DNA of 64,000 nucleotides. It comes from Pantoea sp. alder81 (lineage in GTDB: Bacteria > Pseudomonadota > Gammaproteobacteria > Enterobacterales > Enterobacteriaceae). Shown piece by piece: positions 1-64,000 of this stretch (position 1 is its first letter; each line of letters begins with the position of its first letter). Below the pieces are notes generated by a model that saw only the letters and a program-made list of their open reading frames with translations, searched no databases and was not told where the DNA came from. The stretch is from assembly GCF_020179835.1 (NCBI RefSeq), contig NZ_JAIUDA010000001.1, positions 971,459 to 1,035,458 on the forward strand, written 5' to 3'. A program made the position numbers and the translations under genes.

Positions 1-1170
1 ATCGCGCAGGGTGCTCAGTTCGCCAATCACCTGGCGATACAACAGCGCCAGGCTGTCGAAAATGGTGCGCGCCAGCGCTGCAGGGCTTTGCGGAATCGGC
101 ATGTGTTGCTCAGCGCAGGCGTCCTGGATCTCCTGCACCATGCTGGCGGGATTAATAAAACGCGGATGATTGGGATTGATCAGGGCACGACAGGCGGGTT
201 CATTTTCCGCTTCGCCAATCAATGTGCAGAGATCTGAGATGTGCAATTCGCTGCACACGCGCTGCAGCAGCCAAAGACCCATGATGTTTTTCAACACCCG
301 ATAGCCTTCAGCGCCCCCTTCGTTGGTGATGTTGGCGTCGAGTGCGGCGCGGCTTACGCAGGGTTGCAGACTTTCAATACCCATTAACGACCAGGTGCCA
401 GAACTGAGGTAAGCGGCATCATCCTGCATCAGCGGCGTGGCGAGTACCGCGCTGGCGGTATCGTGCGTCGCGACGGCCACCACCGGGATCTTTTTACCGC
501 TGGCATTGATCCAGTTGCCCACGGTGTTGCCCGGCGCTGTCGGTTTACCAAACCAGTCGGCATCTATACCCGCCCACGCCAGCAACTCGCGATCCCACTC
601 GCCAGTTTCAATATTGAGCAGCTGCGTGGTGGTGGCGTTGGTGTACTCCCAGTTCATGTTGCCGGTCAGACGGTAATGCAGGTAATCCGGGATCATCAGC
701 GCATGTTTGACCTGTGCCTGCCAGTCCGGCTGTTGCTGGTGAAGTGCACGCATCTGATAAAGGGTATTGAAGGGTAAAAACTGGATGCCCGTGCGCTGGT
801 AAATCGCGGCTTTACCCAGCTCATTGATCGCTTGCGCCATCAGTCCATCGGTGCGCGAGTCACGATAACTGACCGTTTCGCCAACGCGATCGCCGTTGGC
901 ATCCAGCAGCACCAGATCCACGCCCCAGGTATCAATGCCGATGCTGTCCGGCACGATGCCCTCATCATCTAACTGCGCCAGCCCTGCGCGTATCGCCTGC
1001 TCCAGACTGTCGAGATCCCAGCAGTCATAACCGGCGCGACGAACACGCTGATTGGCAAAACGACACACTTCACGCAGGGTGATGCGCTGATTAGCAGAGG
1101 TCCATTGTGCGAGCATCACGCGCCCGCTGGATGCGCCTAAATCAATGGCAACAATGTTACGCATACTCAT
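1..1170 (-). CDS. rhaB: Rhamnulokinase RhaB, 3' part cut by window edge
   Basis: First 390 codons of L-rhamnulokinase, which phosphorylates L-rhamnulose at O1 in the cytoplasm. The reading frame is open from an ATG at 1170 to the window edge; E. coli RhaB is about 489 residues, so roughly 100 C-terminal residues are missing. The N-terminus carries the FGGY/actin-like phosphate loop DLGASSGR; further on are [13 protein letters not shown] and the ATHDTASAV and SSGTWSLMG segments typical of sugar kinases. It is divergent from rhaS, as in E. coli, and rhaA and rhaD would be expected beyond coordinate 1. Identification is by direct family resemblance. Confidence 0.96.
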
Positions 1171-1459
1171 GGCGTTTCTTCCTGTGATGAGATGGCTTTA
1201 GCGTATGAATCCTGGCGCTTTGCCACCTTCCCCTTACTGCCAGCGCGTGAAAGTCGCTGGCAGGCTGGCAAAGATGATCGTGAGAAAGCTCACAGAACCG
1301 AGAGACAGCAGAGTTGTGAGCGTTACCGCAATTCCATCAATCACCTGGCCGATCTTGAATAATTCGCCATTTTCCTGCGCTGAGCGGTTTAAATTTCAAG
1401 GTAAGGTGCACAGCGCCTGCGTAGACTCGGTTGCAAAATTGTTAATTGAGAGGCGCATC
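1171..1459. promoter_or_regulatory. Divergent rhaB / rhaSR control region
   Basis: This 289-bp gap separates the divergent rhaB and rhaS starts and contains no gene. Read toward rhaB, a stretch close to the E. coli RhaS half-site (CTGTCAGTAACGAGAAGG) occurs as CTGGCAGTAAGGGGAAGG at 1243-1226. A good CRP site, CGTGA-N6-TCACA, lies at 1279-1294. Nearer rhaS, GCCATTTTCCTGCGCTGAGC (from about 1368) resembles the other E. coli rha half-site type and may be the RhaR site. The organisation matches the known rhamnose- and cAMP-activated divergent promoters; the exact promoter hexamers were not resolved. Confidence 0.75.
1279..1294. promoter_or_regulatory. CRP-binding site between rhaB and rhaS
   Basis: CGTGAGAAAGCTCACA matches the CRP consensus TGTGA-N6-TCACA at 9 of 10 conserved positions. 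It sits between the divergent promoters, where CRP acts in the E. coli rha regulon. Confidence 0.75.
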
Positions 1460-2281
1460 ATGACCGTTCTGCACAGTGCTGATTTCTTCCCTGAAGGAAG
1501 CTACGCCATCGCCATTGAGCCGCGCGTGCCGCAGCAAGCCTTTCCTGAACATCATCATGATTTCCATGAAATTGTGTTGGTTGAGCAAGGTTCCGGCATT
1601 CACGTGTTTAACGGTCAGCCGCAGACCCTGTGCGCCGGCTGCGTGTGCTTTGTGCGCGATCACGATCGCCATCTGTATGAACAGACCGAGAATTTGTGCC
1701 TGACGAATGTGCTGTATCGCAGCCCGGCAGCGTTTCGTTTTCTCTCCGGTTTACAGTCATTGCTGCCCGGTGATGAGAACGGCAACTATGTGTCGCACTG
1801 GCGTATCAATCACAAGGTGATGGCGCAGGCGCTGCAGATCGTGACGCAGATGAAACAGCAGGAAGTCTGGTCGCTGGAACGTCAGGCGCATCAGGAACAG
1901 CTGTTTTTGCAACTGCTGGTGCTGCTGCGCGAAGCGGGTCACAACGATCAGGCGCAGGATCAGGAAGCGCGCCTGCACCGGTTGCTTGACTGGCTTAATG
2001 AGCATTACAGTGAAGATGTTGAGTGGGATGCGCTGGCCGATCGCTTCTCGCTGTCGCTGCGCACCCTGCATCGCCAGATGAAGCAGCAAACCGGCAATAC
2101 GCCGCAGCGCTATCTCAATCGACTGCGCTTATTGCAGGCCCGGCATTTATTGCGTCATAGCGATATGCGCATTACGGACATCGCCTATCAGTGTGGATTC
2201 GGTGATAGCAACCACTTCTCCACACTGTTTCGGCGAGAATTTGGCTGCGCGCCCCGAGCGGAGCGCCAGCAGATGATGTAA
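1460..2281 (+). CDS. rhaS: L-rhamnose operon activator RhaS
   Basis: AraC/XylS-family activator of rhaBAD and rhaT, 273 aa (E. coli about 278). The start [13 protein letters not shown] aligns with E. coli RhaS MTVLHSVDFFP, so this ATG is chosen over the in-frame upstream ATG at 1205, which would run through the promoter region. The N-terminal cupin holds the [24 protein letters not shown] segment that belongs to rhamnose binding and dimerisation; the C-terminal third has two helix-turn-helix motifs, ending in [25 protein letters not shown]. It is followed by rhaR after 14 bp, which implies one transcript. Confidence 0.96.
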
Positions 2282-2295
2282 CTGGAGTGGTTCCC

Positions 2296-3162
2296 ATGTC
2301 GCTGATACTGACGCGCGAAGATTATTTTCCGGCCACCAATCTGCCGATTGCGGTGGCCGAACGCATGCCTCAACCCTCCTTCCCGCCGCATCGTCATGAA
2401 TTCAGTGAAATTGTGATCGTCTGGCGCGGTAACGGATTGCACGTGCTCAACGATCGTCCCTGGTTAATTACCTGCGGCGATGTGTTCTATATCCGCGACA
2501 ATGATTGCCACAGCTATGACAGCGTCAATGATTTGGCGCTGGATAACATTCTCTATTGCCGCGATCGCTTTCGCCTGAGCCTGGACTGGAGCCAGCTGCT
2601 GCCCCCGCAGGACGATGATGCACCCGGCTGCTGGCGCTTAACCACGCGCGGCATGGCATTGGCGCGTGGGGTGATCAGCCAGCTTGAACGGGAAAGTCGT
2701 AAAAGCGATTCGTTGTCGATCCAGCTCTCTGAAGCCCTGTTTCTGCAGCTGGCGCTGATCTTGCGTCGCCATGGTTATGCAGCCGATCGTCCATGGGCGC
2801 TGCCGGAAGGTGAGCAGCTTGATTTGCTGATGTCAGCCTTACAGGGTGCGCTGCACCGCCCATTCGATCTGGCCCATTTTTGCCAACAAAATGAATTAAA
2901 TGAGCGTGCGCTGAAGCAACTGTTTCGTCAGCAAACCGGCATGACGGTGGGCCACTATTTACGACAGCTGCAACTGTGCCAGGCAAAATATTTGCTGCGC
3001 ACGCAGGATTGGTTAATCAGTGAAGTGGCCGCACGCTGCGGCTTTGATGACAGTAACTACTTCTCGGTGGTGTTTACGCGCGATACCGGGTTAACGCCAA
3101 GTGCCTGGCGCCAGCGTTTTCTTCCTCAGCACGCCTCGCTGAGCGATAAAATAAAAGCCTGA
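2296..3162 (+). CDS. rhaR: L-rhamnose regulator RhaR
   Basis: AraC-family activator that switches on rhaSR in response to L-rhamnose, 288 aa. The ATG at 2296 has GGAG at a proper distance; a GTG at 2287 is in frame but lacks its own Shine-Dalgarno. The cupin part contains [19 protein letters not shown], nearly identical to E. coli RhaR, and the C-terminus has the double helix-turn-helix with [25 protein letters not shown]. It is the second gene after rhaS and convergent with rhaT. Confidence 0.95.
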
Positions 3163-3186
3163 CGCACCTTGCCGCGCGTCAGGCTT
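3155..3186. terminator. Hairpin between convergent rhaR and rhaT
   Basis: AAGCCTGACGC (3155-3165) pairs perfectly with GCGTCAGGCTT (3176-3186) around a 10-nt loop. The stem overlaps the rhaR stop codon. There is no long T-run on either side, so termination efficiency is uncertain. Confidence 0.55.
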
Positions 3187-3213
3187 GTTCAATCGCGTAC
3201 CGCGGCTAGTTAA

Positions 3214-4251
3214 TTAGCCGTTAGCCATGCCCAATCCGACGATGTTGGCGGCAATGATGATCACCACACAACCCAGCGACAGCACGCGCACCGGACGCTG
3301 CCCCACCGCTTTCCACTCTTTCAGCACCAGACCGACTAAACCGCCGCACAGTACATACAGGCTCATGTGCAGCATCCAGCTCACAAAGTCGTATTGCGCA
3401 GGAATTTTCGCGTGGCCCCAGGCATAGAAGAAGAACTGCAGATACCACATGGTGCCGCCCAGCACGGCGAAGGCCACGTTGGCGATCAGCATCGGTTTCG
3501 CCACTGAGAAGTCACCACGCACCGACAGTTCTGGTTTGATCGCCAGACGGATAAAGCAATAGGCCAGGTTGACCAGCGCACCGCCGCCCATGATCACCAC
3601 ATAACTCGGCAATGCCACGTACAGCGGGTTAATGCCCAGATTGGCTGCCGCTTCATGCATCGGTTTCGCCGCATCCATCGCGAACGACATCCCGGCGGAG
3701 AAGATGCCGCACAATACCGCCAGCACCAGGCCTTTCTTGAGATTAAATTCTTCCGCGTTGATGCCGAGTGCACGCTCTTTTAATAGCCCGGCACGCGTCA
3801 CGATCGCTACACCCACCAACGCCACCAACACGCCCAACAACGTCATGCGCCCGCCCGGCGAGCTGAACAGTTCAACAAAGCGTCCCTGTAACAGCGGCGT
3901 CATCAGGGTGCCCACCACGAGGGTGATACCGATAGCGATACCAATGCCCATCGACATGCCGAGATAACGCATGGTCAAACCATAGTTGATATTCCCAACG
4001 CCCCACATGGCACCAAACAGAAACACCGGCAGCAGCTGTGAGAAGCTAAAACTGCCGTAATACGCCCAGAAGTTGGGCAGCAGCACGGCGCTGACCGCCC
4101 ATGGCAGAATCAGCCATGACATCACGCCGCCCACTGACCACATTGTTTCCCATGACCACTTTTTTACCTGCTTAAACGGAGCATAAAAACATGCGGCACT
4201 GGCGGCACCCACCAGATGCCATAAAATACCGGCAAGAATGGCACTGTTCAT
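3214..4251 (-). CDS. rhaT: L-rhamnose/proton symporter RhaT
   Basis: Inner-membrane L-rhamnose:H+ symporter of the drug/metabolite transporter superfamily, 345 aa, the expected length. The N-terminus ([35 protein letters not shown], shown here only as family recognition) and about ten hydrophobic segments match RhaT. The gene lies convergent to rhaR, the same arrangement as E. coli. Transcription would start in the 4252-4617 gap, presumably under RhaS and CRP. Confidence 0.95.
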
Positions 4252-4617
4252 TGTTATTCCTTCGTAAGGTTGAGGCCCACAGGAAACCGACAGTTTCCCG
4301 ATTAGCAGCAGTCTACGGTGGGCAGCTTTTCGTCAGCCTTTGGATGGCTGCCGAAAAGCGCGCGCTGCTGGCAATATTCGGGGGGTCTTCAACATGAGGA
4401 TCACAAAATCGCATTTGCAGGCATCATTCTGACTGATTTTCATAAGTGACTTATTATTGGGGATATTTTTTATTTTTGTTGTGTTGATCGACACAGTTTT
4501 TGACTGACTGCCAACCTGCTGTTTAACATGGCAGTCACGTAAAGTCGCCCGATGAGCTTTCCCCCACGTGGCGAATTCCGTATAACGTTGGAAAAATCAT
4601 CGCAACGAAGGAATGAG
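4252..4617. promoter_or_regulatory. Divergent upstream region of rhaT, no gene seen
   Basis: This 366-bp gap has no convincing gene. On the rhaT strand, between about 4361 and 4327, the segment GGCTGACGAAAAGC partly resembles the RhaS half-site (CAGTAACGAGAAGG), and TTTTGTGATCC near 4410 is a weak CRP half-site; both are tentative. The part nearer 4618 is AT-rich and carries AAGGA before the start of the next gene. Confidence 0.4.
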
Positions 4618-4941
4618 ATGAATAGCAAAAGGTTGACGCTGCTGCTGTCGCAGCCGGTGAGCCGCGTGATGCTGGATGATATCCGCGCCATTGTGCCGCC
4701 CCAGGCGTTGAACGTTTTCATTAATGGATTGGATGAAGAGCGTTACGCCACACTCGACTGCATTCAGAGTGAAGAGAACTGCGCCCTGCTGGCATCGGCC
4801 ATCGTGGTGTGGCGTCAACTCGGGCATATTCACCAGATTCGATATCAGAAAGGCGAACACCTGCGCGATGTGGATGACGCCACCCAATTCCAGCTGTTCA
4901 GTATGATGAAAACCCATCGCGCCATTGTTCAACTCGCTTAA
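4618..4941 (+). CDS. Uncharacterised 107-aa protein
   Basis: Not recognised as any named family. The ATG at 4618 follows a good AAGGA; an in-frame ATG at 4552 lacks one. The product begins MNSKRLTLLLSQPVSRVMLDD, has no signal peptide or membrane segment, and is predicted mostly helical and cytoplasmic, with one Cys-containing stretch (TLDCIQSEENCALLASAIVVWRQ). It is followed after 14 bp by a YoaK-like membrane peptide, suggesting a bicistronic unit. Codon use looks native. Function unknown. Confidence 0.7.
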   Translation: MNSKRLTLLLSQPVSRVMLDDIRAIVPPQALNVFINGLDEERYATLDCIQSEENCALLASAIVVWRQLGHIHQIRYQKGEHLRDVDDATQFQLFSMMKTHRAIVQLA

Positions 4942-4955
4942 CGATCAGGATAATT

Positions 4956-5054
4956 ATGAAAATCGGACTGCTCTTCCCTATTGCCATCATCATTGCTGGC
5001 GTCAGTTTCCTCGCCTGGTTTATCGCCAGCGGTGCAGCGGTGCCGGGGTCCTGA
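4956..5054 (+). CDS. yoaK: YoaK-like small membrane protein
   Basis: A 32-aa open frame, MKIGLLFPIAIIIAGVSFLA followed by WFIASGAAVPGS. It closely resembles the E. coli membrane peptide YoaK (MRIGIIFPVVIFITAVVFLA start, PGA end) in length, single transmembrane helix and the FLAWF and C-terminal PG motifs. AGGA lies upstream of the ATG at a usable distance. It is too short for standard gene finders. The function of YoaK itself is not established as far as I know. Confidence 0.8.
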   Translation: MKIGLLFPIAIIIAGVSFLAWFIASGAAVPGS

Positions 5055-5252
5055 TAATTTTGCTGAAAATGATGATTAGCTAACACGCTGAATACGCGGC
5101 ATTTCATCAGGAATGCTGCGTCTGTCGTCTCGTTCTTCCCTTCTCTGCCATCCCGTCATTCCCTCTGGCACTGACAAAAAGGTGCTACACCTTGATCTGT
5201 TTCACTCTCGATTCACACCATGCTAACGAAACCGATCGCGGAGACCCTACAG

Positions 5253-6689
5253 ATGACAACACACCATCAACATTACATTAATGGCGCGTTTGTAAACGAT
5301 CAGAACGATAAATGGATTGAGGTCATCAATCCGGCAACTGAAGCGCTGCTGTCACGCGTGCCACAAGGCACACAGCAAGATGCAGCACATGCGATTGCCG
5401 CGGCAGAAGCAGCACAGCCTGGTTGGGAAGCATTACCCGCAGTAGAACGCGGCAACTGGTTGCGAAAAATTGCTGCCGGTATTCGCCAGCGTGAACCCGA
5501 ACTGACGGCCACGATCGTGGCGGAAGGCGGTAAAACGCAGGGGCTGGCACAAACTGAAGTGCTTTTCACCGCGGATTATCTGGATTACATGGCCGAATGG
5601 GCGCGTCGTTATGAAGGTGAAATCGTGAATAGCGATCGCCCGAATGAAAATATCTTCGTGTTTAAGAAAGCTATCGGTGTCACCACCGGCATCCTGCCGT
5701 GGAATTTCCCGTTCTTCCTGATTGCGCGTAAAGCGGCGCCGGCGTTGATTACCGGCAACACTATCGCCATTAAACCCAGTGAACTCACACCCAACAACGC
5801 GGCAATTTTCGCGCAGATCGTGCATGAGATCGGCTTACCGAAAGGCGTGATCAACTTCGTGTTCGGCTATGGTCCTGAAGTCGGACAGGAGCTGGCGGCG
5901 AACCCGAAAGTCGGTTTGGTGAGCCTGACCGGCAGCGTCGGCGCGGGCATTGCCACCATGCAAGCCGCCGCGAAAAATGTCACTAAAGTGTCGCTGGAAC
6001 TCGGCGGCAAAGCGCCGGCTATCGTGATGGATGATGCGGACCTGGATCTTGCAGTAAAAGCGATTGTCAGCTCTCGCGTAATCAACACCGGACAGGTGTG
6101 CAACTGTGCAGAGCGCGTGTATGTGCAGGAAGGCATTTATGATCGCTTTATCACCGCTCTGACTGCCGCGATGAAGCAGGTGAAGTTTGGCAATCCGGCC
6201 GAACAAACCGATATCGACATGGGCCCGCTGATCACCGCCGCCGCACTGGGACGCGTCGAGCAAAAAGTGGCCAATGCGGTCGCTGAAGGCGGCAAAGTGG
6301 TGCTGGGCGGCAAACGCGTCGGCGATAAAGGCTTCTACTTCGAGCCGACGATTATTACCGGTGTACGTCAGGAGATGGAGATCATGCGTGAAGAGATCTT
6401 TGGACCGGTATTGCCGGTGATGACCTTTAAAACTCTTGATGAAGCCGTAGCGCTGGCTAACGATTGTGAATATGGCCTGACGTCTTCGATTTATACGCAA
6501 AACCTGAACACCGCGATGATTGCGCTGCGTCAGCTTAAATTTGGTGAGACCTACATCAATCGCGAGAACTTCGAGGCGATGCAGGGATTCCATGCCGGCT
6601 GGCGCAAATCGGGCATTGGCGGCGCCGATGGACGTCACGGTCTGGAAGAGTATCTGCAAACCCATGTGGCGTATTTGCAGTTCTCCTGA
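5253..6689 (+). CDS. aldA: Lactaldehyde dehydrogenase AldA
   Basis: NAD-dependent aldehyde dehydrogenase, 478 aa, which oxidises L-lactaldehyde to L-lactate and also acts on glycolaldehyde. The ATG at 5253 is preceded by GGAG; E. coli AldA is 479 aa and aligns from here (HHQHYINGAFV). The catalytic Cys is in GQVCNCAERVYV, the general-base Glu in LELGGKAP, and the C-terminal NRENFEAMQGFHAGWRKSG segment is AldA-specific. Its position close to the rha genes fits: rhamnose breakdown yields lactaldehyde. An in-frame ATG at 5220 would add 11 residues. Confidence 0.95.
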   Translation: MTTHHQHYINGAFVNDQNDKWIEVINPATEALLSRVPQGTQQDAAHAIAAAEAAQPGWEALPAVERGNWLRKIAAGIRQREPELTATIVAEGGKTQGLAQTEVLFTADYLDYMAEWARRYEGEIVNSDRPNENIFVFKKAIGVTTGILPWNFPFFLIARKAAPALITGNTIAIKPSELTPNNAAIFAQIVHEIGLPKGVINFVFGYGPEVGQELAANPKVGLVSLTGSVGAGIATMQAAAKNVTKVSLELGGKAPAIVMDDADLDLAVKAIVSSRVINTGQVCNCAERVYVQEGIYDRFITALTAAMKQVKFGNPAEQTDIDMGPLITAAALGRVEQKVANAVAEGGKVVLGGKRVGDKGFYFEPTIITGVRQEMEIMREEIFGPVLPVMTFKTLDEAVALANDCEYGLTSSIYTQNLNTAMIALRQLKFGETYINRENFEAMQGFHAGWRKSGIGGADGRHGLEEYLQTHVAYLQFS

Positions 6690-6698
6690 GTGAAATAT

Positions 6699-6722
6699 CT
6701 GGCTGGACAAGCTGCCAGCCAG
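6699..6722. terminator. Hairpin between convergent aldA and MFS gene
   Basis: CTGGCTGG (6699-6706) pairs with CCAGCCAG (6715-6722). There is no T-run, so this is a weak candidate. A second hairpin, CTGCGCGA/TCGCGCAG, lies near 6774-6793. Confidence 0.35.
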
Positions 6723-6840
6723 CTATCGTCATTCGTTGCAGCCGCACCTGAACGGGTGCATTTCTGCAGGCTGCGCGATGGTTCGCGCAGCTACGGAAGT
6801 CGCTTTTGGTAACGAGCCAGGCTAATCCGCTCAACGGTCT

Positions 6841-8115
6841 CTACGCGATACGCTTCTGGCTGCGCAGCAAGGCTAAACCACTCAGTACCGACATCGCCAT
6901 CAGGTAATAACCTGGCGCGAGGCTGGTGCCGGTGGCCGTGATCAGCAGCGTACAAATCAACGGTGCAAAGCCACCAAACACCGTCACCGCGACGTTATAG
7001 CTGATCGCCATGCCGCTGGCGCGAGTGCCAATCGGGAACAGATCGGCCATCACCGACGGTACCGTCGAGAAGTAGATCGATTTCAGCAGCGCCATCCAGC
7101 ACACCAGAATAATCAAGGTAGTCGGCGTGGTGTGATTCACCACCATCTTAAACGCTGGATAGATAGTGATGATCAACAGGATCAGCGAGCCCCACATCAA
7201 CGGCACGCGACCGACACGCTCCGCTAGTAAGCCCATCAGCGGCGTCACCACCGTCAGGATCACCCCTGCCAGCAATGTCGCAGTGAAAGCGACTGAACCC
7301 GGAAGATGCAGGTTTTTGGTGGCGTAGGTTGGCACGTAGTTGAGCATGTAGTTCACTGCGGTGGAGATCACCATCAGGCCAATCGCCAGCATCATCAGCT
7401 CTTTCTGACGCCCGAACAGACGTTTCAGCGGTGCGGCTTCAGGCGCTTGCGCTTCAAAGCTGGCAGGCTCATGCACATGGCGGCGGATATAGATCCCCAA
7501 CGGACCAATCAGCAGCCCGAAGGCAAACGGAACACGCCAACCCCAATCCTGAATCTGACTTTCCGTGAGGATCTGCGTTAGCCCCAGACCAAACGCCGAG
7601 GCCAGCAGCGTACTCGCGCCCTGCGTGGCAAACTGCCAGCTGGCGATAAACGCCCTGCGCTCCGGGAAATGCTCAACCAGAAACGCCGTGGAGCTACCGA
7701 ATTCGCCACCCGCAGAGAAACCCTGCACCAGACGCGCCAGCAGAATCAGCAGCGGTGCCATCAGGCCAATACTGCCATAGCTCGGCATAAAGGTGATGAC
7801 GGCGCCGCCCAGCATCATCAGGTTAATCGACAGCAGCAGCGCCTTTTTACGCCCGTGGCGGTCGGCATAGTTACCCAGCACAATTGCGCCCAGCGGACGG
7901 ATCAGGAAGGAGACGCCGAAACTGCCAAATGTCAGCAGCATGGAAACCGATGGATCGCTGGTAGGGAAAAACGCATGCGCAATGTAACTGGCAAAGAAAC
8001 CATACACCGCAATATCAAACCACTCCAGCGCATTGCCGATACAGGTGGCAAACAACGTTTTGTGCAGGTTCGGTTTAGTGCTGCTTAAAGGGGCAGCCGT
8101 GTTAAGCGTGCTCAT
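6841..8115 (-). CDS. MFS metabolite:H+ symporter (ShiA/ProP/CitA type)
   Basis: A 424-aa, 12-helix major facilitator of the metabolite:H+ symporter family. It shows the motif GNALEWFDIAVYGFFASYIA in helix 1, the GNYADRHGRKKAL loop between helices 2 and 3, and VQGFSAGGEFGSS in helix 4, as in ShiA and ProP. The ATG at 8115 overlaps the stop of the M20 peptidase gene as ATGA, so the two are translationally coupled. Pairing with a peptidase suggests import of a dipeptide-like or N-acyl amino acid substrate; that is inference and the substrate is unknown. Confidence 0.85.
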   Translation of the reverse strand: MSTLNTAAPLSSTKPNLHKTLFATCIGNALEWFDIAVYGFFASYIAHAFFPTSDPSVSMLLTFGSFGVSFLIRPLGAIVLGNYADRHGRKKALLLSINLMMLGGAVITFMPSYGSIGLMAPLLILLARLVQGFSAGGEFGSSTAFLVEHFPERRAFIASWQFATQGASTLLASAFGLGLTQILTESQIQDWGWRVPFAFGLLIGPLGIYIRRHVHEPASFEAQAPEAAPLKRLFGRQKELMMLAIGLMVISTAVNYMLNYVPTYATKNLHLPGSVAFTATLLAGVILTVVTPLMGLLAERVGRVPLMWGSLILLIITIYPAFKMVVNHTTPTTLIILVCWMALLKSIYFSTVPSVMADLFPIGTRASGMAISYNVAVTVFGGFAPLICTLLITATGTSLAPGYYLMAMSVLSGLALLRSQKRIA

Positions 8116-9533
8116 ACAGCACCTCCTGCGTGTTGACGATGCCTGGCCACCAGTTCGCTGCCTTGCTCGCCGAGATCCCACAGCAGTCGGGTCATAATTT
8201 GCAGACCTTCACGCGCAATCGACTTCAGCATATGTTCGTTGACGCCATGCTGGCCGCAGGCCGGATAAGAGTGCGGCACCCACAATGTCGGCAGGCCAAG
8301 AATATCAGAGAACACTTCGTTGGGCAGTGAACCGCCCAGATTCGGCAGCAACGCCGGTTTTTTGCCGCTGGTCTCTGCCATGCTCGCCAGCACCCAATCC
8401 ACCAGCGGATCGGTAGGATCGAGTCGCGTCGCCGGTGAACCGCGCATAAACTCCACTTTCACGAAGCCAAAACCGTGCTGCGCCAGATGCTCACTGACAT
8501 GCTGTGCAAGATTTTCCCAATCGGTGCCAACCACAAAGCGCAGCTGGCACACCGCCGTGGCTTCACCAGGAATCGCATTCATCGGACGCGCCGGATTGCC
8601 GGTCAGGAACGCCAGCACTTCCAGCGTATTCCAACCGTAAAGTCTTTCTGTCGGAGAGAGCGTCGGCTCACCCCAGGTGGTATCAATCTCGGGATCGCCC
8701 GGCATCCCGCCCACTTCGATGTCGCTGAGGATATCGCGCACTTGTTGAGTGAGAGAATTGGGTTTCAGCGCATCTACCTGCAGCACGCCCTTTTGGTTCA
8801 CCAGGCAAGCAATAGCATTGGCCAACTGCGTGCCTGGATTGGTCAATAAACCGCCCCAGTTACCGGAGTGATAGGCGTTGTCACGCGCGGTAACGGTGAG
8901 ACGGAAATTTACCGCGCCCCGAGAGCCGAGGAACAATGTGGGTCGTACCGCATTCAGACGTGGACCGTCGGAGGCGATAAACAGATCGGCTTTCAGCAGT
9001 TCAGCATGGTGCTGGCACAGTTGAGCCAGACCCGGCGAACTGATCTCCTCACCCATCTCAAACAGCATTTTGCAGTTGAATCCAAGTCGTCCACCGCGCG
9101 CTTTGAACACTTGCTCCAGCGCCGCGAGATTCACACAGTGCTGACCTTTGTTGTCAGCGCTACCGCGTGCGTACCAGCGATCTCCCTCTTCCACCAACTG
9201 CCACGGCGATAGGCCTTCGCGCCAGTTTTCATCGTCGCCGAACACCACATCGCCATGGCCGTAGCTCAGCAGGGTCGGCAGTGCCGGATCTTCGATGCGC
9301 ACCGCCACCAGGAAAGGACGGTGGGCGGCTTCCGGGTTATCGATAAAATGTAAGGTGAACCCCAGCGCGATGAGCTGTGGGCCAATCTCATCCTGCAGGT
9401 AACGCTGTAGTTCGCTGTCACGATCCTGGCGCTGGCTTTCGGTGCGTTGCGCCACGCGGCGCGCCAGCGTTTCCTGAAATTCCCCGCTGTCGAACCAGGC
9501 GGTGGCTTGTTGAACCGCTTGTTGTGCTGTCAT
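8112..9533 (-). CDS. M20 family metallopeptidase (dipeptidase-like)
   Basis: 473-aa M20 metal-dependent hydrolase. The metal ligands are in LSYGHGDVVFGDD (the GHxD of the family), WYARGSADNKGQ, the EMGEEISSPG segment with the catalytic Glu, and the C-terminal CGQHGVNEHML. A dimerisation domain with the AYHSGNWGG element lies in the middle. It is likely cytosolic and cleaves a short peptide or acyl-amino acid. It shares a 4-nt overlap with the downstream MFS carrier and is divergent from a LysR regulator at 9682, forming a regulator-hydrolase-transporter module. Confidence 0.85.
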   Translation of the reverse strand: MTAQQAVQQATAWFDSGEFQETLARRVAQRTESQRQDRDSELQRYLQDEIGPQLIALGFTLHFIDNPEAAHRPFLVAVRIEDPALPTLLSYGHGDVVFGDDENWREGLSPWQLVEEGDRWYARGSADNKGQHCVNLAALEQVFKARGGRLGFNCKMLFEMGEEISSPGLAQLCQHHAELLKADLFIASDGPRLNAVRPTLFLGSRGAVNFRLTVTARDNAYHSGNWGGLLTNPGTQLANAIACLVNQKGVLQVDALKPNSLTQQVRDILSDIEVGGMPGDPEIDTTWGEPTLSPTERLYGWNTLEVLAFLTGNPARPMNAIPGEATAVCQLRFVVGTDWENLAQHVSEHLAQHGFGFVKVEFMRGSPATRLDPTDPLVDWVLASMAETSGKKPALLPNLGGSLPNEVFSDILGLPTLWVPHSYPACGQHGVNEHMLKSIAREGLQIMTRLLWDLGEQGSELVARHRQHAGGAV

Positions 9534-9681
9534 GTTTGCATGTCTTTTATTGGTATTGTGGTTTTGTCATCTTTGCGGAAACCATGCTTTGCCACAATTA
9601 TCAATTTATCGAGTATGATTTGCTTTTATGGCAAAGCTCCGCTGCCCGATTTCGAGGCATGCACCAGCATGAGGCATCCGC

Positions 9682-10608
9682 ATGATAAGCAATGAAATCC
9701 GCTATTTCCTGGCCGTCGCGAATACCGGTTCGCTCAGTGCGGCCAGTCAGCAACTGTTTGTCGCGGTGTCAGCCATCAGCAGACAGATCCAGCGACTGGA
9801 AAATCAGGTCGGTGTGCCGCTATTTGATCGGCATGCGCGCGGTATGGTGCTGAATGAAGCCGGTGAAATTTACGCCCATCACGTGCGTAAAAATATGCTG
9901 GAGATGGAATACGCGCTGGCAGAAATCAAAGGATTGAAGGCCGTACGACGCACGCTGATTCGCGTGGCCTGTACCGATGGGCTGGCCTTTACGCTGTTGC
10001 CGCGCATGATTGCCGCCTTCCGTGAGGATAATCCCGGTGTGTTGTTTGATATTAAAGTGGCGAGTACACAAGGTGTGGCGGAGCTACTGCGTAGCGGAGA
10101 ATGCGATCTGGCACTGCAATTCAGCCTGCACGCTGAACGCGGCGTGGAGGTGATCGGCTCCTGGCCCGCCCCGGTGCTGCTGGTGATGCATCAGACTCAC
10201 CCGTTGGCGAGCGCAACACACGTGACCCTGAACGATGTCAGCCACTATCCGCTGGCTTTGCCGCAGCAAAATACCACGGTGCGCCAGCTGTTTGAGCTGG
10301 CGAGCCATATGAGCGGCAATCTGATTGAGCCGGTGATCACCTGCGATACCTTCTCAACGTTGTTCCACTTTCTGCTGCGCACACCGCTGGCTCTGACCAT
10401 TTGCAGCGCCTTTACCGTGCTGCAGGAAGCGGAGACCCATGGCTTGATATTGCGCTCGGTGGGGATCGATCAGTTGAGTCAGCGCAACCTGCAGTTGCAA
10501 GCGCAGTCAGGGCGACCTCGCAGTGCCGCCCTGAATGTGTTCATGACATTTCTTCTGCAGCAGATGAACGCACTGGAAGAACCGTTGCGTCAACGCTGGA
10601 AGCCTTAA
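9682..10608 (+). CDS. LysR-family transcriptional regulator
   Basis: 308-aa LysR-type regulator. The N-terminal winged helix-turn-helix reads NTGSLSAASQQLFVAVSAIS then RQIQRLENQVGVPLFDR; the rest is a periplasmic-binding-like effector domain. It is divergent from the M20 peptidase/MFS pair across a 148-bp AT-rich gap, the usual arrangement for a LysR regulator and its target, so it probably controls that operon. The effector is unknown. Confidence 0.88.
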   Translation: MISNEIRYFLAVANTGSLSAASQQLFVAVSAISRQIQRLENQVGVPLFDRHARGMVLNEAGEIYAHHVRKNMLEMEYALAEIKGLKAVRRTLIRVACTDGLAFTLLPRMIAAFREDNPGVLFDIKVASTQGVAELLRSGECDLALQFSLHAERGVEVIGSWPAPVLLVMHQTHPLASATHVTLNDVSHYPLALPQQNTTVRQLFELASHMSGNLIEPVITCDTFSTLFHFLLRTPLALTICSAFTVLQEAETHGLILRSVGIDQLSQRNLQLQAQSGRPRSAALNVFMTFLLQQMNALEEPLRQRWKP

Positions 10609-10658
10609 TCGCCAGTTGGCAGTTTAGCGGGCCGCTTTTGGACTGCCCGCTGCCATCA

Positions 10659-12254
10659 TCAATCCTTAATATCGACCGGATAGAAAATGTGTTTGCCAAA
10701 CGGATCGACGGTATATCCGCTCACCGTTTTGCGCACCGGCTCGAAAATCGTCGAATGGGCGATCATCACGGCAGGCACCTGATCGTGCATGATCTGCTGC
10801 GCTTCACGGTAAAGCGTGACGCGCTTATCGTGATTTTGCTCAGCACGCGCTTCGGTGATGATCTTCTCGAACGGCTGATAACACCATTTCGAGGAGTTGG
10901 AACCGCCATTTGCCGAGGTGCAACTGTAGAGCGGGCCGAAGAAGTTGTCCGGATCGCCGGTCGCCGTGGTCCAGCCCATCAACGCCGCCTGATGCTCACC
11001 GCCTTTCACGCGTTTAAGGTATTCACCCCACTCATAACTGACGATGTTGGCTTTAATGCCCACCTGTGCCCAGTCGGCCTGAATCATCTCCGCCATTCGT
11101 CGCGCATTCGGATTGTAAGGACGCTGAACTGGCATCGCCCACAGTGAGATTTCGGTGCCAGGTTTGATGCCCGCTTCCTGCAGCAGCGCTTTGGCTTTCT
11201 GCGGATCATAATCGTAATCTTTCAGATCCTTGTCGGCGCTCCAGACATCCGGCGGCAGAATATTTTTCGCTACCGTGCCGGTGCCTTTAAAGATCGCGTC
11301 AATTATCGCCGGCTTGTTAATCGCCATCGCCAGTGCCTGACGCACTTTGACGTTATCCAGCGGCGCTTTGGTGGTATTGAACGACAGGAAACCAGTGTTT
11401 AAACCTGATTTCTGTTCGAGCGTTAAATCGGGGTTGCTGCGCATTTTGTCGAGGTCAGCGGGATTGGGAAACGGCATCACCTGACACTCGTTTTTCTCCA
11501 GCTTGGCATAGCGCACCGAGGCATCCGGCGTGATGGAGAACACAATACGATCCAGTTTGGCTTTGCCCTGCCAGTATTCCGGGAAGGCTTTATAGAGAAT
11601 GCGCGAGTCCTTTTGATACTGCACCAGCTCAAAAGGTCCGGTGCCGATCGGCTGCATATCGACTTTTTCCGGTGTACCGGCTTTTAACATCTGGTCGGCA
11701 TATTCGGCTGAGTGAATTGAGGCAAAATACCAGCCGAGATCGGCGAGGAACGGTGCCTCAGCATGCGCAAGCGTAATGCGCACGGTATTGTCGTCAACCT
11801 TTTCAATACCCTTGATCAGCTTCGAGAGCTCTAAGCTGTCAAAATTGGTGTAGTTACCGCCCGAGACGTTGTGATACGGATTTTTTGGATCCATTTGACG
11901 CATAAACGAGAAAATGACGTCGTCGGCATTAAGGTCGCGTGAGGGTTTGAACGCCTTATTGCTCTGGAATTTCACCCCTTTACGCAGATGGAAAGTGTAC
12001 ACCGTGCCGTCCGGGCTGATATCCCAACTTTCTGCCAGGCTTGGCACCAGTTCAGTGGTACCGGGCTTGAAGTCTACCAGGCGATTGAAAATAGGCACTG
12101 CACTGGCATCAACACTGGTCCCCGAGGTATACAGCTGCGGGTTGAAGTTCTCAGGCGAGCCTTCAGAGCAATACACTAATGTTTTGGCTGAAACGCCACC
12201 CGCCAGCGCTAATCCCAGCGCGCTGAGTGTGAACTTCATCATCATCTTTTTCAT
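10659..12254 (-). CDS. DppA-like dipeptide ABC transporter binding protein
   Basis: 531-aa periplasmic substrate-binding protein of the DppA/OppA family (SBP_bac_5). A signal peptide (KKMMMKFTLSALGLALAGGV, cleaved near VSA-KT) precedes KTLVYCSEGSPENFNPQLYT, almost the mature start of E. coli DppA; the C-terminal VPAVMIAHSTIFEPVRKTVSGY also matches. Of the two adjacent ATGs, 12254 has the better distance to GAGG. No permease or ATPase genes are nearby, so it is an orphan that may feed the Dpp transporter or serve in peptide chemotaxis. It is divergent from pepT. Confidence 0.9.
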   Translation of the reverse strand: MKKMMMKFTLSALGLALAGGVSAKTLVYCSEGSPENFNPQLYTSGTSVDASAVPIFNRLVDFKPGTTELVPSLAESWDISPDGTVYTFHLRKGVKFQSNKAFKPSRDLNADDVIFSFMRQMDPKNPYHNVSGGNYTNFDSLELSKLIKGIEKVDDNTVRITLAHAEAPFLADLGWYFASIHSAEYADQMLKAGTPEKVDMQPIGTGPFELVQYQKDSRILYKAFPEYWQGKAKLDRIVFSITPDASVRYAKLEKNECQVMPFPNPADLDKMRSNPDLTLEQKSGLNTGFLSFNTTKAPLDNVKVRQALAMAINKPAIIDAIFKGTGTVAKNILPPDVWSADKDLKDYDYDPQKAKALLQEAGIKPGTEISLWAMPVQRPYNPNARRMAEMIQADWAQVGIKANIVSYEWGEYLKRVKGGEHQAALMGWTTATGDPDNFFGPLYSCTSANGGSNSSKWCYQPFEKIITEARAEQNHDKRVTLYREAQQIMHDQVPAVMIAHSTIFEPVRKTVSGYTVDPFGKHIFYPVDIKD

Positions 12255-12367
12255 CATGATCCTCGTTTTTATTGACTTCCATGAGCCTGCCTCGGTATGA
12301 ATTGATAAATAACACGATTTATCTGACGTGTGTAATGCACATCGTTCAAAGCTAATAAGGAATTGTG

Positions 12368-13594
12368 ATGACAGACCAATTAACACGCCAACTGACACAG
12401 CGTTTTTACCGCTATCTGGCGGTTTCCAGCCAGAGTGATGCCAAATCCACCACGCTGCCAAGCACCCCTTCGCAACATGCGATGGCGGAGTTGCTGGCGC
12501 AGGAGTTGCGTGAATTAGGTTTGCAGGAGGTGGTTATCGACCAACATGCCACCGTCACGGCCGTTAAACCGGGCAACCGTCCAGACGCGCCGCGCATTGG
12601 CTTTATCACCCACATTGATACGGTGGATGTTGGCTTGTCACCGGATATTCATCCTCAGACCCTGCTGTTTAACGGTGAGGATCTCTGTCTCAACCGCCAG
12701 CAAGATATCTGGCTGCGCGTGGCGCAACATCCAGAGATCGCGCCTTATCGCGGGCAGGAGATCATCTTCAGCGACGGCACCAGCGTGCTCGGCGCGGATA
12801 ACAAAGCAGCCGTCACCGTTGTGATGACCTTGATGGAGAACCTTAAAGGCGATCACGGTGACATCGTGGTGGCGTTTGTACCAGACGAAGAGATTGGCCT
12901 GCGCGGCGCGAAAGCGCTGGATCTGGAAAACCGCTTTAATGTCGATTTCGCCTGGACCATTGACTGCTGTGAGCTGGGTGAAGTGGTATATGAAAACTTT
13001 AACGCGGCGGCGGCTGAACTGGTGTTTACCGGCGTTCCGGCTCATCCGATGTCAGGCAAAGGCGTACTGGTGAATCCGCTGCTGATGGCGCACGACTTCA
13101 TCTCACGCTTTGACCGCCAGGCGACACCAGAGCATACCGAGGGCCGTGAAGGCTATATTTGGTTCAACGATATTAACGCCAATGCCAGCCGTGCGGTGTT
13201 GAAAGCCTCTATTCGCGATTTCGATTTGAAGGGGTTCGATGGCAAGAAACAGCAGCTGGTTGAGGTGGCCGATGAGATTGCGGCGCTTTACCCTACGGGG
13301 CATGTCGCGTTAAACATCAGCGATACCTACAGCAATATCAGCAATGCCGTGGGTGAAGATCGTCGCGCGATTGATTTGATTTTTGCTGCATTAGATCAGG
13401 TCGGTGTTGAGCCAAAAGTGATCCCGATGCGTGGGGGAACAGATGGTGCGGCCCTGTCAGCGAAAGGCTTGCTAACGCCCAATTTCTTTACCGGCGCCCA
13501 CAATTTCCATTCACGCTTTGAATTTTTACCGGTGCCGTCGTTTGTGAAGTCTTATCAAGTGGCGGAAGCGCTGTGTTATCTGGCGGCTAAGTAG
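12368..13594 (+). CDS. pepT: Tripeptidase PepT
   Basis: Peptidase T, an M20B zinc aminopeptidase that removes the N-terminal residue of tripeptides in the cytoplasm; 408 aa, the same as E. coli PepT. The ATG at 12368 follows AAGGA; a GTG at 12365 is in frame. Metal-binding and catalytic motifs visible are GFITHIDTVDV, SVLGADNKAAV, VPDEEIGLRGAK and the C-terminal GAHNFHSRFEF. It is divergent from the DppA-like binding protein, so peptide uptake and breakdown may be co-ordinated. E. coli pepT is FNR-regulated; I did not find a clear FNR box here. Confidence 0.95.
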   Translation: MTDQLTRQLTQRFYRYLAVSSQSDAKSTTLPSTPSQHAMAELLAQELRELGLQEVVIDQHATVTAVKPGNRPDAPRIGFITHIDTVDVGLSPDIHPQTLLFNGEDLCLNRQQDIWLRVAQHPEIAPYRGQEIIFSDGTSVLGADNKAAVTVVMTLMENLKGDHGDIVVAFVPDEEIGLRGAKALDLENRFNVDFAWTIDCCELGEVVYENFNAAAAELVFTGVPAHPMSGKGVLVNPLLMAHDFISRFDRQATPEHTEGREGYIWFNDINANASRAVLKASIRDFDLKGFDGKKQQLVEVADEIAALYPTGHVALNISDTYSNISNAVGEDRRAIDLIFAALDQVGVEPKVIPMRGGTDGAALSAKGLLTPNFFTGAHNFHSRFEFLPVPSFVKSYQVAEALCYLAAK

Positions 13595-13686
13595 CAAGCG
13601 GGCATTAACGCATCATTACACAGTCACAGGCCTTGAGATGGCACGGCAACCACTGAGTTGCCCATGCCCCGGTGGCGGAAATGAAA

Positions 13687-13717
13687 AAGGCTGCCATTAA
13701 TGAAAAATGGCAGCCTT
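13687..13717. terminator. Bidirectional hairpin between pepT and binding-protein gene
   Basis: AAGGCTGCCATT (13687-13698) pairs perfectly with AATGGCAGCCTT (13706-13717), loop of 7 nt. A-rich and T-containing flanks on both sides suit termination of both convergent genes. Confidence 0.7.
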
Positions 13718-13769
13718 CGTTAAATCTGGTTTTAGCGAACCAGCATTACGCCAGGCGTGACGCTGGTTG

Positions 13770-14549
13770 TTACTTCGCTGCAGTCACATCAATGCCAGGG
13801 AAGAATTTCGCCGCCAGCTTGGTGATGGTGCCATCCGCCTGCACTTTAGTGATGGCCGCATCCAGTTCACCTTTCAGTTTGGCATCGCCCTTACGCAGAC
13901 CAAAACCGATACCTGAACCGAGGATGGTATCATCTTCAACCGGCTTGCCGACGAAGGCAAAACCTTTGCCCTGCGGTTTATCGAGGAAGCCAGACTGACC
14001 CGCGGCTGACATCACCAGCGTACCGTCAAGGCGGCCCGCGACCATGTCGTTATACACCTGGTTCTGATCCTGATAAGAGGTTACGGTTACGCCCTGCGGT
14101 TCCCAGTGCTTCTTAGCGTAAGTTTCCTGGATTGAACCCTGCAGCACGCCGATGTTTTTGCCTTTCAGCGACTCGGCCGTTGGCAGCAGCTTCTCACCGG
14201 CTTTAACGATCAGCATGGTAGGAATACGGTAGATTGGCTTGGTGAAGTCGATGTTTTTGGCGCGCGCTTCGGTGATGTTCATCGCCGAGTTGATCGCATC
14301 AAATTTTTTCGCCTGCAGTGCCGGGATCAGCGCATCAAAGCTGCTTTCCACCCACTTACAGTCAAAATTACCGACCTGGCAAATCGCTTTACCCAGTTCG
14401 ATATCAAAACCTTCCAGCTCGCCCTGTGCGTTGCGGCTTTCAAACGGTGGATATTGTGATTCCAGACCGTAGCGTAAGGTTTCCTGCGCCAGTGCGTGTG
14501 CTGAAGTCAGCATACCCAGAGCCACAAACAGTGCGTTTAATTTTTTCAT
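13770..14549 (-). CDS. Basic amino acid ABC transporter binding protein (ArgT/HisJ-like)
   Basis: 259-aa periplasmic binding protein of the SBP_bac_3 family. It has a signal peptide (MKKLNALFVALGMLTSAHALA), then the family signature LRYGLESQYPPFESRNAQGE and FDIELGKAICQ, close to ArgT, HisJ and ArtJ, which bind lysine, arginine, ornithine or histidine. There are no permease or ATPase genes here. The preceding aminotransferase gene ends 14 bp upstream on the same strand, so both are probably one transcript linking amino acid capture with transamination. Confidence 0.87.
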   Translation of the reverse strand: MKKLNALFVALGMLTSAHALAQETLRYGLESQYPPFESRNAQGELEGFDIELGKAICQVGNFDCKWVESSFDALIPALQAKKFDAINSAMNITEARAKNIDFTKPIYRIPTMLIVKAGEKLLPTAESLKGKNIGVLQGSIQETYAKKHWEPQGVTVTSYQDQNQVYNDMVAGRLDGTLVMSAAGQSGFLDKPQGKGFAFVGKPVEDDTILGSGIGFGLRKGDAKLKGELDAAITKVQADGTITKLAAKFFPGIDVTAAK

Positions 14550-14563
14550 TATTCTTCCCCTAA

Positions 14564-15730
14564 TTACCCTTTAACCCGGCACAGCGCTTCCGCGCCAGCC
14601 TGCAGTGTTGCGTCGTCTTTCGCGAATGACAGGCGAATTAATTTATTGTCAGTGCCGTCCATATAAAACGCCGACAACGGAATGGTGGCCACACCGTGAT
14701 CGACGATGAGACGTTTTACCATTTCACTGTCGCTTTCGTCACTGAAATGTCCGTAACTGGCCAACATAAAGAACGAGCCAGCACTCGGCAGCAGCTTAAA
14801 CGGTGAATCCTGCATCAACGCCAGCAAACGATCGCGTTTTTCCTGATAGAACGGTGACAGCTGCAGGTAGTTTTGCGGATTCTGTAAATAGTGCGCAAAA
14901 CCCACCTGCATTGGCGTATCGGCGGCATACATCATGAATTGATGCACCTTCACAATCTCTTCCATCAGCGCGGCCGGTGCCAGGGCGTAACCCACACGCC
15001 AGCCGGTGACGTGAAAGGTTTTGCCGAACGAAGACACGATCACGCTGCGCTGCGCCAGCTCCGGATGCGTTGCCATGCCGCAGTGGGCACGGCCATCAAA
15101 CAGGATATGTTCGTACACTTCATCGGACAGCACCACGATATCGGTGTTGCGGGTTAAAGCCGCCAGCTGTTCCAGATCGGCTGGCGTCAGCACCTGCGCA
15201 CTTGGGTTATGTGGGGTGTTGATGATGATCATACGGGTGCGCGGCGTGATGGTGGCACGCAGTTCATCCCAGTTGATCGCAAAATCCGGCACCTGCAATT
15301 TCAGGCCAATCGGGGTTGCGCCTTGCAAACGCACCACCGGCGCATAGCTGTCAAACGCCGGTTCAAAGAAGATCACCTCGTCGCCTGGGTGCACCAGCGC
15401 AGAAATCGCCATGTAAATACCCTGGCTGGCGCTGCCGGTGATCAGCACTTCGCTGCCCGCATCATAGTGCTGGCCATACAGCGTCTCGACTTTTTCGGCC
15501 AGCGCTTCGCGCAACGCCGGTAAGCCGGTCAGTGATGCATACTGGTTATGACCTTCGCGCATGGCTTTGCTGACCAGCTCCACCAGATGCGGATCGCACG
15601 GGAAGTTCGGGGCGCCCTGCGACAAGTTGATGGCTTTATGTTGCGCCGACAACTGGCCGATGACGCTGAAAATCGTCGTGCCGACATCGGGCTGTTTGGA
15701 AGAGATGTTAACACTGCTATTCAGGGTCAT
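14564..15730 (-). CDS. ybdL: Methionine-type aminotransferase (YbdL-like)
   Basis: Class I/II PLP-dependent aminotransferase, 388 aa, similar throughout to E. coli YbdL, which prefers methionine, histidine and phenylalanine with keto acids. Visible landmarks are INLSQGAPNF, INTPHNPSAQV, VLSDEVYEHI, the PLP lysine in SSFGKTFHVTGWRVGY, and the C-terminal LIRLSFAKDD. The ATG at 15730 has GGAG at 6 nt. It lies upstream of an ArgT/HisJ-like gene in one apparent operon and is divergent from a LysR regulator. Confidence 0.88.
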   Translation of the reverse strand: MTLNSSVNISSKQPDVGTTIFSVIGQLSAQHKAINLSQGAPNFPCDPHLVELVSKAMREGHNQYASLTGLPALREALAEKVETLYGQHYDAGSEVLITGSASQGIYMAISALVHPGDEVIFFEPAFDSYAPVVRLQGATPIGLKLQVPDFAINWDELRATITPRTRMIIINTPHNPSAQVLTPADLEQLAALTRNTDIVVLSDEVYEHILFDGRAHCGMATHPELAQRSVIVSSFGKTFHVTGWRVGYALAPAALMEEIVKVHQFMMYAADTPMQVGFAHYLQNPQNYLQLSPFYQEKRDRLLALMQDSPFKLLPSAGSFFMLASYGHFSDESDSEMVKRLIVDHGVATIPLSAFYMDGTDNKLIRLSFAKDDATLQAGAEALCRVKG

Positions 15731-15856
15731 CGTTGCTCCACAAGGTTGCATAACCACGTAAGGAAAGTAGATTTCTATTCAACGGTGAGACGCTTGAGTC
15801 GACAAGCGAATTGTTGTCATAATAGCCATGACTTAAAATCATAGCTTGAGGCCGTT

Positions 15857-16738
15857 ATGTCCCGCTCTTCACTGCCGTTGAATGCCATCCATGCTTTTCT
15901 GGTCACCGCACGTCATCTCAATCTGACGCGCGCCGCCAGCGAATTATGCATCACGCAGGGTGCGGTGAGCCGTAAAATCGCCACGCTGGAAAGCTGGTTG
16001 GGCTTTCCGTTATTTGCACGCCATGCGCGTGGCCTGCATCTTACCGAGCAAGGCGCGGCGCTGTTGCCTGAACTGCAGCAAGGTTATGCCATACTGGTGA
16101 ATGCCACCGAGAAAGCCAGCCGCAGTAATGCCTCGATTCGTTTGAAAGCGCCCACCTGTGCCATGCGCTGGCTGGTGCCGCGTTTGGTGGCGCTCGAGCA
16201 GCAGCGGCCGGACATCCACGTAGCGCTGACCACCACGCTGGATCATGTTTCGCAGTTAGAGAATTATGACGCGGCGATTGTGTTTGGCACGCCTCCTGTC
16301 GGCTCCATTCGGTTGTTTGATGAACGACTCACACCGGTCTTAGGCAACAACGTCACGCCGCCCGCGCGCATCAGCGATCTGGCGAAGTTTACTTTTTTGC
16401 ATCCCACCCATGATACAAGAGACTGGCAAATGTGGCTGGCGGATCAATCTGCCAATGTGCCGATGGCGCGCAATCAGCATTTTGCCACCATGGATCTCGC
16501 TATCAGCGCGGCGATTCAGGGCTTTGGTGTGACGGTAGCTGATGTGACGTTGGTGCAGAATGATTTAGCGAATGGCCGGTTAATTGCCCCGTTTGCCAAC
16601 ACGGTGGCAACCGGGGCAGCATACAGCCTGCTACAGCGAGCAGAACAGGATGCGCCACCGTTCCTGCCGGAACTGGTGGCGTGGTTGTGTCAACCTCAGA
16701 ATGAAACCCACTCATCGGCACTGGCCGACTTCGGTTGA
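15857..16738 (+). CDS. LysR-family regulator (GcvA-like)
   Basis: 293-aa LysR regulator. The N-terminus [20 protein letters not shown] with [20 protein letters not shown] is of the GcvA/AmpR subtype. It is divergent from the aminotransferase operon and probably controls it. Its 3' end overlaps the convergent chemoreceptor gene by 43 bp, an unusually long tail-to-tail overlap with no room for a terminator. Confidence 0.87.
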
Positions 16739-18372
16739 ACGGCTGGCGTACCGGATAGCACCGGGCGGCGCAAAATGGTGCTGGCTGGCGCGGCCTGAGC
16801 TTTGCTCACCGGCGCACTGTCTGACAGACGGAATTTCGCCACCGAAGCCTGCAACTCTTCTGTTTGACGCTCCAGCGCGCTGGCTGCCGCAGAGACCTGC
16901 TCGACCAGCGAGGCGTTCTGCTGGGTCACGCTGTCCATTTCCGTTACGGCGGTTCCGACCTGGGAAATGCCTTTACTCTGCTCTTCAGAAGCAGCCGCAA
17001 TGTGCTTCATGATCTCATTCACATCCTGCACCGACTTCAGAATGTCGTTCATGGTGCTACCCGCGCTGCTAACTAACGCAGAGCCCTTATCCACGCGCTG
17101 AACGGAATCTTCGATTAGCGTGGCGATCTCTTTCGCCGCCCCGGCACTACGCTGTGCCAGATTACGCACTTCGCTGGCCACCACCGCAAAGCCACGGCCT
17201 TGCTCGCCCGCGCGAGCGGCTTCAACGGCGGCATTGAGAGCCAGGATGTTGGTCTGGAAGGCAATGCTGTTGATCACGTTGGTGATCTCCGCAATTTTCT
17301 TCGAACTGCCGGAAATGCCCTGCATGGTGGTGACCACTTCACCCACCAGTCGGCCGCCCTGCTGCGCGGTGCCGGTTGCCGTTTCTGCCAGTGAGCTGGC
17401 CTGGCGTGCATTGTCGGCGTTAAATTTCACCGTTGCCGTGAGTTGCTCCATGCTGGCCGCCGTTTGCTCCAGCGCGGCAGCTTGCTCTTCGGTGCGTGAA
17501 GAGAGATCGTTGTTACCGGATGAGATTTCTGCCGCGCCGCGATATATATTCTCGGTTCCGCTGCGAATGGCGCTCACCGCTTCTCGCAGACTGTCTTGCA
17601 TTGCACGCAGCAGCGGCACCAGTTTGCCAACGCAGTTGCGGCCGAAATCTTCCACGGGCTGGCTAAGATCGCCCTGGGCAATCACCGCAAAATGGTTGCG
17701 CACACGCTCCAGCGGTTTCACCAGCATCGCCACCAGATAACGGTCGGTGAACAGCAAAATCACCAGACCGAACACCACGGCAACCAAAATAATCACCTTG
17801 GTGATGTTGGTGAGTTTGTCGACGGTAACGCGTGTCTCATCCAGCTTGATACCCGCGGCTTTATTGAAGGCTTCCGCGCTGGTGCCAAATGCACGGCTCA
17901 GAGCAGGCGTCACATTGTTGGCCTGCGTGCGGTAAGCCTCAATCGTGCCCTGTTGTGCCAGCGAAACCTGCGGCGCAATGCCTTCATCCAGCAGCTTCTG
18001 CCAGCTGGCGATGACGCTGTTGGCGGTTTCACTGTCCATTGGGCCGGGTGCCATGGCTTTGAACTGGGTCAGCTGCGCTTTCATGCTATCCAGCGCCTGT
18101 TGCACCGGTGCGAAGGCATCCGCACTCACCGCCGCGCCCGATGCGCGCCCTTCCATCACGCGGGATAAACGCGTGACCACACGAAAATATTGATCGTTGC
18201 CTTTACTCAGTACCGTCATCTGGTTAACCAGCTCACGGTCTATCTCATTCCCTTCGCCGAGGGCATTGAGCGAGTGCACGCTAAATAACCCGACACCGCA
18301 CCACAGCAGGCAAAACAGCCCGAGAATGGTCAGCATCACGGCGCGAATAGTGAAGTTTTTTAAGATTCCCAT
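16696..18372 (-). CDS. Methyl-accepting chemotaxis protein
   Basis: 558-aa transmembrane chemoreceptor like Tsr/Tar. TM1 is at about residues 8-31, a four-helix-type periplasmic sensor of about 160 residues follows, TM2 is at about 191-210, then HAMP, and a long cytoplasmic signalling coil with the hairpin tip [20 protein letters not shown]. The last five residues, EWVSF, resemble the CheR/CheB tether NWETF of the major receptors, so this receptor may dock the methylation enzymes. The ligand is unknown; neighbours suggest amino acids or peptides. Confidence 0.93.
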
Positions 18373-18585
18373 ACATAATCCCTTGGTGTGAAACGCGAAG
18401 GAGGCCCGATAAAATAGGGCATATTGCGTTTATCGGCAGTGGATAGGGAAAATGTAACGGTTTAATAAGCTAATAAATTGCTGTCTGCTTAAGCCGGATA
18501 GGAAATGTTATTGTTTATAATCAGTGGATTAGCCGAAAATTTGCCTTATAAATTCATTTGCGCAATTTCACTATTAGCTTGCTCA

Positions 18586-20103
18586 TCAAAGCTTCACGTG
18601 GCTGCGCATCATCAGGCGGAACAAACGCAGGCGCCCGCGCATAAAACGCGCCTTCAACACGGCGTGCGGTTTCCCCTGATCGCCGAGGGCTAACGTCAGG
18701 TCTTCACGTGGTCGCCACACCGGCCAGTCGATCTCGCCCTTCAGCTGATAGCTAAACTCGCTGGCATCCCGCGCGAACGTTACCCAATAGCTGCTCACCA
18801 TGTCAGCGAAGGCCTGATCTGCAGCGGTGTAATCTCGCTCAACCGGTGGTTTTAGCGTGGTCAGCGTGTTGAACACGTAAGGGATTTCGTTGCCGTGCCA
18901 GGTGCCATGTGGATAGAGGTCGCGGGCGTTCTCTGATACATAGTCGAACCAGTAGCGCCATGCTGGCATACCAATGCTGTGCTGAGATTGTGCCACCAGT
19001 AGCGGGACGACGGTAAAGGCCATGTCGCGCGCCACTGCCCGGCCCAGTAAGGTATCGTCATGAATATCGTAAAGCCACTTCATCATGCCGTAGCTCAGGC
19101 GATTCTTACTGCGAATTTGCTGCAAGACCGCTACTGGATTTACGCCAAAATAATCCAATACGCTGGCTTCATCACTGTTACTTCCCACCATTAACGGCAC
19201 ACGATGTTGTTTACCCGCCATAAAAGTTTCGAGCATCGGTTTGGGTAGCACCGCATCACCGCTGATTGCCACCGGGCCTAATCCCAGCGGACGCTGTAAC
19301 GGCCAGAACTGATCGGCAGGTAGCTGGCGAAGTTGTTCAGCAGTGGCATTTTCCAGCAGGCCAAAATGCGCCGCCACCTGTTTGCCAATCTGTTGCGCTT
19401 TCCTGCGCGGCACATCCGGCAAGCTGTAAGCACTCTGGACAATGCCTTTGTGAAACAGTCCTTCAGCCAGCGGAGAACAGCACAATGACAACACGCTGCG
19501 CGCACCAGAAGATTCACCAAACAGCGTGATATTGTGGCGATCGCCGCCAAAAACAGGGATATTGCGCTGGATCCACTGAAGCGCAGCAATTTGATCTAAC
19601 AACGCGAAATTGTTGACCACCGCGTCTGGCGGGTATTCGGCATCCAGCGCCGGATGGGCAAAGAAACCGAAATGTCCAAGACGGTAATTGAGCGTCACCA
19701 CCACCACGCCCTGCGCGGCTAACGCTTTGCCACGGTAAGGATCAAGGCTGCCGGCACCGATGGTAAAGCCCCCGCCGTGTAGCCAGACCATCACCGGCAA
19801 GGGTCGGGATGGCTCAACATCTGGCGTCCAGATGTTCAGGTACAGGCAATCCTCACTGAAGCGACCCGGATCGCCGCCGCCCACCGCCACGCAATAGTCA
19901 CGGTTTTGCCAGCTGGCATCGCCCCATTGCGTGGCTTCACGTACGTCTTTCCACGGCGTGACCGGTTGCGGCGGACGCCAGCGCAGTGCTCCCACAGGGG
20001 GGGCAGCGTAAGGTATTCCCTTGAAGACAAAAAGATCATCGTCAATCAGGCCTCTGAGCTCACCCTCTGCGGTCATGATCCTCAGACGTCGTTCGTTTTT
20101 CAT
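18586..20103 (-). CDS. Type B carboxylesterase
   Basis: Alpha/beta hydrolase of the carboxylesterase/lipase type B family, about 505 aa. Motifs seen: the oxyanion-hole HGGGFTIGAG, EDCLYLNIWTPD, the nucleophile elbow LFGESSGARS, an acidic residue in SNSDEASVLDYFG, and the catalytic His in TWHGNEIPYVF. No signal peptide is evident, so it is probably cytosolic. The start is uncertain: the ATG at 20103 has a weak GGGA, and an in-frame ATG at 20133 adds 10 residues. Natural substrate unknown. Confidence 0.87.
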   Translation of the reverse strand: MKNERRLRIMTAEGELRGLIDDDLFVFKGIPYAAPPVGALRWRPPQPVTPWKDVREATQWGDASWQNRDYCVAVGGGDPGRFSEDCLYLNIWTPDVEPSRPLPVMVWLHGGGFTIGAGSLDPYRGKALAAQGVVVVTLNYRLGHFGFFAHPALDAEYPPDAVVNNFALLDQIAALQWIQRNIPVFGGDRHNITLFGESSGARSVLSLCCSPLAEGLFHKGIVQSAYSLPDVPRRKAQQIGKQVAAHFGLLENATAEQLRQLPADQFWPLQRPLGLGPVAISGDAVLPKPMLETFMAGKQHRVPLMVGSNSDEASVLDYFGVNPVAVLQQIRSKNRLSYGMMKWLYDIHDDTLLGRAVARDMAFTVVPLLVAQSQHSIGMPAWRYWFDYVSENARDLYPHGTWHGNEIPYVFNTLTTLKPPVERDYTAADQAFADMVSSYWVTFARDASEFSYQLKGEIDWPVWRPREDLTLALGDQGKPHAVLKARFMRGRLRLFRLMMRSHVKL

Positions 20104-20295
20104 CTCGGGTTCCCAGATCAAGCTTGTTTCCATTATTTGCAGGCCTTGAGTGAATGTCCATGTTCTGAAAGCATTTGCAGATTATGCCGAATGAGCTTCC
20201 GATCCATTGAACAACTCCATCAAATTTTTTGGCTAACCCTGACAGGATGAATTGCTTTAAGGTTACAAGTTAACCTGGCGAGACGGAGAAGCGCG

Positions 20296-20730
20296 ATGTT
20301 TGGTGGAATCAACCAGATGTTCACTCGGATGAGCGATCACCCGGACTTCGGTAAACTGCTGTTACGTCTGACGTTTGGCGGCCTGCTGTTGTTTCATGGC
20401 GAATTTAAGGTGATGCATGGCGTCGACTGGATTGCCCATATGCTGGCCGTTAAAGGCATGCCAGGTTTCATCGCTTACGGTGCTTACATCGGGGAAATAG
20501 TGGCACCTGTCATGGTTATTATCGGATTAATGACGCGCCCTGCGGCCTTCATTATTGCGGTGAACATGGTTGTTGCGACCTTGCTGGTAAAAATGGGCGC
20601 GATCTGGCATCGCACAGATGTTGGCGCCTGGTCTCTGGAAACAGAGGCGCTTTATCTGCTGGGCGCACTCGCCATCATGTTCCTGGGTGCCGGGAAGTAC
20701 CAGCTGGTGCGTGATTCGCGCTTGCAATAA
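20296..20730 (+). CDS. DoxX family inner-membrane protein
   Basis: 144-aa protein with four hydrophobic helices. It shows LLLRLTFGGLLLFHGEFKVM in helix 1 and YIGEIVAPVMVIIGLMTRPAA in helix 2, typical of DoxX. It begins at an ATG preceded by GGAG. DoxX proteins have been linked to redox and sulfur stress in some bacteria, but the role of this one is unknown. Confidence 0.87.
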   Translation: MFGGINQMFTRMSDHPDFGKLLLRLTFGGLLLFHGEFKVMHGVDWIAHMLAVKGMPGFIAYGAYIGEIVAPVMVIIGLMTRPAAFIIAVNMVVATLLVKMGAIWHRTDVGAWSLETEALYLLGALAIMFLGAGKYQLVRDSRLQ

Positions 20731-20747
20731 AAATAAAAGAAATGAAG

Positions 20748-20794
20748 CCGGTCTGCTGAAGTGGTGATGCCACTTCACAGACCGGTTTTCTTTT
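20748..20794. terminator. Strong hairpin between doxX-like gene and DUF1338 gene
   Basis: A long stem, CCGGTCTG-c-TGAAGTGG (20748-20764) pairing with CCACTTCA-c-AGACCGG (20770-20785), with a 5-nt loop and a following TTTTCTTTT tract on the plus strand. It is probably used by both convergent genes. Confidence 0.85.
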
Positions 20795-20798
20795 GCTG

Positions 20799-22136
20799 TT
20801 AGCGTATACCGCAACGTGTCAGACTGCGCTGCTGCATCTGCTGATACAACGCCATCTCATCCTGCACCGCTGCGCCTAATGCGGCTTCAAAATCCGCTCG
20901 ACTGGCATTGCCCGCGCTACGTGCGTGCGTTTCGGCGCCTAAATTAGACTGGAATATCCCCGCTGCGCTCACCGGCAGAAAATCTTCATACACAATCGGT
21001 TCTGCCTGCACACGTCCTTCAGCAAGCAGTTGGGCCAGGGTTTCCCCTGTTTGCGGAGGATGCTGGACGCCCTTAGCGCTCAGACGATAGCGGAACCACG
21101 CCAGTTCCTGTTCGCGCAGGGTATCTTCATCATCGGGAAAGTCACGAAACACCGCGCTCAGATGTTGCTGGTGATGCTGATTATCGCTGCCGGTGCCCGC
21201 TTCGGCTAACAAACGGTCGTACAGCATCCGCCCTTTGGGTGTCAGCGCCGCGCCGCGCTGCTCAATCTCACCAAAGCGTGCGGTGTGAGTGCCGGGTGTA
21301 CCATCATTGAAATGTACCGCTTCTTCCAACGCTTTAAAGCTGGTTTGACGCAACAAAATCGGCACCTGACGCTGGGGCGGTCCCTCGATAAGGGTTTTGG
21401 GATCAATTCCTCGCGTAGGCATTAAGGTCTGCACGCGATCTATATCCAACGTGCGCGGGGTCAGATGGTTGATGTGACATCCCTGGAAGCACACCACATC
21501 AGCAATCAAACGATGTTGCTGGCTCAGTGCACGGTAGGTCTCACTGTCCACAAGGGTATGGGCATGCCAGCGGAAGGTTTCCAGCGCCTCTTTGACAAAG
21601 CGCGCGGCGTCAGAGGCGTTCAAACCGCCCTGCTGCTGATGTTGCGCGATCAGCGCACGACAACCTGGCGTGAAGATATCGCGCGCGGCCAAAATCGCGG
21701 CGGCTTTTTCCCTCAGCTCGGCGTCATCAATCAGTTCGAGACGTAACAGTGAAGTAAACACGCGGAACGGATTTCGGCGCAATGCGCTATCGGTGACCGG
21801 ACGGAAAGCGGTGGAGTGAACCGGCACACCTGCCTGGGAGAGATCATAATATCCCACCGGTTCCATCCCCATCACCGCAAACATCTGGCGCAGCGTGCTA
21901 AGTTCTTCGGCAGTCCCGACACGAATCGCACCGTGACGTTCCACACTGAGTCGATCCAATTCATCGGCGGCGGCGAGGCGGTTTTTTAAAGCGGGATGTG
22001 CTTCCAGCGTGCGCTCATTCACGGCCGTGACCAGTTGCGTCAGCGTGCCATATTGCGGCACCTCCTGCTGATACATACTGGACATCGCTTGCGAGAACAG
22101 CGTGCGAATGGCATCGCTGGTGAGAAAGTTTTCCAT
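20799..22136 (-). CDS. ydcJ: 2-oxoadipate dioxygenase/decarboxylase-like protein (YdcJ, DUF1338)
   Basis: 445-aa DUF1338/VOC metalloenzyme, the size of E. coli YdcJ (447). The family member HglS converts 2-oxoadipate to 2-hydroxyglutarate using Fe(II). Likely metal ligands are the His in GVPVHSTAFRPV, the His in FQGCHINHLTPRT and the Glu in ARFGEIEQRG. The ATG at 22136 has GAGG at 8 nt and is preferred over an upstream ATG/GTG pair. An AAHS-type carrier lies upstream on the same strand with an 88-bp gap. Confidence 0.92.
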   Translation of the reverse strand: MENFLTSDAIRTLFSQAMSSMYQQEVPQYGTLTQLVTAVNERTLEAHPALKNRLAAADELDRLSVERHGAIRVGTAEELSTLRQMFAVMGMEPVGYYDLSQAGVPVHSTAFRPVTDSALRRNPFRVFTSLLRLELIDDAELREKAAAILAARDIFTPGCRALIAQHQQQGGLNASDAARFVKEALETFRWHAHTLVDSETYRALSQQHRLIADVVCFQGCHINHLTPRTLDIDRVQTLMPTRGIDPKTLIEGPPQRQVPILLRQTSFKALEEAVHFNDGTPGTHTARFGEIEQRGAALTPKGRMLYDRLLAEAGTGSDNQHHQQHLSAVFRDFPDDEDTLREQELAWFRYRLSAKGVQHPPQTGETLAQLLAEGRVQAEPIVYEDFLPVSAAGIFQSNLGAETHARSAGNASRADFEAALGAAVQDEMALYQQMQQRSLTRCGIR

Positions 22137-22224
22137 GGTCATCACCTCGGCGTTAAGGGTTGTTGCTAATGTAGATCAACCCTTTATCGCCGTGGAGGAA
22201 TTTCGTGGAACTGTGATCGCCCTG

Positions 22225-23559
22225 TCACTCAACCTGGTCTGATGGGTCACCAAAGCGGCATTTCAGGACCAGCATGACCGTTGTGAGCACTGCCGGAATC
22301 GCCAGCAGCAGGAAGATTTGACTGAACGACCAACCCAGAGAAAGCAACTCTGCCCCAACAAAAGCACTCATTATCGCGCCGACGCGTCCTACACCGTGCA
22401 TCCAGCTGGAACCGGTGGCACGCGCGTGCGTGGGATAATAGCTGGCCGAAAGTGCATTCATGCCAGTGTTAGCGCCGTTGAAGCAGAAGCCGCTAAAGAA
22501 GGCGATGGCACTCATTAATCCGACTTCCGCCGGAGAAAAACCCAGCCCGACGATGGCAATTCCCCCACAGAAGTAGATGATTGCCAGCGCGATATTGGCG
22601 TTGATGCGATCCATCAGCCAACCAGCGAACAGCGAACCGACTGTGCCGCCCGCCTGATACATGGCCGTGACAATGGCAGCTTCCGTCACCGACATCCCCA
22701 GCGTGTTGATCAGCGAGGGCATCCAGCTGCCAATGAGATAGACGAGGAACAGCCCCATAAAGTAGCCGCCCCACAACATCAGGCTGCCGAACAAATAACG
22801 ACGGGAAACCACTGTCGCCACCGCGCCGCGCCGTACGGCAACCTGCTCCGTAGATTGGTAATGGCTGTTCGGTTCGACAACGCCAGGCAGCATGCGATCC
22901 AGAATGGCATGAATACGCGCCGCGGGCGCACGACGGCTAATCAGGAAACGCACGGACTCCGGCAAGCCGCGCAGCAGGAATGGCAAGACAATCAGCGGCA
23001 ACACTCCGCCCATCAACATCACTGAGTGCCAGTCATAGCGTGGCAGCAGCCAGGAAGCCGCGAATCCGCCTGAGGCGGCACCAAAGGTAAAACCACAGAA
23101 CACCACGGTGATGATAAAGGAGCGTCGACGTTCTGGCGCATACTCTGCCACCAGCGTCCCGACGTTTGGCATCGCGGCTCCGAGACCGAGTCCGGTGAGA
23201 AAACGGAAGAGCATCATCTGATCGATGTTTTGCGCCATCGCCGTTGCCAGCGTCCATAGGCCAAAAAATCCTACGCTAAGCAGGATCATCACCCGCCGGC
23301 CGTAGCGATCGGCCAGCGGCCCTGCCACCATGGCGCCTAACGCAAGACCGATTAGCGCGGCGCTGATCACCATGCCAAGCTGATGGTTAGTGACGCCCCA
23401 ACTGGCTTTCAACGTGGGCGCTATAAAGCCCATCAGCGCGATGTCCATGCCATCCAGCGCCACCACGATGAAGCACAGTGCAATCAGGCGTTTTTGCCAA
23501 CGGCTAAGCGCACTCTGATTAATCAGCTGGCGAACATCTACGGCTTCAACGGTGGTCAC
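22225..23559 (-). CDS. MFS aromatic acid:H+ symporter (PcaK-like)
   Basis: 444-aa, 12-helix major facilitator of the aromatic acid:H+ symporter family. The key helix 1 motif DGMDIALMGFIAP corresponds to the conserved DG-D of PcaK and BenK, and the helix 2-3 loop is GPLADRYGRRVMILL. It probably imports an aromatic or other organic acid. It is divergent from a PcaQ-like LysR regulator, which supports the assignment, but no ring-cleavage genes are in the window. Confidence 0.87.
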   Translation of the reverse strand: MTTVEAVDVRQLINQSALSRWQKRLIALCFIVVALDGMDIALMGFIAPTLKASWGVTNHQLGMVISAALIGLALGAMVAGPLADRYGRRVMILLSVGFFGLWTLATAMAQNIDQMMLFRFLTGLGLGAAMPNVGTLVAEYAPERRRSFIITVVFCGFTFGAASGGFAASWLLPRYDWHSVMLMGGVLPLIVLPFLLRGLPESVRFLISRRAPAARIHAILDRMLPGVVEPNSHYQSTEQVAVRRGAVATVVSRRYLFGSLMLWGGYFMGLFLVYLIGSWMPSLINTLGMSVTEAAIVTAMYQAGGTVGSLFAGWLMDRINANIALAIIYFCGGIAIVGLGFSPAEVGLMSAIAFFSGFCFNGANTGMNALSASYYPTHARATGSSWMHGVGRVGAIMSAFVGAELLSLGWSFSQIFLLLAIPAVLTTVMLVLKCRFGDPSDQVE

Positions 23560-23857
23560 GGATCAACTCCTGCACATTCATCGTTTAATCATCAGTTTTG
23601 GTAAAAAAAACGGCGCTAATGATAGCTCATCGTTAACAATAACGGGCAGGATTTTTAAGTGTAAGTGAGAATTATTCAAATTTTGCGAGATTAAGCGTTT
23701 GATATTGCAATAGGTGATAATTTTGCACTGGCGCGCATTTTTGATAATTTCATTAAAAACAGCAAGTTATGTTTTCAGGTGACTTTGTTAATATAATTTT
23801 GCAGTGAAGTTAACATAATTTTGGTTTTCCCATTGCCGCCAACCGGTAAAAGTCATT
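23560..23857. promoter_or_regulatory. AT-rich divergent promoter region of PcaK-like and PcaQ-like genes
   Basis: 298 bp with no gene, clearly richer in A and T than its flanks. It contains several ATTTTGC/GTTAAC-like repeats between about 23700 and 23825 that may form the LysR operator; I could not define a single convincing palindrome. Confidence 0.4.
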
Positions 23858-24790
23858 ATGTTTGAGGCTATGGATAAAAATTCCCTTTTCAATCAGCGCA
23901 TTCGCTTGCGCCATTTACACACCTTTGTTGCGGTCGCGCAGCAAGGCACGCTGGGGCGCGCGGCGGAGACACTTAATCTCAGCCAACCTGCGCTCTCGAA
24001 AACCCTGAATGAGCTGGAAGAACTGGCTGGCGCGCGCCTGTTTGAGCGCGGTCGTCTCGGCGCGCAGTTAACCACGCTCGGTGAGCAATTCCTTGTTCAT
24101 GCAGTGAAAGTGCTGGATGCACTCAACCATGCGGGACAAAGCTTTAACGCCCCACAGCCCGGTCGCCCGGTGGTGATTCGACTCGGTGCGTTGACGACAG
24201 CGGCGATGGGCATGCTGCCACAAATTCTTGACCGTTTTCATGAGCAGCAACCTAATACCACCGTACAGGTGGCGACCTTGCATAATAATGTGTTGCTAGC
24301 CGGATTACGCGCAGGTGAGTTTGATATTGGCATCGGACGCATGGCCGACAGTGAAATGATGGCAGGACTGAGTTATGAACTGCTGTTCTTAGAATCGCTT
24401 AAGCTGGTAGTGCGCCCGGAGCATCCACTTCTGAGTGACAACGTCACGCTGTCGCGCGCGATGCAGTGGCCGGTGGTGATATCGCCGGAGGGCACCGCAC
24501 CGCGCCGCCTTGCTCAGCATATGCTGGATGAACAAGGTTGTTCACTCCCCGCCAATTGCGTTGAAACGTCCTCCACTTCGCTGGCGCGCCAACTGGCCCT
24601 GCGTTATGACTATGTGTGGTTTGTGCCCTCGGGTGCCATTAAAGAGGACCTCAGCCACAACGCGGTCACTGCACTCCCGATTAATTCTCCGGGACCCGGA
24701 GAGCCGGTGGGGATCATCACCCGCAGCGGCCATCATCTGAGCCTGAGTGCAGAAGTGTTGCTGGCGACCATCCGCAAATTTCACACCTGA
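23858..24790 (+). CDS. pcaQ: LysR-family regulator, PcaQ-like
   Basis: 310-aa LysR regulator with the PcaQ pattern: RLRHLHTFVAVAQQGTLGRA in the helix-turn-helix, then SQPALSKTLNELEELAGARL, and FDIGIGRMADSEMMAGLSYE in the effector domain. PcaQ proteins activate protocatechuate genes. The divergent neighbour is an aromatic-acid MFS carrier, so control of that carrier is the simplest reading. The start could also be the ATG at 23870. The stop abuts the stop of convergent smrA with no gap. Confidence 0.82.
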   Translation: MFEAMDKNSLFNQRIRLRHLHTFVAVAQQGTLGRAAETLNLSQPALSKTLNELEELAGARLFERGRLGAQLTTLGEQFLVHAVKVLDALNHAGQSFNAPQPGRPVVIRLGALTTAAMGMLPQILDRFHEQQPNTTVQVATLHNNVLLAGLRAGEFDIGIGRMADSEMMAGLSYELLFLESLKLVVRPEHPLLSDNVTLSRAMQWPVVISPEGTAPRRLAQHMLDEQGCSLPANCVETSSTSLARQLALRYDYVWFVPSGAIKEDLSHNAVTALPINSPGPGEPVGIITRSGHHLSLSAEVLLATIRKFHT

Positions 24791-25354
24791 TTAGCGGCTG
24801 CGTTTGGCGTGGCGCTCACGATTCTCCAGCCGCGCCTGATCTGTTTTTCTCAAACTGACATACAGCGCCCCGGCACCACCGTGCTGGGGCTGTGCCACGC
24901 AAAAGCTTTGCACCTCGTCAAACTGCGTCAGCCAGCGTGCCAGATAGCTGCGTATAATATTGGCATGGGATTCATCATCGCGGCCTTTGCCATGGATGAT
25001 CAACAGATTGCGTAGTCCCAGCTTGCGCGCCTGCAGCATAAAACTGAACAACGCCTGACGACAGGTTTCTACTGGTTGTCGTAACAGATTCAGACTGGCG
25101 TCCGATGGATATTTGCCCAACCGCAATTTATCCAGCACACCCTGCTGGATCCCTTCTGATTTGTATTCCAGCGGTGTGGTCAGTGGAATAATGTCGAGAA
25201 AGCCACGAGTCAGGAAATTCTCCTGTTCGTCGTTGGCTTGTGTTGGGCGCGGAGCTTTGGTTGAGGGCGTGCGCAGCCATTGGGTGTTAGCGCAATCTTT
25301 CAGTGGCGTCACATCGCCCATGGCATCCCGGAAAAGGTCTTCATCGTCAAGGTT
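24791..25354 (-). CDS. smrA: Smr-domain DNA nuclease SmrA
   Basis: 187-aa protein of the Smr (small MutS-related) family, like E. coli YdaL/SmrA, which has nicking endonuclease activity. The N-terminal MNLDDEDLFRDAMGDVTPLK is family-typical, and the Smr core carries LLIIHGKGRDDESHANIIRS with the conserved HGKG. The ATG at 25354 is chosen because family members begin there; an in-frame start at 25411 would add 19 residues. It lies just upstream of and divergent from fnr, as in related bacteria, but without ogt between. Confidence 0.9.
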   Translation of the reverse strand, partial: NLDDEDLFRDAMGDVTPLKDCANTQWLRTPSTKAPRPTQANDEQENFLTRGFLDIIPLTTPLEYKSEGIQQGVLDKLRLGKYPSDASLNLLRQPVETCRQALFSFMLQARKLGLRNLLIIHGKGRDDESHANIIRSYLARWLTQFDEVQSFCVAQPQHGGAGALYVSLRKTDQARLENRERHAKRSR

Positions 25355-25619
25355 CATGGTCTTTTCTCGCACCTGGTGGTTAGATGAACGCAAATTGCCG
25401 CTCAAAGACAAAATAGTAGCAAAGGTTTTTTGGCATCACATCTGTCACTTTTTGCGCTGTGACAGGTTGTGACCAGATGTAAATGTGGCAAGAAAACGTT
25501 CCAGGTCAAAAAATAGTGTCAGGCTAACCTTGCGCAAACTCAGGTATACCCTACGTTAGTGGGGGTTTAGGGATTAATACTGCTCGGATGAGTTCCCTTA
25601 ACGCGTAAAAATGTTAAAA

Positions 25620-25633
25620 TTGACGGCAGTCAA
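25620..25633. promoter_or_regulatory. FNR box upstream of fnr
   Basis: TTGACGGCAGTCAA is a perfect inverted repeat close to the FNR consensus TTGAT-N4-ATCAA. It lies 20 bp before the fnr ATG and overlaps the likely -10 (TTAAAAT at 25614-25620), which fits the known negative autoregulation of fnr. Confidence 0.75.
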
Positions 25634-25653
25634 TAATCATCGAGCGTACCTAT

Positions 25654-26406
25654 ATGATCCCGGAAAAACGCAGCATTCGACGTATTCAGTCTGGCGGATG
25701 TGCCATCCACTGTCAGGATTGCAGTATCAGCCAGTTGTGTATTCCCTTCACGCTGAACGAGCACGAGCTGGATCAGCTGGACAATATCATTGAGCGCAAA
25801 AAGCCGATTCAGAAAGGCCAGACGTTGTTCAAAGCCGGTGATGAACTGAAGTCGCTTTACGCTATCCGCTCCGGCACCATCAAAAGCTATACCATCACTG
25901 AACAGGGTGACGAGCAGATTACCGGCTTCCATCTGGCTGGCGATTTGGTGGGCTTTGATGCGATTGTCGGCGCACACCACCCTAGCTTTGCTCAGGCGCT
26001 GGAAACTGCCATGGTGTGTGAAATTCCTTTCGAAACCCTCGACGATCTCTCCGGTAAAATGCCGGCACTGCGCCAGCAGATGATGCGTCTGATGAGCGGT
26101 GAGATTAAAGGCGATCAGGACATGATCCTGCTGCTCTCCAAGAAAAATGCGGAAGAGCGTCTGGCGGCCTTTGTCTGGAATCTGTCACGCCGCTTCGGGC
26201 AACGTGGCTTCTCACAACGTGAATTCCGCCTGACCATGACGCGTGGTGACATTGGTAACTATTTGGGACTAACCGTAGAAACCATTAGCCGTCTGCTCGG
26301 CCGCTTCCAGAAAAGTGGCATGCTGGCGGTGAAAGGCAAATATATCACTATTGAGAACCATGCATTGCTGGCAGAACTGGCTGGTCAGACTGAACAAGCA
26401 GCGTGA
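25654..26406 (+). CDS. fnr: Fumarate/nitrate reduction regulator FNR
   Basis: 250-aa oxygen-sensing CRP/FNR-family regulator, same length as E. coli FNR. Cluster ligands Cys20, Cys23 and Cys29 are seen in [14 protein letters not shown], and the fourth in [16 protein letters not shown]. The cyclic-nucleotide-like beta-roll and the C-terminal helix-turn-helix with [16 protein letters not shown] (DNA-reading E--SR) are intact. It activates anaerobic genes when its [4Fe-4S] cluster is intact. The next gene is uspE, as in E. coli. Confidence 0.98.
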
Positions 26407-26524
26407 TTCTGTGCCGGGTCGATAAATGTTAGTTTATTGATCCGGCAACAACTTTTCCCCTTCTGCCCTACGCTAACTTAGGCTATCTTTAATCCAACTT
26501 GCTTTGGTTTGAGGAGATTGCCTT

Positions 26525-27481
26525 ATGTCCCGGTACCAAAATATTCTGGTGGCGATTGACGCCCAACAGGACGATCAACCCGCGCTGCGTCGTGCGGTGT
26601 ATCTGAATCAACGTATCGGCGGAAAAATCAAAGCTTTCCTGCCTATCTACGACTTCTCCTATGAAATGACCACCTTGTTGTCGCCGGATGAGCGATCCAA
26701 CATGCGTAAAGGTGTCATAAGTCAGCGAACTGAATGGATTCGTCAGCAGGCCCACGCCTATCTTGAGGCTGGCGTCGACATTGAAATTAAAGTGGTGTGG
26801 CATAACCGCCCTTATGAAGCGATCATTCAGGAAGTGTTGGCGCATCAGCACGACTTAGTGTTGAAAATGGCCCACCAGCACGATCGCCTGGAAGCGGTGA
26901 TTTTTACCCCCACTGACTGGCATTTGCTGCGTAAATGTCCTTGCCCGGTATGGATGGTGAAAGATCAACCGTGGCCGGAAGGTGGCAGAGCAATTGTGGC
27001 TGTCAATCTGGCCAGTGAAGAGCCGCACCACGATGAACTTAACCAAAAGCTGATTCGTGAAACGGTGCTACTGGCCGATATGGTCAATCACACTGAAGTG
27101 CATCTGGTGGGTGCCTATCCCATCACGCCAATTAATATCGCCATCGAACTGCCCGACTTTGATCCCAGCGTGTATAACGACGCGATTCGTGGCCAACATC
27201 TGGTGGCGATGAAAGCATTGCGTCAGAAATTCTCTATCGGTGAAGAGTTCACTCATGTGGCGAAAGGCTTACCTGAGGAAGTTATTCCGGATATCGCTTC
27301 ACATCTTGAATCGGGAATTGTGGTGCTGGGTACCATTGGACGTACCGGCCTTTCAGCCGCGTTTCTGGGGAATACCGCTGAGCAGGTTATCGATCATTTA
27401 CGATGTGATTTACTGGCGATCAAACCTGACGATTTCAAATCGCCGATTGATTATGACGACGAAGAAGACGAAGACGATTAA
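26525..27481 (+). CDS. uspE: Universal stress protein UspE
   Basis: 318-aa tandem universal stress protein with two UspA-like domains: the first starts [20 protein letters not shown], the second around [12 protein letters not shown] and ends [20 protein letters not shown]. The length and linkage to fnr match UspE. UspE family proteins act in stress resistance, motility and adhesion. The C-terminus is very acidic ([10 protein letters not shown]). A strong terminator follows. Confidence 0.95.
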
Positions 27482-27487
27482 AACAAT

Positions 27488-27514
27488 AAAGGCGACCAGA
27501 TGGTCGCCTTTTTT
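27488..27514. terminator. Rho-independent terminator after uspE
   Basis: AAAGGCGACCA (27488-27498) pairs with TGGTCGCCTTT (27501-27511) and is followed by further T residues. It lies between convergent uspE and pntB and can serve both. Confidence 0.85.
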
Positions 27515-27528
27515 AACAGCCATGCTGA

Positions 27529-28917
27529 TTACAGCGCGCGCAGGATACCTTCTACACTCGCCTTGGCATCGCCAAACAACATTTGTGTGTTGTCTTTGAA
27601 GAACAGCGGGTTCTGCACCCCGGCGTAACCAGTATTCATCGAACGTTTGAACACGATAACGTTCTGCGCTTTCCACACTTCCAGCACTGGCATACCTGCG
27701 ATTGGGCTGCGTGGATCTTCCTGTGCCGCCGGGTTAACGGTGTCGTTGGCACCGATCACCAGTACGGTATCGGTATCGCTGAAATCATCGTTAATCTCGT
27801 CCATTTCCAGTACCACGTCGTACGGCACTTTGGCTTCCGCCAGCAACACGTTCATGTGGCCAGGCAAACGACCGGCAACCGGATGGATACCGAAACGCAC
27901 TTTGATACCGCGTGCACGTAGTTTCTCAGTGATTTCCGCCACCGGATACTGCGCCTGCGCCACCGCCATGCCGTAGCCAGGAGTGATGATCACTGACGTT
28001 GAACCTTTCAGCAGTTCAGCTGTGTCTTCCGCCGTGATTTCACGATGTTCACCCTCTTCTTCGCTTTCGCCACCGACACTCACATCGGTACCAAAACCAC
28101 CGGCAATCACGCTAATGAACGAGCGGTTCATCGCCTTACACATAATGTAAGACAGAATGGCACCCGAAGAACCCACCAGCGCACCGGTGACGATCAACAG
28201 GTCGTTGCTTAACATAAAGCCTGCCGCCGCGGCCGCCCAACCGGAGTAGGAGTTGAGCATCGAAACGACGACTGGCATATCCGCACCGCCAATCGAAGCC
28301 ACCAGATGCCAGCCGAACACCAGCGCAATCACGGTCATCAACAACAGCGCAACCACTTGTGAACCGGTGCTGTCCGTCTGTACAAACCACAGCATCAGCA
28401 GGAAGGAAACCACCAGCGCTGCCAGGTTCATTTTATGGCGATGCGGTAACATCAGGGCTTTCGACGAAATCTTGCCGCGCAGTTTGCCAAACGCCACGAT
28501 GGAACCGGTGAAGGTCACTGCACCAATGAAGATGCCAAGGAACACTTCGGTCAGATGGATATTTTCCATCACCGGCACCAGGCCTGGTGCATGATCGAGA
28601 TAGCTGTTGAAGCCAACCAGAACCGCGGCCAGACCCACAAAGCTATGCAGGATTGCCACCAGCTCCGGCATTTCAGTCATTTCGACTTTCTTCGCCAGAC
28701 GGATACCAATCGCACCGCCGATCACCATCGCCAGCAGGATCCACGCCACGTTGCCGCTGTTGGGTCCGAAGATGGTCGCCAGCAGCGCAATCGCCATGCC
28801 GCTGATACCAAAGAGATTACCCTGCTTTGACGTCTCATGTTTAGAGAGGCCACCCAGGCTGAAAATAAACAAAATTGCGGCAACAATGTATGCTGCAGTC
28901 ACTAATCCGCCAGACAT
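27529..28917 (-). CDS. pntB: NAD(P) transhydrogenase subunit beta PntB
   Basis: 462-aa membrane subunit, same size as E. coli PntB. About nine transmembrane helices come first ([21 protein letters not shown] start), then the soluble NADP(H)-binding domain III with the fingerprint [14 protein letters not shown] and the [14 protein letters not shown] loop. Together with PntA it couples proton entry to reduction of NADP+ by NADH. It is co-transcribed with pntA 11 bp upstream. Confidence 0.97.
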
Positions 28918-28928
28918 ATTGCTACCCC

Positions 28929-30461
28929 TTAATTCTTACGAAACATTTTCAGCATGCGCTGGGTGACGGTGAAACCACCGAAGATATTGATGCTGGCAAT
29001 CAGTACGGCGACGAAGGCAAGGAAAGTCACCCAACCACCGTGCCCCATCTGCAGCACCGCGCCCACCACGATAATGCCGGAGATGGCGTTTGTGACTGAC
29101 ATCAGCGGCGTATGCAACGCATGGCTGACGTTCCACACCACGTAGTAGCCGACCACGCACGAGAGCGCAAAGACGGTGAAGTGGGAGAGGAACTCTGGCG
29201 GAGCAACATTGGCGAGGCAGGCAAACAGCACCACCGCCAGCGCCAGCAGCAGATACTTGCGCCACGGTGAAACCGGTTTGGCTTCCACTTTGGCTTTTGG
29301 CTGGATAGCCGCTTGCGCCGCTTTCGGTGCGGCAGAAACCTGAATCGGCGGCGCTGGCCAGGTCACTTCGCCTTCACGAATCACGGTGACGCCGCGGACG
29401 ACTACATCCTCGAAGTCCACGGTGATTTCGCCGTTCTTTTCTTTGCACAGCAGTTTCAGCAGGTTCACCAGGTTGGTGCCGTACAGCTGAGAGGACTGTG
29501 TTGCCAGACGACTAGGCAGATCGGTATAACCAATGATCTTCACGCCGTTGCTGGTCAACGTCACCTGATCGGCCACAGTCAGATCGCAGTTGCCGCCAGT
29601 GGCCGCAGCCAGATCGACAATCACACTGCCTGGCTTCATGCTGGCCACCATTTCAGCGGTGATCAGCTTCGGTGCCGGTTTGCCTGGGATCAACGCAGTG
29701 GTGACAATAATGTCGACTTCTTTCGCCTGCGCGGCAAACAGTTCCATCTCCGCCTTAATAAAGGCTTCTGACATCACTTTGGCATAGCCATCGCCACTGC
29801 CCGCTTCTTCTTCGAAATCCAGCTCCAGGAACTCGGCGCCCATACTCTGCACCTGTTCTTTCACTTCCGGACGCGTATCAAACGCACGTACGATCGCACC
29901 GAGGCTGCCCGCGGCACCAATCGCTGCCAGACCCGCCACACCCGCGCCGATAATCATCACTTTGGCCGGTGGCACTTTACCCGCGGCGGTGATTTGCCCG
30001 GTAAAGAAGCGGCCAAATTCATGCGCCGCTTCAACGATGGCACGGTAACCCGCGATGTTGGCCATAGAACTCAAGGCATCCAGCGCCTGGGCACGGGAAA
30101 TACGCGGTACGGAATCCATCGCCATGACGGTGACGTTACGTGCAGCCAGTTTCTCCAGCAGTACTGGATTTTGCGCTGGCCAGATAAAGCTCACCAAAGT
30201 GCTGCCCGCGCGCGTCAGTTCGATCTCCTGATCGTCTGGCGCATTCACTTTCAACACAATGTCAGACTGCCAGACACTTTCGGTGGTGCTGATAGTGGCA
30301 CCAGCGGCGATAAAGCTCTCATCGTCAAAACTCGCGCGAATACCAGCGCCCTGCTCGACCGTGACGCTGAATCCCAGCTTGATCAGTTGCTCAACGGTCT
30401 TTGGCGTTGCTGCAACGCGCGACTCATTGGCTAACCGTTCTTTGGGTATCCCAATTAACAT
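28929..30461 (-). CDS. pntA: NAD(P) transhydrogenase subunit alpha PntA
   Basis: 510-aa subunit, the E. coli length. The NAD(H)-binding domain I begins [20 protein letters not shown] and includes [20 protein letters not shown]; four C-terminal hydrophobic helices follow a Pro/Ala-rich linker at about residues 375-400. The ATG at 30461 follows AAGGA, and the further upstream in-frame start at 30479 is less likely. First gene of pntAB. Confidence 0.97.
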
Positions 30462-31000
30462 ACTGTTTCCTTTCAACAATTAAAGGATGAGGTTCTGTAA
30501 GTGGCACAAGCCCATAAGGCTGAAACAGCGTTTCAGCTTTTTATGAGCAAAATGCGCAATGTAACAAAGTCTTTATAACCTACTGAAAATGTGAAAAGTG
30601 ATCCACAGCGATAACGCACACTTATGACATTCACTCAAATATTCAGATGCAAAGATTGAATGCCACGTTTTGCCACTAGTTTTAAGCCGTAATAAAAAAT
30701 AATCTGCTGCGCAGAATCGTGTCATGTCGAATTAAGTGTTTTAAAAAACCTTTATTTAACAATGCATTAACTATATTTGCACTATGTGTTACCAGAATAA
30801 GTGGTAAGTCGTTCAAAAAAAGGCCATAGCATAGGCAAATGACATGTCTATGAATAATTTGCGGAGATTGTCAATGTTATGCGTATAAATTGGCTGAGAC
30901 AGGTTGATTATTACATGCAATAATCAGCGGCTAATCTGTTATACATCAAGAGTCCAGCACGTTTTCGTACTCATTTTGCGTAAGGCGAAGGATCATTTTT
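30462..31000. promoter_or_regulatory. Divergent pntA / ydgH upstream region, no gene
   Basis: 539 bp of AT-rich DNA without a credible gene. Near ydgH there is an operator-like inverted repeat, TGATTATT (30905-30912) with AATAATCA (30919-30926), followed by GTTATACAT, a plausible -10 for ydgH. Toward pntA the sequence shows AT-rich promoter-like tracts between 30540 and 30600. Confidence 0.45.
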
Positions 31001-31957
31001 ATGAAGCTGAAGAACACCATTCTGGCGACCACCTTGTTATCACTGTTGGCAGCAAATGCATTTGCCGCCAAAGAGTTGACGCCAGAACAAGCGGCCGCGT
31101 TGAAACCATTCGAACGTATTAATATCAGCGGTCGTTTCAATGCCATCGGTGATGCTACCGATGCCATCTCTAAAGCAGCCGACGAAAAAGGCGCTGACTC
31201 CTTCTATGTGCAGGGTATCAACGATACCAACGGCAATGGCGGTAACTGGCGCGTCACGGCTGATCTGTATAAAGCCAACGCACCTAAAGCGGATGACACC
31301 ACGAAATACCGCTCCTTCAGCGGCGTCAAAGAGTTGCCAAAAGCCGAAGCGTATCGTTTAGAGCCATTCGATACTGTTTCGGTGAGCGGTTTCTTCGCCA
31401 GCCAGCCAGATGTGAATGATGCCATTGCCAAACAGGCGAAAGACAAAGGTGCGGCATCCTTCTTTATTGTGCGTCAGGTTGATGCCAACAACGGCGGTAA
31501 CCAGTACGTGACCGCTTATGTGTATAAAGCAGATGCACCAGAACGTAAGGTACAGAATGTTTCAGATTCGATTCCTGCCGATTCTGAAGCCGGCAAAGCA
31601 GCACTGGCTGCTGGCGGCGCTGAAGCCAGTAAAGTGGCTATTCCGGGTGTCGCCTCATCTGATACCCCTAGCCGTAGCGTAGGCCGTTTCTTTGAAACGC
31701 AGAGTTCAACGGGCCAGCGTTATACCGTTAAGCTGGCAGATGGCCGTAGCGTGCAGGAAGTGAATGCGATTACTGCCGCACAGATGCAGCCGTTTGATAC
31801 CGTGACCTTCTCCGATCACTTCGGAACGCCGACTGAAGTGTCTGAAGCTGTGGCTAAACGCGCGGCTGATAAGGGTGCGAAGTACTATCACATCACCCGT
31901 CAGTGGTCGAGCCAGAGCGGTGGCAACCTGACCGTGACCGCGGATCTGTTCAAGTAA
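31001..31957 (+). CDS. ydgH: YdgH, periplasmic protein with three DUF1471/BhsA-type domains
   Basis: 318-aa exported protein, the E. coli YdgH length. The signal peptide MKLKNTILATTLLSLLAANA is cut near FAA. Three copies of a roughly 55-residue domain follow, with repeated patterns LKPFERINISGRFNAIGDA, LEPFDTVSVSGFFASQPDV and MQPFDTVTFSDHFGTPTEV, each ending in GGN..VTA-Y/L; this is the YhcN/BhsA fold, often stress-related. Function is not firmly known. Location after pntAB is conserved. Confidence 0.93.
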   Translation: MKLKNTILATTLLSLLAANAFAAKELTPEQAAALKPFERINISGRFNAIGDATDAISKAADEKGADSFYVQGINDTNGNGGNWRVTADLYKANAPKADDTTKYRSFSGVKELPKAEAYRLEPFDTVSVSGFFASQPDVNDAIAKQAKDKGAASFFIVRQVDANNGGNQYVTAYVYKADAPERKVQNVSDSIPADSEAGKAALAAGGAEASKVAIPGVASSDTPSRSVGRFFETQSSTGQRYTVKLADGRSVQEVNAITAAQMQPFDTVTFSDHFGTPTEVSEAVAKRAADKGAKYYHITRQWSSQSGGNLTVTADLFK

Positions 31958-31965
31958 TTCCCCTT

Positions 31966-31997
31966 CAGGGCGGCTTTTGTCGCCCTGTGCTTCTTTT
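31966..31997 (+). terminator. Terminator after ydgH
   Basis: CAGGGCG (31966-31972) pairs with CGCCCTG (31981-31987), loop of 8 nt, followed by TGCTTCTTTTT. Confidence 0.75.
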
Positions 31998-32168
31998 TGC
32001 ATAGTCTGTGCGCAGATCTGCATAATCCTGCATTGCCTTCCCTTTTCGCTCTCCGTAAAATCCTTCGCCTGTTTTCAGGGTATTCCGTTTTAAATCCGGC
32101 TAATGGCCACGTTACACTCCAGCGGAATAGTCACTACCCAGCATACTCTGCTGTCCAGGAAAGGTGTT

Positions 32169-33560
32169 TTGGATAAAAAATTAGGTCTGAGCGCGCTCAC
32201 CGCGCTGGTACTCAGCTCCATGCTCGGCGCGGGCGTGTTTAGCCTGCCGCAAAATATGGCTGCCGTCGCCGGTCCCGCTGCACTGCTGATTGGCTGGCTG
32301 ATTACCGGTGTCGGCATCCTGTTTCTTGCGCTGGCGATGCTGCTGCTGACACGCTTAAAACCCGAACTGGACGGCGGGATTTTTACCTATGCGCGCGCCG
32401 GATTTGGTGAGTTGGTAGGATTTTGTTCCGCCTGGGGCTACTGGCTCTGTGCGGTCATCGCCAACGTGTCGTATCTGGTAATTGTCTTTTCGGCACTGAG
32501 TTTCTTCACTGATACGCCTGACCACGTGGTGTTCGGCGATGGCAATACCTGGCAGGCCATGCTGGGTGCGTCAGTGCTGTTATGGCTGGTGCACTGGCTG
32601 GTATTACGTGGCGTGCAAACCGCTGCCAGCATCAACCTGCTCGCTACCCTGGGGAAACTGGTGCCACTGCTGCTGTTTGTCGTGCTGGCCCTGCTGGCGT
32701 TTAACTACGATCGCTTCCACTTCGACTTCAGCGGGGTTGCGTTAGGCCAGCCGCTCTGGCAGCAGGTCAAGCAGACCATGTTGATCACCTTGTGGGTGTT
32801 TATTGGTGTCGAAGGCGCGGTGGTGGTCTCCGCGCGAGCACGTCATAAGAAAGATGTCGGACGCGCCACCATGCTGGCGGTTATCGCGGCCCTGCTGGTT
32901 TACTTGCTTGTCACCCTACTGGCTCTGGGCGTTGTGCCACGTGCAGAGCTGGCGCAAATGCGGAATCCTTCGATGGCTGGCTTGATGCAGCATCTGTTGG
33001 GGCATTGGGGCAATACGGTAATTGCAGTGGGTCTGATTATTTCCGTGTGTGGCGCGTATTTAAGCTGGACAATTATGGCCGCCGAAGTCCCTTTCCTTGC
33101 AGCACAACAAGGGGCTTTTCCCCGCAGTATTGCACGCCAGAATCGTCATAATTCGCCGGCGGCTTCGCTGTGGCTCACCAACGCCAGCGTACAGGTCTGT
33201 CTGATCCTCATTGCTGTGACTGGCGCAGATTACAATACGCTCCTGACCATCGCGTCAGAGATGATTCTGGTGCCGTATCTGTTGGTGGGGCTGTATTTGA
33301 TTAAAGTGGTTCGCGGGCAACAAAATCCGCTGGCGATGGCGGTAGGATTGGGCGCCAGTGCTTACGGATTCTGGCTGCTTTACGCTTCGGGTCCGCTGCA
33401 CCTGCTGCTGTCTGTGGTGCTGTACGCACCGGGATTACTGCTGTTCCTCTATGCGCGACGCGGTGGTCGTGGCAACAAGGTGTTGTCACAACTGGAGCGC
33501 ATCGCGATAGGGTTACTGATTGCTGCAGCACTGCCAGCGATGTGGCAGCTCACGCAGTAA
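32169..33560 (+). CDS. ydgI: Basic amino acid antiporter YdgI (ArcD-like)
   Basis: APC-superfamily carrier of about 463 aa and 12 helices, similar to E. coli YdgI and to arginine/ornithine antiporters. The start is set at TTG 32169 with AGGAAAGG just upstream, because (M)DKKLGLSALTALVLSSMLGA then aligns with E. coli YdgI (MEKKLGLSALTALVLSS); an in-frame ATG at 32103 adds 22 residues but has no clear ribosome site. The GAGVFSLPQNMA motif in helix 1 is family-typical. It follows ydgH as in E. coli. Confidence 0.85.
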   Translation: MDKKLGLSALTALVLSSMLGAGVFSLPQNMAAVAGPAALLIGWLITGVGILFLALAMLLLTRLKPELDGGIFTYARAGFGELVGFCSAWGYWLCAVIANVSYLVIVFSALSFFTDTPDHVVFGDGNTWQAMLGASVLLWLVHWLVLRGVQTAASINLLATLGKLVPLLLFVVLALLAFNYDRFHFDFSGVALGQPLWQQVKQTMLITLWVFIGVEGAVVVSARARHKKDVGRATMLAVIAALLVYLLVTLLALGVVPRAELAQMRNPSMAGLMQHLLGHWGNTVIAVGLIISVCGAYLSWTIMAAEVPFLAAQQGAFPRSIARQNRHNSPAASLWLTNASVQVCLILIAVTGADYNTLLTIASEMILVPYLLVGLYLIKVVRGQQNPLAMAVGLGASAYGFWLLYASGPLHLLLSVVLYAPGLLLFLYARRGGRGNKVLSQLERIAIGLLIAAALPAMWQLTQ

Positions 33561-33974
33561 TTAGTGAGGCTGAACCGGGATGGAGACACACAGCAGGTCA
33601 TCCTGCTGTGTCAGATTGAGCGCTTTACGGTATTCCTGATGGATTGCGTCCAGCTGATCTTCTGACAGAGGATAAGGCAGTTGAATATCAAATCGGCTGA
33701 TGTGTTGCTGTTCAGCTAAGGTGATCAATCGCGCAATGTTAATCTCGTCACTCACCTGCGTAGAAATGATTTGTAATGCTAATTCTTTCAGATGATCGTC
33801 GCTTGCCGCTAAACCATGTGCAGATTTTCGCGTCACCATGCCAAAGATCGGCATGACACCGTATATGGCGTCAACGAAACTCCAGCGTTTTTTGCAGGAA
33901 GCAGAGAGAAAATCGCTGTAATTGAAGCAGATGCGGTCACTGTATCCGGCTGAAGCCAGCTCTTTATCAGACAC
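33561..33974 (-). CDS. Uncharacterised 137-aa protein
   Basis: Not recognised. The GTG at 33974 is chosen because it follows a very strong AGGAGG; an in-frame ATG at 34043 is possible but lacks one. The product (MSDKELASAGYSDRICFNYS start) is soluble, contains two Cys in the first 30 residues and a C-terminal helical part with LSEDQLDAIHQEYRKALNLT. It occupies the place held in E. coli by folM and ydgC, between ydgI and rstA, and is divergent from rstA. The stop abuts the ydgI stop. Function unknown. Confidence 0.65.
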   Translation of the reverse strand: MSDKELASAGYSDRICFNYSDFLSASCKKRWSFVDAIYGVMPIFGMVTRKSAHGLAASDDHLKELALQIISTQVSDEINIARLITLAEQQHISRFDIQLPYPLSEDQLDAIHQEYRKALNLTQQDDLLCVSIPVQPH

Positions 33975-34150
33975 CCTCGCACTCCTCCTGGTTTTCGTTA
34001 CGGTTCCGAACCTTGCGCTACAACGCGCCGCTAATAATGGCACATTTCACCGTAAATATACCAGTCAGGCAGGGATATTTCGTGCGATAGCGTAGAGCTC
34101 AGGACCAGGAAAAGTTATGCTGCTGTCATTCTCATCACTTGCCGTGAAAT

Positions 34151-34876
34151 ATGAACAAAATTGTCTATGTGGAAGATGAGCCAGAAGTCGGTGAATTGAT
34201 CGCCGCTTACCTTGGCCGCCACGATATTGAAGTGACTGTTGAAACGCGCGGTGACCGTGCTGAAGCGACTATTTTAGAAGCCGATCCCGACCTGGTGCTC
34301 CTCGATATTATGTTGCCAGGCAAAGATGGCATGACCGTTTGTCGCGATCTGCGCGCGCACTGGTCAGGGCCGATTGTGCTGCTGACATCGCTCGACAGTG
34401 ACATGAACCACATTCTGGCGCTGGAAATGGGTGCCAACGATTACATTCTGAAAACCACGCCGCCCGCTGTTTTGCTGGCCCGCTTGCGTCTGCACCTGCG
34501 CCAGGCGCAGGGTTCTCAGCCCGAAGTCACACCCGCGATTCAGAGTTCCCAGCGTGTGTTGCGTTTTGGTTCACTGACCATTGATTCACTCAATCGTCAG
34601 GTGATGCTGTTTGATGAGAACATTACCCTCTCCACCGCCGATTTTGATTTGCTGTGGGAGTTGGCTACCCACGCAGGACAGATCCTGAACCGCGATGCAT
34701 TGCTGAAAACGCTGCGTGGGGTGAGCTATGACGGCATGGATCGCAGTATTGATGTGGCGATTTCACGCCTGCGCAAAAAACTGTATGACAGTGCCACCGA
34801 GCCGTTCCGCATCAAAACCATCCGCAATAAAGGTTACCTGTTCGCGCCTCAGGCCTGGGATACCCGTTCAGCATGA
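34151..34876 (+). CDS. rstA: Two-component response regulator RstA
   Basis: 241-aa OmpR/PhoB-type regulator. The receiver has the acidic pocket E8-D9, the phospho-acceptor Asp52 in DLVLLDIMLPGKDG and the conserved Lys in ANDYILKTTPP; the winged-helix output includes VDVAISRLRKKL-like residues and IKTIRNKGYLF. RstA binds TACATNTNGTTACA boxes, one of which lies before asr in this window. It overlaps rstB by 4 nt. Confidence 0.96.
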   Translation: MNKIVYVEDEPEVGELIAAYLGRHDIEVTVETRGDRAEATILEADPDLVLLDIMLPGKDGMTVCRDLRAHWSGPIVLLTSLDSDMNHILALEMGANDYILKTTPPAVLLARLRLHLRQAQGSQPEVTPAIQSSQRVLRFGSLTIDSLNRQVMLFDENITLSTADFDLLWELATHAGQILNRDALLKTLRGVSYDGMDRSIDVAISRLRKKLYDSATEPFRIKTIRNKGYLFAPQAWDTRSA

Positions 34877-36183
34877 GAAAGCTCTTTATCCAGTTCTATC
34901 TGCTGCTGTTCGTCTGCTTTCTGGTGATGACCTTGCTGGTGGGGCTGGTGTACAAGTTCACCGCAGAGCGTGCAGGCCGCCAGTCAATGAACGATTTGAT
35001 GGCGAGTTCGCTGTTTTTGATGCGCAGCGAGTTGCGCGAGATCCCTCCGCGTGACTGGAACAAAACCATCCGCAATCTCGATCTTGATTTGTCGTTTGAG
35101 CTGCATATCGAACCGATGAGTAAGTATCAGCTGGATGAGCCCGATATGCGCCGCCTGCGTGCCGGTGAAATCGTCGCGCTTGACGATCAATACACCTTCC
35201 TGCAGCACATTCCGCGTAGCCATTATGTGTTATCGGTCGGCCCTATCCCTTATCTGTTTTATCTGCATCAGATGCGCATTCTGGATATCGCGCTGCTGGC
35301 GTTTATCGGTATGTCTTTGGCGCTGCCGGTGTTTATCTGGCTGCGACCACACTGGCAGGAGATGCAGCGGCTGGAAAAAGCCGCGCAACGTTTTGGTCGC
35401 GGTGAACTGGATGTGCGCACTCATTTCGAAAGTACGTCGAGCCTGCACAGTCTCGGTGTCGCATTTAACCAAATGGCCGACAACATCAATACGCTGGTGG
35501 CCAGTAAGAAACAGCTTATTGATGGCATCGCCCACGAGTTAAGAACGCCGTTAGTTCGTCTACGTTATCGCCTTGAAATGAGCGATAACCTCAGCGAGGC
35601 CGAATCCGCTGCGCTCAATCGCGATGTCGGCCAGCTTGAGAGCTTAATCGAAGAATTACTGACCTATGCCCGTCTCGACCGCCCGCGTGTCGATCTTAAC
35701 CTCCAGTCGTTTGATTTGGCGCAGTGGTTGCGTGTGCATATCGAAGATGTGCAAACCATGAATCCACAGGCGCATATCGCACTGGATATTCCGCAACTTG
35801 AGAATGTGGGCTCCGCCGATACCCGTTTGATGGAACGCGTTCTGGATAATCTGGTGAACAATGCGCTGCGTTACGCTCAACAGCGGCTGCGGGTTAGCCT
35901 GTGGTTTGACGGCGCCATCGGTAATTTACAGGTAGAAGATGATGGCCCGGGTATCCCACCCGAAGAGCGCGCACGCGTGTTTGAGCCTTTCGTTCGTCTC
36001 GATCCTAGTCGCGATCGTGCAACCGGCGGCTGCGGGCTCGGGCTGGCGATTGTCCACTCTATTGCACAGGCACTGCAGGGACAGGTCACTATTGAGAGCA
36101 GCCCGCTGGGTGGCGCCAGCGTTCGCTTCTGCTGGCCGGTTGATCTACCCTTGCGAGATGTTTCGCCCCGTTTACCGTCATAA
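34873..36183 (+). CDS. rstB: Sensor histidine kinase RstB
   Basis: 436-aa inner-membrane sensor kinase, partner of RstA. TM1 is at about residues 5-27, a periplasmic sensor of about 105 residues follows, TM2 at about 136-157, then HAMP, the dimerisation helix with phospho-acceptor His221 in IDGIAHELRTPLVRLRYRLE, and the ATPase domain with N-box DNLVNNALRYA, G1 DDGPGIP and G2 GGCGLGLAIV. The start overlaps the rstA stop as ATGA, giving translational coupling. Confidence 0.96.
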   Translation: MRKLFIQFYLLLFVCFLVMTLLVGLVYKFTAERAGRQSMNDLMASSLFLMRSELREIPPRDWNKTIRNLDLDLSFELHIEPMSKYQLDEPDMRRLRAGEIVALDDQYTFLQHIPRSHYVLSVGPIPYLFYLHQMRILDIALLAFIGMSLALPVFIWLRPHWQEMQRLEKAAQRFGRGELDVRTHFESTSSLHSLGVAFNQMADNINTLVASKKQLIDGIAHELRTPLVRLRYRLEMSDNLSEAESAALNRDVGQLESLIEELLTYARLDRPRVDLNLQSFDLAQWLRVHIEDVQTMNPQAHIALDIPQLENVGSADTRLMERVLDNLVNNALRYAQQRLRVSLWFDGAIGNLQVEDDGPGIPPEERARVFEPFVRLDPSRDRATGGCGLGLAIVHSIAQALQGQVTIESSPLGGASVRFCWPVDLPLRDVSPRLPS

Positions 36184-36195
36184 GGAGCTTTTATT

Positions 36196-37683
36196 TTGAC
36201 TTCTGCTTATCAGGAACTTAGCAAAACTTTCCAGCGCCTTTCCCGCTTTGGTCATCTGGGCGCTATTGCCGGCGTGGATATGCAAACCACCATGCCGCCA
36301 GGCGGTAGTCAGGCGCGCGGTGAAGCCATGGCGGAACTCAGCGTGTTTATGCATGAACTGCTGACTGATAAACGCCTCGGCGGCTTGTTCGATGCCGCCC
36401 AGCAAGAATCGTTGAACGATGTTGAGCAAGCTAACCTGAGCGAAATGCAGCGTGCATGGCAGCAGGCGACGATTCTGCCCGCTTCGTTGGTAGAAGCTAA
36501 ATCGCTGGCCGGTTCGCGTTGTGAGCACGCATGGCGCCAACAGCGTCCGGCTAATGACTGGCAGGGCTTCTCGGCTAACCTGAAAGAAGTGGTGAAACTC
36601 AGCCGTGAGGAAGCTCAGTTACGCGCCGAGGCGCTGGGTGTGTCTCGTTATGACGCGCTACTGGATGTGTTCGAGCCAGGCATGACCAGTGTACAACTCG
36701 ACAGTACTTTTGGCGAGTTGAAAAGCTGGCTGCCCGCGCTGCTGCAAAAAGCCGTTGAGAAGCAGCAGAAAACCGCCATCGCGGCGCCGATTGGTCCCTT
36801 CGCCATTGAAGCGCAAAAGCAGCTGGGCTTGAGTGTGATGAAAACGTTGGGCTTCGATTTCAATCATGGCCGCCTGGATGTTAGTGCACATCCCTTCTGT
36901 GGCGGCGTGCCGGAAGATGTACGCATCACCACCCGTTACAATGAGAGCGACTTCCTCAGTGCCATGATGGGCGTGATCCATGAAACCGGACACGCACGTT
37001 ATGAGCAGAACTTACCGCAGCAATGGCGCGGACAACCGGTGGCACATGCACGCTCTACCGCCATGCATGAATCACAAAGCCTGTTTATGGAGATGCAGCT
37101 GGGCCGCAGTAAGGCGTTCCTGCAACATATCCACCCGCAGGTGACGGCGATGATGGGCGATCAGCCCGCGCTGGAACTCAACAACTTTATTCGCCAGACG
37201 CAACGCGTCAAGCCCGGCTTTATTCGCGTGGATGCCGATGAGCTGAGCTATCCGGCCCACGTGATTCTGCGTTACGAGATCGAACGTGCGTTGATTGAAG
37301 GTGAGATTGAAGTCGATGACATCCCCGCACTGTGGGATGAGAAGATGCAGCAATCGCTGGGAATAGATACCCGTGGCAATTACCGTGATGGCTGCATGCA
37401 GGATATCCACTGGACCGATGGCGCCTTTGGTTACTTCCCGACGTACACCTTAGGTGCCATGTACGCGGCCCAGCTATTCCAGGCCGTGAAGCGGGCGATA
37501 CCTCAAGTGGAAGATCTGATCCGTAACGGAGAGTTGCAGCCGGTATTTGACTGGTTACAACAGAACATCTGGCAGCACGGCAGCCGCTTCCCGACGAATC
37601 AGCTGTTGGTCAATGCTACGGGCGAAACGCTGAATCCGCACTATTTCCGTCAGCACCTTGAACAACGCTATCTCTCTGCGTAA
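36196..37683 (+). CDS. M32 family metallocarboxypeptidase (Taq type)
   Basis: 495-aa zinc carboxypeptidase of family M32. The zinc motif is in GVIHETGHARYEQNL (HExxH), with the third-ligand glutamate in the following STAMHESQSLFMEMQLGRSK. It starts with TTG at 36196, supported by AAGGAG at 7 nt and by no nearby ATG. It follows rstB after 12 bp and so may belong to the rstAB transcript. E. coli K-12 has tus at this place instead. The protein is cytosolic and removes C-terminal residues from peptides. Confidence 0.93.
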   Translation: MTSAYQELSKTFQRLSRFGHLGAIAGVDMQTTMPPGGSQARGEAMAELSVFMHELLTDKRLGGLFDAAQQESLNDVEQANLSEMQRAWQQATILPASLVEAKSLAGSRCEHAWRQQRPANDWQGFSANLKEVVKLSREEAQLRAEALGVSRYDALLDVFEPGMTSVQLDSTFGELKSWLPALLQKAVEKQQKTAIAAPIGPFAIEAQKQLGLSVMKTLGFDFNHGRLDVSAHPFCGGVPEDVRITTRYNESDFLSAMMGVIHETGHARYEQNLPQQWRGQPVAHARSTAMHESQSLFMEMQLGRSKAFLQHIHPQVTAMMGDQPALELNNFIRQTQRVKPGFIRVDADELSYPAHVILRYEIERALIEGEIEVDDIPALWDEKMQQSLGIDTRGNYRDGCMQDIHWTDGAFGYFPTYTLGAMYAAQLFQAVKRAIPQVEDLIRNGELQPVFDWLQQNIWQHGSRFPTNQLLVNATGETLNPHYFRQHLEQRYLSA

Positions 37684-37735
37684 ACTGCGCTGCGGCCCAA
37701 CCGGCCGCCCTTTTCACTTCCTTTACTCCGCTTTG

Positions 37736-37749
37736 TACATTCCGTTACA
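37736..37749 (+). promoter_or_regulatory. RstA box upstream of asr
   Basis: TACATTCCGTTACA matches the RstA consensus TACATNTNGTTACA at all specified positions but one. It lies 104 bp before the asr start codon, as expected for a promoter-proximal activator site; asr is a known RstA target in E. coli. Confidence 0.75.
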
Positions 37750-37853
37750 CGCCGATACCAATGCCTCACGGAAAGACCGAGTTGTTTTTCATATAGTTGT
37801 TTCACCGGCCCCGCAGTGGGCTACACATGAAAAATTAGTTCGAGGATTTTGCG

Positions 37854-38330
37854 ATGAAAAAATTAGTTGCACTGGTGATCGCCGCTGCTATGGGTATGTC
37901 TTCTGTTGCTTTCGCTGCTGAGACCACTACAGCTGCTCCGGCTGCTGCCGCTACCACTACCGCTGCACCTGCTAAGCACAAAGCGGTTCATCATAAGAAA
38001 GTTGCCCAGAAAGCGCAGGCAGCTAAAAAACACAAAAAAGTAGAGAAGAAAGCGCCAGCTGCACAGAAAGCGCAGGCCGCTAAAAAGCACCACAAAAAAG
38101 CAACCAAGCCAGCTGCACAGAAAGCCCAGGCTGCTAAAAAGCACCACAAAAAAGCAACCAAGCCAGCTGCACAGAAAGCCCAGGCTGCTAAAAAGCATCA
38201 CAAAAAAGCAACCAAGCCAGCTGCACAGAAAGCTCAAGCTGCTAAAAAGCACCACAAAAAAGTAACTAAACCAGCTCAGAAAGCTCAGGCTGCTAAAAAG
38301 CACCACAAAGCGAAAAAAGCGGCTAAATAA
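37854..38330 (+). CDS. asr: Acid shock protein Asr, repeat-expanded
   Basis: 158-aa exported basic protein; E. coli Asr is about 102 aa. The signal peptide [20 protein letters not shown] ends at AAE, and an Ala/Thr/Pro segment follows to about residue 40. The rest is a Lys/Ala/His-rich array of an 18-residue unit, [18 protein letters not shown], starting at residues 53, 72, 90, 108, 126 and 143. Asr is an intrinsically disordered acid-induced periplasmic protein. An RstA box lies upstream and a terminator downstream. Confidence 0.93.
38010..38327 (+). repeat. 54-bp tandem repeat within asr
   Basis: Six copies of a unit of about 54 bp coding for [18 protein letters not shown]. The three central copies (38067-38228) are identical at the protein level and nearly so in DNA; the outer copies diverge. 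The DNA identity points to recent copy-number change. Confidence 0.9.
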
Positions 38331-38366
38331 TTCGGCCCCTTAGCGCCAACACCGCATTAATATCTA

Positions 38367-38395
38367 AAACACCCGGTTATGCCGGGTGTTTATTT
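38367..38395 (+). terminator. Terminator after asr
   Basis: AAACACCCGG (38367-38376) pairs with CCGGGTGTTT (38382-38391) around a 5-nt loop, then ATTT. Confidence 0.8.
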
Positions 38396-38411
38396 ACTGG
38401 AGTAGCGAAAA

Positions 38412-38492
38412 ATGGTGCGTCGCTATCGCTTCGAAATTATCCTGATTGTAATGATCCTCTGTGGCATTGTTGCAGCCAGTTTTTTTATCTAG
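38412..38492 (+). CDS. ydgU: YdgU-like small membrane protein
   Basis: A 26-aa open frame, MVRRYRFEIILIVMILCGIV followed by AASFFI: a short basic N-terminus and one hydrophobic helix. Position between asr and ydgD is the position of ydgU in E. coli, and the RRYRFEIIL start fits that peptide. There is no strong Shine-Dalgarno, only GCGAAAA. Function unknown; it is likely an inner-membrane peptide. Confidence 0.7.
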   Translation: MVRRYRFEIILIVMILCGIVAASFFI

Positions 38493-38608
38493 TCGTTGTA
38501 GCGTGCTGATTACTCCAATATTTCTCCCTTTTTTCCCGCTCTCCGACTATAGTTATCGCTCAAGCGTGATGACAAACTCCCCTACTTATTCTCGCCATTG
38601 AGAGATTT

Positions 38609-39415
38609 ATGCGCCTGGCTACCCTGTTACTCGTTGGTATTTTCAGTTTTAACCTCGCAGCACATGCCGATGACGAAGATGGGCCAAGCCCGGAAGACAT
38701 CAAGACACTGTTCTTTGGCAAAGACCACCGCAAAGCGATCACGGATGTCAGCGCGGCGCCATGGGATGCGATTGGCCAGCTGGAGACCGAAAGCGGCAAT
38801 CTCTGTACCGCAACCCTGATATCCGCTCACCTGGCGTTAACCGCCGGACATTGCCTGCTCGCTCCTCCGGGTAAATTTGATAAACCGGTGGCGCTGCGCT
38901 TTATGTCAGGTGCCAAAGGCTGGCGTTATGAAATACATGATATTGATGCGCGAGTAGAACCTTCTCTGGCGCGCAGGCTTAAAGCCGACGGTGAGGGTTG
39001 GATCGTGCCGCCGGGCGCGGCACCTTACGATTATGGGCTGGTTATTTTGCATAACCCGCCGTCGGGCATCGTGCCGATTCCCCTGTTTGACGGCTCACGC
39101 AGCGATCTAACTGACGCACTGAAAACCACCGAACGTAAAGTGACGCAGGCCGGATATCCGGCGGATCATCTTGATACGCTCTACTCGCACAGTGATTGTT
39201 TGATTACCGGCTGGGCGCAACGTGCGGTGTTGTCACACCAGTGCGATACCTTGCCTGGCGATAGTGGATCACCGCTACTGTTAAAAAGTGGGGATGGCTG
39301 GAAACTGATTGCGGTGCAAAGCTCTGCGCCCGCTCCAGCGGATCGTTATCGCGCGGATAACCGTGCCATTGCGGTCACATCGTTTAAAGACAGTCTTGAA
39401 GAGTTGGCGAAATAA
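38609..39415 (+). CDS. ydgD: Periplasmic trypsin-like serine protease YdgD
   Basis: 268-aa exported S1-family protease. The signal peptide ([20 protein letters not shown]) is followed by the chymotrypsin-fold triad: His in [10 protein letters not shown], Asp in [12 protein letters not shown] and Ser in [13 protein letters not shown]. Paired Cys in NLCTATL/GHCL and SDCLI/HQCDT likely form disulfides. It follows asr and ydgU as in E. coli, where the substrate of YdgD is not known to me. Confidence 0.92.
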
Positions 39416-39481
39416 GATTCCGCCACTCAATCGATTCTTCGCGGTGTTATTTATTACGCACAGTCAGCGATGTTTTCACTC

Positions 39482-39517
39482 ACAAAGGCGCAAAAAAATT
39501 GCGCCTTTGTTGTTTTT
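39482..39517. terminator. Bidirectional terminator between ydgD and hrpA
   Basis: ACAAAGGCGCAA (39482-39493) pairs with TTGCGCCTTTGT (39499-39510), followed by TGTTTTT. Confidence 0.85.
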
Positions 39518-39521
39518 GCAA

Positions 39522-42500
39522 TCAGCCAATCTGTTCCATCGCCTGCACAATACGCTTATCAGAAATGGGATAAGGTGTGCCCAACTGCTGGGCAAAGTAG
39601 CTAATGCGTAACTCCTCCAGCATCCAGCGAATCGCCTGAACTTCAGCATCATCCTGGCGCTGTGGCGGCAGTTTATTGCGCCATGCTTGCCACGCCTGCT
39701 CTGTCGCCTGCACTTTCAGCATGCGCGCGCGATCGCTGTAAGGGTCGGTCGGCAATTTTTCCAGACGACGCTCGATACCCTGTAAATAGCGCAATGTATC
39801 GCCCAGGTGTTGATAGCCATTGCCGGTAACAAAGCCGCGGTAAACCAGACCACTCATCTGCGCTTTAATATCAGACAGTGCCAACGCCAGCGTCATATCG
39901 ACACGGCCTTTCAGGAACTTGTTGATATTGAACACACTGGTCAGAATCTGCTCGACCTGTTTGGCGATGGTCACCACGGTTTCATTCAATTCAGCACGCA
40001 CTTTGTCGCGTAGCTGCTCGAAGTTCTCCTGTTGCCACGCCGGTCCGCCCGCTTCCGCCATCAATTTATCGATACCACAAGCGATACAGTCATCAATCAG
40101 ATCCAGTACTTTGCCGTACGGATTGAAGTACAAGCCGAGCTTGGCTTTGTTTGGCAGTTTCTCGTGCAGATATTTGATCGGCGACGGGATGTTTAACAGC
40201 AACAAGCGACGCTGACCGCGCCACATCATTTTCTGCTGCTCCAGTTCATTATCGAACAGGCGAATGGCAACACTGTCTTTTTCATCGACCAGCGCGGGCC
40301 AGGCTTTAACCTGATAGCTGCCGCGCTTCTGCTCGTAGCTCTGCGGCAAATCACCAAAGCTCCAGATGTGCAGTCCGCTCTGCTCCAGCCCATCATCCGC
40401 GACTTTCGACAGCGTTTCCTGCACCTTGCCTTTCAACACCTGCTTCAGTTGATGCAGATCTTTGCCTTCCTGCAGCTTGCGATTGTGTTCATCCACAATG
40501 CGGAAGGTCATTTTCAGGTGATCGGGCACCTGATCCCACTGCCAGGCTTCACGATCAATTGTCACGCCGGTCATGCGGCGGAACTCGCGCTCCAGCGCAT
40601 CCAGTAGCGGTAACTCCATCGCTTTAACACGACCAAGGAAAGCTTCTGCGTAGTTCGGTGCAGGCACCAGATTGCGTCGCGTTGGTTTTGGCAGCGATTT
40701 AATCAGTGCAATCACCAACTCACGGCGCACGCCGGGGATTTGCCACTCAAAACCACCTTCTTCGACCTGATTGAGCAACGGCAGCGGAATGTGGACGGTA
40801 ACACCATCGGCATCCGCCCCCGGTTCAAACTGATAGCTCAGTTTCAGCTTCAGGTTGCCCTGATGCCAGAAGTTCGGGTAATCAAGCTGGCTGACTTTAT
40901 CGGCGCCATCTTTGATCAGCATCTGCTTATCAAAACTGAGCAAGTCAGGATTGTCTTTGCTCGCCTGTTTCCACCAGCTGTCAAAGTGGCGCGCGGAGAC
41001 CACGTCAGCGCCGATGCGGCGATCGTAGAAAGCAAACAGCGTTTCATCATCGACCAGAATGTCACGACGACGTGATTTGTGTTCCAGATCTTCTACTTCA
41101 CTGCGCAATTTCAGGTTGTTACGCAGGAACGCATGACGCGTCTGCCAGTCTCCTTCCACTAACGCGTGACGGATAAACAGTTCACGGCTGAGTGGCGCAT
41201 CGATTTGGCTGTAGTTAACCTTGCGCGCCTGCACAATCGCCAGGCCATAAAGCGTGACTTTTTCTGTCGCCATCACCGCACCCTGGGCTTTCTCCCAGTG
41301 CGGTTCGCTGTAGCTGCGTTTGATCAGGTGCTGTGCCAGCGGTTCAATCCATTCCGGATCGATACGCGCGGCCACGCGGCCCCACAAGCGGCTGGTTTCC
41401 ACCAGTTCCGCCACCATGGTCCACTTCGGCGGCTTCTTAAACAGGCCGGAGCCGGGGAAGATGGAGAAGCGGGCATTGCGCGCGCCGGTGAATTCCTGCT
41501 TCTCATTATCTTTCTGACCAATATGCGACAGCAAACCGGTCAATAAGGCGCAGTGGACTTCACGATAGGGTGCGGGCTCGCTGTTAACTGGCATGCCCTG
41601 TTCGCGCACCACCTGACGCAGCTGCGTGTAAATATCCTGCCATTCACGTACGCGCAGATAGTTGAGGAAGTCGGTTTTACACTGGCGGCGGAAATGATTG
41701 CCCGACAGCGCTTTTTGCTGCTCCTGCAGGTAGTTCCACAGATTCACGAAAGAGAGGAAATCCGACTCTTTATCGGCAAAGCGACGGTGTTTCTCATCGG
41801 ATGCCTGCTGTTTTTCACTCGGGCGCTCGCGCGGATCCTGAATGGATAAGGCCGCGGTGATGATCATCGCTTCACGCACGCAGCCGAACTTTTGCGCTTC
41901 CAATACCATGCGCGCCAGACGCGGATCCACCGGCAATTGTGCCAGCTGGCGGCCAGAGGTAGTCAGCTTGTAGGTTTCATCCTCACTCAGCGTGATGGCG
42001 CCCAGCTCTTCCAGCAGACGTACGCCATCCTGAATGTTGCGCTTGTCTGGCGCTTCAACAAACGGGAACGCAGCAATATCGCCGAGACCGAGCGCGGTCA
42101 TCTGCAAAATCACGGATGCCAGATTGGTACGCAGAATTTCCGGATCGGTAAACGCTGGACGGCTAAGGAAATCGTCCTCTGAATAGAGACGAATACAGAT
42201 CCCTTCCGACACACGACCGCAACGCCCTTTACGCTGGTTAGCAGACGCTTGCGAAACCGGTTCGATCGGCAGGCGCTGCACCTTAGTGCGATAGCTGTAG
42301 CGACTGATACGCGCAGTGCCGGGATCGATGACGTATTTAATGCCCGGTACGGTTAGTGAAGTCTCGGCCACGTTGGTCGCCAGCACGATGCGGCGCCCGC
42401 TGTGTGACTGAAACACCCGGTTCTGCTCGGCATTCGACAGCCGTGCATACAGCGGTAAAATTTCGGTGTGCGGGATATCGCGCTTCATCAACGCATCGGC

Positions 42501-43418
42501 GGTATCGCGGATTTCACGCTCGCCACTCATAAAGATCAGGATATCACCGCGGCTCTCGTGACCTAACTCATCGACGGCGTCAAAAATCGCCTGCAGCTGA
42601 TCGCGATCGGTATCATCCGCGTCTTCCACAATCGGGCGATAGCGCACTTCTACCGGATAGGTGCGACCTGAGACTTCAATTACGGGCGCATTATTGAAGT
42701 GGCGTGAGAAACGCTGCGGGTCAATGGTCGCCGAGGTGATGATCACTTTCAAATCGGGACGGCGCGGCAGCAACTCGCGCAGGTAGCCCAGCAGAAAATC
42801 GATGTTCAGGCTGCGTTCATGCGCTTCATCAATAATGATGGTGTCATATTGCAGCAACTGACGATCCTGCTGGATTTCCGCCAGTAAAATACCGTCGGTC
42901 ATCAACTTCACTTGCGTCGTGTCGCTGACCTGATCGTTAAAGCGCACCTTATAACCGATAGTGCCTCCGAGCGAGGTTTCCAGCTCATCAGCAATACGGT
43001 TGGCGACGGTGCGCGCCGCCAGTCGGCGTGGCTGCGTATGACCAATCAACCCTTTCACACCACGCCCGAGCGCCAGACAAATCTTCGGCAGCTGGGTGGT
43101 TTTCCCTGAACCGGTTTCCCCGGCCACAATCACCACCTGATGATCGCGAATCGCCTCTGCAATCTCTTGCTGTTTCTGACTGACCGGCAGGTTTTCCGGG
43201 AAGGTGATGCGTGGCGTGGCCGCCGTACGCTGAGCGATACGCAGTTCAGCAGCCGCAAATTCGGCTTCTAATTCTGTGGCAATGCCCTGCTGCGCCGCAG
43301 GATTTTTTGCCTTCGCTGCGCCATGCAGACGGCGCTGCAAGCGCTGGCGATCGCGCAGCGTCAGATTATCGAGCCGCGACCAGAGCGGCGCCAAAGGGGA
43401 GGTTTGGGATGATGACAT
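39522..43418 (-). CDS. hrpA: ATP-dependent RNA helicase HrpA
   Basis: 1298-aa DEAH-box helicase; E. coli HrpA is 1300 aa. Motif I is VAGETGSGKTTQLPK, motif II IIIDEAHERSLN, motif III ITSATID and motif VI QRKGRCGR; helicase-associated, OB-fold and the long C-terminal HrpA-specific domain are complete. HrpA has been linked to mRNA processing of fimbrial operons and to rescue of stalled ribosomes. It is divergent from azoR. Confidence 0.97.
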   Translation of the reverse strand: MSSSQTSPLAPLWSRLDNLTLRDRQRLQRRLHGAAKAKNPAAQQGIATELEAEFAAAELRIAQRTAATPRITFPENLPVSQKQQEIAEAIRDHQVVIVAGETGSGKTTQLPKICLALGRGVKGLIGHTQPRRLAARTVANRIADELETSLGGTIGYKVRFNDQVSDTTQVKLMTDGILLAEIQQDRQLLQYDTIIIDEAHERSLNIDFLLGYLRELLPRRPDLKVIITSATIDPQRFSRHFNNAPVIEVSGRTYPVEVRYRPIVEDADDTDRDQLQAIFDAVDELGHESRGDILIFMSGEREIRDTADALMKRDIPHTEILPLYARLSNAEQNRVFQSHSGRRIVLATNVAETSLTVPGIKYVIDPGTARISRYSYRTKVQRLPIEPVSQASANQRKGRCGRVSEGICIRLYSEDDFLSRPAFTDPEILRTNLASVILQMTALGLGDIAAFPFVEAPDKRNIQDGVRLLEELGAITLSEDETYKLTTSGRQLAQLPVDPRLARMVLEAQKFGCVREAMIITAALSIQDPRERPSEKQQASDEKHRRFADKESDFLSFVNLWNYLQEQQKALSGNHFRRQCKTDFLNYLRVREWQDIYTQLRQVVREQGMPVNSEPAPYREVHCALLTGLLSHIGQKDNEKQEFTGARNARFSIFPGSGLFKKPPKWTMVAELVETSRLWGRVAARIDPEWIEPLAQHLIKRSYSEPHWEKAQGAVMATEKVTLYGLAIVQARKVNYSQIDAPLSRELFIRHALVEGDWQTRHAFLRNNLKLRSEVEDLEHKSRRRDILVDDETLFAFYDRRIGADVVSARHFDSWWKQASKDNPDLLSFDKQMLIKDGADKVSQLDYPNFWHQGNLKLKLSYQFEPGADADGVTVHIPLPLLNQVEEGGFEWQIPGVRRELVIALIKSLPKPTRRNLVPAPNYAEAFLGRVKAMELPLLDALEREFRRMTGVTIDREAWQWDQVPDHLKMTFRIVDEHNRKLQEGKDLHQLKQVLKGKVQETLSKVADDGLEQSGLHIWSFGDLPQSYEQKRGSYQVKAWPALVDEKDSVAIRLFDNELEQQKMMWRGQRRLLLLNIPSPIKYLHEKLPNKAKLGLYFNPYGKVLDLIDDCIACGIDKLMAEAGGPAWQQENFEQLRDKVRAELNETVVTIAKQVEQILTSVFNINKFLKGRVDMTLALALSDIKAQMSGLVYRGFVTGNGYQHLGDTLRYLQGIERRLEKLPTDPYSDRARMLKVQATEQAWQAWRNKLPPQRQDDAEVQAIRWMLEELRISYFAQQLGTPYPISDKRIVQAMEQIG

Positions 43419-43637
43419 AGTAATGCGTTACCTGTTGTCGCGGCGAGCCTGGCAAAATGCGCTCTATACCGGCTGAAATTTCCCGGCGGATTCAATCAAT
43501 TATTGCCCGGCATGATAGCACACTCTGGAAAACCTCACCTGACCGGACGTGCGACCTTATTCAATAATTTCGAACATAGGTCTCGAAATATTGCGCTTTT
43601 ACCTCGCGGAGGAACTCCGTAGAGTGTAACGCATTGA

Positions 43638-44273
<636 letters not shown>

Positions 44274-44323
44274 TCTTAAGAACGTGATGAATACCCGAGA
44301 ATAATGGGTATGATGCCATCTTT

Positions 44324-44350
44324 GCCGGGCCTGAGTGCCCGGCTTTTTTA
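44324..44350 (+). terminator. Terminator after azoR
   Basis: GCCGGGC (44324-44330) pairs with GCCCGGC (44337-44343), loop of 6 nt, then TTTTTT. Confidence 0.9.
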
Positions 44351-44377
44351 TGGCTGTGACTCACATAATGATGGGTT

Positions 44378-44698
44378 TTACTTACGTAACCACTGCCCGT
44401 TAATGCCGCGCACATATTCCCCGCTACCCGCACGACTCACCAGCTTCTCGCCCGCAATACGTGCCACTTCGCTGGTGGTTAGATTGTTCTGCTGCGCGAC
44501 GCGCTGATACTGCTGCGTGCGGCCATCGTTTATCCGCTTCACCAGCGCCAGGGTTTCATCATCCTGCTGGCGTGCCGCAACATAACCACTGAGTGTTTCA
44601 CCCAGACGCCCCTGTTGGCGTGCTTCGTCCAGCGTCAGCGCCCAGGCTGAAGGCACCAACAGCAGCGCCAGCATTAATGCCATCGCTTTTGATTTCAT
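44378..44698 (-). CDS. ydbL: YdbL, DUF1318 periplasmic protein
   Basis: 106-aa exported protein. A signal peptide (MKSKAMALMLALLLVPSAWA) precedes a DUF1318 domain with LTLDEARQQGRLGETLSGYV and QNNLTTSEVARIAGEKLVSR. The ATG at 44698 is preferred; the upstream ATG at 44713 overlaps ynbE. In E. coli YdbL modulates the YdbH-YnbE intermembrane system. Last gene of ydbH-ynbE-ydbL. Confidence 0.92.
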   Translation of the reverse strand: MKSKAMALMLALLLVPSAWALTLDEARQQGRLGETLSGYVAARQQDDETLALVKRINDGRTQQYQRVAQQNNLTTSEVARIAGEKLVSRAGSGEYVRGINGQWLRK

Positions 44699-44709
44699 CC
44701 TGCCGCTCC

Positions 44710-44898
44710 TCAAAACAGACCGCTCTGGTTTTTCAGCAGCGCTTCCACATCTTTATCTACCTTGATGTGGATTTCATGTTCGATCTTCACGTTCATATTG
44801 ATGGTGATCGGCTCTTTCGGCGCCGCCACTTCAATACGCGGCACGCAACCGATCAGCGGCAGTCCAGCTGCCAACACCAGCAATGCCCTGAGGCTCAT
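44710..44898 (-). CDS. ynbE: YnbE, small outer-membrane lipoprotein
   Basis: 62-aa lipoprotein with a lipobox LIGC at residues 15-18 and a short beta-rich tail, ITINMNVKIEHEIHIKVDKD. In E. coli YnbE multimerises and joins YdbH to form an envelope-spanning bridge for lipid homeostasis. Its start overlaps the ydbH stop by 4 nt, so production is coupled. Confidence 0.93.
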   Translation of the reverse strand: MSLRALLVLAAGLPLIGCVPRIEVAAPKEPITINMNVKIEHEIHIKVDKDVEALLKNQSGLF

Positions 44899-47513
44899 GG
44901 TTGGGGATCCTTCTTCGATGGCAGGGTGGCATTTTGTTCCACCCAGGATTGCAAATTATCGCCAAAGCGCAAACTGCGCCACAGCTGGAAAAGATTTTCC
45001 TGATGCCGATAGTTGAGGTTAATCGACTGCCGGCGATTACTAAACTGGCTGGTGCCCTTCACTTCCGACTGCATCGTGAGGTTGCCGAAGTTATCGAGGT
45101 CCAATGTGGCCCACGAACGGGAAATCTCCATGTAGCGCAGCCAGTCCATAGCGGCACCCGCAGCAAAGTTATTACTGACAATGGCATCGGCCATATCTTT
45201 ATCCATGCGGAAGGTCAGCGGGCCGCTGTTGGCGATCCAGCCTTTTTCAATCAACCATTGCGGATTATTCACCCACAGCGGCAGCTCGCCGTTTACTTTG
45301 CCCGACATGGCGAACTGCTTGGGTTTGATCGCCGTGATCAGCTTGCTGAGGTTGATTTCACGCAGTGAAACGCGCGCGGGTTCATGCTGCGGCATGCGCA
45401 GTTCAGGCATGCTAACGTGGCCGCCTAAAAGATCGAGATTTACATTACTCAGCGTCAGCGGCTGGCGCTCTTGCCATGGATAGTGGCCCTGCAGATCGGC
45501 GGTAATATTCTGCAACGCAAACTGGTTTTTCACTTCGGCGATGCGCAGTGAAACCGGACCACGTAGGCCTAACTGCCACTGATGGTCTTTCAGACGGAAC
45601 GGCAACGTAAAGTCGATGCCATTGATCTCACTGTCTGGCATCCACACACTGCCCTTTTTCACCGCCCAGAAACCACCGGCTTCGAAGCCCTGTTTCGACG
45701 CCGCAGAAAACGCCATTTGTGCCCGCAGTTCACCCGACTGAATGCGCATCTTCAAATCGCTGCTGAGCAACGGCTGAAACACCGTTAGTGATTGAGCTGG
45801 CCACCAGGCTTCACCGCGCAGACGTTCACCATCCCAGCGACCATGCACCCGCACCGGGCCAATATCCTCAGCGGTTAACTGCCCACGCCAGATAAAGCGA
45901 CTCGGATCGCTGCCTTTGGCCTCGAAGCTCAATTCCGAAGGCGGCAGCCAGCCGCCATAGCTGAACTGCGTCTGACCTGACTTCAAGGTAAAACCACCGT
46001 TAAACGCCGGATGCGCGACGTCTCGCTGCCAGCGGACCGGTGCGGTTAGGGTCAGGCGCGGTTTATCAACCTGCACCATGCCATAGGCTAATTGATCAAA
46101 GCCGGTGTTGAGTGTGTCCAGACTGATTAACGTATCCTGCCAGCTACCCGTGCCCTTCACATCCCATTTGGCATTGAGCGGCTGCATCTCGCCATCGCCC
46201 CAGTATCGCCAGTTCCAGCGCCCGCTGTCTGGCCAGAAATCGCTGGCGCGGCCATCAAGATGCAGCGTAAAGCGCCCGAAACTGGGATCGTGAGCTTTTA
46301 GAATGGCTTGTAATCTGCCATTGATACCGCGCGAGGCAAGCGTCACGCCGGCTAACGGCCAGCGCGCTTCATCCACTTCCAGCGTCGACAGTAAGCGACC
46401 GCGCAAACGCAGCAGTGCACCTTGTTTAAGGCTGACCTGCGGGTCGGTCAGCATGCCGTGCAGCACACCCGGCATGCTGCCAAACAGTTGCAGATCGGCA
46501 AATTTACTTTCACCCGTGAGCTGGAACGGCAAGTTGCTGTCGGTCAGGCTCAGGTTGCCGGGTCCGATACTTAACACCAGATTACCCTTACCGCCACGTC
46601 CCTGAGTTAGCAGGTTAAATCGTCCGCTGACCTGGGTGTTTTCCAGTCCCTGTTGCCAGTTGTCCAGCGTGAGCGCCAAACCACCCGACAGCGGCTGATC
46701 GGCTTGTGGCCAGCGCCAATGTCCCTGGCTGATACGAATCTGCTGCGCATCGACCTGCCACGGTAACTGCAACAACGGCTGATCGTCGCCCTGCTGATTC
46801 ACCACCAGCGTGCCCTGCTGCTGCTGCCAGTTAAGCGTCACCGCCAGCGGCTGCGGCCACTGCGCCAGATTGACATCACCGCTAAGTTCGCCTGCAACCG
46901 GTAAACCGTTGGCAAAGGTGGGCAGCGTCAGTTCACCGTGCAAATCGAGTGGTTTAGGAAGTAAAGGATGACTGAACTGAAGTTGTGCTATCTGCAGTTG
47001 TTGCCCCTGCAAACGCGCATCAAGCTGGAGGTTATCGCCCTGATAATGCAACTGCTGGACGCTTTTATCGAGGCTGAGATCAAAACGACCGGCATATTGC
47101 TGCCAGGGTAAAATACTCAGTTGCTCCAGATGGATATCGGCGCCCGGTAGCATCTGCTGCCATTCAGCCAGACTGCGCGGTGCACCGCTGGCATCGTTCT
47201 GCGGCAGAGCTTGCAGGCAATCGCTGTTGAGCTGTACGGCCTGCGCACTGAGCTGCCAGCGTCGATGTTGCCAACCCAGCGCCACATCTTTGACATTCGC
47301 CAGTTCGCAATCACCGGCCAGATAGCGTACCGCCGGAAAATGCACGCCGCCGTTATGCCAGCGCGGTGAACCAGTCAGTTCCACACGGGTATTTTCCGGC
47401 AGCCAGATGCCCGCCAGACGCGGCAGCCATTGCGTCAGCGTCAGCAGCAATCCCAATAGCAGCAGTATCAGCGCCAGTAGCGCAGCAAGAGTTCGACGGA
47501 GGCCCCGCGTCAT
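44895..47513 (-). CDS. ydbH: YdbH, AsmA-like intermembrane lipid-transport protein
   Basis: 872-aa protein anchored by one N-terminal helix (LAALLALILLLLGLLLTLTQ) with a long periplasmic beta-groove region rich in Leu/Gln/Trp repeats. It is one of the AsmA-like trio with TamB and YhdP that share phospholipid movement to the outer membrane. E. coli YdbH is of like size. First gene of a three-gene operon with ynbE and ydbL. Confidence 0.94.
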   Translation of the reverse strand: MTRGLRRTLAALLALILLLLGLLLTLTQWLPRLAGIWLPENTRVELTGSPRWHNGGVHFPAVRYLAGDCELANVKDVALGWQHRRWQLSAQAVQLNSDCLQALPQNDASGAPRSLAEWQQMLPGADIHLEQLSILPWQQYAGRFDLSLDKSVQQLHYQGDNLQLDARLQGQQLQIAQLQFSHPLLPKPLDLHGELTLPTFANGLPVAGELSGDVNLAQWPQPLAVTLNWQQQQGTLVVNQQGDDQPLLQLPWQVDAQQIRISQGHWRWPQADQPLSGGLALTLDNWQQGLENTQVSGRFNLLTQGRGGKGNLVLSIGPGNLSLTDSNLPFQLTGESKFADLQLFGSMPGVLHGMLTDPQVSLKQGALLRLRGRLLSTLEVDEARWPLAGVTLASRGINGRLQAILKAHDPSFGRFTLHLDGRASDFWPDSGRWNWRYWGDGEMQPLNAKWDVKGTGSWQDTLISLDTLNTGFDQLAYGMVQVDKPRLTLTAPVRWQRDVAHPAFNGGFTLKSGQTQFSYGGWLPPSELSFEAKGSDPSRFIWRGQLTAEDIGPVRVHGRWDGERLRGEAWWPAQSLTVFQPLLSSDLKMRIQSGELRAQMAFSAASKQGFEAGGFWAVKKGSVWMPDSEINGIDFTLPFRLKDHQWQLGLRGPVSLRIAEVKNQFALQNITADLQGHYPWQERQPLTLSNVNLDLLGGHVSMPELRMPQHEPARVSLREINLSKLITAIKPKQFAMSGKVNGELPLWVNNPQWLIEKGWIANSGPLTFRMDKDMADAIVSNNFAAGAAMDWLRYMEISRSWATLDLDNFGNLTMQSEVKGTSQFSNRRQSINLNYRHQENLFQLWRSLRFGDNLQSWVEQNATLPSKKDPQP

Positions 47514-47678
47514 GGCAGCTAACTATCCTGTTCTTTACGCAATCCTGACGGAGATGATGTCATGTTATGCCCGGCAAATGAAGGTGTTAGCTATATAGCC
47601 TGGCTGAAGATCAGCAAAATGATGCAGAAAACGTTATTCTGTGATGATACCGACATGACATTTTTCAGGAGCGAAACA

Positions 47679-48671
47679 ATGAAAGTTGCGGTTTACAGTA
47701 CCAAACACTACGACCAGAAATACTTTGAACACGTCAATGCCAACTTTGGATTTGAGTTGCAGTTCTTTGACTTCCTGCTGAGTGAAACCACGGCCAAAAA
47801 TGCTGCGGGCTGCGATGCCGTCTGCATTTTCGTTAATGACGATGGCAGTAAAGCGGTACTGGAAGAACTGGCTGCGCTGGGCGTCAAGACTATCGCGCTA
47901 CGCTGCGCCGGGTTCAATAATGTCGATCTCGAAGCAGCCGAAGCGCTCGGTCTGCAGGTGGTGCGCGTACCGGCCTACTCGCCGGAAGCGGTGGCTGAAC
48001 ACGCAGTGGGTTTGATGATGACGCTGAACCGCCGCATTCACCGCGCCTATCAACGCACGCGTGATGCTAACTTCTCGCTGGATGGCCTGACCGGCTTCAA
48101 TATGCACGGCAAAACCGCGGGTGTAGTTGGCACCGGCAAAATCGGTGTGGCAACCATGCGAATTTTGAAAGGCTTTGGCATGCGCCTGCTGGCGTTTGAT
48201 CCCTACCCAAGCGCGGCAGCCCAGGAGCTGGGGGCAGAATATGTCGACCTGAAAACGCTGTTTGCTGAATCTGATGTCATCACATTGCACTGCCCGATGA
48301 CGCCAGAAAACCATCACTTATTAAATGCGCACGCGTTTAGCCAGATGAAAGATGGCGTGATGATCATTAACACCAGTCGCGGTGGTTTAATTGATTCGCA
48401 GGCCGCGATTGATGCGCTCAAGCAGCAGAAAATTGGATCGCTGGGGATGGACGTGTACGAAAACGAGCGCGATCTGTTCTTTGAAGATAAGTCCAATGAC
48501 GTGATACAGGACGATATTTTCCGTCGCCTGTCAGCCTGCCATAACGTGTTGTTCACCGGCCATCAGGCATTTCTGACTGCCGAAGCCCTGACGGCAATTT
48601 CCGAAACCACGCTCAGCAATTTGCAGCAGCTTGAACGTGGCGAAACCTGCCCGAATCAGGTGAAAGCGTAA
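47679..48671 (+). CDS. ldhA: D-lactate dehydrogenase LdhA
   Basis: 330-aa NAD-dependent fermentative D-lactate dehydrogenase, close to the E. coli length (329). The ATG at 47679 follows AGGAG and gives MKVAVYSTKHYDQKYFEHVN, the known start; an ATG at 47562 would add 39 residues. The NAD fold has VVGTGKIGVATM; catalytic Arg is in INTSRGGLID and His in FTGHQAFLT. It reduces pyruvate to D-lactate in anaerobic or acid growth. Confidence 0.97.
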   Translation: MKVAVYSTKHYDQKYFEHVNANFGFELQFFDFLLSETTAKNAAGCDAVCIFVNDDGSKAVLEELAALGVKTIALRCAGFNNVDLEAAEALGLQVVRVPAYSPEAVAEHAVGLMMTLNRRIHRAYQRTRDANFSLDGLTGFNMHGKTAGVVGTGKIGVATMRILKGFGMRLLAFDPYPSAAAQELGAEYVDLKTLFAESDVITLHCPMTPENHHLLNAHAFSQMKDGVMIINTSRGGLIDSQAAIDALKQQKIGSLGMDVYENERDLFFEDKSNDVIQDDIFRRLSACHNVLFTGHQAFLTAEALTAISETTLSNLQQLERGETCPNQVKA

Positions 48672-48687
48672 AGATGTGGCGCCTGCC

Positions 48688-48960
48688 TCAGCGGGCGCAC
48701 TGTCCACCCATCAACGCCTGCTCGTCACAACGACGGCCGTTGGCTAACTGACACATGCCAATACGCGATCCATCCAGCTGACGTGAAAACGCCAGTGTTC
48801 CCCCGGCATTGTTGCAATTCACTTCGGCCATAGATGCCATGATGACATGCGGTTGAACGTGTGCTGCGGTAGCCTGTTGCGGTGGTTCATCATCACTGTT
48901 GCTGCTGCAGGCAGAAAGTAACAGTGCTGCACCGGCCAGCATTAAGGTAGCGGCTTTCAT
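48688..48960 (-). CDS. ydbJ: YdbJ-like DUF333 lipoprotein
   Basis: 90-aa lipoprotein. The signal and lipobox are MKAATLMLAGAALLLSAC with Cys18; the mature part carries the DUF333 pattern VNCNNAGGTLAFSRQLDGSR with GMCQLANGRRCDEQALMGGQ and four conserved Cys. E. coli has hslJ between ldhA and ydbJ; it is absent here. The ATG at 48960 is chosen because longer starts would place the signal peptide inside the protein. Confidence 0.88.
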   Translation of the reverse strand: MKAATLMLAGAALLLSACSSNSDDEPPQQATAAHVQPHVIMASMAEVNCNNAGGTLAFSRQLDGSRIGMCQLANGRRCDEQALMGGQCAR

Positions 48961-49148
48961 CGGTCGGGCTCCGGGGAGTTGGGCGTAAAAGAGGCACCAG
49001 CATATGTCAGGTGCCATCAGGGGTCGATAGGCGACACAGCTTTTTACAAAATTTATTATCGCCTTTTGCAAGCAGAATTATCCTGATTGGACCTGATAAA
49101 CCTTTTCTGACCGAAACATTCCTATTTTTCAATGCATAAGGAGGAATC

Positions 49149-49805
49149 ATGCTAACGGACATGTTAATCCGTATCGCGCTTGCTGGAATACTGGGTGGAT
49201 TGATTGGCCTTGAACGTCAAATGCGCGCCAAAGAGGCCGGTTTGCGCACCCATATTTTGGTCGGTATTGGCAGTGCCATGTTTATGCTGGTGTCGAAATA
49301 TGGCTTTTCAGACATGCTGGATAGCGATCATGTGGCGCTCGATCCCAGCCGAATTGCCGCGCAGGTGGTCAGTGGGATGGGCTTCCTCGGTGCCGGCACC
49401 ATTATCATTCAAAAACAAGTGGTCAAGGGTTTAACCACCGCAGCAGGATTGTGGGTCACCGCAGCCATTGGTTTGGTCATTGGTAGCGGCATGTACGAGA
49501 TTGGTATTTATGGCACGGTGTTAGCGCTGGTGGTGTTAGAAACTTTCCGTCGTATTAGTCACTGGTTGATTGGCCGACACCATACGTTGATGGTGCACCT
49601 TAAACCGAAGAGCGTGCCGTTGGTGTTGCTGGTGCTACAACGCGAAAATATCCGCTACGGTCATATCGCCGTGGTGAACCGGGATGAAGATAATGGCCTG
49701 TGTGAACTGAGCGTTGAAGTGACATTGTCACGTAGCGCCGCTATTCACACCATCTACGATAAAGTGATGGAAATCAAAGGCGTTCAATCCTTAGAAATGA
49801 TGTAA
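49149..49805 (+). CDS. MgtC/SapB family membrane protein
   Basis: 218-aa protein. Four to five N-terminal helices include the MgtC signature GGLIGLERQMRAKEAGLRTH and VVSGMGFLGAGTIII; a C-terminal cytoplasmic ACT-like domain of about 80 residues follows. True MgtC inhibits the F-ATPase and aids growth at low magnesium; other members have different or unknown roles, so the family name only is given. AGGAGG precedes the ATG. Confidence 0.9.
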   Translation: MLTDMLIRIALAGILGGLIGLERQMRAKEAGLRTHILVGIGSAMFMLVSKYGFSDMLDSDHVALDPSRIAAQVVSGMGFLGAGTIIIQKQVVKGLTTAAGLWVTAAIGLVIGSGMYEIGIYGTVLALVVLETFRRISHWLIGRHHTLMVHLKPKSVPLVLLVLQRENIRYGHIAVVNRDEDNGLCELSVEVTLSRSAAIHTIYDKVMEIKGVQSLEMM

Positions 49806-49941
49806 AAATCGACAACCTTAGATGACAGTGCGTTCACCTGTCGCCAACACACAGATGAAAAAGTCTGGCCAAATCGCTTTGCTAAACTGAATCATTACCC
49901 CCGTAAACTTTCGGGTTTCTCAGCGTAGCAAAGGACGATTT

Positions 49942-52900
49942 ATGATTACCGTCGACGGCAACGGTGCGGTGGCTTCGGTCGCTTTCCGCACCAGTGAAGT
50001 GATCGCCATTTACCCCATCACGCCCAGTTCCACCATGGCGGAACTGGCCGACAGCTGGTCTGGCGAAGGTCGCCGCAATATCTGGGGTGATATCCCTCGC
50101 GTAGTGGAGATGCAGTCAGAAGGCGGTGCCATTGCTACCGTACACGGAGCGTTGCAGACCGGTGCCCTTTCCACCACGTTTACGTCATCACAGGGCCTGC
50201 TGCTGATGATCCCGACGCTGTATAAACTGGCCGGGCAGCTGACGCCGTTTGTCCTGCACGTCGCAGCGCGTACCGTCGCTACACATGCTTTATCGATTTT
50301 TGGCGATCACTCTGATGTGATGGCCGTGCGCCAGACGGGTTGCGCGCAACTGTGTGCTTCCAGCGTGCAGGAAGCGCAGGATTTCGCGTTGATCTCTCAG
50401 ATGGCTTCACTCAATAGCCGCGTGCCCTTTATTCACTTCTTCGACGGTTTCCGTACCTCACATGAGATCAACAAGATTGTCCCGATCAGTGATGAAACCC
50501 TGCAAGCACTGATGCCAGCAAAAGCGATCGCAGAGCATCGTGCACGCGCACTGACGCCGGATCATCCAACGATTCGTGGCACCTCCGCCAATCCTGATAC
50601 CTATTTCCAATCGCGCGAAGCCACTAACCGCTGGTACGACGCCTGTACCGGCCATGTTGAAGCCGCCATGGAAGCGTTTGCCGCTAACACCGGCCGCCAC
50701 TATCAGCCGTTTGAGTTTTATGGCCACCCGCAGGCTGAGCGCGTAATCGTGATGATGGGTTCGGGCTGCGGCACCGCCGAAGAAGCGATTGATGTTCTGT
50801 TGCAGCGCGGCGAAAAGGTGGGATTGGTGAAAGTGCGCCTTTATCGTCCGTTCTCAGCGGCGCATCTGATCAAAACGCTGCCCACTTCGGTTCAGCGTGT
50901 GGCGGTGCTGGATCGCACCAAAGAGCCCGGCGCGCTGGGTGAACCGCTGTTTCTGGATGTGATGACCGCACTGGCTGAAGCCTTTAGCCGGGGTGAACGC
51001 CCGACGCTGCCGAGAGTGATTGGCGGCCGCTACGGTCTGTCATCGAAAGAATTTGCCCCTGATGCCGTGCTAGCCGTGTTCCGTGCGCTGCTGCGTGAAC
51101 AACCGCCTGCGCGTTTCACCGTGGGTATTTATGATGATGTCACGCATTTATCGCTGCCGATGGAGGCCAACATCGTGCCGAATCGGGCACGGCTTGAAGC
51201 GCTGTTTTACGGCCTCGGCAGTGACGGCAGCGTGAGCGCCAGCAAAAACAACCTGAAGATCATCGGCAATGCCACGCCCTGGCATGTGCAGGGATATTTC
51301 GTCTATGACTCGAAAAAAGCGGGCGGCCTGACTGTTTCCCATCTGCGTGTCAGTGAACATCCCGTCCAGTCGGCGTATCTGGTGCAGCAGGCTGATTTTA
51401 TTGGCTGCCATCAACTGCAGTTCATCGATAAATATTCGATGCTCGATCAGCTTAAGCCGGGCGGCATTTTCCTGCTGAATACTCCTTACGCCGCTGATGA
51501 AGTCTGGTCACGCCTACCGCAGGAAGTGCAGAGCCAGCTTAATGACAAGCAGGCGCGGTTTTATGTCATCAATGCGGCACGTATCGCGCGCGAATGCCAG
51601 CTCGGTGCACGCATCAACACCGTCATGCAGATGGCGTTCTTCCAGTTGACGCAGATTCTGCCCGGCGACAGTGCATTAACCGAACTGCAAAACGCCATTT
51701 CCCGCAGCTACAGCAGTAAAGGCGAGGAGCTGGTGCAGCGTAACTGGCAGGCACTGGCAATGGCACAACAGGCGTTGGAAGCGGTGCCGCTGCAGGCGGT
51801 TGATCAGCACAGTCCGCATCGTCCGCCGGTGGTATCCGATAGCGCACCGGATTTTGTCAAAACCGTCACCGCCGCCATGCTGGCAGGATTAGGCGACAAA
51901 TTGCCGGTGTCCGCACTGCCGCCAGACGGCACCTGGCCCGTTGGCACCACACAGTGGGAAAAACGCAACATCGCCGAAGCGATTCCGATCTGGCAGCCTG
52001 ACCTGTGCACCCAATGCAACCACTGCGTAGCAGCCTGCCCGCATGCGGCGATTCGCGCCAAAGTCGTTACGCCTGAGGCCATGGACTCCGCACCTGATTC
52101 CCTCGCTTCTCTCGACGTCAAATCACGCGATATGCGCGGCCAGAAATACGTGCTGCAGGTGGCTCCTGAAGATTGCACCGGCTGTAATCTGTGTGTGGAA
52201 GTGTGCCCGGCCAGCGATCGCCAGCATCCAGAGATCAAAGCCATCAATATGCAATCGCGTCTTGAACATGTTGAAACCGAAAAAGTGAATTACGATGCGT
52301 TTCTTGCGCTGCCAGAAATCACAGCGGAACAACTGGAACGCATTGATATTCGCACCTCACAACTGATCACGCCGCTCTTTGAGTACTCAGGCGCCTGTTC
52401 CGGCTGCGGGGAGACGCCGTATATCAAGTTGCTGACGCAGTTGTATGGCGATCGCCTGTTGATTGCCAATGCCACCGGTTGCTCATCCATATATGGCGGT
52501 AATCTCCCCTCCACACCTTATACCACCAACGCCGAAGGACGCGGACCGGCATGGGCCAATTCCCTGTTTGAAGACAACGCTGAATTTGGGCTCGGTTTCC
52601 GCCTGAGCGTTGATCAGCAGAAACAGCGCGCGCTACGTCTGTTAGATCAGTGTGCGCCACAGTTGCCCGAAGCTTTACTGGCCGCATTGAAAGAGGAAAA
52701 TGTCCTGCCCTCGGTTCGTCGCGAGCAAATAGTTGAACTGCGTCAGCAGCTGGCGGCTTCATCATCAGCCCACGCTGGCGAATTGCAGGTTATCGCCGAT
52801 GCGCTGGTTGAGAAATCTGTCTGGCTAATCGGGGGTGACGGCTGGGCCTATGACATCGGTTATGGCGGTCTTGATCATGTGATGAGCCTGAGTGAAAACG

Positions 52901-53469
52901 TCAACGTGCTGGTTCTCGACACCCAGTGCTACTCCAATACCGGTGGACAAGCTTCCAAAGCTACGCCGCTCGGTGCAGTCACCAAGTTTGGCGAACAAGG
53001 CAAGCGTAAAGCACGTAAAGATTTAGGCGTTGCCACCATGCTGTATGGGCATGTTTATGTGGCCCAAATCTCGCTGGGCGCACAGTTGAATCAGACGGTG
53101 AAAGCGATTCAGGAAGCGGAGGCCTGGCCCGGTCCCTCGCTAATCATCGCTTACAGCCCATGTGAAGAACACGGATATGATTTGGCTTATAGCCATGAGC
53201 AGATGCGATTGTTAACCACCAGCGGGTTCTGGCCGCTGTATCGTTATGACCCTCGTCGTGCAGAGCAAGGTAAAGCGGCACTGGCGCTGGACTCTCGCCA
53301 GCCAACCTCAGTGCTGGAAGACGCATTGATGAACGAGCAGCGTTTCCGCCAGTTGCAAACCCGTGAACCGGAAGCTGCCGCGCAGTTATGGCAGGATGCG
53401 ACCGAAGCCGCCAATCAACGCTATCAGCGACTGGCGGAAATGGCCGGTAAAGCAGAGAAAAGTGACTAG
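49942..53469 (+). CDS. nifJ: Pyruvate:flavodoxin/ferredoxin oxidoreductase
   Basis: 1175-aa single-chain PFOR, nearly collinear with E. coli YdbK. Domain order: pyruvate-binding domain I with YPITPSSTMAELAD, domain II, the gamma domain with YFVYDSKKAGGLTVSHLRVS, two 4Fe-4S motifs CTQCNHCVAACPHA and CTGCNLCVEVCPAS, then the thiamine-diphosphate domain with the proximal-cluster cysteines SGACSGCGETPY and the GGDGWAYDIGYGGLDHVMS pocket. It forms acetyl-CoA, CO2 and reduced flavodoxin from pyruvate. It marks the right edge of the syntenic core. Confidence 0.97.
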   Translation: MITVDGNGAVASVAFRTSEVIAIYPITPSSTMAELADSWSGEGRRNIWGDIPRVVEMQSEGGAIATVHGALQTGALSTTFTSSQGLLLMIPTLYKLAGQLTPFVLHVAARTVATHALSIFGDHSDVMAVRQTGCAQLCASSVQEAQDFALISQMASLNSRVPFIHFFDGFRTSHEINKIVPISDETLQALMPAKAIAEHRARALTPDHPTIRGTSANPDTYFQSREATNRWYDACTGHVEAAMEAFAANTGRHYQPFEFYGHPQAERVIVMMGSGCGTAEEAIDVLLQRGEKVGLVKVRLYRPFSAAHLIKTLPTSVQRVAVLDRTKEPGALGEPLFLDVMTALAEAFSRGERPTLPRVIGGRYGLSSKEFAPDAVLAVFRALLREQPPARFTVGIYDDVTHLSLPMEANIVPNRARLEALFYGLGSDGSVSASKNNLKIIGNATPWHVQGYFVYDSKKAGGLTVSHLRVSEHPVQSAYLVQQADFIGCHQLQFIDKYSMLDQLKPGGIFLLNTPYAADEVWSRLPQEVQSQLNDKQARFYVINAARIARECQLGARINTVMQMAFFQLTQILPGDSALTELQNAISRSYSSKGEELVQRNWQALAMAQQALEAVPLQAVDQHSPHRPPVVSDSAPDFVKTVTAAMLAGLGDKLPVSALPPDGTWPVGTTQWEKRNIAEAIPIWQPDLCTQCNHCVAACPHAAIRAKVVTPEAMDSAPDSLASLDVKSRDMRGQKYVLQVAPEDCTGCNLCVEVCPASDRQHPEIKAINMQSRLEHVETEKVNYDAFLALPEITAEQLERIDIRTSQLITPLFEYSGACSGCGETPYIKLLTQLYGDRLLIANATGCSSIYGGNLPSTPYTTNAEGRGPAWANSLFEDNAEFGLGFRLSVDQQKQRALRLLDQCAPQLPEALLAALKEENVLPSVRREQIVELRQQLAASSSAHAGELQVIADALVEKSVWLIGGDGWAYDIGYGGLDHVMSLSENVNVLVLDTQCYSNTGGQASKATPLGAVTKFGEQGKRKARKDLGVATMLYGHVYVAQISLGAQLNQTVKAIQEAEAWPGPSLIIAYSPCEEHGYDLAYSHEQMRLLTTSGFWPLYRYDPRRAEQGKAALALDSRQPTSVLEDALMNEQRFRQLQTREPEAAAQLWQDATEAANQRYQRLAEMAGKAEKSD

Positions 53470-53476
53470 ATGAAGC

Positions 53477-53503
53477 AAGCCCGGCGCACTGGCCGGGCTT
53501 AAT
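53477..53503. terminator. Terminator after nifJ
   Basis: AAGCCCGGC (53477-53485) pairs with GCCGGGCTT (53492-53500). It lies between nifJ and the convergent FumD-like gene. Confidence 0.75.
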
Positions 53504-53506
53504 GAT

Positions 53507-53707
53507 TTAACAGGGTTTAAGCTGAATAATCGCCATCTCAACCGCACGATTGGGCGAGCCGGTTAATTCCCGATAACGCAGCTGCAGATTGCGCAACTCC
53601 GTCGCTACCACCTCTTTTTCTGTTGCTGATCCCCGCTGCGCCAGCTCGAGATAACATTGCCCGACTAGCCGGCACGCTTCTTCAAAAACCATGTCGTACG
53701 TTTGCAT
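53507..53707 (-). CDS. Small FumD/YdhZ-like (DUF2767) protein
   Basis: 66-aa soluble helical protein starting at the ATG 53707 after a strong GAGGAGAGG; an upstream in-frame ATG at 53776 is less likely. The pattern EEACRLVGQCYLELAQRG followed by VVATELRNLQLRYREL and AVEMAIIQL is like E. coli FumD/YdhZ (EMCRVVGKVVLEMRDLG... and AMETVINAL), a small DUF2767 protein reported as a fumarase. The match is by eye, so the enzymatic role is not claimed. A TTGAT-CTGG-GTAAA sequence near 53788 could be an imperfect FNR site. Confidence 0.72.
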   Translation of the reverse strand: MQTYDMVFEEACRLVGQCYLELAQRGSATEKEVVATELRNLQLRYRELTGSPNRAVEMAIIQLKPC

Positions 53708-54430
53708 CTGCCTCTCCTCACCTTTAGAAACTAAAAAAAACACTTCATCCATCCTGTCAGGCAGCGATGCGCGCAATCTTTACCCAGATCAATAAATGGG
53801 CAGATTGTTCTGGCAAAGTGTGCGGTTTTATCGCAGGAATCCGTGAAAAGAGATCACATCAGACTGGCATTCGCGTGCGCAATCCGTACCATACGCACTC
53901 ATGTCATAGGGGTTTATTGCCGCTGAAGCGTTATTCAGCCGCCAACGACCCTTGCGTTCATTCTCAAGCGTGAAAATAATGTCAGAAAATCAAGAAGTAA
54001 CGAAGAAAGAACAATATAACCTGAAGAAATAAGATTGATTGTCTAAGTATCTGGCAACATTATATATTCATTTTAAATCAATTGGTTAGATTAACGCTAA
54101 AGTACGCAGTCATACTCCCAGCCCCATTTTCAATGCCCATTTTAGTGCCCTGATTTGGGTTTTTGCCCCTGTTTTTGTCCCCTGTTTCTCCATCCCTAAA
54201 TAAAGAGTTAACCCCCCAGTTATTGCTGTTTAATCACAAGTGAATACATAAAATTCATTTTGTGGGTATATGCATTCAACTGACTAACTGTTTGCAGTTT
54301 AGTTGGTCTCACCAGCGAAGATCACGAATAAATTAACAGACAGCTTTGCATCGAGCCATTGATCTCACAGCCAATAGGGGATAACCATACTCAAATTTTC
54401 CACATTTCAGGAGTCTTGAGTATTAACACA
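53708..54430. other. Left edge of accessory island, no intact gene
   Basis: About 720 bp without a credible intact gene; AT content rises from about 53950 on. A short run of TTTT/GCCC alternations occurs at 54118-54190. On the minus strand a 51-codon frame with no start codon (about 54233-54081) is open there, ending GAGSMTAYFSVNLTN, and may be the tail of a lost gene. No tRNA or clear attachment repeat was seen. Confidence 0.5.
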
Positions 54431-55009
54431 TCTCCGTGGAACAAAGACTGTGTCATCGGTCAAAAAAAGACCACTTCAGCTGTAGTATCCTAATCCTGCT
54501 TGAACTGGAGGGGAAAAACGCGCGGTTTAGCTGTTTTCAATATGACCCTGGACAGTAAGCTTCGAGGCTGTGATCTGGTCAAACTAAAAGTATCGGATGT
54601 TGCATATGGCAGCTGAGCTTTTTAGGCAGAACAACAGTGCTGCAACAGAAAACCGGTAGCCCTGTGCAATTTGAGATAACCAAAGGGACAAGAGAAGTTG
54701 GTGCTGCAATGATATAGCTTGGCAATTTGAACAGTAAAGACTTCTTGTTCCGGTCCCGGACTGGCCAGCACATATTAACCCGGCAATACAACCGAATCTT
54801 TCTTGGGTTGGTTGAAAAGCTTGGTCTCTAAGATTCGCTTTACAGGACACATTCCCTTAGAAGAACAAAACCTTACCGGATTTACAAGAAAACCAAGAAT
54901 CTCCGGGTGAACCAACTTCTGTAGGGTCATAAGAAACTGGAAAGCACAGTCCGTCATCTGGGCATTGAACTCAATGATGCGTTAGAGATCTCTGAATCGA
55001 TTGAAATCT
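54431..55009 (+). pseudogene. Decayed tyrosine recombinase/integrase
   Basis: Pieces of one phage-type integrase can be read in order on the plus strand but in shifting frames with stops. They are SPWNKDCVIGQKKTT at 54431; RGLAVFNMTLDSKLRGCDLV at about 54522 with VKLKVSDVAYG after it; TTVLQQKTGSPVQFEITKG with TREVGAAMI at about 54633; FLFRSR..HILTRQYNRIF at about 54740; and KLESTVRHLGIELNDALEIS at about 54931, the end of the catalytic domain. These match a widespread group of integrases of about 200 aa (WNKG-LVGQK, DSKLRGCDLV, LLLGHTKLESTVRYLG). At least three frameshifts are needed and the RHxxR/HxxRR segment is damaged, so it is inactive. Confidence 0.85.
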
Positions 55010-55437
55010 TAGGTTGTCAGCGCTGCAACAGCAGCCCTGTGCCAGAGGCAGATCTCATAAGTCATTATAAAGTAATCAATAAAGAAAAATCGGGAAGGAA
55101 AAGGTAGTGCACTATAACAAAAATAATTCAGAAACCTCTTATCAATAATTCTTACTGACGTGCCAGACTAAATTTCTTTGTTTGTACGAGAGCAGGAGAA
55201 GGGTTACGCTTGATAATAACAATTATCCGTAAAACCGATATCATAACTATATGAATACTATATAAATATACTAACTGATGAAAGACATCGCTCTATAGTT
55301 TGAAAATGCAAGACGCTCAGAGCGTATAGTGACAACAGGAGTGCACCTACATTATTTTCGCATACACATTTGACAAAGTTTCATACTGAGATTATATCTT
55401 AAGTTAACTATCCACATTCTAATTTATTGGTGATGCT
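55010..55437. other. Upstream region of RiPP locus, no gene
   Basis: 428 bp of very AT-rich DNA between the integrase remnant and the precursor peptide gene. No protein-coding frame is convincing. It should contain the promoter of the RiPP operon; AT-rich hexamers are too many to choose one with confidence. Confidence 0.4.
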
Positions 55438-55611
55438 ATGGTTGAGCCTAAAAAACCTCGCAAAATAGATCTTTCAAAAATTAATTTTGATGATTATGAA
55501 AACATTGACGTCCTAATAAAAAAACTTATTGAAGAACAAAAAAAACAATTAGGTGGTGATCAAACAGCTCATGCAAGTGATCATCGGAGTAGTCACACCA
55601 ATCAAATTTAA
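55438..55611 (+). CDS. Putative RiPP precursor peptide with His-x-Ser tetrad core
   Basis: 57-aa open frame, too short for common gene finders, starting after GGTGA. Residues 1-38 form a charged leader (MVEPKKPRKIDLSKINFDDY, then ENIDVLIKKLIEEQKKQL). A Gly-Gly at 39-40 precedes a 17-residue C-terminus, DQTAHASDHRSSHTNQI. That tail is periodic: His45-Ala-Ser-Asp, His49-Arg-Ser-Ser, His53-Thr-Asn-Gln. A gap of 34 bp separates it from an FxsB-like radical SAM gene, followed by an HExxH modifying enzyme, so it is the obvious substrate. An aromatic residue plus a polar residue two positions on is the motif joined by cyclophane-forming maturases. Nothing tests this here. Confidence 0.8.
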   Translation: MVEPKKPRKIDLSKINFDDYENIDVLIKKLIEEQKKQLGGDQTAHASDHRSSHTNQI

Positions 55612-55645
55612 TTTATATTAAAATTTAATGTAACAAGGGGTGAGG

Positions 55646-56800
55646 ATGACTGACTTTTCATTCCATATTAAAAAACCAACTCTTCACCAAGTTATTTTTA
55701 AAATTTCCCAGAAATGCAATATAAATTGCACGTATTGCTACGTTTATAACATGGGGGATAGTTCTTGGTCCCAACGAGAGAATTTTGCTAGTGATGAGAT
55801 TGTTCAGGCCTTAGCAAATAAAATTAAAGAACATGTTGAATTCTATAACATGAAGACTTTTCATCTAGAACTGCATGGTGGGGAGCCTTTATTATATGGG
55901 AAAGCACGGCTACGAAAACTGCTTACAACTATGGATTTTATAGTTGGCAAACAAATCCTCAGATATTCAATTCAAACCAACGGATTGCTTCTGGATAGAG
56001 AGTGGGTTGATTTGTTTTCTGAATTTAAAGTTAATGTAGGCATTAGTATTGATGGACCTCCATCAACTTTCTCAAAAAGAGTTAATAGACGAGGACGGGA
56101 CATTACTCAAAATTTATTAAATATTCTTGGGAATTTGCATATCACTAGAGCAAATTTTAAGCCAGGAGCACTAGCCGTCATTTCTGACACATCTGATATC
56201 TGTGAATTAATCGATTGGTTTCCCACTATAGGAATTTATTCTTTTGATTTACTACTTCCACTTGGGAATATTTTAACCCCGCCCAGCGGAATATCAGACC
56301 TGGCATCTTTAGAAGAGAAACTGATTAAAGGTTTCGAATACTGGAGATCTCTTGGTGAAGGGGCACCAAGAATTAGGTTGTATGAATTAATGATTAAAGG
56401 ATTTCTTGGGCATGAGGTTTGCCTCGATGCACTAGGAGGCGATTTAACTAATTTGTGTGTTGTTGAGTCAAATGGTGCAATTGGAATGAGTGATGTAACT
56501 CGATTCCTTGGTGGTATATATTCTAGTGATGACATTAATATTAAAACACATAAGTTGGATGTGCATTCTGAACATTTCAAAGTTCAGGAATCACAAAAGC
56601 TTTGTGACACATGTAAAAATTGTGTTGTAGTGAATGCGTGTGGCGGGGGCTACATACCAGACCGTTTTGATGGTGTGAGCTTTAATAATCCGACATATTA
56701 CTGCAGTGTTATGTATGGACTTGGGCAGCATATTTTAAAGTATATGCAACAGTCGATTCCTGAAAAGGCTTGGGTGGAGGGGGTGAATCGTGTTGGATAG
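55646..56800 (+). CDS. FxsB-like radical SAM/SPASM peptide maturase
   Basis: 384-aa radical SAM enzyme. Cys24, Cys28 and Cys31 in KCNINCTYCYVYNMGDSSW bind the SAM-cluster, and ELHGGEPLL is the SAM-contact motif; both are close to FxsB, a maturase that installs cyclophane cross-links in peptides. A C-terminal SPASM domain with Cys in HEVCLDALGG, NLCVVESNG, LCDTCKNC, NACGGGY and YYCSVM would hold auxiliary clusters. The ATG at 55646 follows AAGGGG and a GTG at 55640 is in frame. It overlaps the next gene by 11 bp. Base composition is AT-rich, unlike the core genes. Confidence 0.9.
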   Translation: MTDFSFHIKKPTLHQVIFKISQKCNINCTYCYVYNMGDSSWSQRENFASDEIVQALANKIKEHVEFYNMKTFHLELHGGEPLLYGKARLRKLLTTMDFIVGKQILRYSIQTNGLLLDREWVDLFSEFKVNVGISIDGPPSTFSKRVNRRGRDITQNLLNILGNLHITRANFKPGALAVISDTSDICELIDWFPTIGIYSFDLLLPLGNILTPPSGISDLASLEEKLIKGFEYWRSLGEGAPRIRLYELMIKGFLGHEVCLDALGGDLTNLCVVESNGAIGMSDVTRFLGGIYSSDDINIKTHKLDVHSEHFKVQESQKLCDTCKNCVVVNACGGGYIPDRFDGVSFNNPTYYCSVMYGLGQHILKYMQQSIPEKAWVEGVNRVG

Positions 56801-57902
56801 TTTATTATCTTGTGCTAGCCCTTTTTCAGAGCAAAGCATTCATGACACTCTATTAAATAGGAAAAGTTCCTTTTCTATAGTATTGGCTCAAAATTTATTG
56901 CAAAACCTTAAATGTCACCAAGTTCCCCTATGGGTTATAGAAGCTCTAATTTGTATTTCTGATCGGTCATTACCAAATAACAGCAACGCATGGGCACCTG
57001 AGATACCCTCAATTCTTCAATGGTTGGCAGATACAACCCTAGAGCCTCCATATTTCAAAATAGAGTTATATGCCGTTAGATTATCAGGATTTTGCGTGCA
57101 AGGAAAATTTTCTAATACAGCCTCTCCAGGCTTTGGTTCCTTTAATGGAATTCCTGCTAGATATTTAAAAAATCAGGAGTTCATAATAAAACAAAACACG
57201 ATCACATTTAGAGAAACAATAAATGAAAACCACGATAATGTTCATAAAATATCGACATCAATGTTTCTTGGTGATGCTGTTGCATTTAAAGAAACTATCA
57301 ACAATGGCTATGACACATCATCTAAGCTTACGATTGGGAATTTTAATGAACTAGACATGCTAAATAGGCTCGCTATAAATGAACTAACCTCTACAGGAGT
57401 GTTGGCAGAGTGGGTGACTTCTGCAATAACAAGTTTATACGTCACCGAGGCCGAAAAAAACTCTTTCAGTTCTGGTAGTTGGGATAAGCATTGTGGGCTT
57501 TCCTATTGTTCACTTCGGGACGAGGTATTCCAACTGGCCGACATATTACTTCATGAAGCATGCCATCAAAATTTTTATTTTATCAATTTGAACAAATGTT
57601 TGCATGAAGATGATGGCATTCTCAGATTATCTCCGGCTGTTAATTTACCTCGACCGATCTGGGCAATTTTACTTGCATATCATGCATTTTCTAACGTGTC
57701 TATATTTTACTATAAAGCAAACTATCTACAGGATGAAATGAAAATAAGACATGCATTGAAAAATTTTGATTATGCTGTTAAGGCGGAGGAAATCCTCAAT
57801 GATTATATATTTACTGAGCAGGGTGCTAAAATTTTCTTTGAGAGTTTAAAATCGATATTTTCCACTGTAAAAAATGCTTACCTAGATATGAAGCATCTTT
57901 AA
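56790..57902 (+). CDS. Stand-alone HExxH peptide-modifying protein
   Basis: 370-aa protein beginning with GTG at 56790, preceded by GGAGGGGG; the start lies inside the end of the radical SAM gene, so translation is coupled. It has no signal peptide. The metal motif HEACH is at residues 255-259, and about 35 residues later LPRPIWAILLAYHAFSNVSI matches the DPRPLGGLLQG-like second motif of the HExxH domain found fused to or beside FxsB-type enzymes (family now called aKG-HExxH-type peptide beta-hydroxylase). It is therefore likely an iron/2-oxoglutarate enzyme that hydroxylates the precursor rather than a peptidase. The N-terminal 180 residues are unrecognised. Confidence 0.82.
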   Translation: MLDSLLSCASPFSEQSIHDTLLNRKSSFSIVLAQNLLQNLKCHQVPLWVIEALICISDRSLPNNSNAWAPEIPSILQWLADTTLEPPYFKIELYAVRLSGFCVQGKFSNTASPGFGSFNGIPARYLKNQEFIIKQNTITFRETINENHDNVHKISTSMFLGDAVAFKETINNGYDTSSKLTIGNFNELDMLNRLAINELTSTGVLAEWVTSAITSLYVTEAEKNSFSSGSWDKHCGLSYCSLRDEVFQLADILLHEACHQNFYFINLNKCLHEDDGILRLSPAVNLPRPIWAILLAYHAFSNVSIFYYKANYLQDEMKIRHALKNFDYAVKAEEILNDYIFTEQGAKIFFESLKSIFSTVKNAYLDMKHL

Positions 57903-58115
57903 ATAAAACCTCATTCTTATTAAATTTATTACAAATAAAAACAATCACCACCCCATCATGGACTGCTAATTAAATAATTGAATGTGAAATATTCGCTTAA
58001 TTACATACGTTCCCTTCACCATCTAATACAGTATTTCTTTATATAAACATATAGACAAACCAGACCATTTTCTTTCAGTGAACTATTCGATACAAACATG
58101 ATTGGAATTTAAAGA

Positions 58116-58132
58116 GTGCGCGCTAAGCGCAC
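58116..58132 (-). terminator. Candidate terminator of the Septu operon
   Basis: On the minus strand GTGCGC (58132-58127) pairs with GCGCAC (58121-58116), loop of 5 nt, followed by TCTTTAAATT. It lies just beyond the ptuB stop. Confidence 0.5.
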
Positions 58133-58140
58133 CTTCTAAG

Positions 58141-58815
58141 CTAGAATCCCAGTTCTTGCCTTAAGTTTGGATGCCTTCTTTTTAGTATTACATCACTAAT
58201 AACATGCCATCTCCAAAAAATTGAGAATGGGTAATTGCTTGAGCACATTATCGCTAAAGATTGTTTTGCAGCAATCACACTCTCAATTGAACTCAACCTT
58301 TGGGCCAAGACATCCCTTAGTGGTCTAAAGTTATTAAGCTCCACTAAAATCTTTTCCATCAAACTCTCTTTAGAGATTTTTCTTAAGCTAGTATTCTCTA
58401 AATTAAAACATTTACTTAGAAGCAGAACTGTGTTTTCAACTTGCACAGAGGGATTTTTTGAATGAGGTCTAATAACGATCTCACCGACATCAGCATTACC
58501 AGCAAAATGTACTATTTCATCTGAAACGTTAATTGCTGAAACAGTACAATCGAGAAGATTTATATGATTAGTACTTTTAATGCCATTACATCGACGGCAG
58601 ACAAAAAACAAATTATCCCAGCCAAATTTTAATGCTTTATTTTTGTTATGTGGCACAAAATGCTCCACTTCGGGATCGGATATAGAACCTTGTTCACATA
58701 AATAACATTTATCATGAAAAATCAGGCGTAAAGCGTCAATTACATCTTGATCTTTGTAGGTTCGATTTAAAGCTAGACTAGTAGGGGCAGGATAGGAACG
58801 AGTGACATTAAACAT
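58141..58815 (-). CDS. ptuB: HNH endonuclease, PtuB of a Septu system
   Basis: 224-aa HNH nuclease. Two CxxC pairs (Cys37/Cys40 and Cys73/Cys76, in HDKCYLCEQ and FVCRRCNGIK) bracket EVEHFVPHNKN with the catalytic His52 and FGWDNLFF with Asn68, the zinc-supported HNH fold. Its ATG overlaps the stop of the ATPase gene by 8 bp. The pair ATPase-HNH is the Septu (PtuAB) anti-phage arrangement. The C-terminal 120 residues are helical and unassigned. Confidence 0.85.
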   Translation of the reverse strand: MFNVTRSYPAPTSLALNRTYKDQDVIDALRLIFHDKCYLCEQGSISDPEVEHFVPHNKNKALKFGWDNLFFVCRRCNGIKSTNHINLLDCTVSAINVSDEIVHFAGNADVGEIVIRPHSKNPSVQVENTVLLLSKCFNLENTSLRKISKESLMEKILVELNNFRPLRDVLAQRLSSIESVIAAKQSLAIMCSSNYPFSIFWRWHVISDVILKRRHPNLRQELGF

Positions 58816-60040
58816 TATCTTGTTCCTCTTTCCAGTCTATAAATTTCGATTTAGCACCTAAAAATGTCGCCTTGGCCTTTGGATTTAAAAAATCCATATT
58901 TTCTTCCAAAATGGATATGATTGAATGAAATCTTGAATTATAAATATCTTTTTTACTAAGCGTGCTTAATTCGTTTAACAAACCTTCGAGCTCATTTGAA
59001 TTTGTGGTTTCCCCAAGCAAACCTTTAATGATGGAACTATAAGAATAAATGGAAAGATCTTCCATTTTTTCATTCTTGGATAGATTATATATTATTGCAT
59101 CAGATACTGATTGGACCACAAAAGGAGAGTGAGTTGAAATTATAAACTGAATATCTTTAAAGCTTTCCGATAAAAAATTAAATACTTTCTTTTGAAGTGT
59201 AACATGCAAATGCGCATCAACTTCATCAATAATAACAATCCCTTTTATTTCATCTTTTCTTCTGTTGCTTAACTCAGAAACCATTATTAGCTCTGCATAT
59301 ATTGCAAGGATAGATGAATAACCTGAGGGGAGATGACTCAAGCTGAACGGGTCTTTATTCTTTTGATTGATTTCCATCCTTAATTTTTTTCGATTGAATG
59401 ACAACAACAAACTTTCATCTTCGAATAAACTTCTAAGATCATACTGTATTTTTTGAACTATACCATTTACACGATTATACTCTTCAATCTGTTCTGCCCC
59501 CTTTTCAAGGAGGGCATAATTGCTCATTGAAACCAAATAGGATTCGAAATAACTGCTCGTAGATTGAAAGTTTGAGTTATTACTTTTGAACCTTTCAAAC
59601 AGGCTATCTATGCTAGTTAAAAGATTATTTCCATCACTATTATAAAAACGCCCAGCCTCGAAAAATCTGAATATAATCTCATTGTTTTTTATACTTTGGA
59701 TAAAGGATGTACTTGAGGATAGCGTTACATCAAGAACATTTTTTTCGTCAAGAAGGCTTTTGTAATGACTGATGGCATTGAGAATATTATTATGTTCTTC
59801 AGTATCAATCTTGAATTGTTTCAAGTGAGAATTATGATCATCAATCAATTTATTCAGGCTTTCTGATGTTTGATATTGACCTCCTTGGAATAACTTATTT
59901 AGACTGCTCTGTAACGCCTTTAAAAATTTGGTTTTCCCAGCCCCGTTGTTACCAACGATGATCAGATTCTTACCATCTATTATTATTTTTCTGCGACCAG
60001 CATTTGTTTTTTGAGCAATGCTTCTTATATATTTAGCCAT
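58808..60040 (-). CDS. ptuA: AAA/ABC-type ATPase, PtuA of a Septu system
   Basis: 410-aa soluble ATPase of the SMC/RecF-like class. Walker A is GNNGAGKT at residues 30-37; the middle is coiled and Ser/Asn-rich (about 60-220); an ABC-type signature appears as SHLPSGYSS at 235-243, Walker B IVIIDEVD at 268-275 and the switch His304 in ISTHSPFVV. It starts after GGAG and is followed by the overlapping HNH gene. Septu PtuA forms a complex with PtuB that cuts nucleic acid on phage infection. No reverse transcriptase or retron RNA is nearby, so a retron-associated form is not supported. Confidence 0.85.
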   Translation of the reverse strand: MAKYIRSIAQKTNAGRRKIIIDGKNLIIVGNNGAGKTKFLKALQSSLNKLFQGGQYQTSESLNKLIDDHNSHLKQFKIDTEEHNNILNAISHYKSLLDEKNVLDVTLSSSTSFIQSIKNNEIIFRFFEAGRFYNSDGNNLLTSIDSLFERFKSNNSNFQSTSSYFESYLVSMSNYALLEKGAEQIEEYNRVNGIVQKIQYDLRSLFEDESLLLSFNRKKLRMEINQKNKDPFSLSHLPSGYSSILAIYAELIMVSELSNRRKDEIKGIVIIDEVDAHLHVTLQKKVFNFLSESFKDIQFIISTHSPFVVQSVSDAIIYNLSKNEKMEDLSIYSYSSIIKGLLGETTNSNELEGLLNELSTLSKKDIYNSRFHSIISILEENMDFLNPKAKATFLGAKSKFIDWKEEQDNV

Positions 60041-60858
60041 ATTAACTCCAAATTAAAATTTTTGCGTAAAATTTACCATTACATCATTTAAATACTTCTT
60101 AACACTTAAACCAAAAATTCCCGTCTAAATTTATATTTTTTCATATTGCACGTTATTGAAAAACAAAAAAAAGAGTTTCGCTCAGTAAAAAATCAAGGCT
60201 CTTTTAATACGTCTAATTCTTGAATCACAGCTCTTTATTACCTTCGATAATTTGCCCTACTTTTTCAGGTATCTAAAAGAGGCAACGCTTTGAACTGAAC
60301 CAATGGAATTACTTGCCAGAAATAGGTAATATCCAATGGGGCACAGAAGGCGACATTATCTAAGATAATACGAAACTCTTTGTGATTTTCAACGTACTAA
60401 AATCTGTTAGCAACAATGGCTATAATAATCAACAGTTCCATCTACTATCCTTGTTTTTTTCAGTCATTCCATCCTCCCTTGCGCACATAGTATCACGCAC
60501 CTGCTGATTGTTAATGTCCACGTTAGCCGAGTCGTAAAGATCCGTGATGAACCCACTTAGCACTAACTGACTGAAATCAATACAAATTTATTTTTACTTA
60601 ATTCTATTCAGTACGGATAACATTCTATTAAGAAATTCAATCACAAACCGCCTAATGCAACAAGCGCTAATGGCTCCGAGGTTTACCGTAAGTATTTGCC
60701 GAAATATTGAATGGCTACAAAAGAATACAATTTGATAAGGACTACTTATTATCCTAATTGCTTCTATCAATCAATCACTTTTAGTTGAACTTGTTTAGTC
60801 CGATACTAATTGGCTGCTCTCCATTGATGATGCTGCAATGCTGACGATTTAACCTAAA
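60041..60858. other. AT-rich gap between Septu and umuC, no gene
   Basis: 818 bp with many stops in all frames. No protein family could be recognised; fragments such as LPEIGNIQWGTEGDII near 60315 look like they could come from a lost gene but match nothing I know. The ptuA promoter should lie within the first 150 bp. Confidence 0.5.
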
Positions 60859-62121
60859 TCATCTTGCAATAGGCAAGTCCGAAAACCTCGTAGTGTAAGC
60901 CGGCGACAGCATTTCCCGCTTCATGGCCCATGTTTTCTGCACTCCCTGTCCTGCAAACCATAATTTCCCCTTCCCGCTCTGATTGAGGCCATCAACTACG
61001 CGCATCAGCGCTTCACTGTTGGCCTGTGGCTTAAATTCGTCAAAGAGATTGAGCTGCGAAACGCCCTGGCTGTAGAAATCCCCGAGCATCACGCCGGCTT
61101 TCATAAAGCGGCATCCATCGAGCCAGATGCGATCCAGTGAATCCATGGCCACGCGGATAATGTCACGCGTGTCGTTGGAAGGTGTCATCAGCGTGCCCAT
61201 GGCCTGATTACCGTAAAACGTCTCCCCTACCGCGTGCGGACTGGTTCGGACGAAAACGGCTATCTGCCGGCAGTATTGTCGTTCACTTCTGAGCTTTTCG
61301 GCAGCGCGCTCGGCATAAGCACACACAGCCTGACGCATATCCTGATATTCCGTTATGCGGGAACCGAAAGAACGCGAACAGACAATCTGCTGTTTCGTGG
61401 GTGCGAACTCCTCCAGTTCGAGGCAGGGTTCACCGCGCAGCTCTCTTACGGTGCGTTCGAGCACAACGTTGAAATGTTTGCGTATGATGTACGTGCTTTG
61501 CTCGGACAGGTCTTTCGCGGAGATGATGCCCATCGCATTGAGCTTTTTGCTGATGCGCCGGCCAACACCCCAGACATCTTCAACCTTCACCAGCTCCATC
61601 AACCTGCGCTGGCGATCGACGTTCGATAAATCCAGCACGCCGCCGGTCTTCGTCCATTTTTTGGCGGCATGATTGGCCAGCTTGGCCAGTGTCTTGGTCG
61701 GTGCGATACCGACGCCGACCGTCAGGTGCGTATCGCGCTTCACGCGCGCGCGAATTTCCCGCCCGTATTCTTCCAGCACACGGCAGTTTCGAACCCCGGT
61801 CAGGTCCATAAAAGCTTCGTCAATGGAGTAGATTTCAACTGAGGGCGCCATATCTTCCAGAGTGGTCATCACTCTGTTGCTCATGTCCGCGTACAAGGCG
61901 TAATTGGAACTGAATACGTGAACTTTATGACGCCTGAACTCGTCTTTGAGCTTGAAGTACGGTGCCCCCATAGGCAGCTGTAGGGCCTTCGCTTCTGCCG
62001 AACGCGCGATAACACAGCCATCGTTGTTGGAGAGGACAACTACCGGCTTGCCACGCAGGTCCGGTCTGAACACCGTTTCACAGCTGGCGTAAAACGAGTT
62101 CACATCCACCAGGGCAAACAT
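60859..62121 (-). CDS. umuC: DNA polymerase V catalytic subunit UmuC
   Basis: 420-aa Y-family translesion polymerase; E. coli UmuC is 422. The active-site motifs [20 protein letters not shown] and [13 protein letters not shown] are intact, and the little-finger domain follows. A clamp-binding sequence, QLNLFDEF, is seen near residue 357. The start shares one base with the umuD stop (TAATG). With UmuD' it copies damaged DNA during the SOS response. Such umuDC pairs are common on mobile elements; this one lies in the accessory island. Confidence 0.96.
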
Positions 62122-62543
62122 TAACGGCCCATCGTCTTAATGGAGTGCCGGACAACGCCGAAGATTTCAAACTGGTCGGCATCAGGGATCAGGATGATAG
62201 CGTGTGCAGCATTCATGGGTTTGAGATGCAGGAATGGCCGGGTCATCAGTTGCTTCACGGTGAACTCGCCGGAAATCGCGGCCACGATGATATCCCCATG
62301 CTCCGCGGTGACGGAGCTGTCCACCACCAGCATGTCGCCATCATTAATGCCACCCTCAATCATCGAATCACCACTGACCCGGATGAAGTAGGTCGAGCTG
62401 GGGTGGCTGACCAGCAGATTGTTGAGGTCGAGTCGCTGCTCAACGTAGTCCTGCGCCGGCGACGGAAAACCACATGGCACGCGGGCAATGAAAAGCGGCA
62501 ACTCAAGAACAGCGCGGATTTCCGCTGGTCTGAAAAACTCCAT
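62121..62543 (-). CDS. umuD: Translesion polymerase V autoprotease UmuD
   Basis: 140-aa LexA-like protein (E. coli 139). The self-cleavage site is Cys24-Gly25, with Ser60 in [10 protein letters not shown] as nucleophile and Lys97 in EFTVKQLM as base. The ATG at 62543 is chosen because [18 protein letters not shown] is the known start; longer frames run through the LexA box. RecA-promoted cleavage yields UmuD', which joins UmuC. Confidence 0.96.
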
Positions 62544-62561
62544 GATAATTGCCCTGATAAA

Positions 62562-62581
62562 TACTGTATATATAAACAGTA
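62562..62581. promoter_or_regulatory. LexA (SOS) box before umuDC
   Basis: TACTGTATATATAAACAGTA fits the consensus TACTG(TA)5CAGTA with only one or two departures in the centre. It lies 19 bp before the umuD ATG and overlaps its expected promoter. Confidence 0.93.
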
Positions 62582-62888
62582 ATCGTAAACAGCACAATCG
62601 ATCAAGTCAGGCAGAAAGACTTTTTCCAAACGCGTTGTTGGTAAAGGGGATTTAATTTGAGGTGTACGGGAGGCTGTCAGCCTGGGTGGATAGCCATGAG
62701 CGCAGGGGGTGATAGTTTTGGTGCATTTTTCAGGCCGTCATAAACCAGGGAAAATCAGCAGCAAACGTAGCCGCTTCGGTTAAGGGTCTGAAATTTAATT
62801 TATTAGTCGCTGATTAATATGACTTATTAGAAATTAATGGCACATAATCACTTTCTTTAATGCATCCTACCACCCGTATTATGTTGGT
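62582..62888. other. Intergenic region upstream of umuD, no gene
   Basis: About 300 bp without a convincing frame. It ends in TATTAT at 62877-62882, which could be the -10 of the transcript that reaches the terminator at 62977. Confidence 0.4.
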
Positions 62889-63002
62889 CTATGGTATGTG
62901 GGTCAGTCACTTACTGGCAGCAAAGCACACAGGATGCGTTTCATACGAGAGAGACATTCCTTAGCCACTGCTTTTTGCCCGCCTTGTGCGGGCTTTTTTT
63001 TT
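62889..63002 (+). ncRNA. Candidate small RNA ending in a strong terminator
   Basis: A near-perfect terminator with no upstream gene on the plus strand, preceded at a suitable distance by TATTAT (62877-62882), suggests a transcript of about 114 nt. No open frame with a ribosome site lies inside. The -35 is weak. The RNA family is not recognised; its 3' end stops 14 bp short of the end of the opposing small gene. Confidence 0.35.
62977..63002 (+). terminator. Orphan Rho-independent terminator
   Basis: GCCCGC (62977-62982) pairs with GCGGGC (62988-62993), loop CTTGT, followed by nine T. It is plus-strand only and no plus-strand gene precedes it. Confidence 0.9.
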
Positions 63003-63015
63003 AAGATGCCATGTC

Positions 63016-63249
63016 TTAACCATTCGGATTGAACAGTTGAAACATGCGTTCCTCCCCCTCCCTGGTTGATATGTCACGGAAAGTTGTCGTATGCATCTCA
63101 ATCCATTTGTTGGCGGCGCGTAATGAATAACGCCAATTCATACGATCAAGCTCTTTGACGAAGTCGAGTGTGCTGATGGTGTAACGGCCAGCAGCATCAC
63201 GCTTAACCGCCTGCCTGAAAGCCAATAGAATTTCGTAGTCGCGTGGCAT
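63016..63249 (-). CDS. Small SOS-controlled protein of unknown function
   Basis: 77-aa soluble, charged protein starting MPRDYEILLAFRQAVKRDAA; it contains a helix-turn pattern (YSLRAANKWIEMHTTTFRDI) that could bind nucleic acid, but no family is recognised with confidence. Its ATG lies 17 bp from a perfect LexA box at 63267-63286, so expression should be SOS-induced. It lies next to umuDC and a TraR-like gene, which suggests prophage or plasmid origin. Confidence 0.78.
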   Translation of the reverse strand: MPRDYEILLAFRQAVKRDAAGRYTISTLDFVKELDRMNWRYSLRAANKWIEMHTTTFRDISTREGEERMFQLFNPNG

Positions 63250-63626
63250 TTAGATGCCCCTAATAATACTGTATATAATAACAGTATTATTGAGGTGCAG
63301 ATGCGGATCAAGTCGTTCCATCGGAGTGTTTTGTAAGGCTGTTGAATGCTATAGGAATTTAAATATGGATAGGTATTTCGATTGCTGGCAGGTCAGACTT
63401 AGGACATCCAGATTGATCTTTGGGGGGCGGGCATACTGTGGTGGGCAATGAACGATATCATGCCGCCAGGGAGACGGGTAACGCAGTGAATCGTATTCAA
63501 ATCAAGCCTTAAGCCCCAAACCTGTGTAATTGAACTATGCTGTGAGGCTGGACATTGAATGGCAATACAGGACTGAGGCTAACAAACCCTCTTTAATACA
63601 ACGAAATGACTATAAGGATCTCGATT
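63250..63626. other. Gap with LexA box and an 11-codon frame, no other gene
   Basis: 377 bp. Beside the LexA box it has GAGGTG followed by ATG at 63301 and an 11-codon frame, MRIKSFHRSVL, ending at 63336; this looks like the start of a lost SOS gene. The rest has no supported gene. Confidence 0.4.
63267..63286. promoter_or_regulatory. LexA (SOS) box, second
   Basis: TACTGTATATAATAACAGTA has both conserved half-sites TACTGT and ACAGTA. It sits between the 77-aa gene on the minus strand and a short plus-strand frame with its own GAGG at 63292-63295. Confidence 0.93.
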
Positions 63627-63839
63627 ATGGATGATGTGGACCTGGCTCAGGAACGTGAAGCAGCTCATCTGGATGCCTCTCTATCTGCCCGAAAGCCACC
63701 TCTAATGAGCCGTAATGGTTACTGTATCTGGTGCACTGATGAGGCAATCGTTGCTAATACCGCTTTCTGTTCCGCGGAATGTGACGAGGACTATCATAAG
63801 CATCGGCGTGAGATGAAGCAGAGAATTACGGGTGATTAG
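63627..63839 (+). CDS. TraR/DksA-like small zinc-finger protein
   Basis: 70-aa protein. The N-terminus MDDVDLAQEREAAHLDASLS with ARKPPL is like the helical arm of phage and plasmid TraR proteins, which bind RNA polymerase; the C-terminus YCIWCTDEAIVANTAFCSAE with CDEDYHKHRREMKQR is a C4 zinc motif of a different spacing from classic TraR, like DUF2116-type zinc ribbons. The ATG at 63627 follows AAGGA; an in-frame ATG at 63606 adds 7 residues. It probably comes from a mobile element. Confidence 0.68.
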   Translation: MDDVDLAQEREAAHLDASLSARKPPLMSRNGYCIWCTDEAIVANTAFCSAECDEDYHKHRREMKQRITGD

Positions 63840-63873
63840 GCAACTTGATGAGACATTCATCAAAAACTGTAAT

Positions 63874-64000
63874 TGAATCGCCACGGATAATCTAGACACT
63901 TCCGAGCCGTTGATAATACTGGTTTTCATATTCTGTCGGTGACATCTGATCGCTAGAACCATGCCGACGCTTACTGTTATAAAACATTTCGATGTAATCA
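63874..64000 (-). mobile_element. Right end of an IS3-family insertion sequence, cut by window
   Basis: The sequence from TGAATCGCCACGGATAATCT at 63874 onward has the look of an IS3-family terminal repeat and is followed by the transposase end. The other end lies beyond the window. Confidence 0.65.
63892..64000 (-). CDS. IS3-family transposase OrfB, C-terminal end
   Basis: The final 35 codons of an rve-type transposase, beginning DYIEMFYNSKRRHGSSDQMS and ending PTEYENQYYQRLGSV before TAG. The FYNxKRRH motif is the usual end of IS3-family OrfB proteins. The 5' part and OrfA are outside the window, so integrity is unknown. Confidence 0.85.
   Translation of the reverse strand, partial: DYIEMFYNSKRRHGSSDQMSPTEYENQYYQRLGSV

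Follow-up and report, generated by a model that had tools for sequence, protein, structure and literature searches.

A compact RiPP-type cluster in Pantoea sp. alder81, likely an unseen histidine-only variant of the cyclophane peptides

We identified a real, intact and rare RiPP-type locus in Pantoea sp. alder81, in which the gene for a short precursor peptide is followed by those for a radical SAM/SPASM enzyme (rSAM) and a stand-alone HExxH protein. The cluster likely represents an unseen variant of the cyclophane-peptide class, combining a periodic core built on histidine only, an enzyme clade that curated models leave uncovered and a probably mobile setting. To judge from the sequences compared, this particular core and this enzyme clade look new within what was searched.

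Locus organization

The locus consists of three tightly packed plus-strand genes, whose frames were read directly in the window (the whole 64-kb stretch of DNA analysed):

55438..55611, plus strand: precursor peptide, 57 aa (sequence; 84% identical across all 57 residues to a Klebsiella quasipneumoniae relative, P0005)
55570..55602, plus strand: codons of the core units H45-A-S47, D48, H49-R-S51, S52 and H53-T-N55 (pattern and position)
55635..55640, plus strand: Shine-Dalgarno-like AAGGGG, five bases before the rSAM ATG (read directly)
55646..56800, plus strand: radical SAM/SPASM enzyme, 384 aa, predicted three-residue cyclophane synthase, with its ATG at 55646 (NCBIfam scores, ChlB match, tree)
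56790..57902, plus strand: stand-alone HExxH protein, 370 aa, predicted alpha-ketoglutarate/Fe-dependent peptide beta-hydroxylase

An earlier sequence-only reading had described a compact RiPP-type locus of three plus-strand genes. On re-reading, the same gene order and spacing were found (a 34-bp gap between precursor and rSAM, and an 11-bp overlap of the rSAM and HExxH genes with nothing between them), and the assignment as a compact RiPP-type locus held. The rSAM and SPASM cysteines and the HExxH motif are all present, and the three genes are likely one operon. As counts of promoter-like sites (12 versus 13.3 expected) and terminator-like sites (2 versus 1.6 expected) were near expectation, we claim no such site; RNA families gave no matches in 53400–64000 at gathering thresholds. 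The gene read-out of the locus contains no protease, exporter/transporter or YhhC gene in the cluster.

Precursor peptide

We infer a boundary that divides the peptide into a leader (about residues 1–43) and a core (about residues 44–57). Its only three histidines are residues 45, 49 and 53, in QTAHASDHRSSHTNQI, so that the core reads as three 4-residue units (HASD, HRSS and HTNQ) and ends two residues after HTN. All three histidines have Ser or Asn at i+2 (Ser, Ser and Asn), the possible acceptor spacing of triceptides, an arrangement found in 0.1% of shuffles of the whole peptide and 0.6% of shuffles of residues 42–57. The spaced His pattern occurs once in the window's 127,996 six-frame residues, and it was also seen in another genome of the host's order (locus L016) and in nine marine viral loci, both described below. 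With three His in the core and no Tyr, the histidine core of the sequence-only reading was confirmed.

A search of about 5.8 billion proteins yielded one relative besides the peptide itself, the Klebsiella quasipneumoniae peptide, so the conservation of the core is that between two sequences. Eight of the nine differences between them fall within residues 1–41 and the ninth is Ser47 to Asn, the sole difference in residues 42–57, which leaves the phasing and the His residues as they are. Conservation of the 57-aa frame had been set beforehand as a test that could refute the reading, and it was found, in this one relative. The window's GG at residues 39–40 reads GD in Klebsiella, which means that the two peptides do not share a double-glycine cleavage site.

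Against NCBIfam, the precursor matched no family at E up to 1, and thus not YhhA (NF041705); neither the precursor nor the cluster DNA matched plasmids. The leader looked similar by eye to YhhA leaders (alignment A8 of 11 loci, built without the L002, L003, L004 and L007 precursors, whose cores differ), but this homology was dropped because hhalign gave a probability of 3% with a weak E of 0.014; the Rhodococcus frame described below gave an E of 0.21.

Radical SAM enzyme

In comparison with curated NCBIfam models, the rSAM scored highest with YhhB (NF041707; 241.7 bits, cut-off 445), followed by FxsB (TIGR04269; 215.1 bits, cut-off 370), XyeB (TIGR04496; 144.3 bits, cut-off 450) and HxsB (TIGR03978; 50.1 bits, cut-off 370). 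Its best solved relative is ChlB (9gm3, 1.8e-44). The YhhB- and FxsB-related scores and the ChlB match agree with the earlier call of a cyclophane-type rSAM, and such a radical SAM/SPASM enzyme adjoining a short precursor is the arrangement by which triceptides are recognised. The narrower label "FxsB-type" did not stand, as the FxsB score is below its cut-off and is exceeded by that of YhhB, which falls short as well, while the statement that the locus is not of Xye type held, given the low XyeB score. Membership of the FxsB, XyeB and HxsB families was ruled out by these sub-cut-off scores, and membership of YhhAB by the scores, the differing core and the missing YhhC. The FxsB family, including the HaaB locus, has a related rSAM, and FxsB precursors end in FxSxx-COOH; the window peptide ends in SSHTNQI, without an FxS-type C-terminus.

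Among the best 120 of 1067 protein matches, the closest were from Klebsiella (95% identity) and Stutzerimonas kunmingensis (68%), followed by proteins at 50–65%. We built a maximum-likelihood tree of 39 rows, which used 16 of the 120 listed protein hits and left out L014 (whose rSAM lies in two overlapping frames), L041–L045 and L058. The window rSAM belongs to a clade of 19 rows (support 100/98), which takes in rows from Rhodococcus, Ralstonia, Actimicrobium, Collimonas, Paludibacterium, Kitasatospora, Cyclobacteriaceae and Snuella, and this clade is covered by none of the curated models tried. Rows with a YhhA-type core form a separate clade in nine of ten cases (support 100/100). The tenth (L051 from Rhizobium, annotated as YhhB) groups with the HaaB row on long branches; the tree program rates this grouping as doubtful and also flags L016, L054 and L057 for their long branches.

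As the window rSAM lies outside the main YhhB clade, its product may differ from that of YhhB in the type of linkage and in the atom linked. The enzyme could make some other change on the His units, such as a link via Arg50, Asp48 or Thr54, an ether or the product of other radical chemistry. Its misses of the curated cut-offs and its position in its own clade are consistent with this, as is the variation in acceptors, both within its own clade and among characterised relatives (Arg, Ala, Asn, Asp and Ser in the excerpted text of PMC11002830). However, both peptides retain Ser/Asn at i+2 from each His, and the lone difference in residues 42–57 falls at an acceptor and stays within Ser/Asn. We consider such other changes unlikely, and prefer a link from each His to the residue at i+2.

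Related loci and known systems

Twenty rSAM loci were inspected for small upstream frames and HExxH genes. In nine genome loci (L005, L006 and L008–L014, one of them a Methylococcaceae bin), the frames end in Y(D/N)RxHNRHNR, in some cases extended by one to three residues, and a separate HExxH gene lies downstream in eight of the nine; the L014 sequence stops shortly after the rSAM. L009, the sole one so tested, passes the NCBIfam cut-offs for YhhA, YhhB (517.7 bits), YhhC and HExxH. The sequence-only reading had suggested that the combination of a histidine core and a split HExxH enzyme looks new in a gammaproteobacterium. This did not hold up: His cores and split HExxH enzymes occur in these YhhA-type loci, on a Rhodococcus plasmid and in L016, so neither is new as such. 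By the sequence matches obtained, the His-only HxS/N core together with the window's enzyme clade appears elsewhere only in Klebsiella.

The YhhA/YhhB/YhhC triceptides (NF041705, NF041707 and NF041706) also have a short precursor directly upstream of a cyclophane-type rSAM, and in YhhA cores Tyr, His and His are each paired with a residue at i+2, like the window's His units. They differ in the core itself (YDRxHNRHNR versus HASDHRSSHTN) and in the rSAM: YhhB is the best-scoring model for the window enzyme, which stays below its cut-off and lies in a separate supported clade. In addition, a YhhC 2OG-Fe(II) oxygenase gene follows YhhB, whereas in the window the HExxH gene overlaps the rSAM and is followed by a PtuB-type gene on the opposite strand. 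ChlB from Chlorogloeopsis is a fused radical SAM/alpha-KG-HExxH protein, whereas the window has two genes; the window HExxH protein is 15% identical to the HExxH part of ChlB.

On a plasmid of Rhodococcus sp. DMU1 (L039), a 65-aa hypothetical protein accompanies a rSAM of the same 19-row clade (39.6% identical to that of the window) and a separate HExxH protein, the next gene being a caspase-family gene on the opposite strand. The tail of the 65-aa frame, YDKHTSNHLRNTI, includes HTS, with units YDK, HTS and HLR, the first starting with Tyr. In Snuella sedimenti (L002, 9651–9998), a 115-aa frame with HIK, HDK, HIK and HIS units lies before a rSAM of the window's clade; no HExxH gene is beside this rSAM, and the genome had no match to the insensitive four-row HExxH profile (A1). 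As the units of these two loci, the ones of the clade compared as DNA, differ, Ser/Asn acceptors are not general in the 19-row clade.

L016 (1225–4098) has an HxS-repeat frame of period 4, HGSAHGSGHASGHLS, followed by a rSAM and a separate HExxH protein (73.3 bits). Its rSAM is nearest to XyeB (308.7 bits, cut-off 450) and lies on a long branch outside the 37-row group with the window enzyme. The start of a frame after the L016 HExxH gene looks HlyD-like by eye.

Several further loci were observed. In L014 (Xanthomonas cucurbitae, 9971–11109), a YhhA-like precursor is intact, and the split of the adjoining rSAM into two frames is a frame-shift or sequencing error. In L058 (1277–1501, from the order of Comamonas badia), an HDR/HNK/HSR-rich frame lies before the rSAM, with no HExxH frame in the 4.1-kb sequence of this locus. 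Nine marine viral contigs from IMG/VR (L061, 4504–6781, and L062–L069) carry HxSC repeats near a rSAM match. In L061, a 159-aa frame and a rSAM-like frame are directly followed by a 257-aa protein ending in CHSSCHGSCHGSRGRR, and L069 has a near-identical 257-aa protein. Such a phage protein is possibly modified by its own rSAM enzyme.

HExxH protein

The third gene had been read as encoding a stand-alone HExxH protein, and it is indeed a separate protein of the alpha-KG/HExxH type. The modelled protein (mean pLDDT 66.3) takes the alpha-KG/HExxH fold of the ChlB HExxH domain. Because its two clear structural matches are that domain and SjiH, a metalloprotease reading is not favoured. Residues H255, E256, H259, S281, P282, R288 and P289 are invariant in 13/13 HExxH rows aligned, and ChlH carries the same HExxH and SP...RP residues in a profile alignment. 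The protein scores 36.4 bits with TIGR04267, 3.6 bits below the cut-off of 40, so we class it as a diverged relative that shares the fold, and not as a filed member.

Profile A1 missed genomes that do have an HExxH gene, among them those of L005, L006, L008, L010 and L011, so its empty results speak only about close relatives. Although precursor and rSAM relatives were found in Klebsiella (P0005, P0006), a separate Klebsiella HExxH protein was absent among the matches listed. Klebsiella may lack this protein or carry a broken version of it, or the protein may be concealed within the 90% cluster P0001.

Proposed chemistry

By analogy with characterised relatives, we think it moderately probable that the three His are cross-linked by the rSAM to the beta-carbon of Ser/Asn at i+2, and that the HExxH protein then beta-hydroxylates the core. 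The leader would guide both enzymes. A 5'-deoxyadenosyl radical would take a beta-hydrogen of residue i+2, and the resulting radical would add to the imidazole of His i, at C2 if YhhB and HaaB are a guide. Three small cyclophanes would result, at about −2.016 Da each. Linkages are given for YhhB, HaaB, MscB, XncB and OscB, that of HaaB being C2(His)-Cbeta(Ala) (PMC11002830, in excerpt); the linkages described in the portions of the literature searched did not include a cyclophane between His and Ser or between His and Asn. Fe(II)/alpha-KG beta-hydroxylation would follow cross-linking at +15.995 Da each, with Asp48 or the histidines as the likeliest sites. A fused HExxH relative beta-hydroxylates Asp and His and requires the cyclophane, according to the passages available from PMC12636437.

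Lacking a protease or exporter gene of its own, the cluster would depend on host proteases for removal of the leader. Our guess is TldD/TldE, which would trim the leader and halt at the cross-linked core. The HExxH enzyme might instead mature the peptide by oxidative backbone cleavage (or hydrolysis) and not by simple hydroxylation, which would account for the absent protease gene. PflC and PosC, HExxH enzymes of Pseudomonas RiPPs, hydroxylate Gln and also cleave the backbone oxidatively, and PflC is proteolytic without leader (PMC12636437, same passages). However, the window core lacks an ARMD-like motif and stops shortly after its last unit, and host enzymes of the TldD/TldE type can trim leaders (PMC12707348, in part). 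We therefore regard cleavage by the HExxH enzyme as quite unlikely, and retain cross-linking followed by hydroxylation.

The likeliest guess for the function of the peptide is that it acts on competing bacteria. A bolder reading, which we hold to be doubtful, is that of a prophage-borne, all-His triceptide with C2-to-Cbeta(Ser/Asn) links at strict four-residue spacing, flanking beta-hydroxyls and a rigid tris-imidazole array, maybe binding metal or blocking an outer-membrane or phage target, with PtuAB as co-cargo.

Genomic setting

The flanks of the cluster contain the following features:

53992..54029, plus strand: left insert junction, a 38-bp copy of the ttcA 5' end (end of the synteny with three genomes of the genus)
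54374..55052, unstranded: degenerate tyrosine-recombinase remnant (DNA identity to E. coli integrases)
58141..58815, minus strand: PtuB-type HNH protein, a neighbour outside the RiPP cluster (PADLOC PDLC00331, 260.4 bits; NCBIfam PtuB, 28.2 bits, cut-off 150)
58808..60040, minus strand: PtuA-type ATPase, a neighbour (PADLOC PDLC00268, 390.4 bits; NCBIfam PtuA, 84.7 bits, cut-off 500)

GC content in 1-kb intervals is 49–58% up to 53 kb, 32–43% at 53.5–61 kb and 47–56% at 60.5–62.5 kb, and the PtuA/PtuB pair, presumably a Septu system, shares one AT-rich insert with the RiPP genes. Alignment of the left flank with five same-genus relatives ends at 54028–54029 (three relatives), 53818 (one) and 54348 (the nearest). 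In the three that align to 54028–54029, the sequence continues as the intact start of the junction gene, which from its sequence we take to be ttcA. The window reaches the end of contig C11, and the integrase-side ttcA copy is on a separate contig, where a near full-length match (C22, 31070–31949; L087, 15012–15992) with a Pfam PP-loop domain adjoins an integrase, RecT, an exonuclease VIII-like protein, a repressor and a cytosine methylase; the one frame from the first 16 kb of C22 that was searched in PHROGs matched no family. PHROGs matches in the window lie at 60859–62561 (polymerase and UmuD-like) and 63606–63836 (DksA-like), the nearest relative has the stretch 60859–63000 at 89%, and the window contains no tRNA genes. 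The Rac prophage of E. coli sits in ttcA, and these sequences lead us to infer that a prophage or island resembling Rac has inserted into ttcA here, its integrase lying at one end and the RiPP genes at the opposite one. The RiPP genes are likely prophage cargo in the AT-rich insert.

At the DNA level, the recombinase remnant is 86.8–87.4% identical to genes annotated as integrases in the 20 E. coli records listed (of 770 matched), and the longest stop-to-stop frame in 53980–55440 is 90 aa. A degenerate integrase next to the locus, the absence of transporter, protease and YhhC genes and the lack of a separate Klebsiella HExxH protein among the matches listed would fit the reading that a RiPP cluster is decaying here and yields no product. 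We consider decay very improbable, as the three frames are intact with catalytic motifs, the rSAM is nearly identical to that of Klebsiella, and the precursor differences are concentrated in the leader (8/9 within residues 1–41).

Distribution

The HExxH protein query matched 1/392 genomes of the family, and the four-row HExxH profile, which is insensitive to distant HExxH proteins, matched 1/398 genomes of the phylum, in both cases the host itself. With the rSAM profile, we found matches at 1e-60 in 5/369 genomes of the class including the host (the others at 2.0e-62 to 2.9e-74), and at 1e-80 in 1/399 genomes of the order of Comamonas badia. These samples are small parts of the family, phylum, class and order, and the Klebsiella and Stutzerimonas relatives were compared at the protein level. 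At 1e-60, none of 35 genomes of the genus of Xanthomonas cucurbitae had a rSAM match, a result that is uninformative because the genome with a known, apparently frame-shifted copy missed the same threshold. Among viral contigs, the profile found 14 weak rSAM relatives and the window rSAM protein found none, and phage records gave 15 rSAM matches, all under 60% identity. Judged by title and abstract, the open-licence literature searched treats neither an HxS/N triceptide nor this locus.

Implications

If true, these findings would extend the cyclophane peptides to a core of His-x-Ser/Asn units only, and the class to an enzyme clade outside the curated models tried, in a minimal three-gene form suited to single-step co-expression. 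Having two separate enzymes would allow a direct test of the order of cross-linking and hydroxylation, which is harder with the fused ChlB. The bioactivities of triceptides are described as not yet elucidated in the excerpted text of PMC12257519, which makes a compact and probably mobile locus such as this one well suited to studying them. The ttcA junction and the PtuAB neighbours suggest that such peptides move as mobile cargo among enterobacteria.
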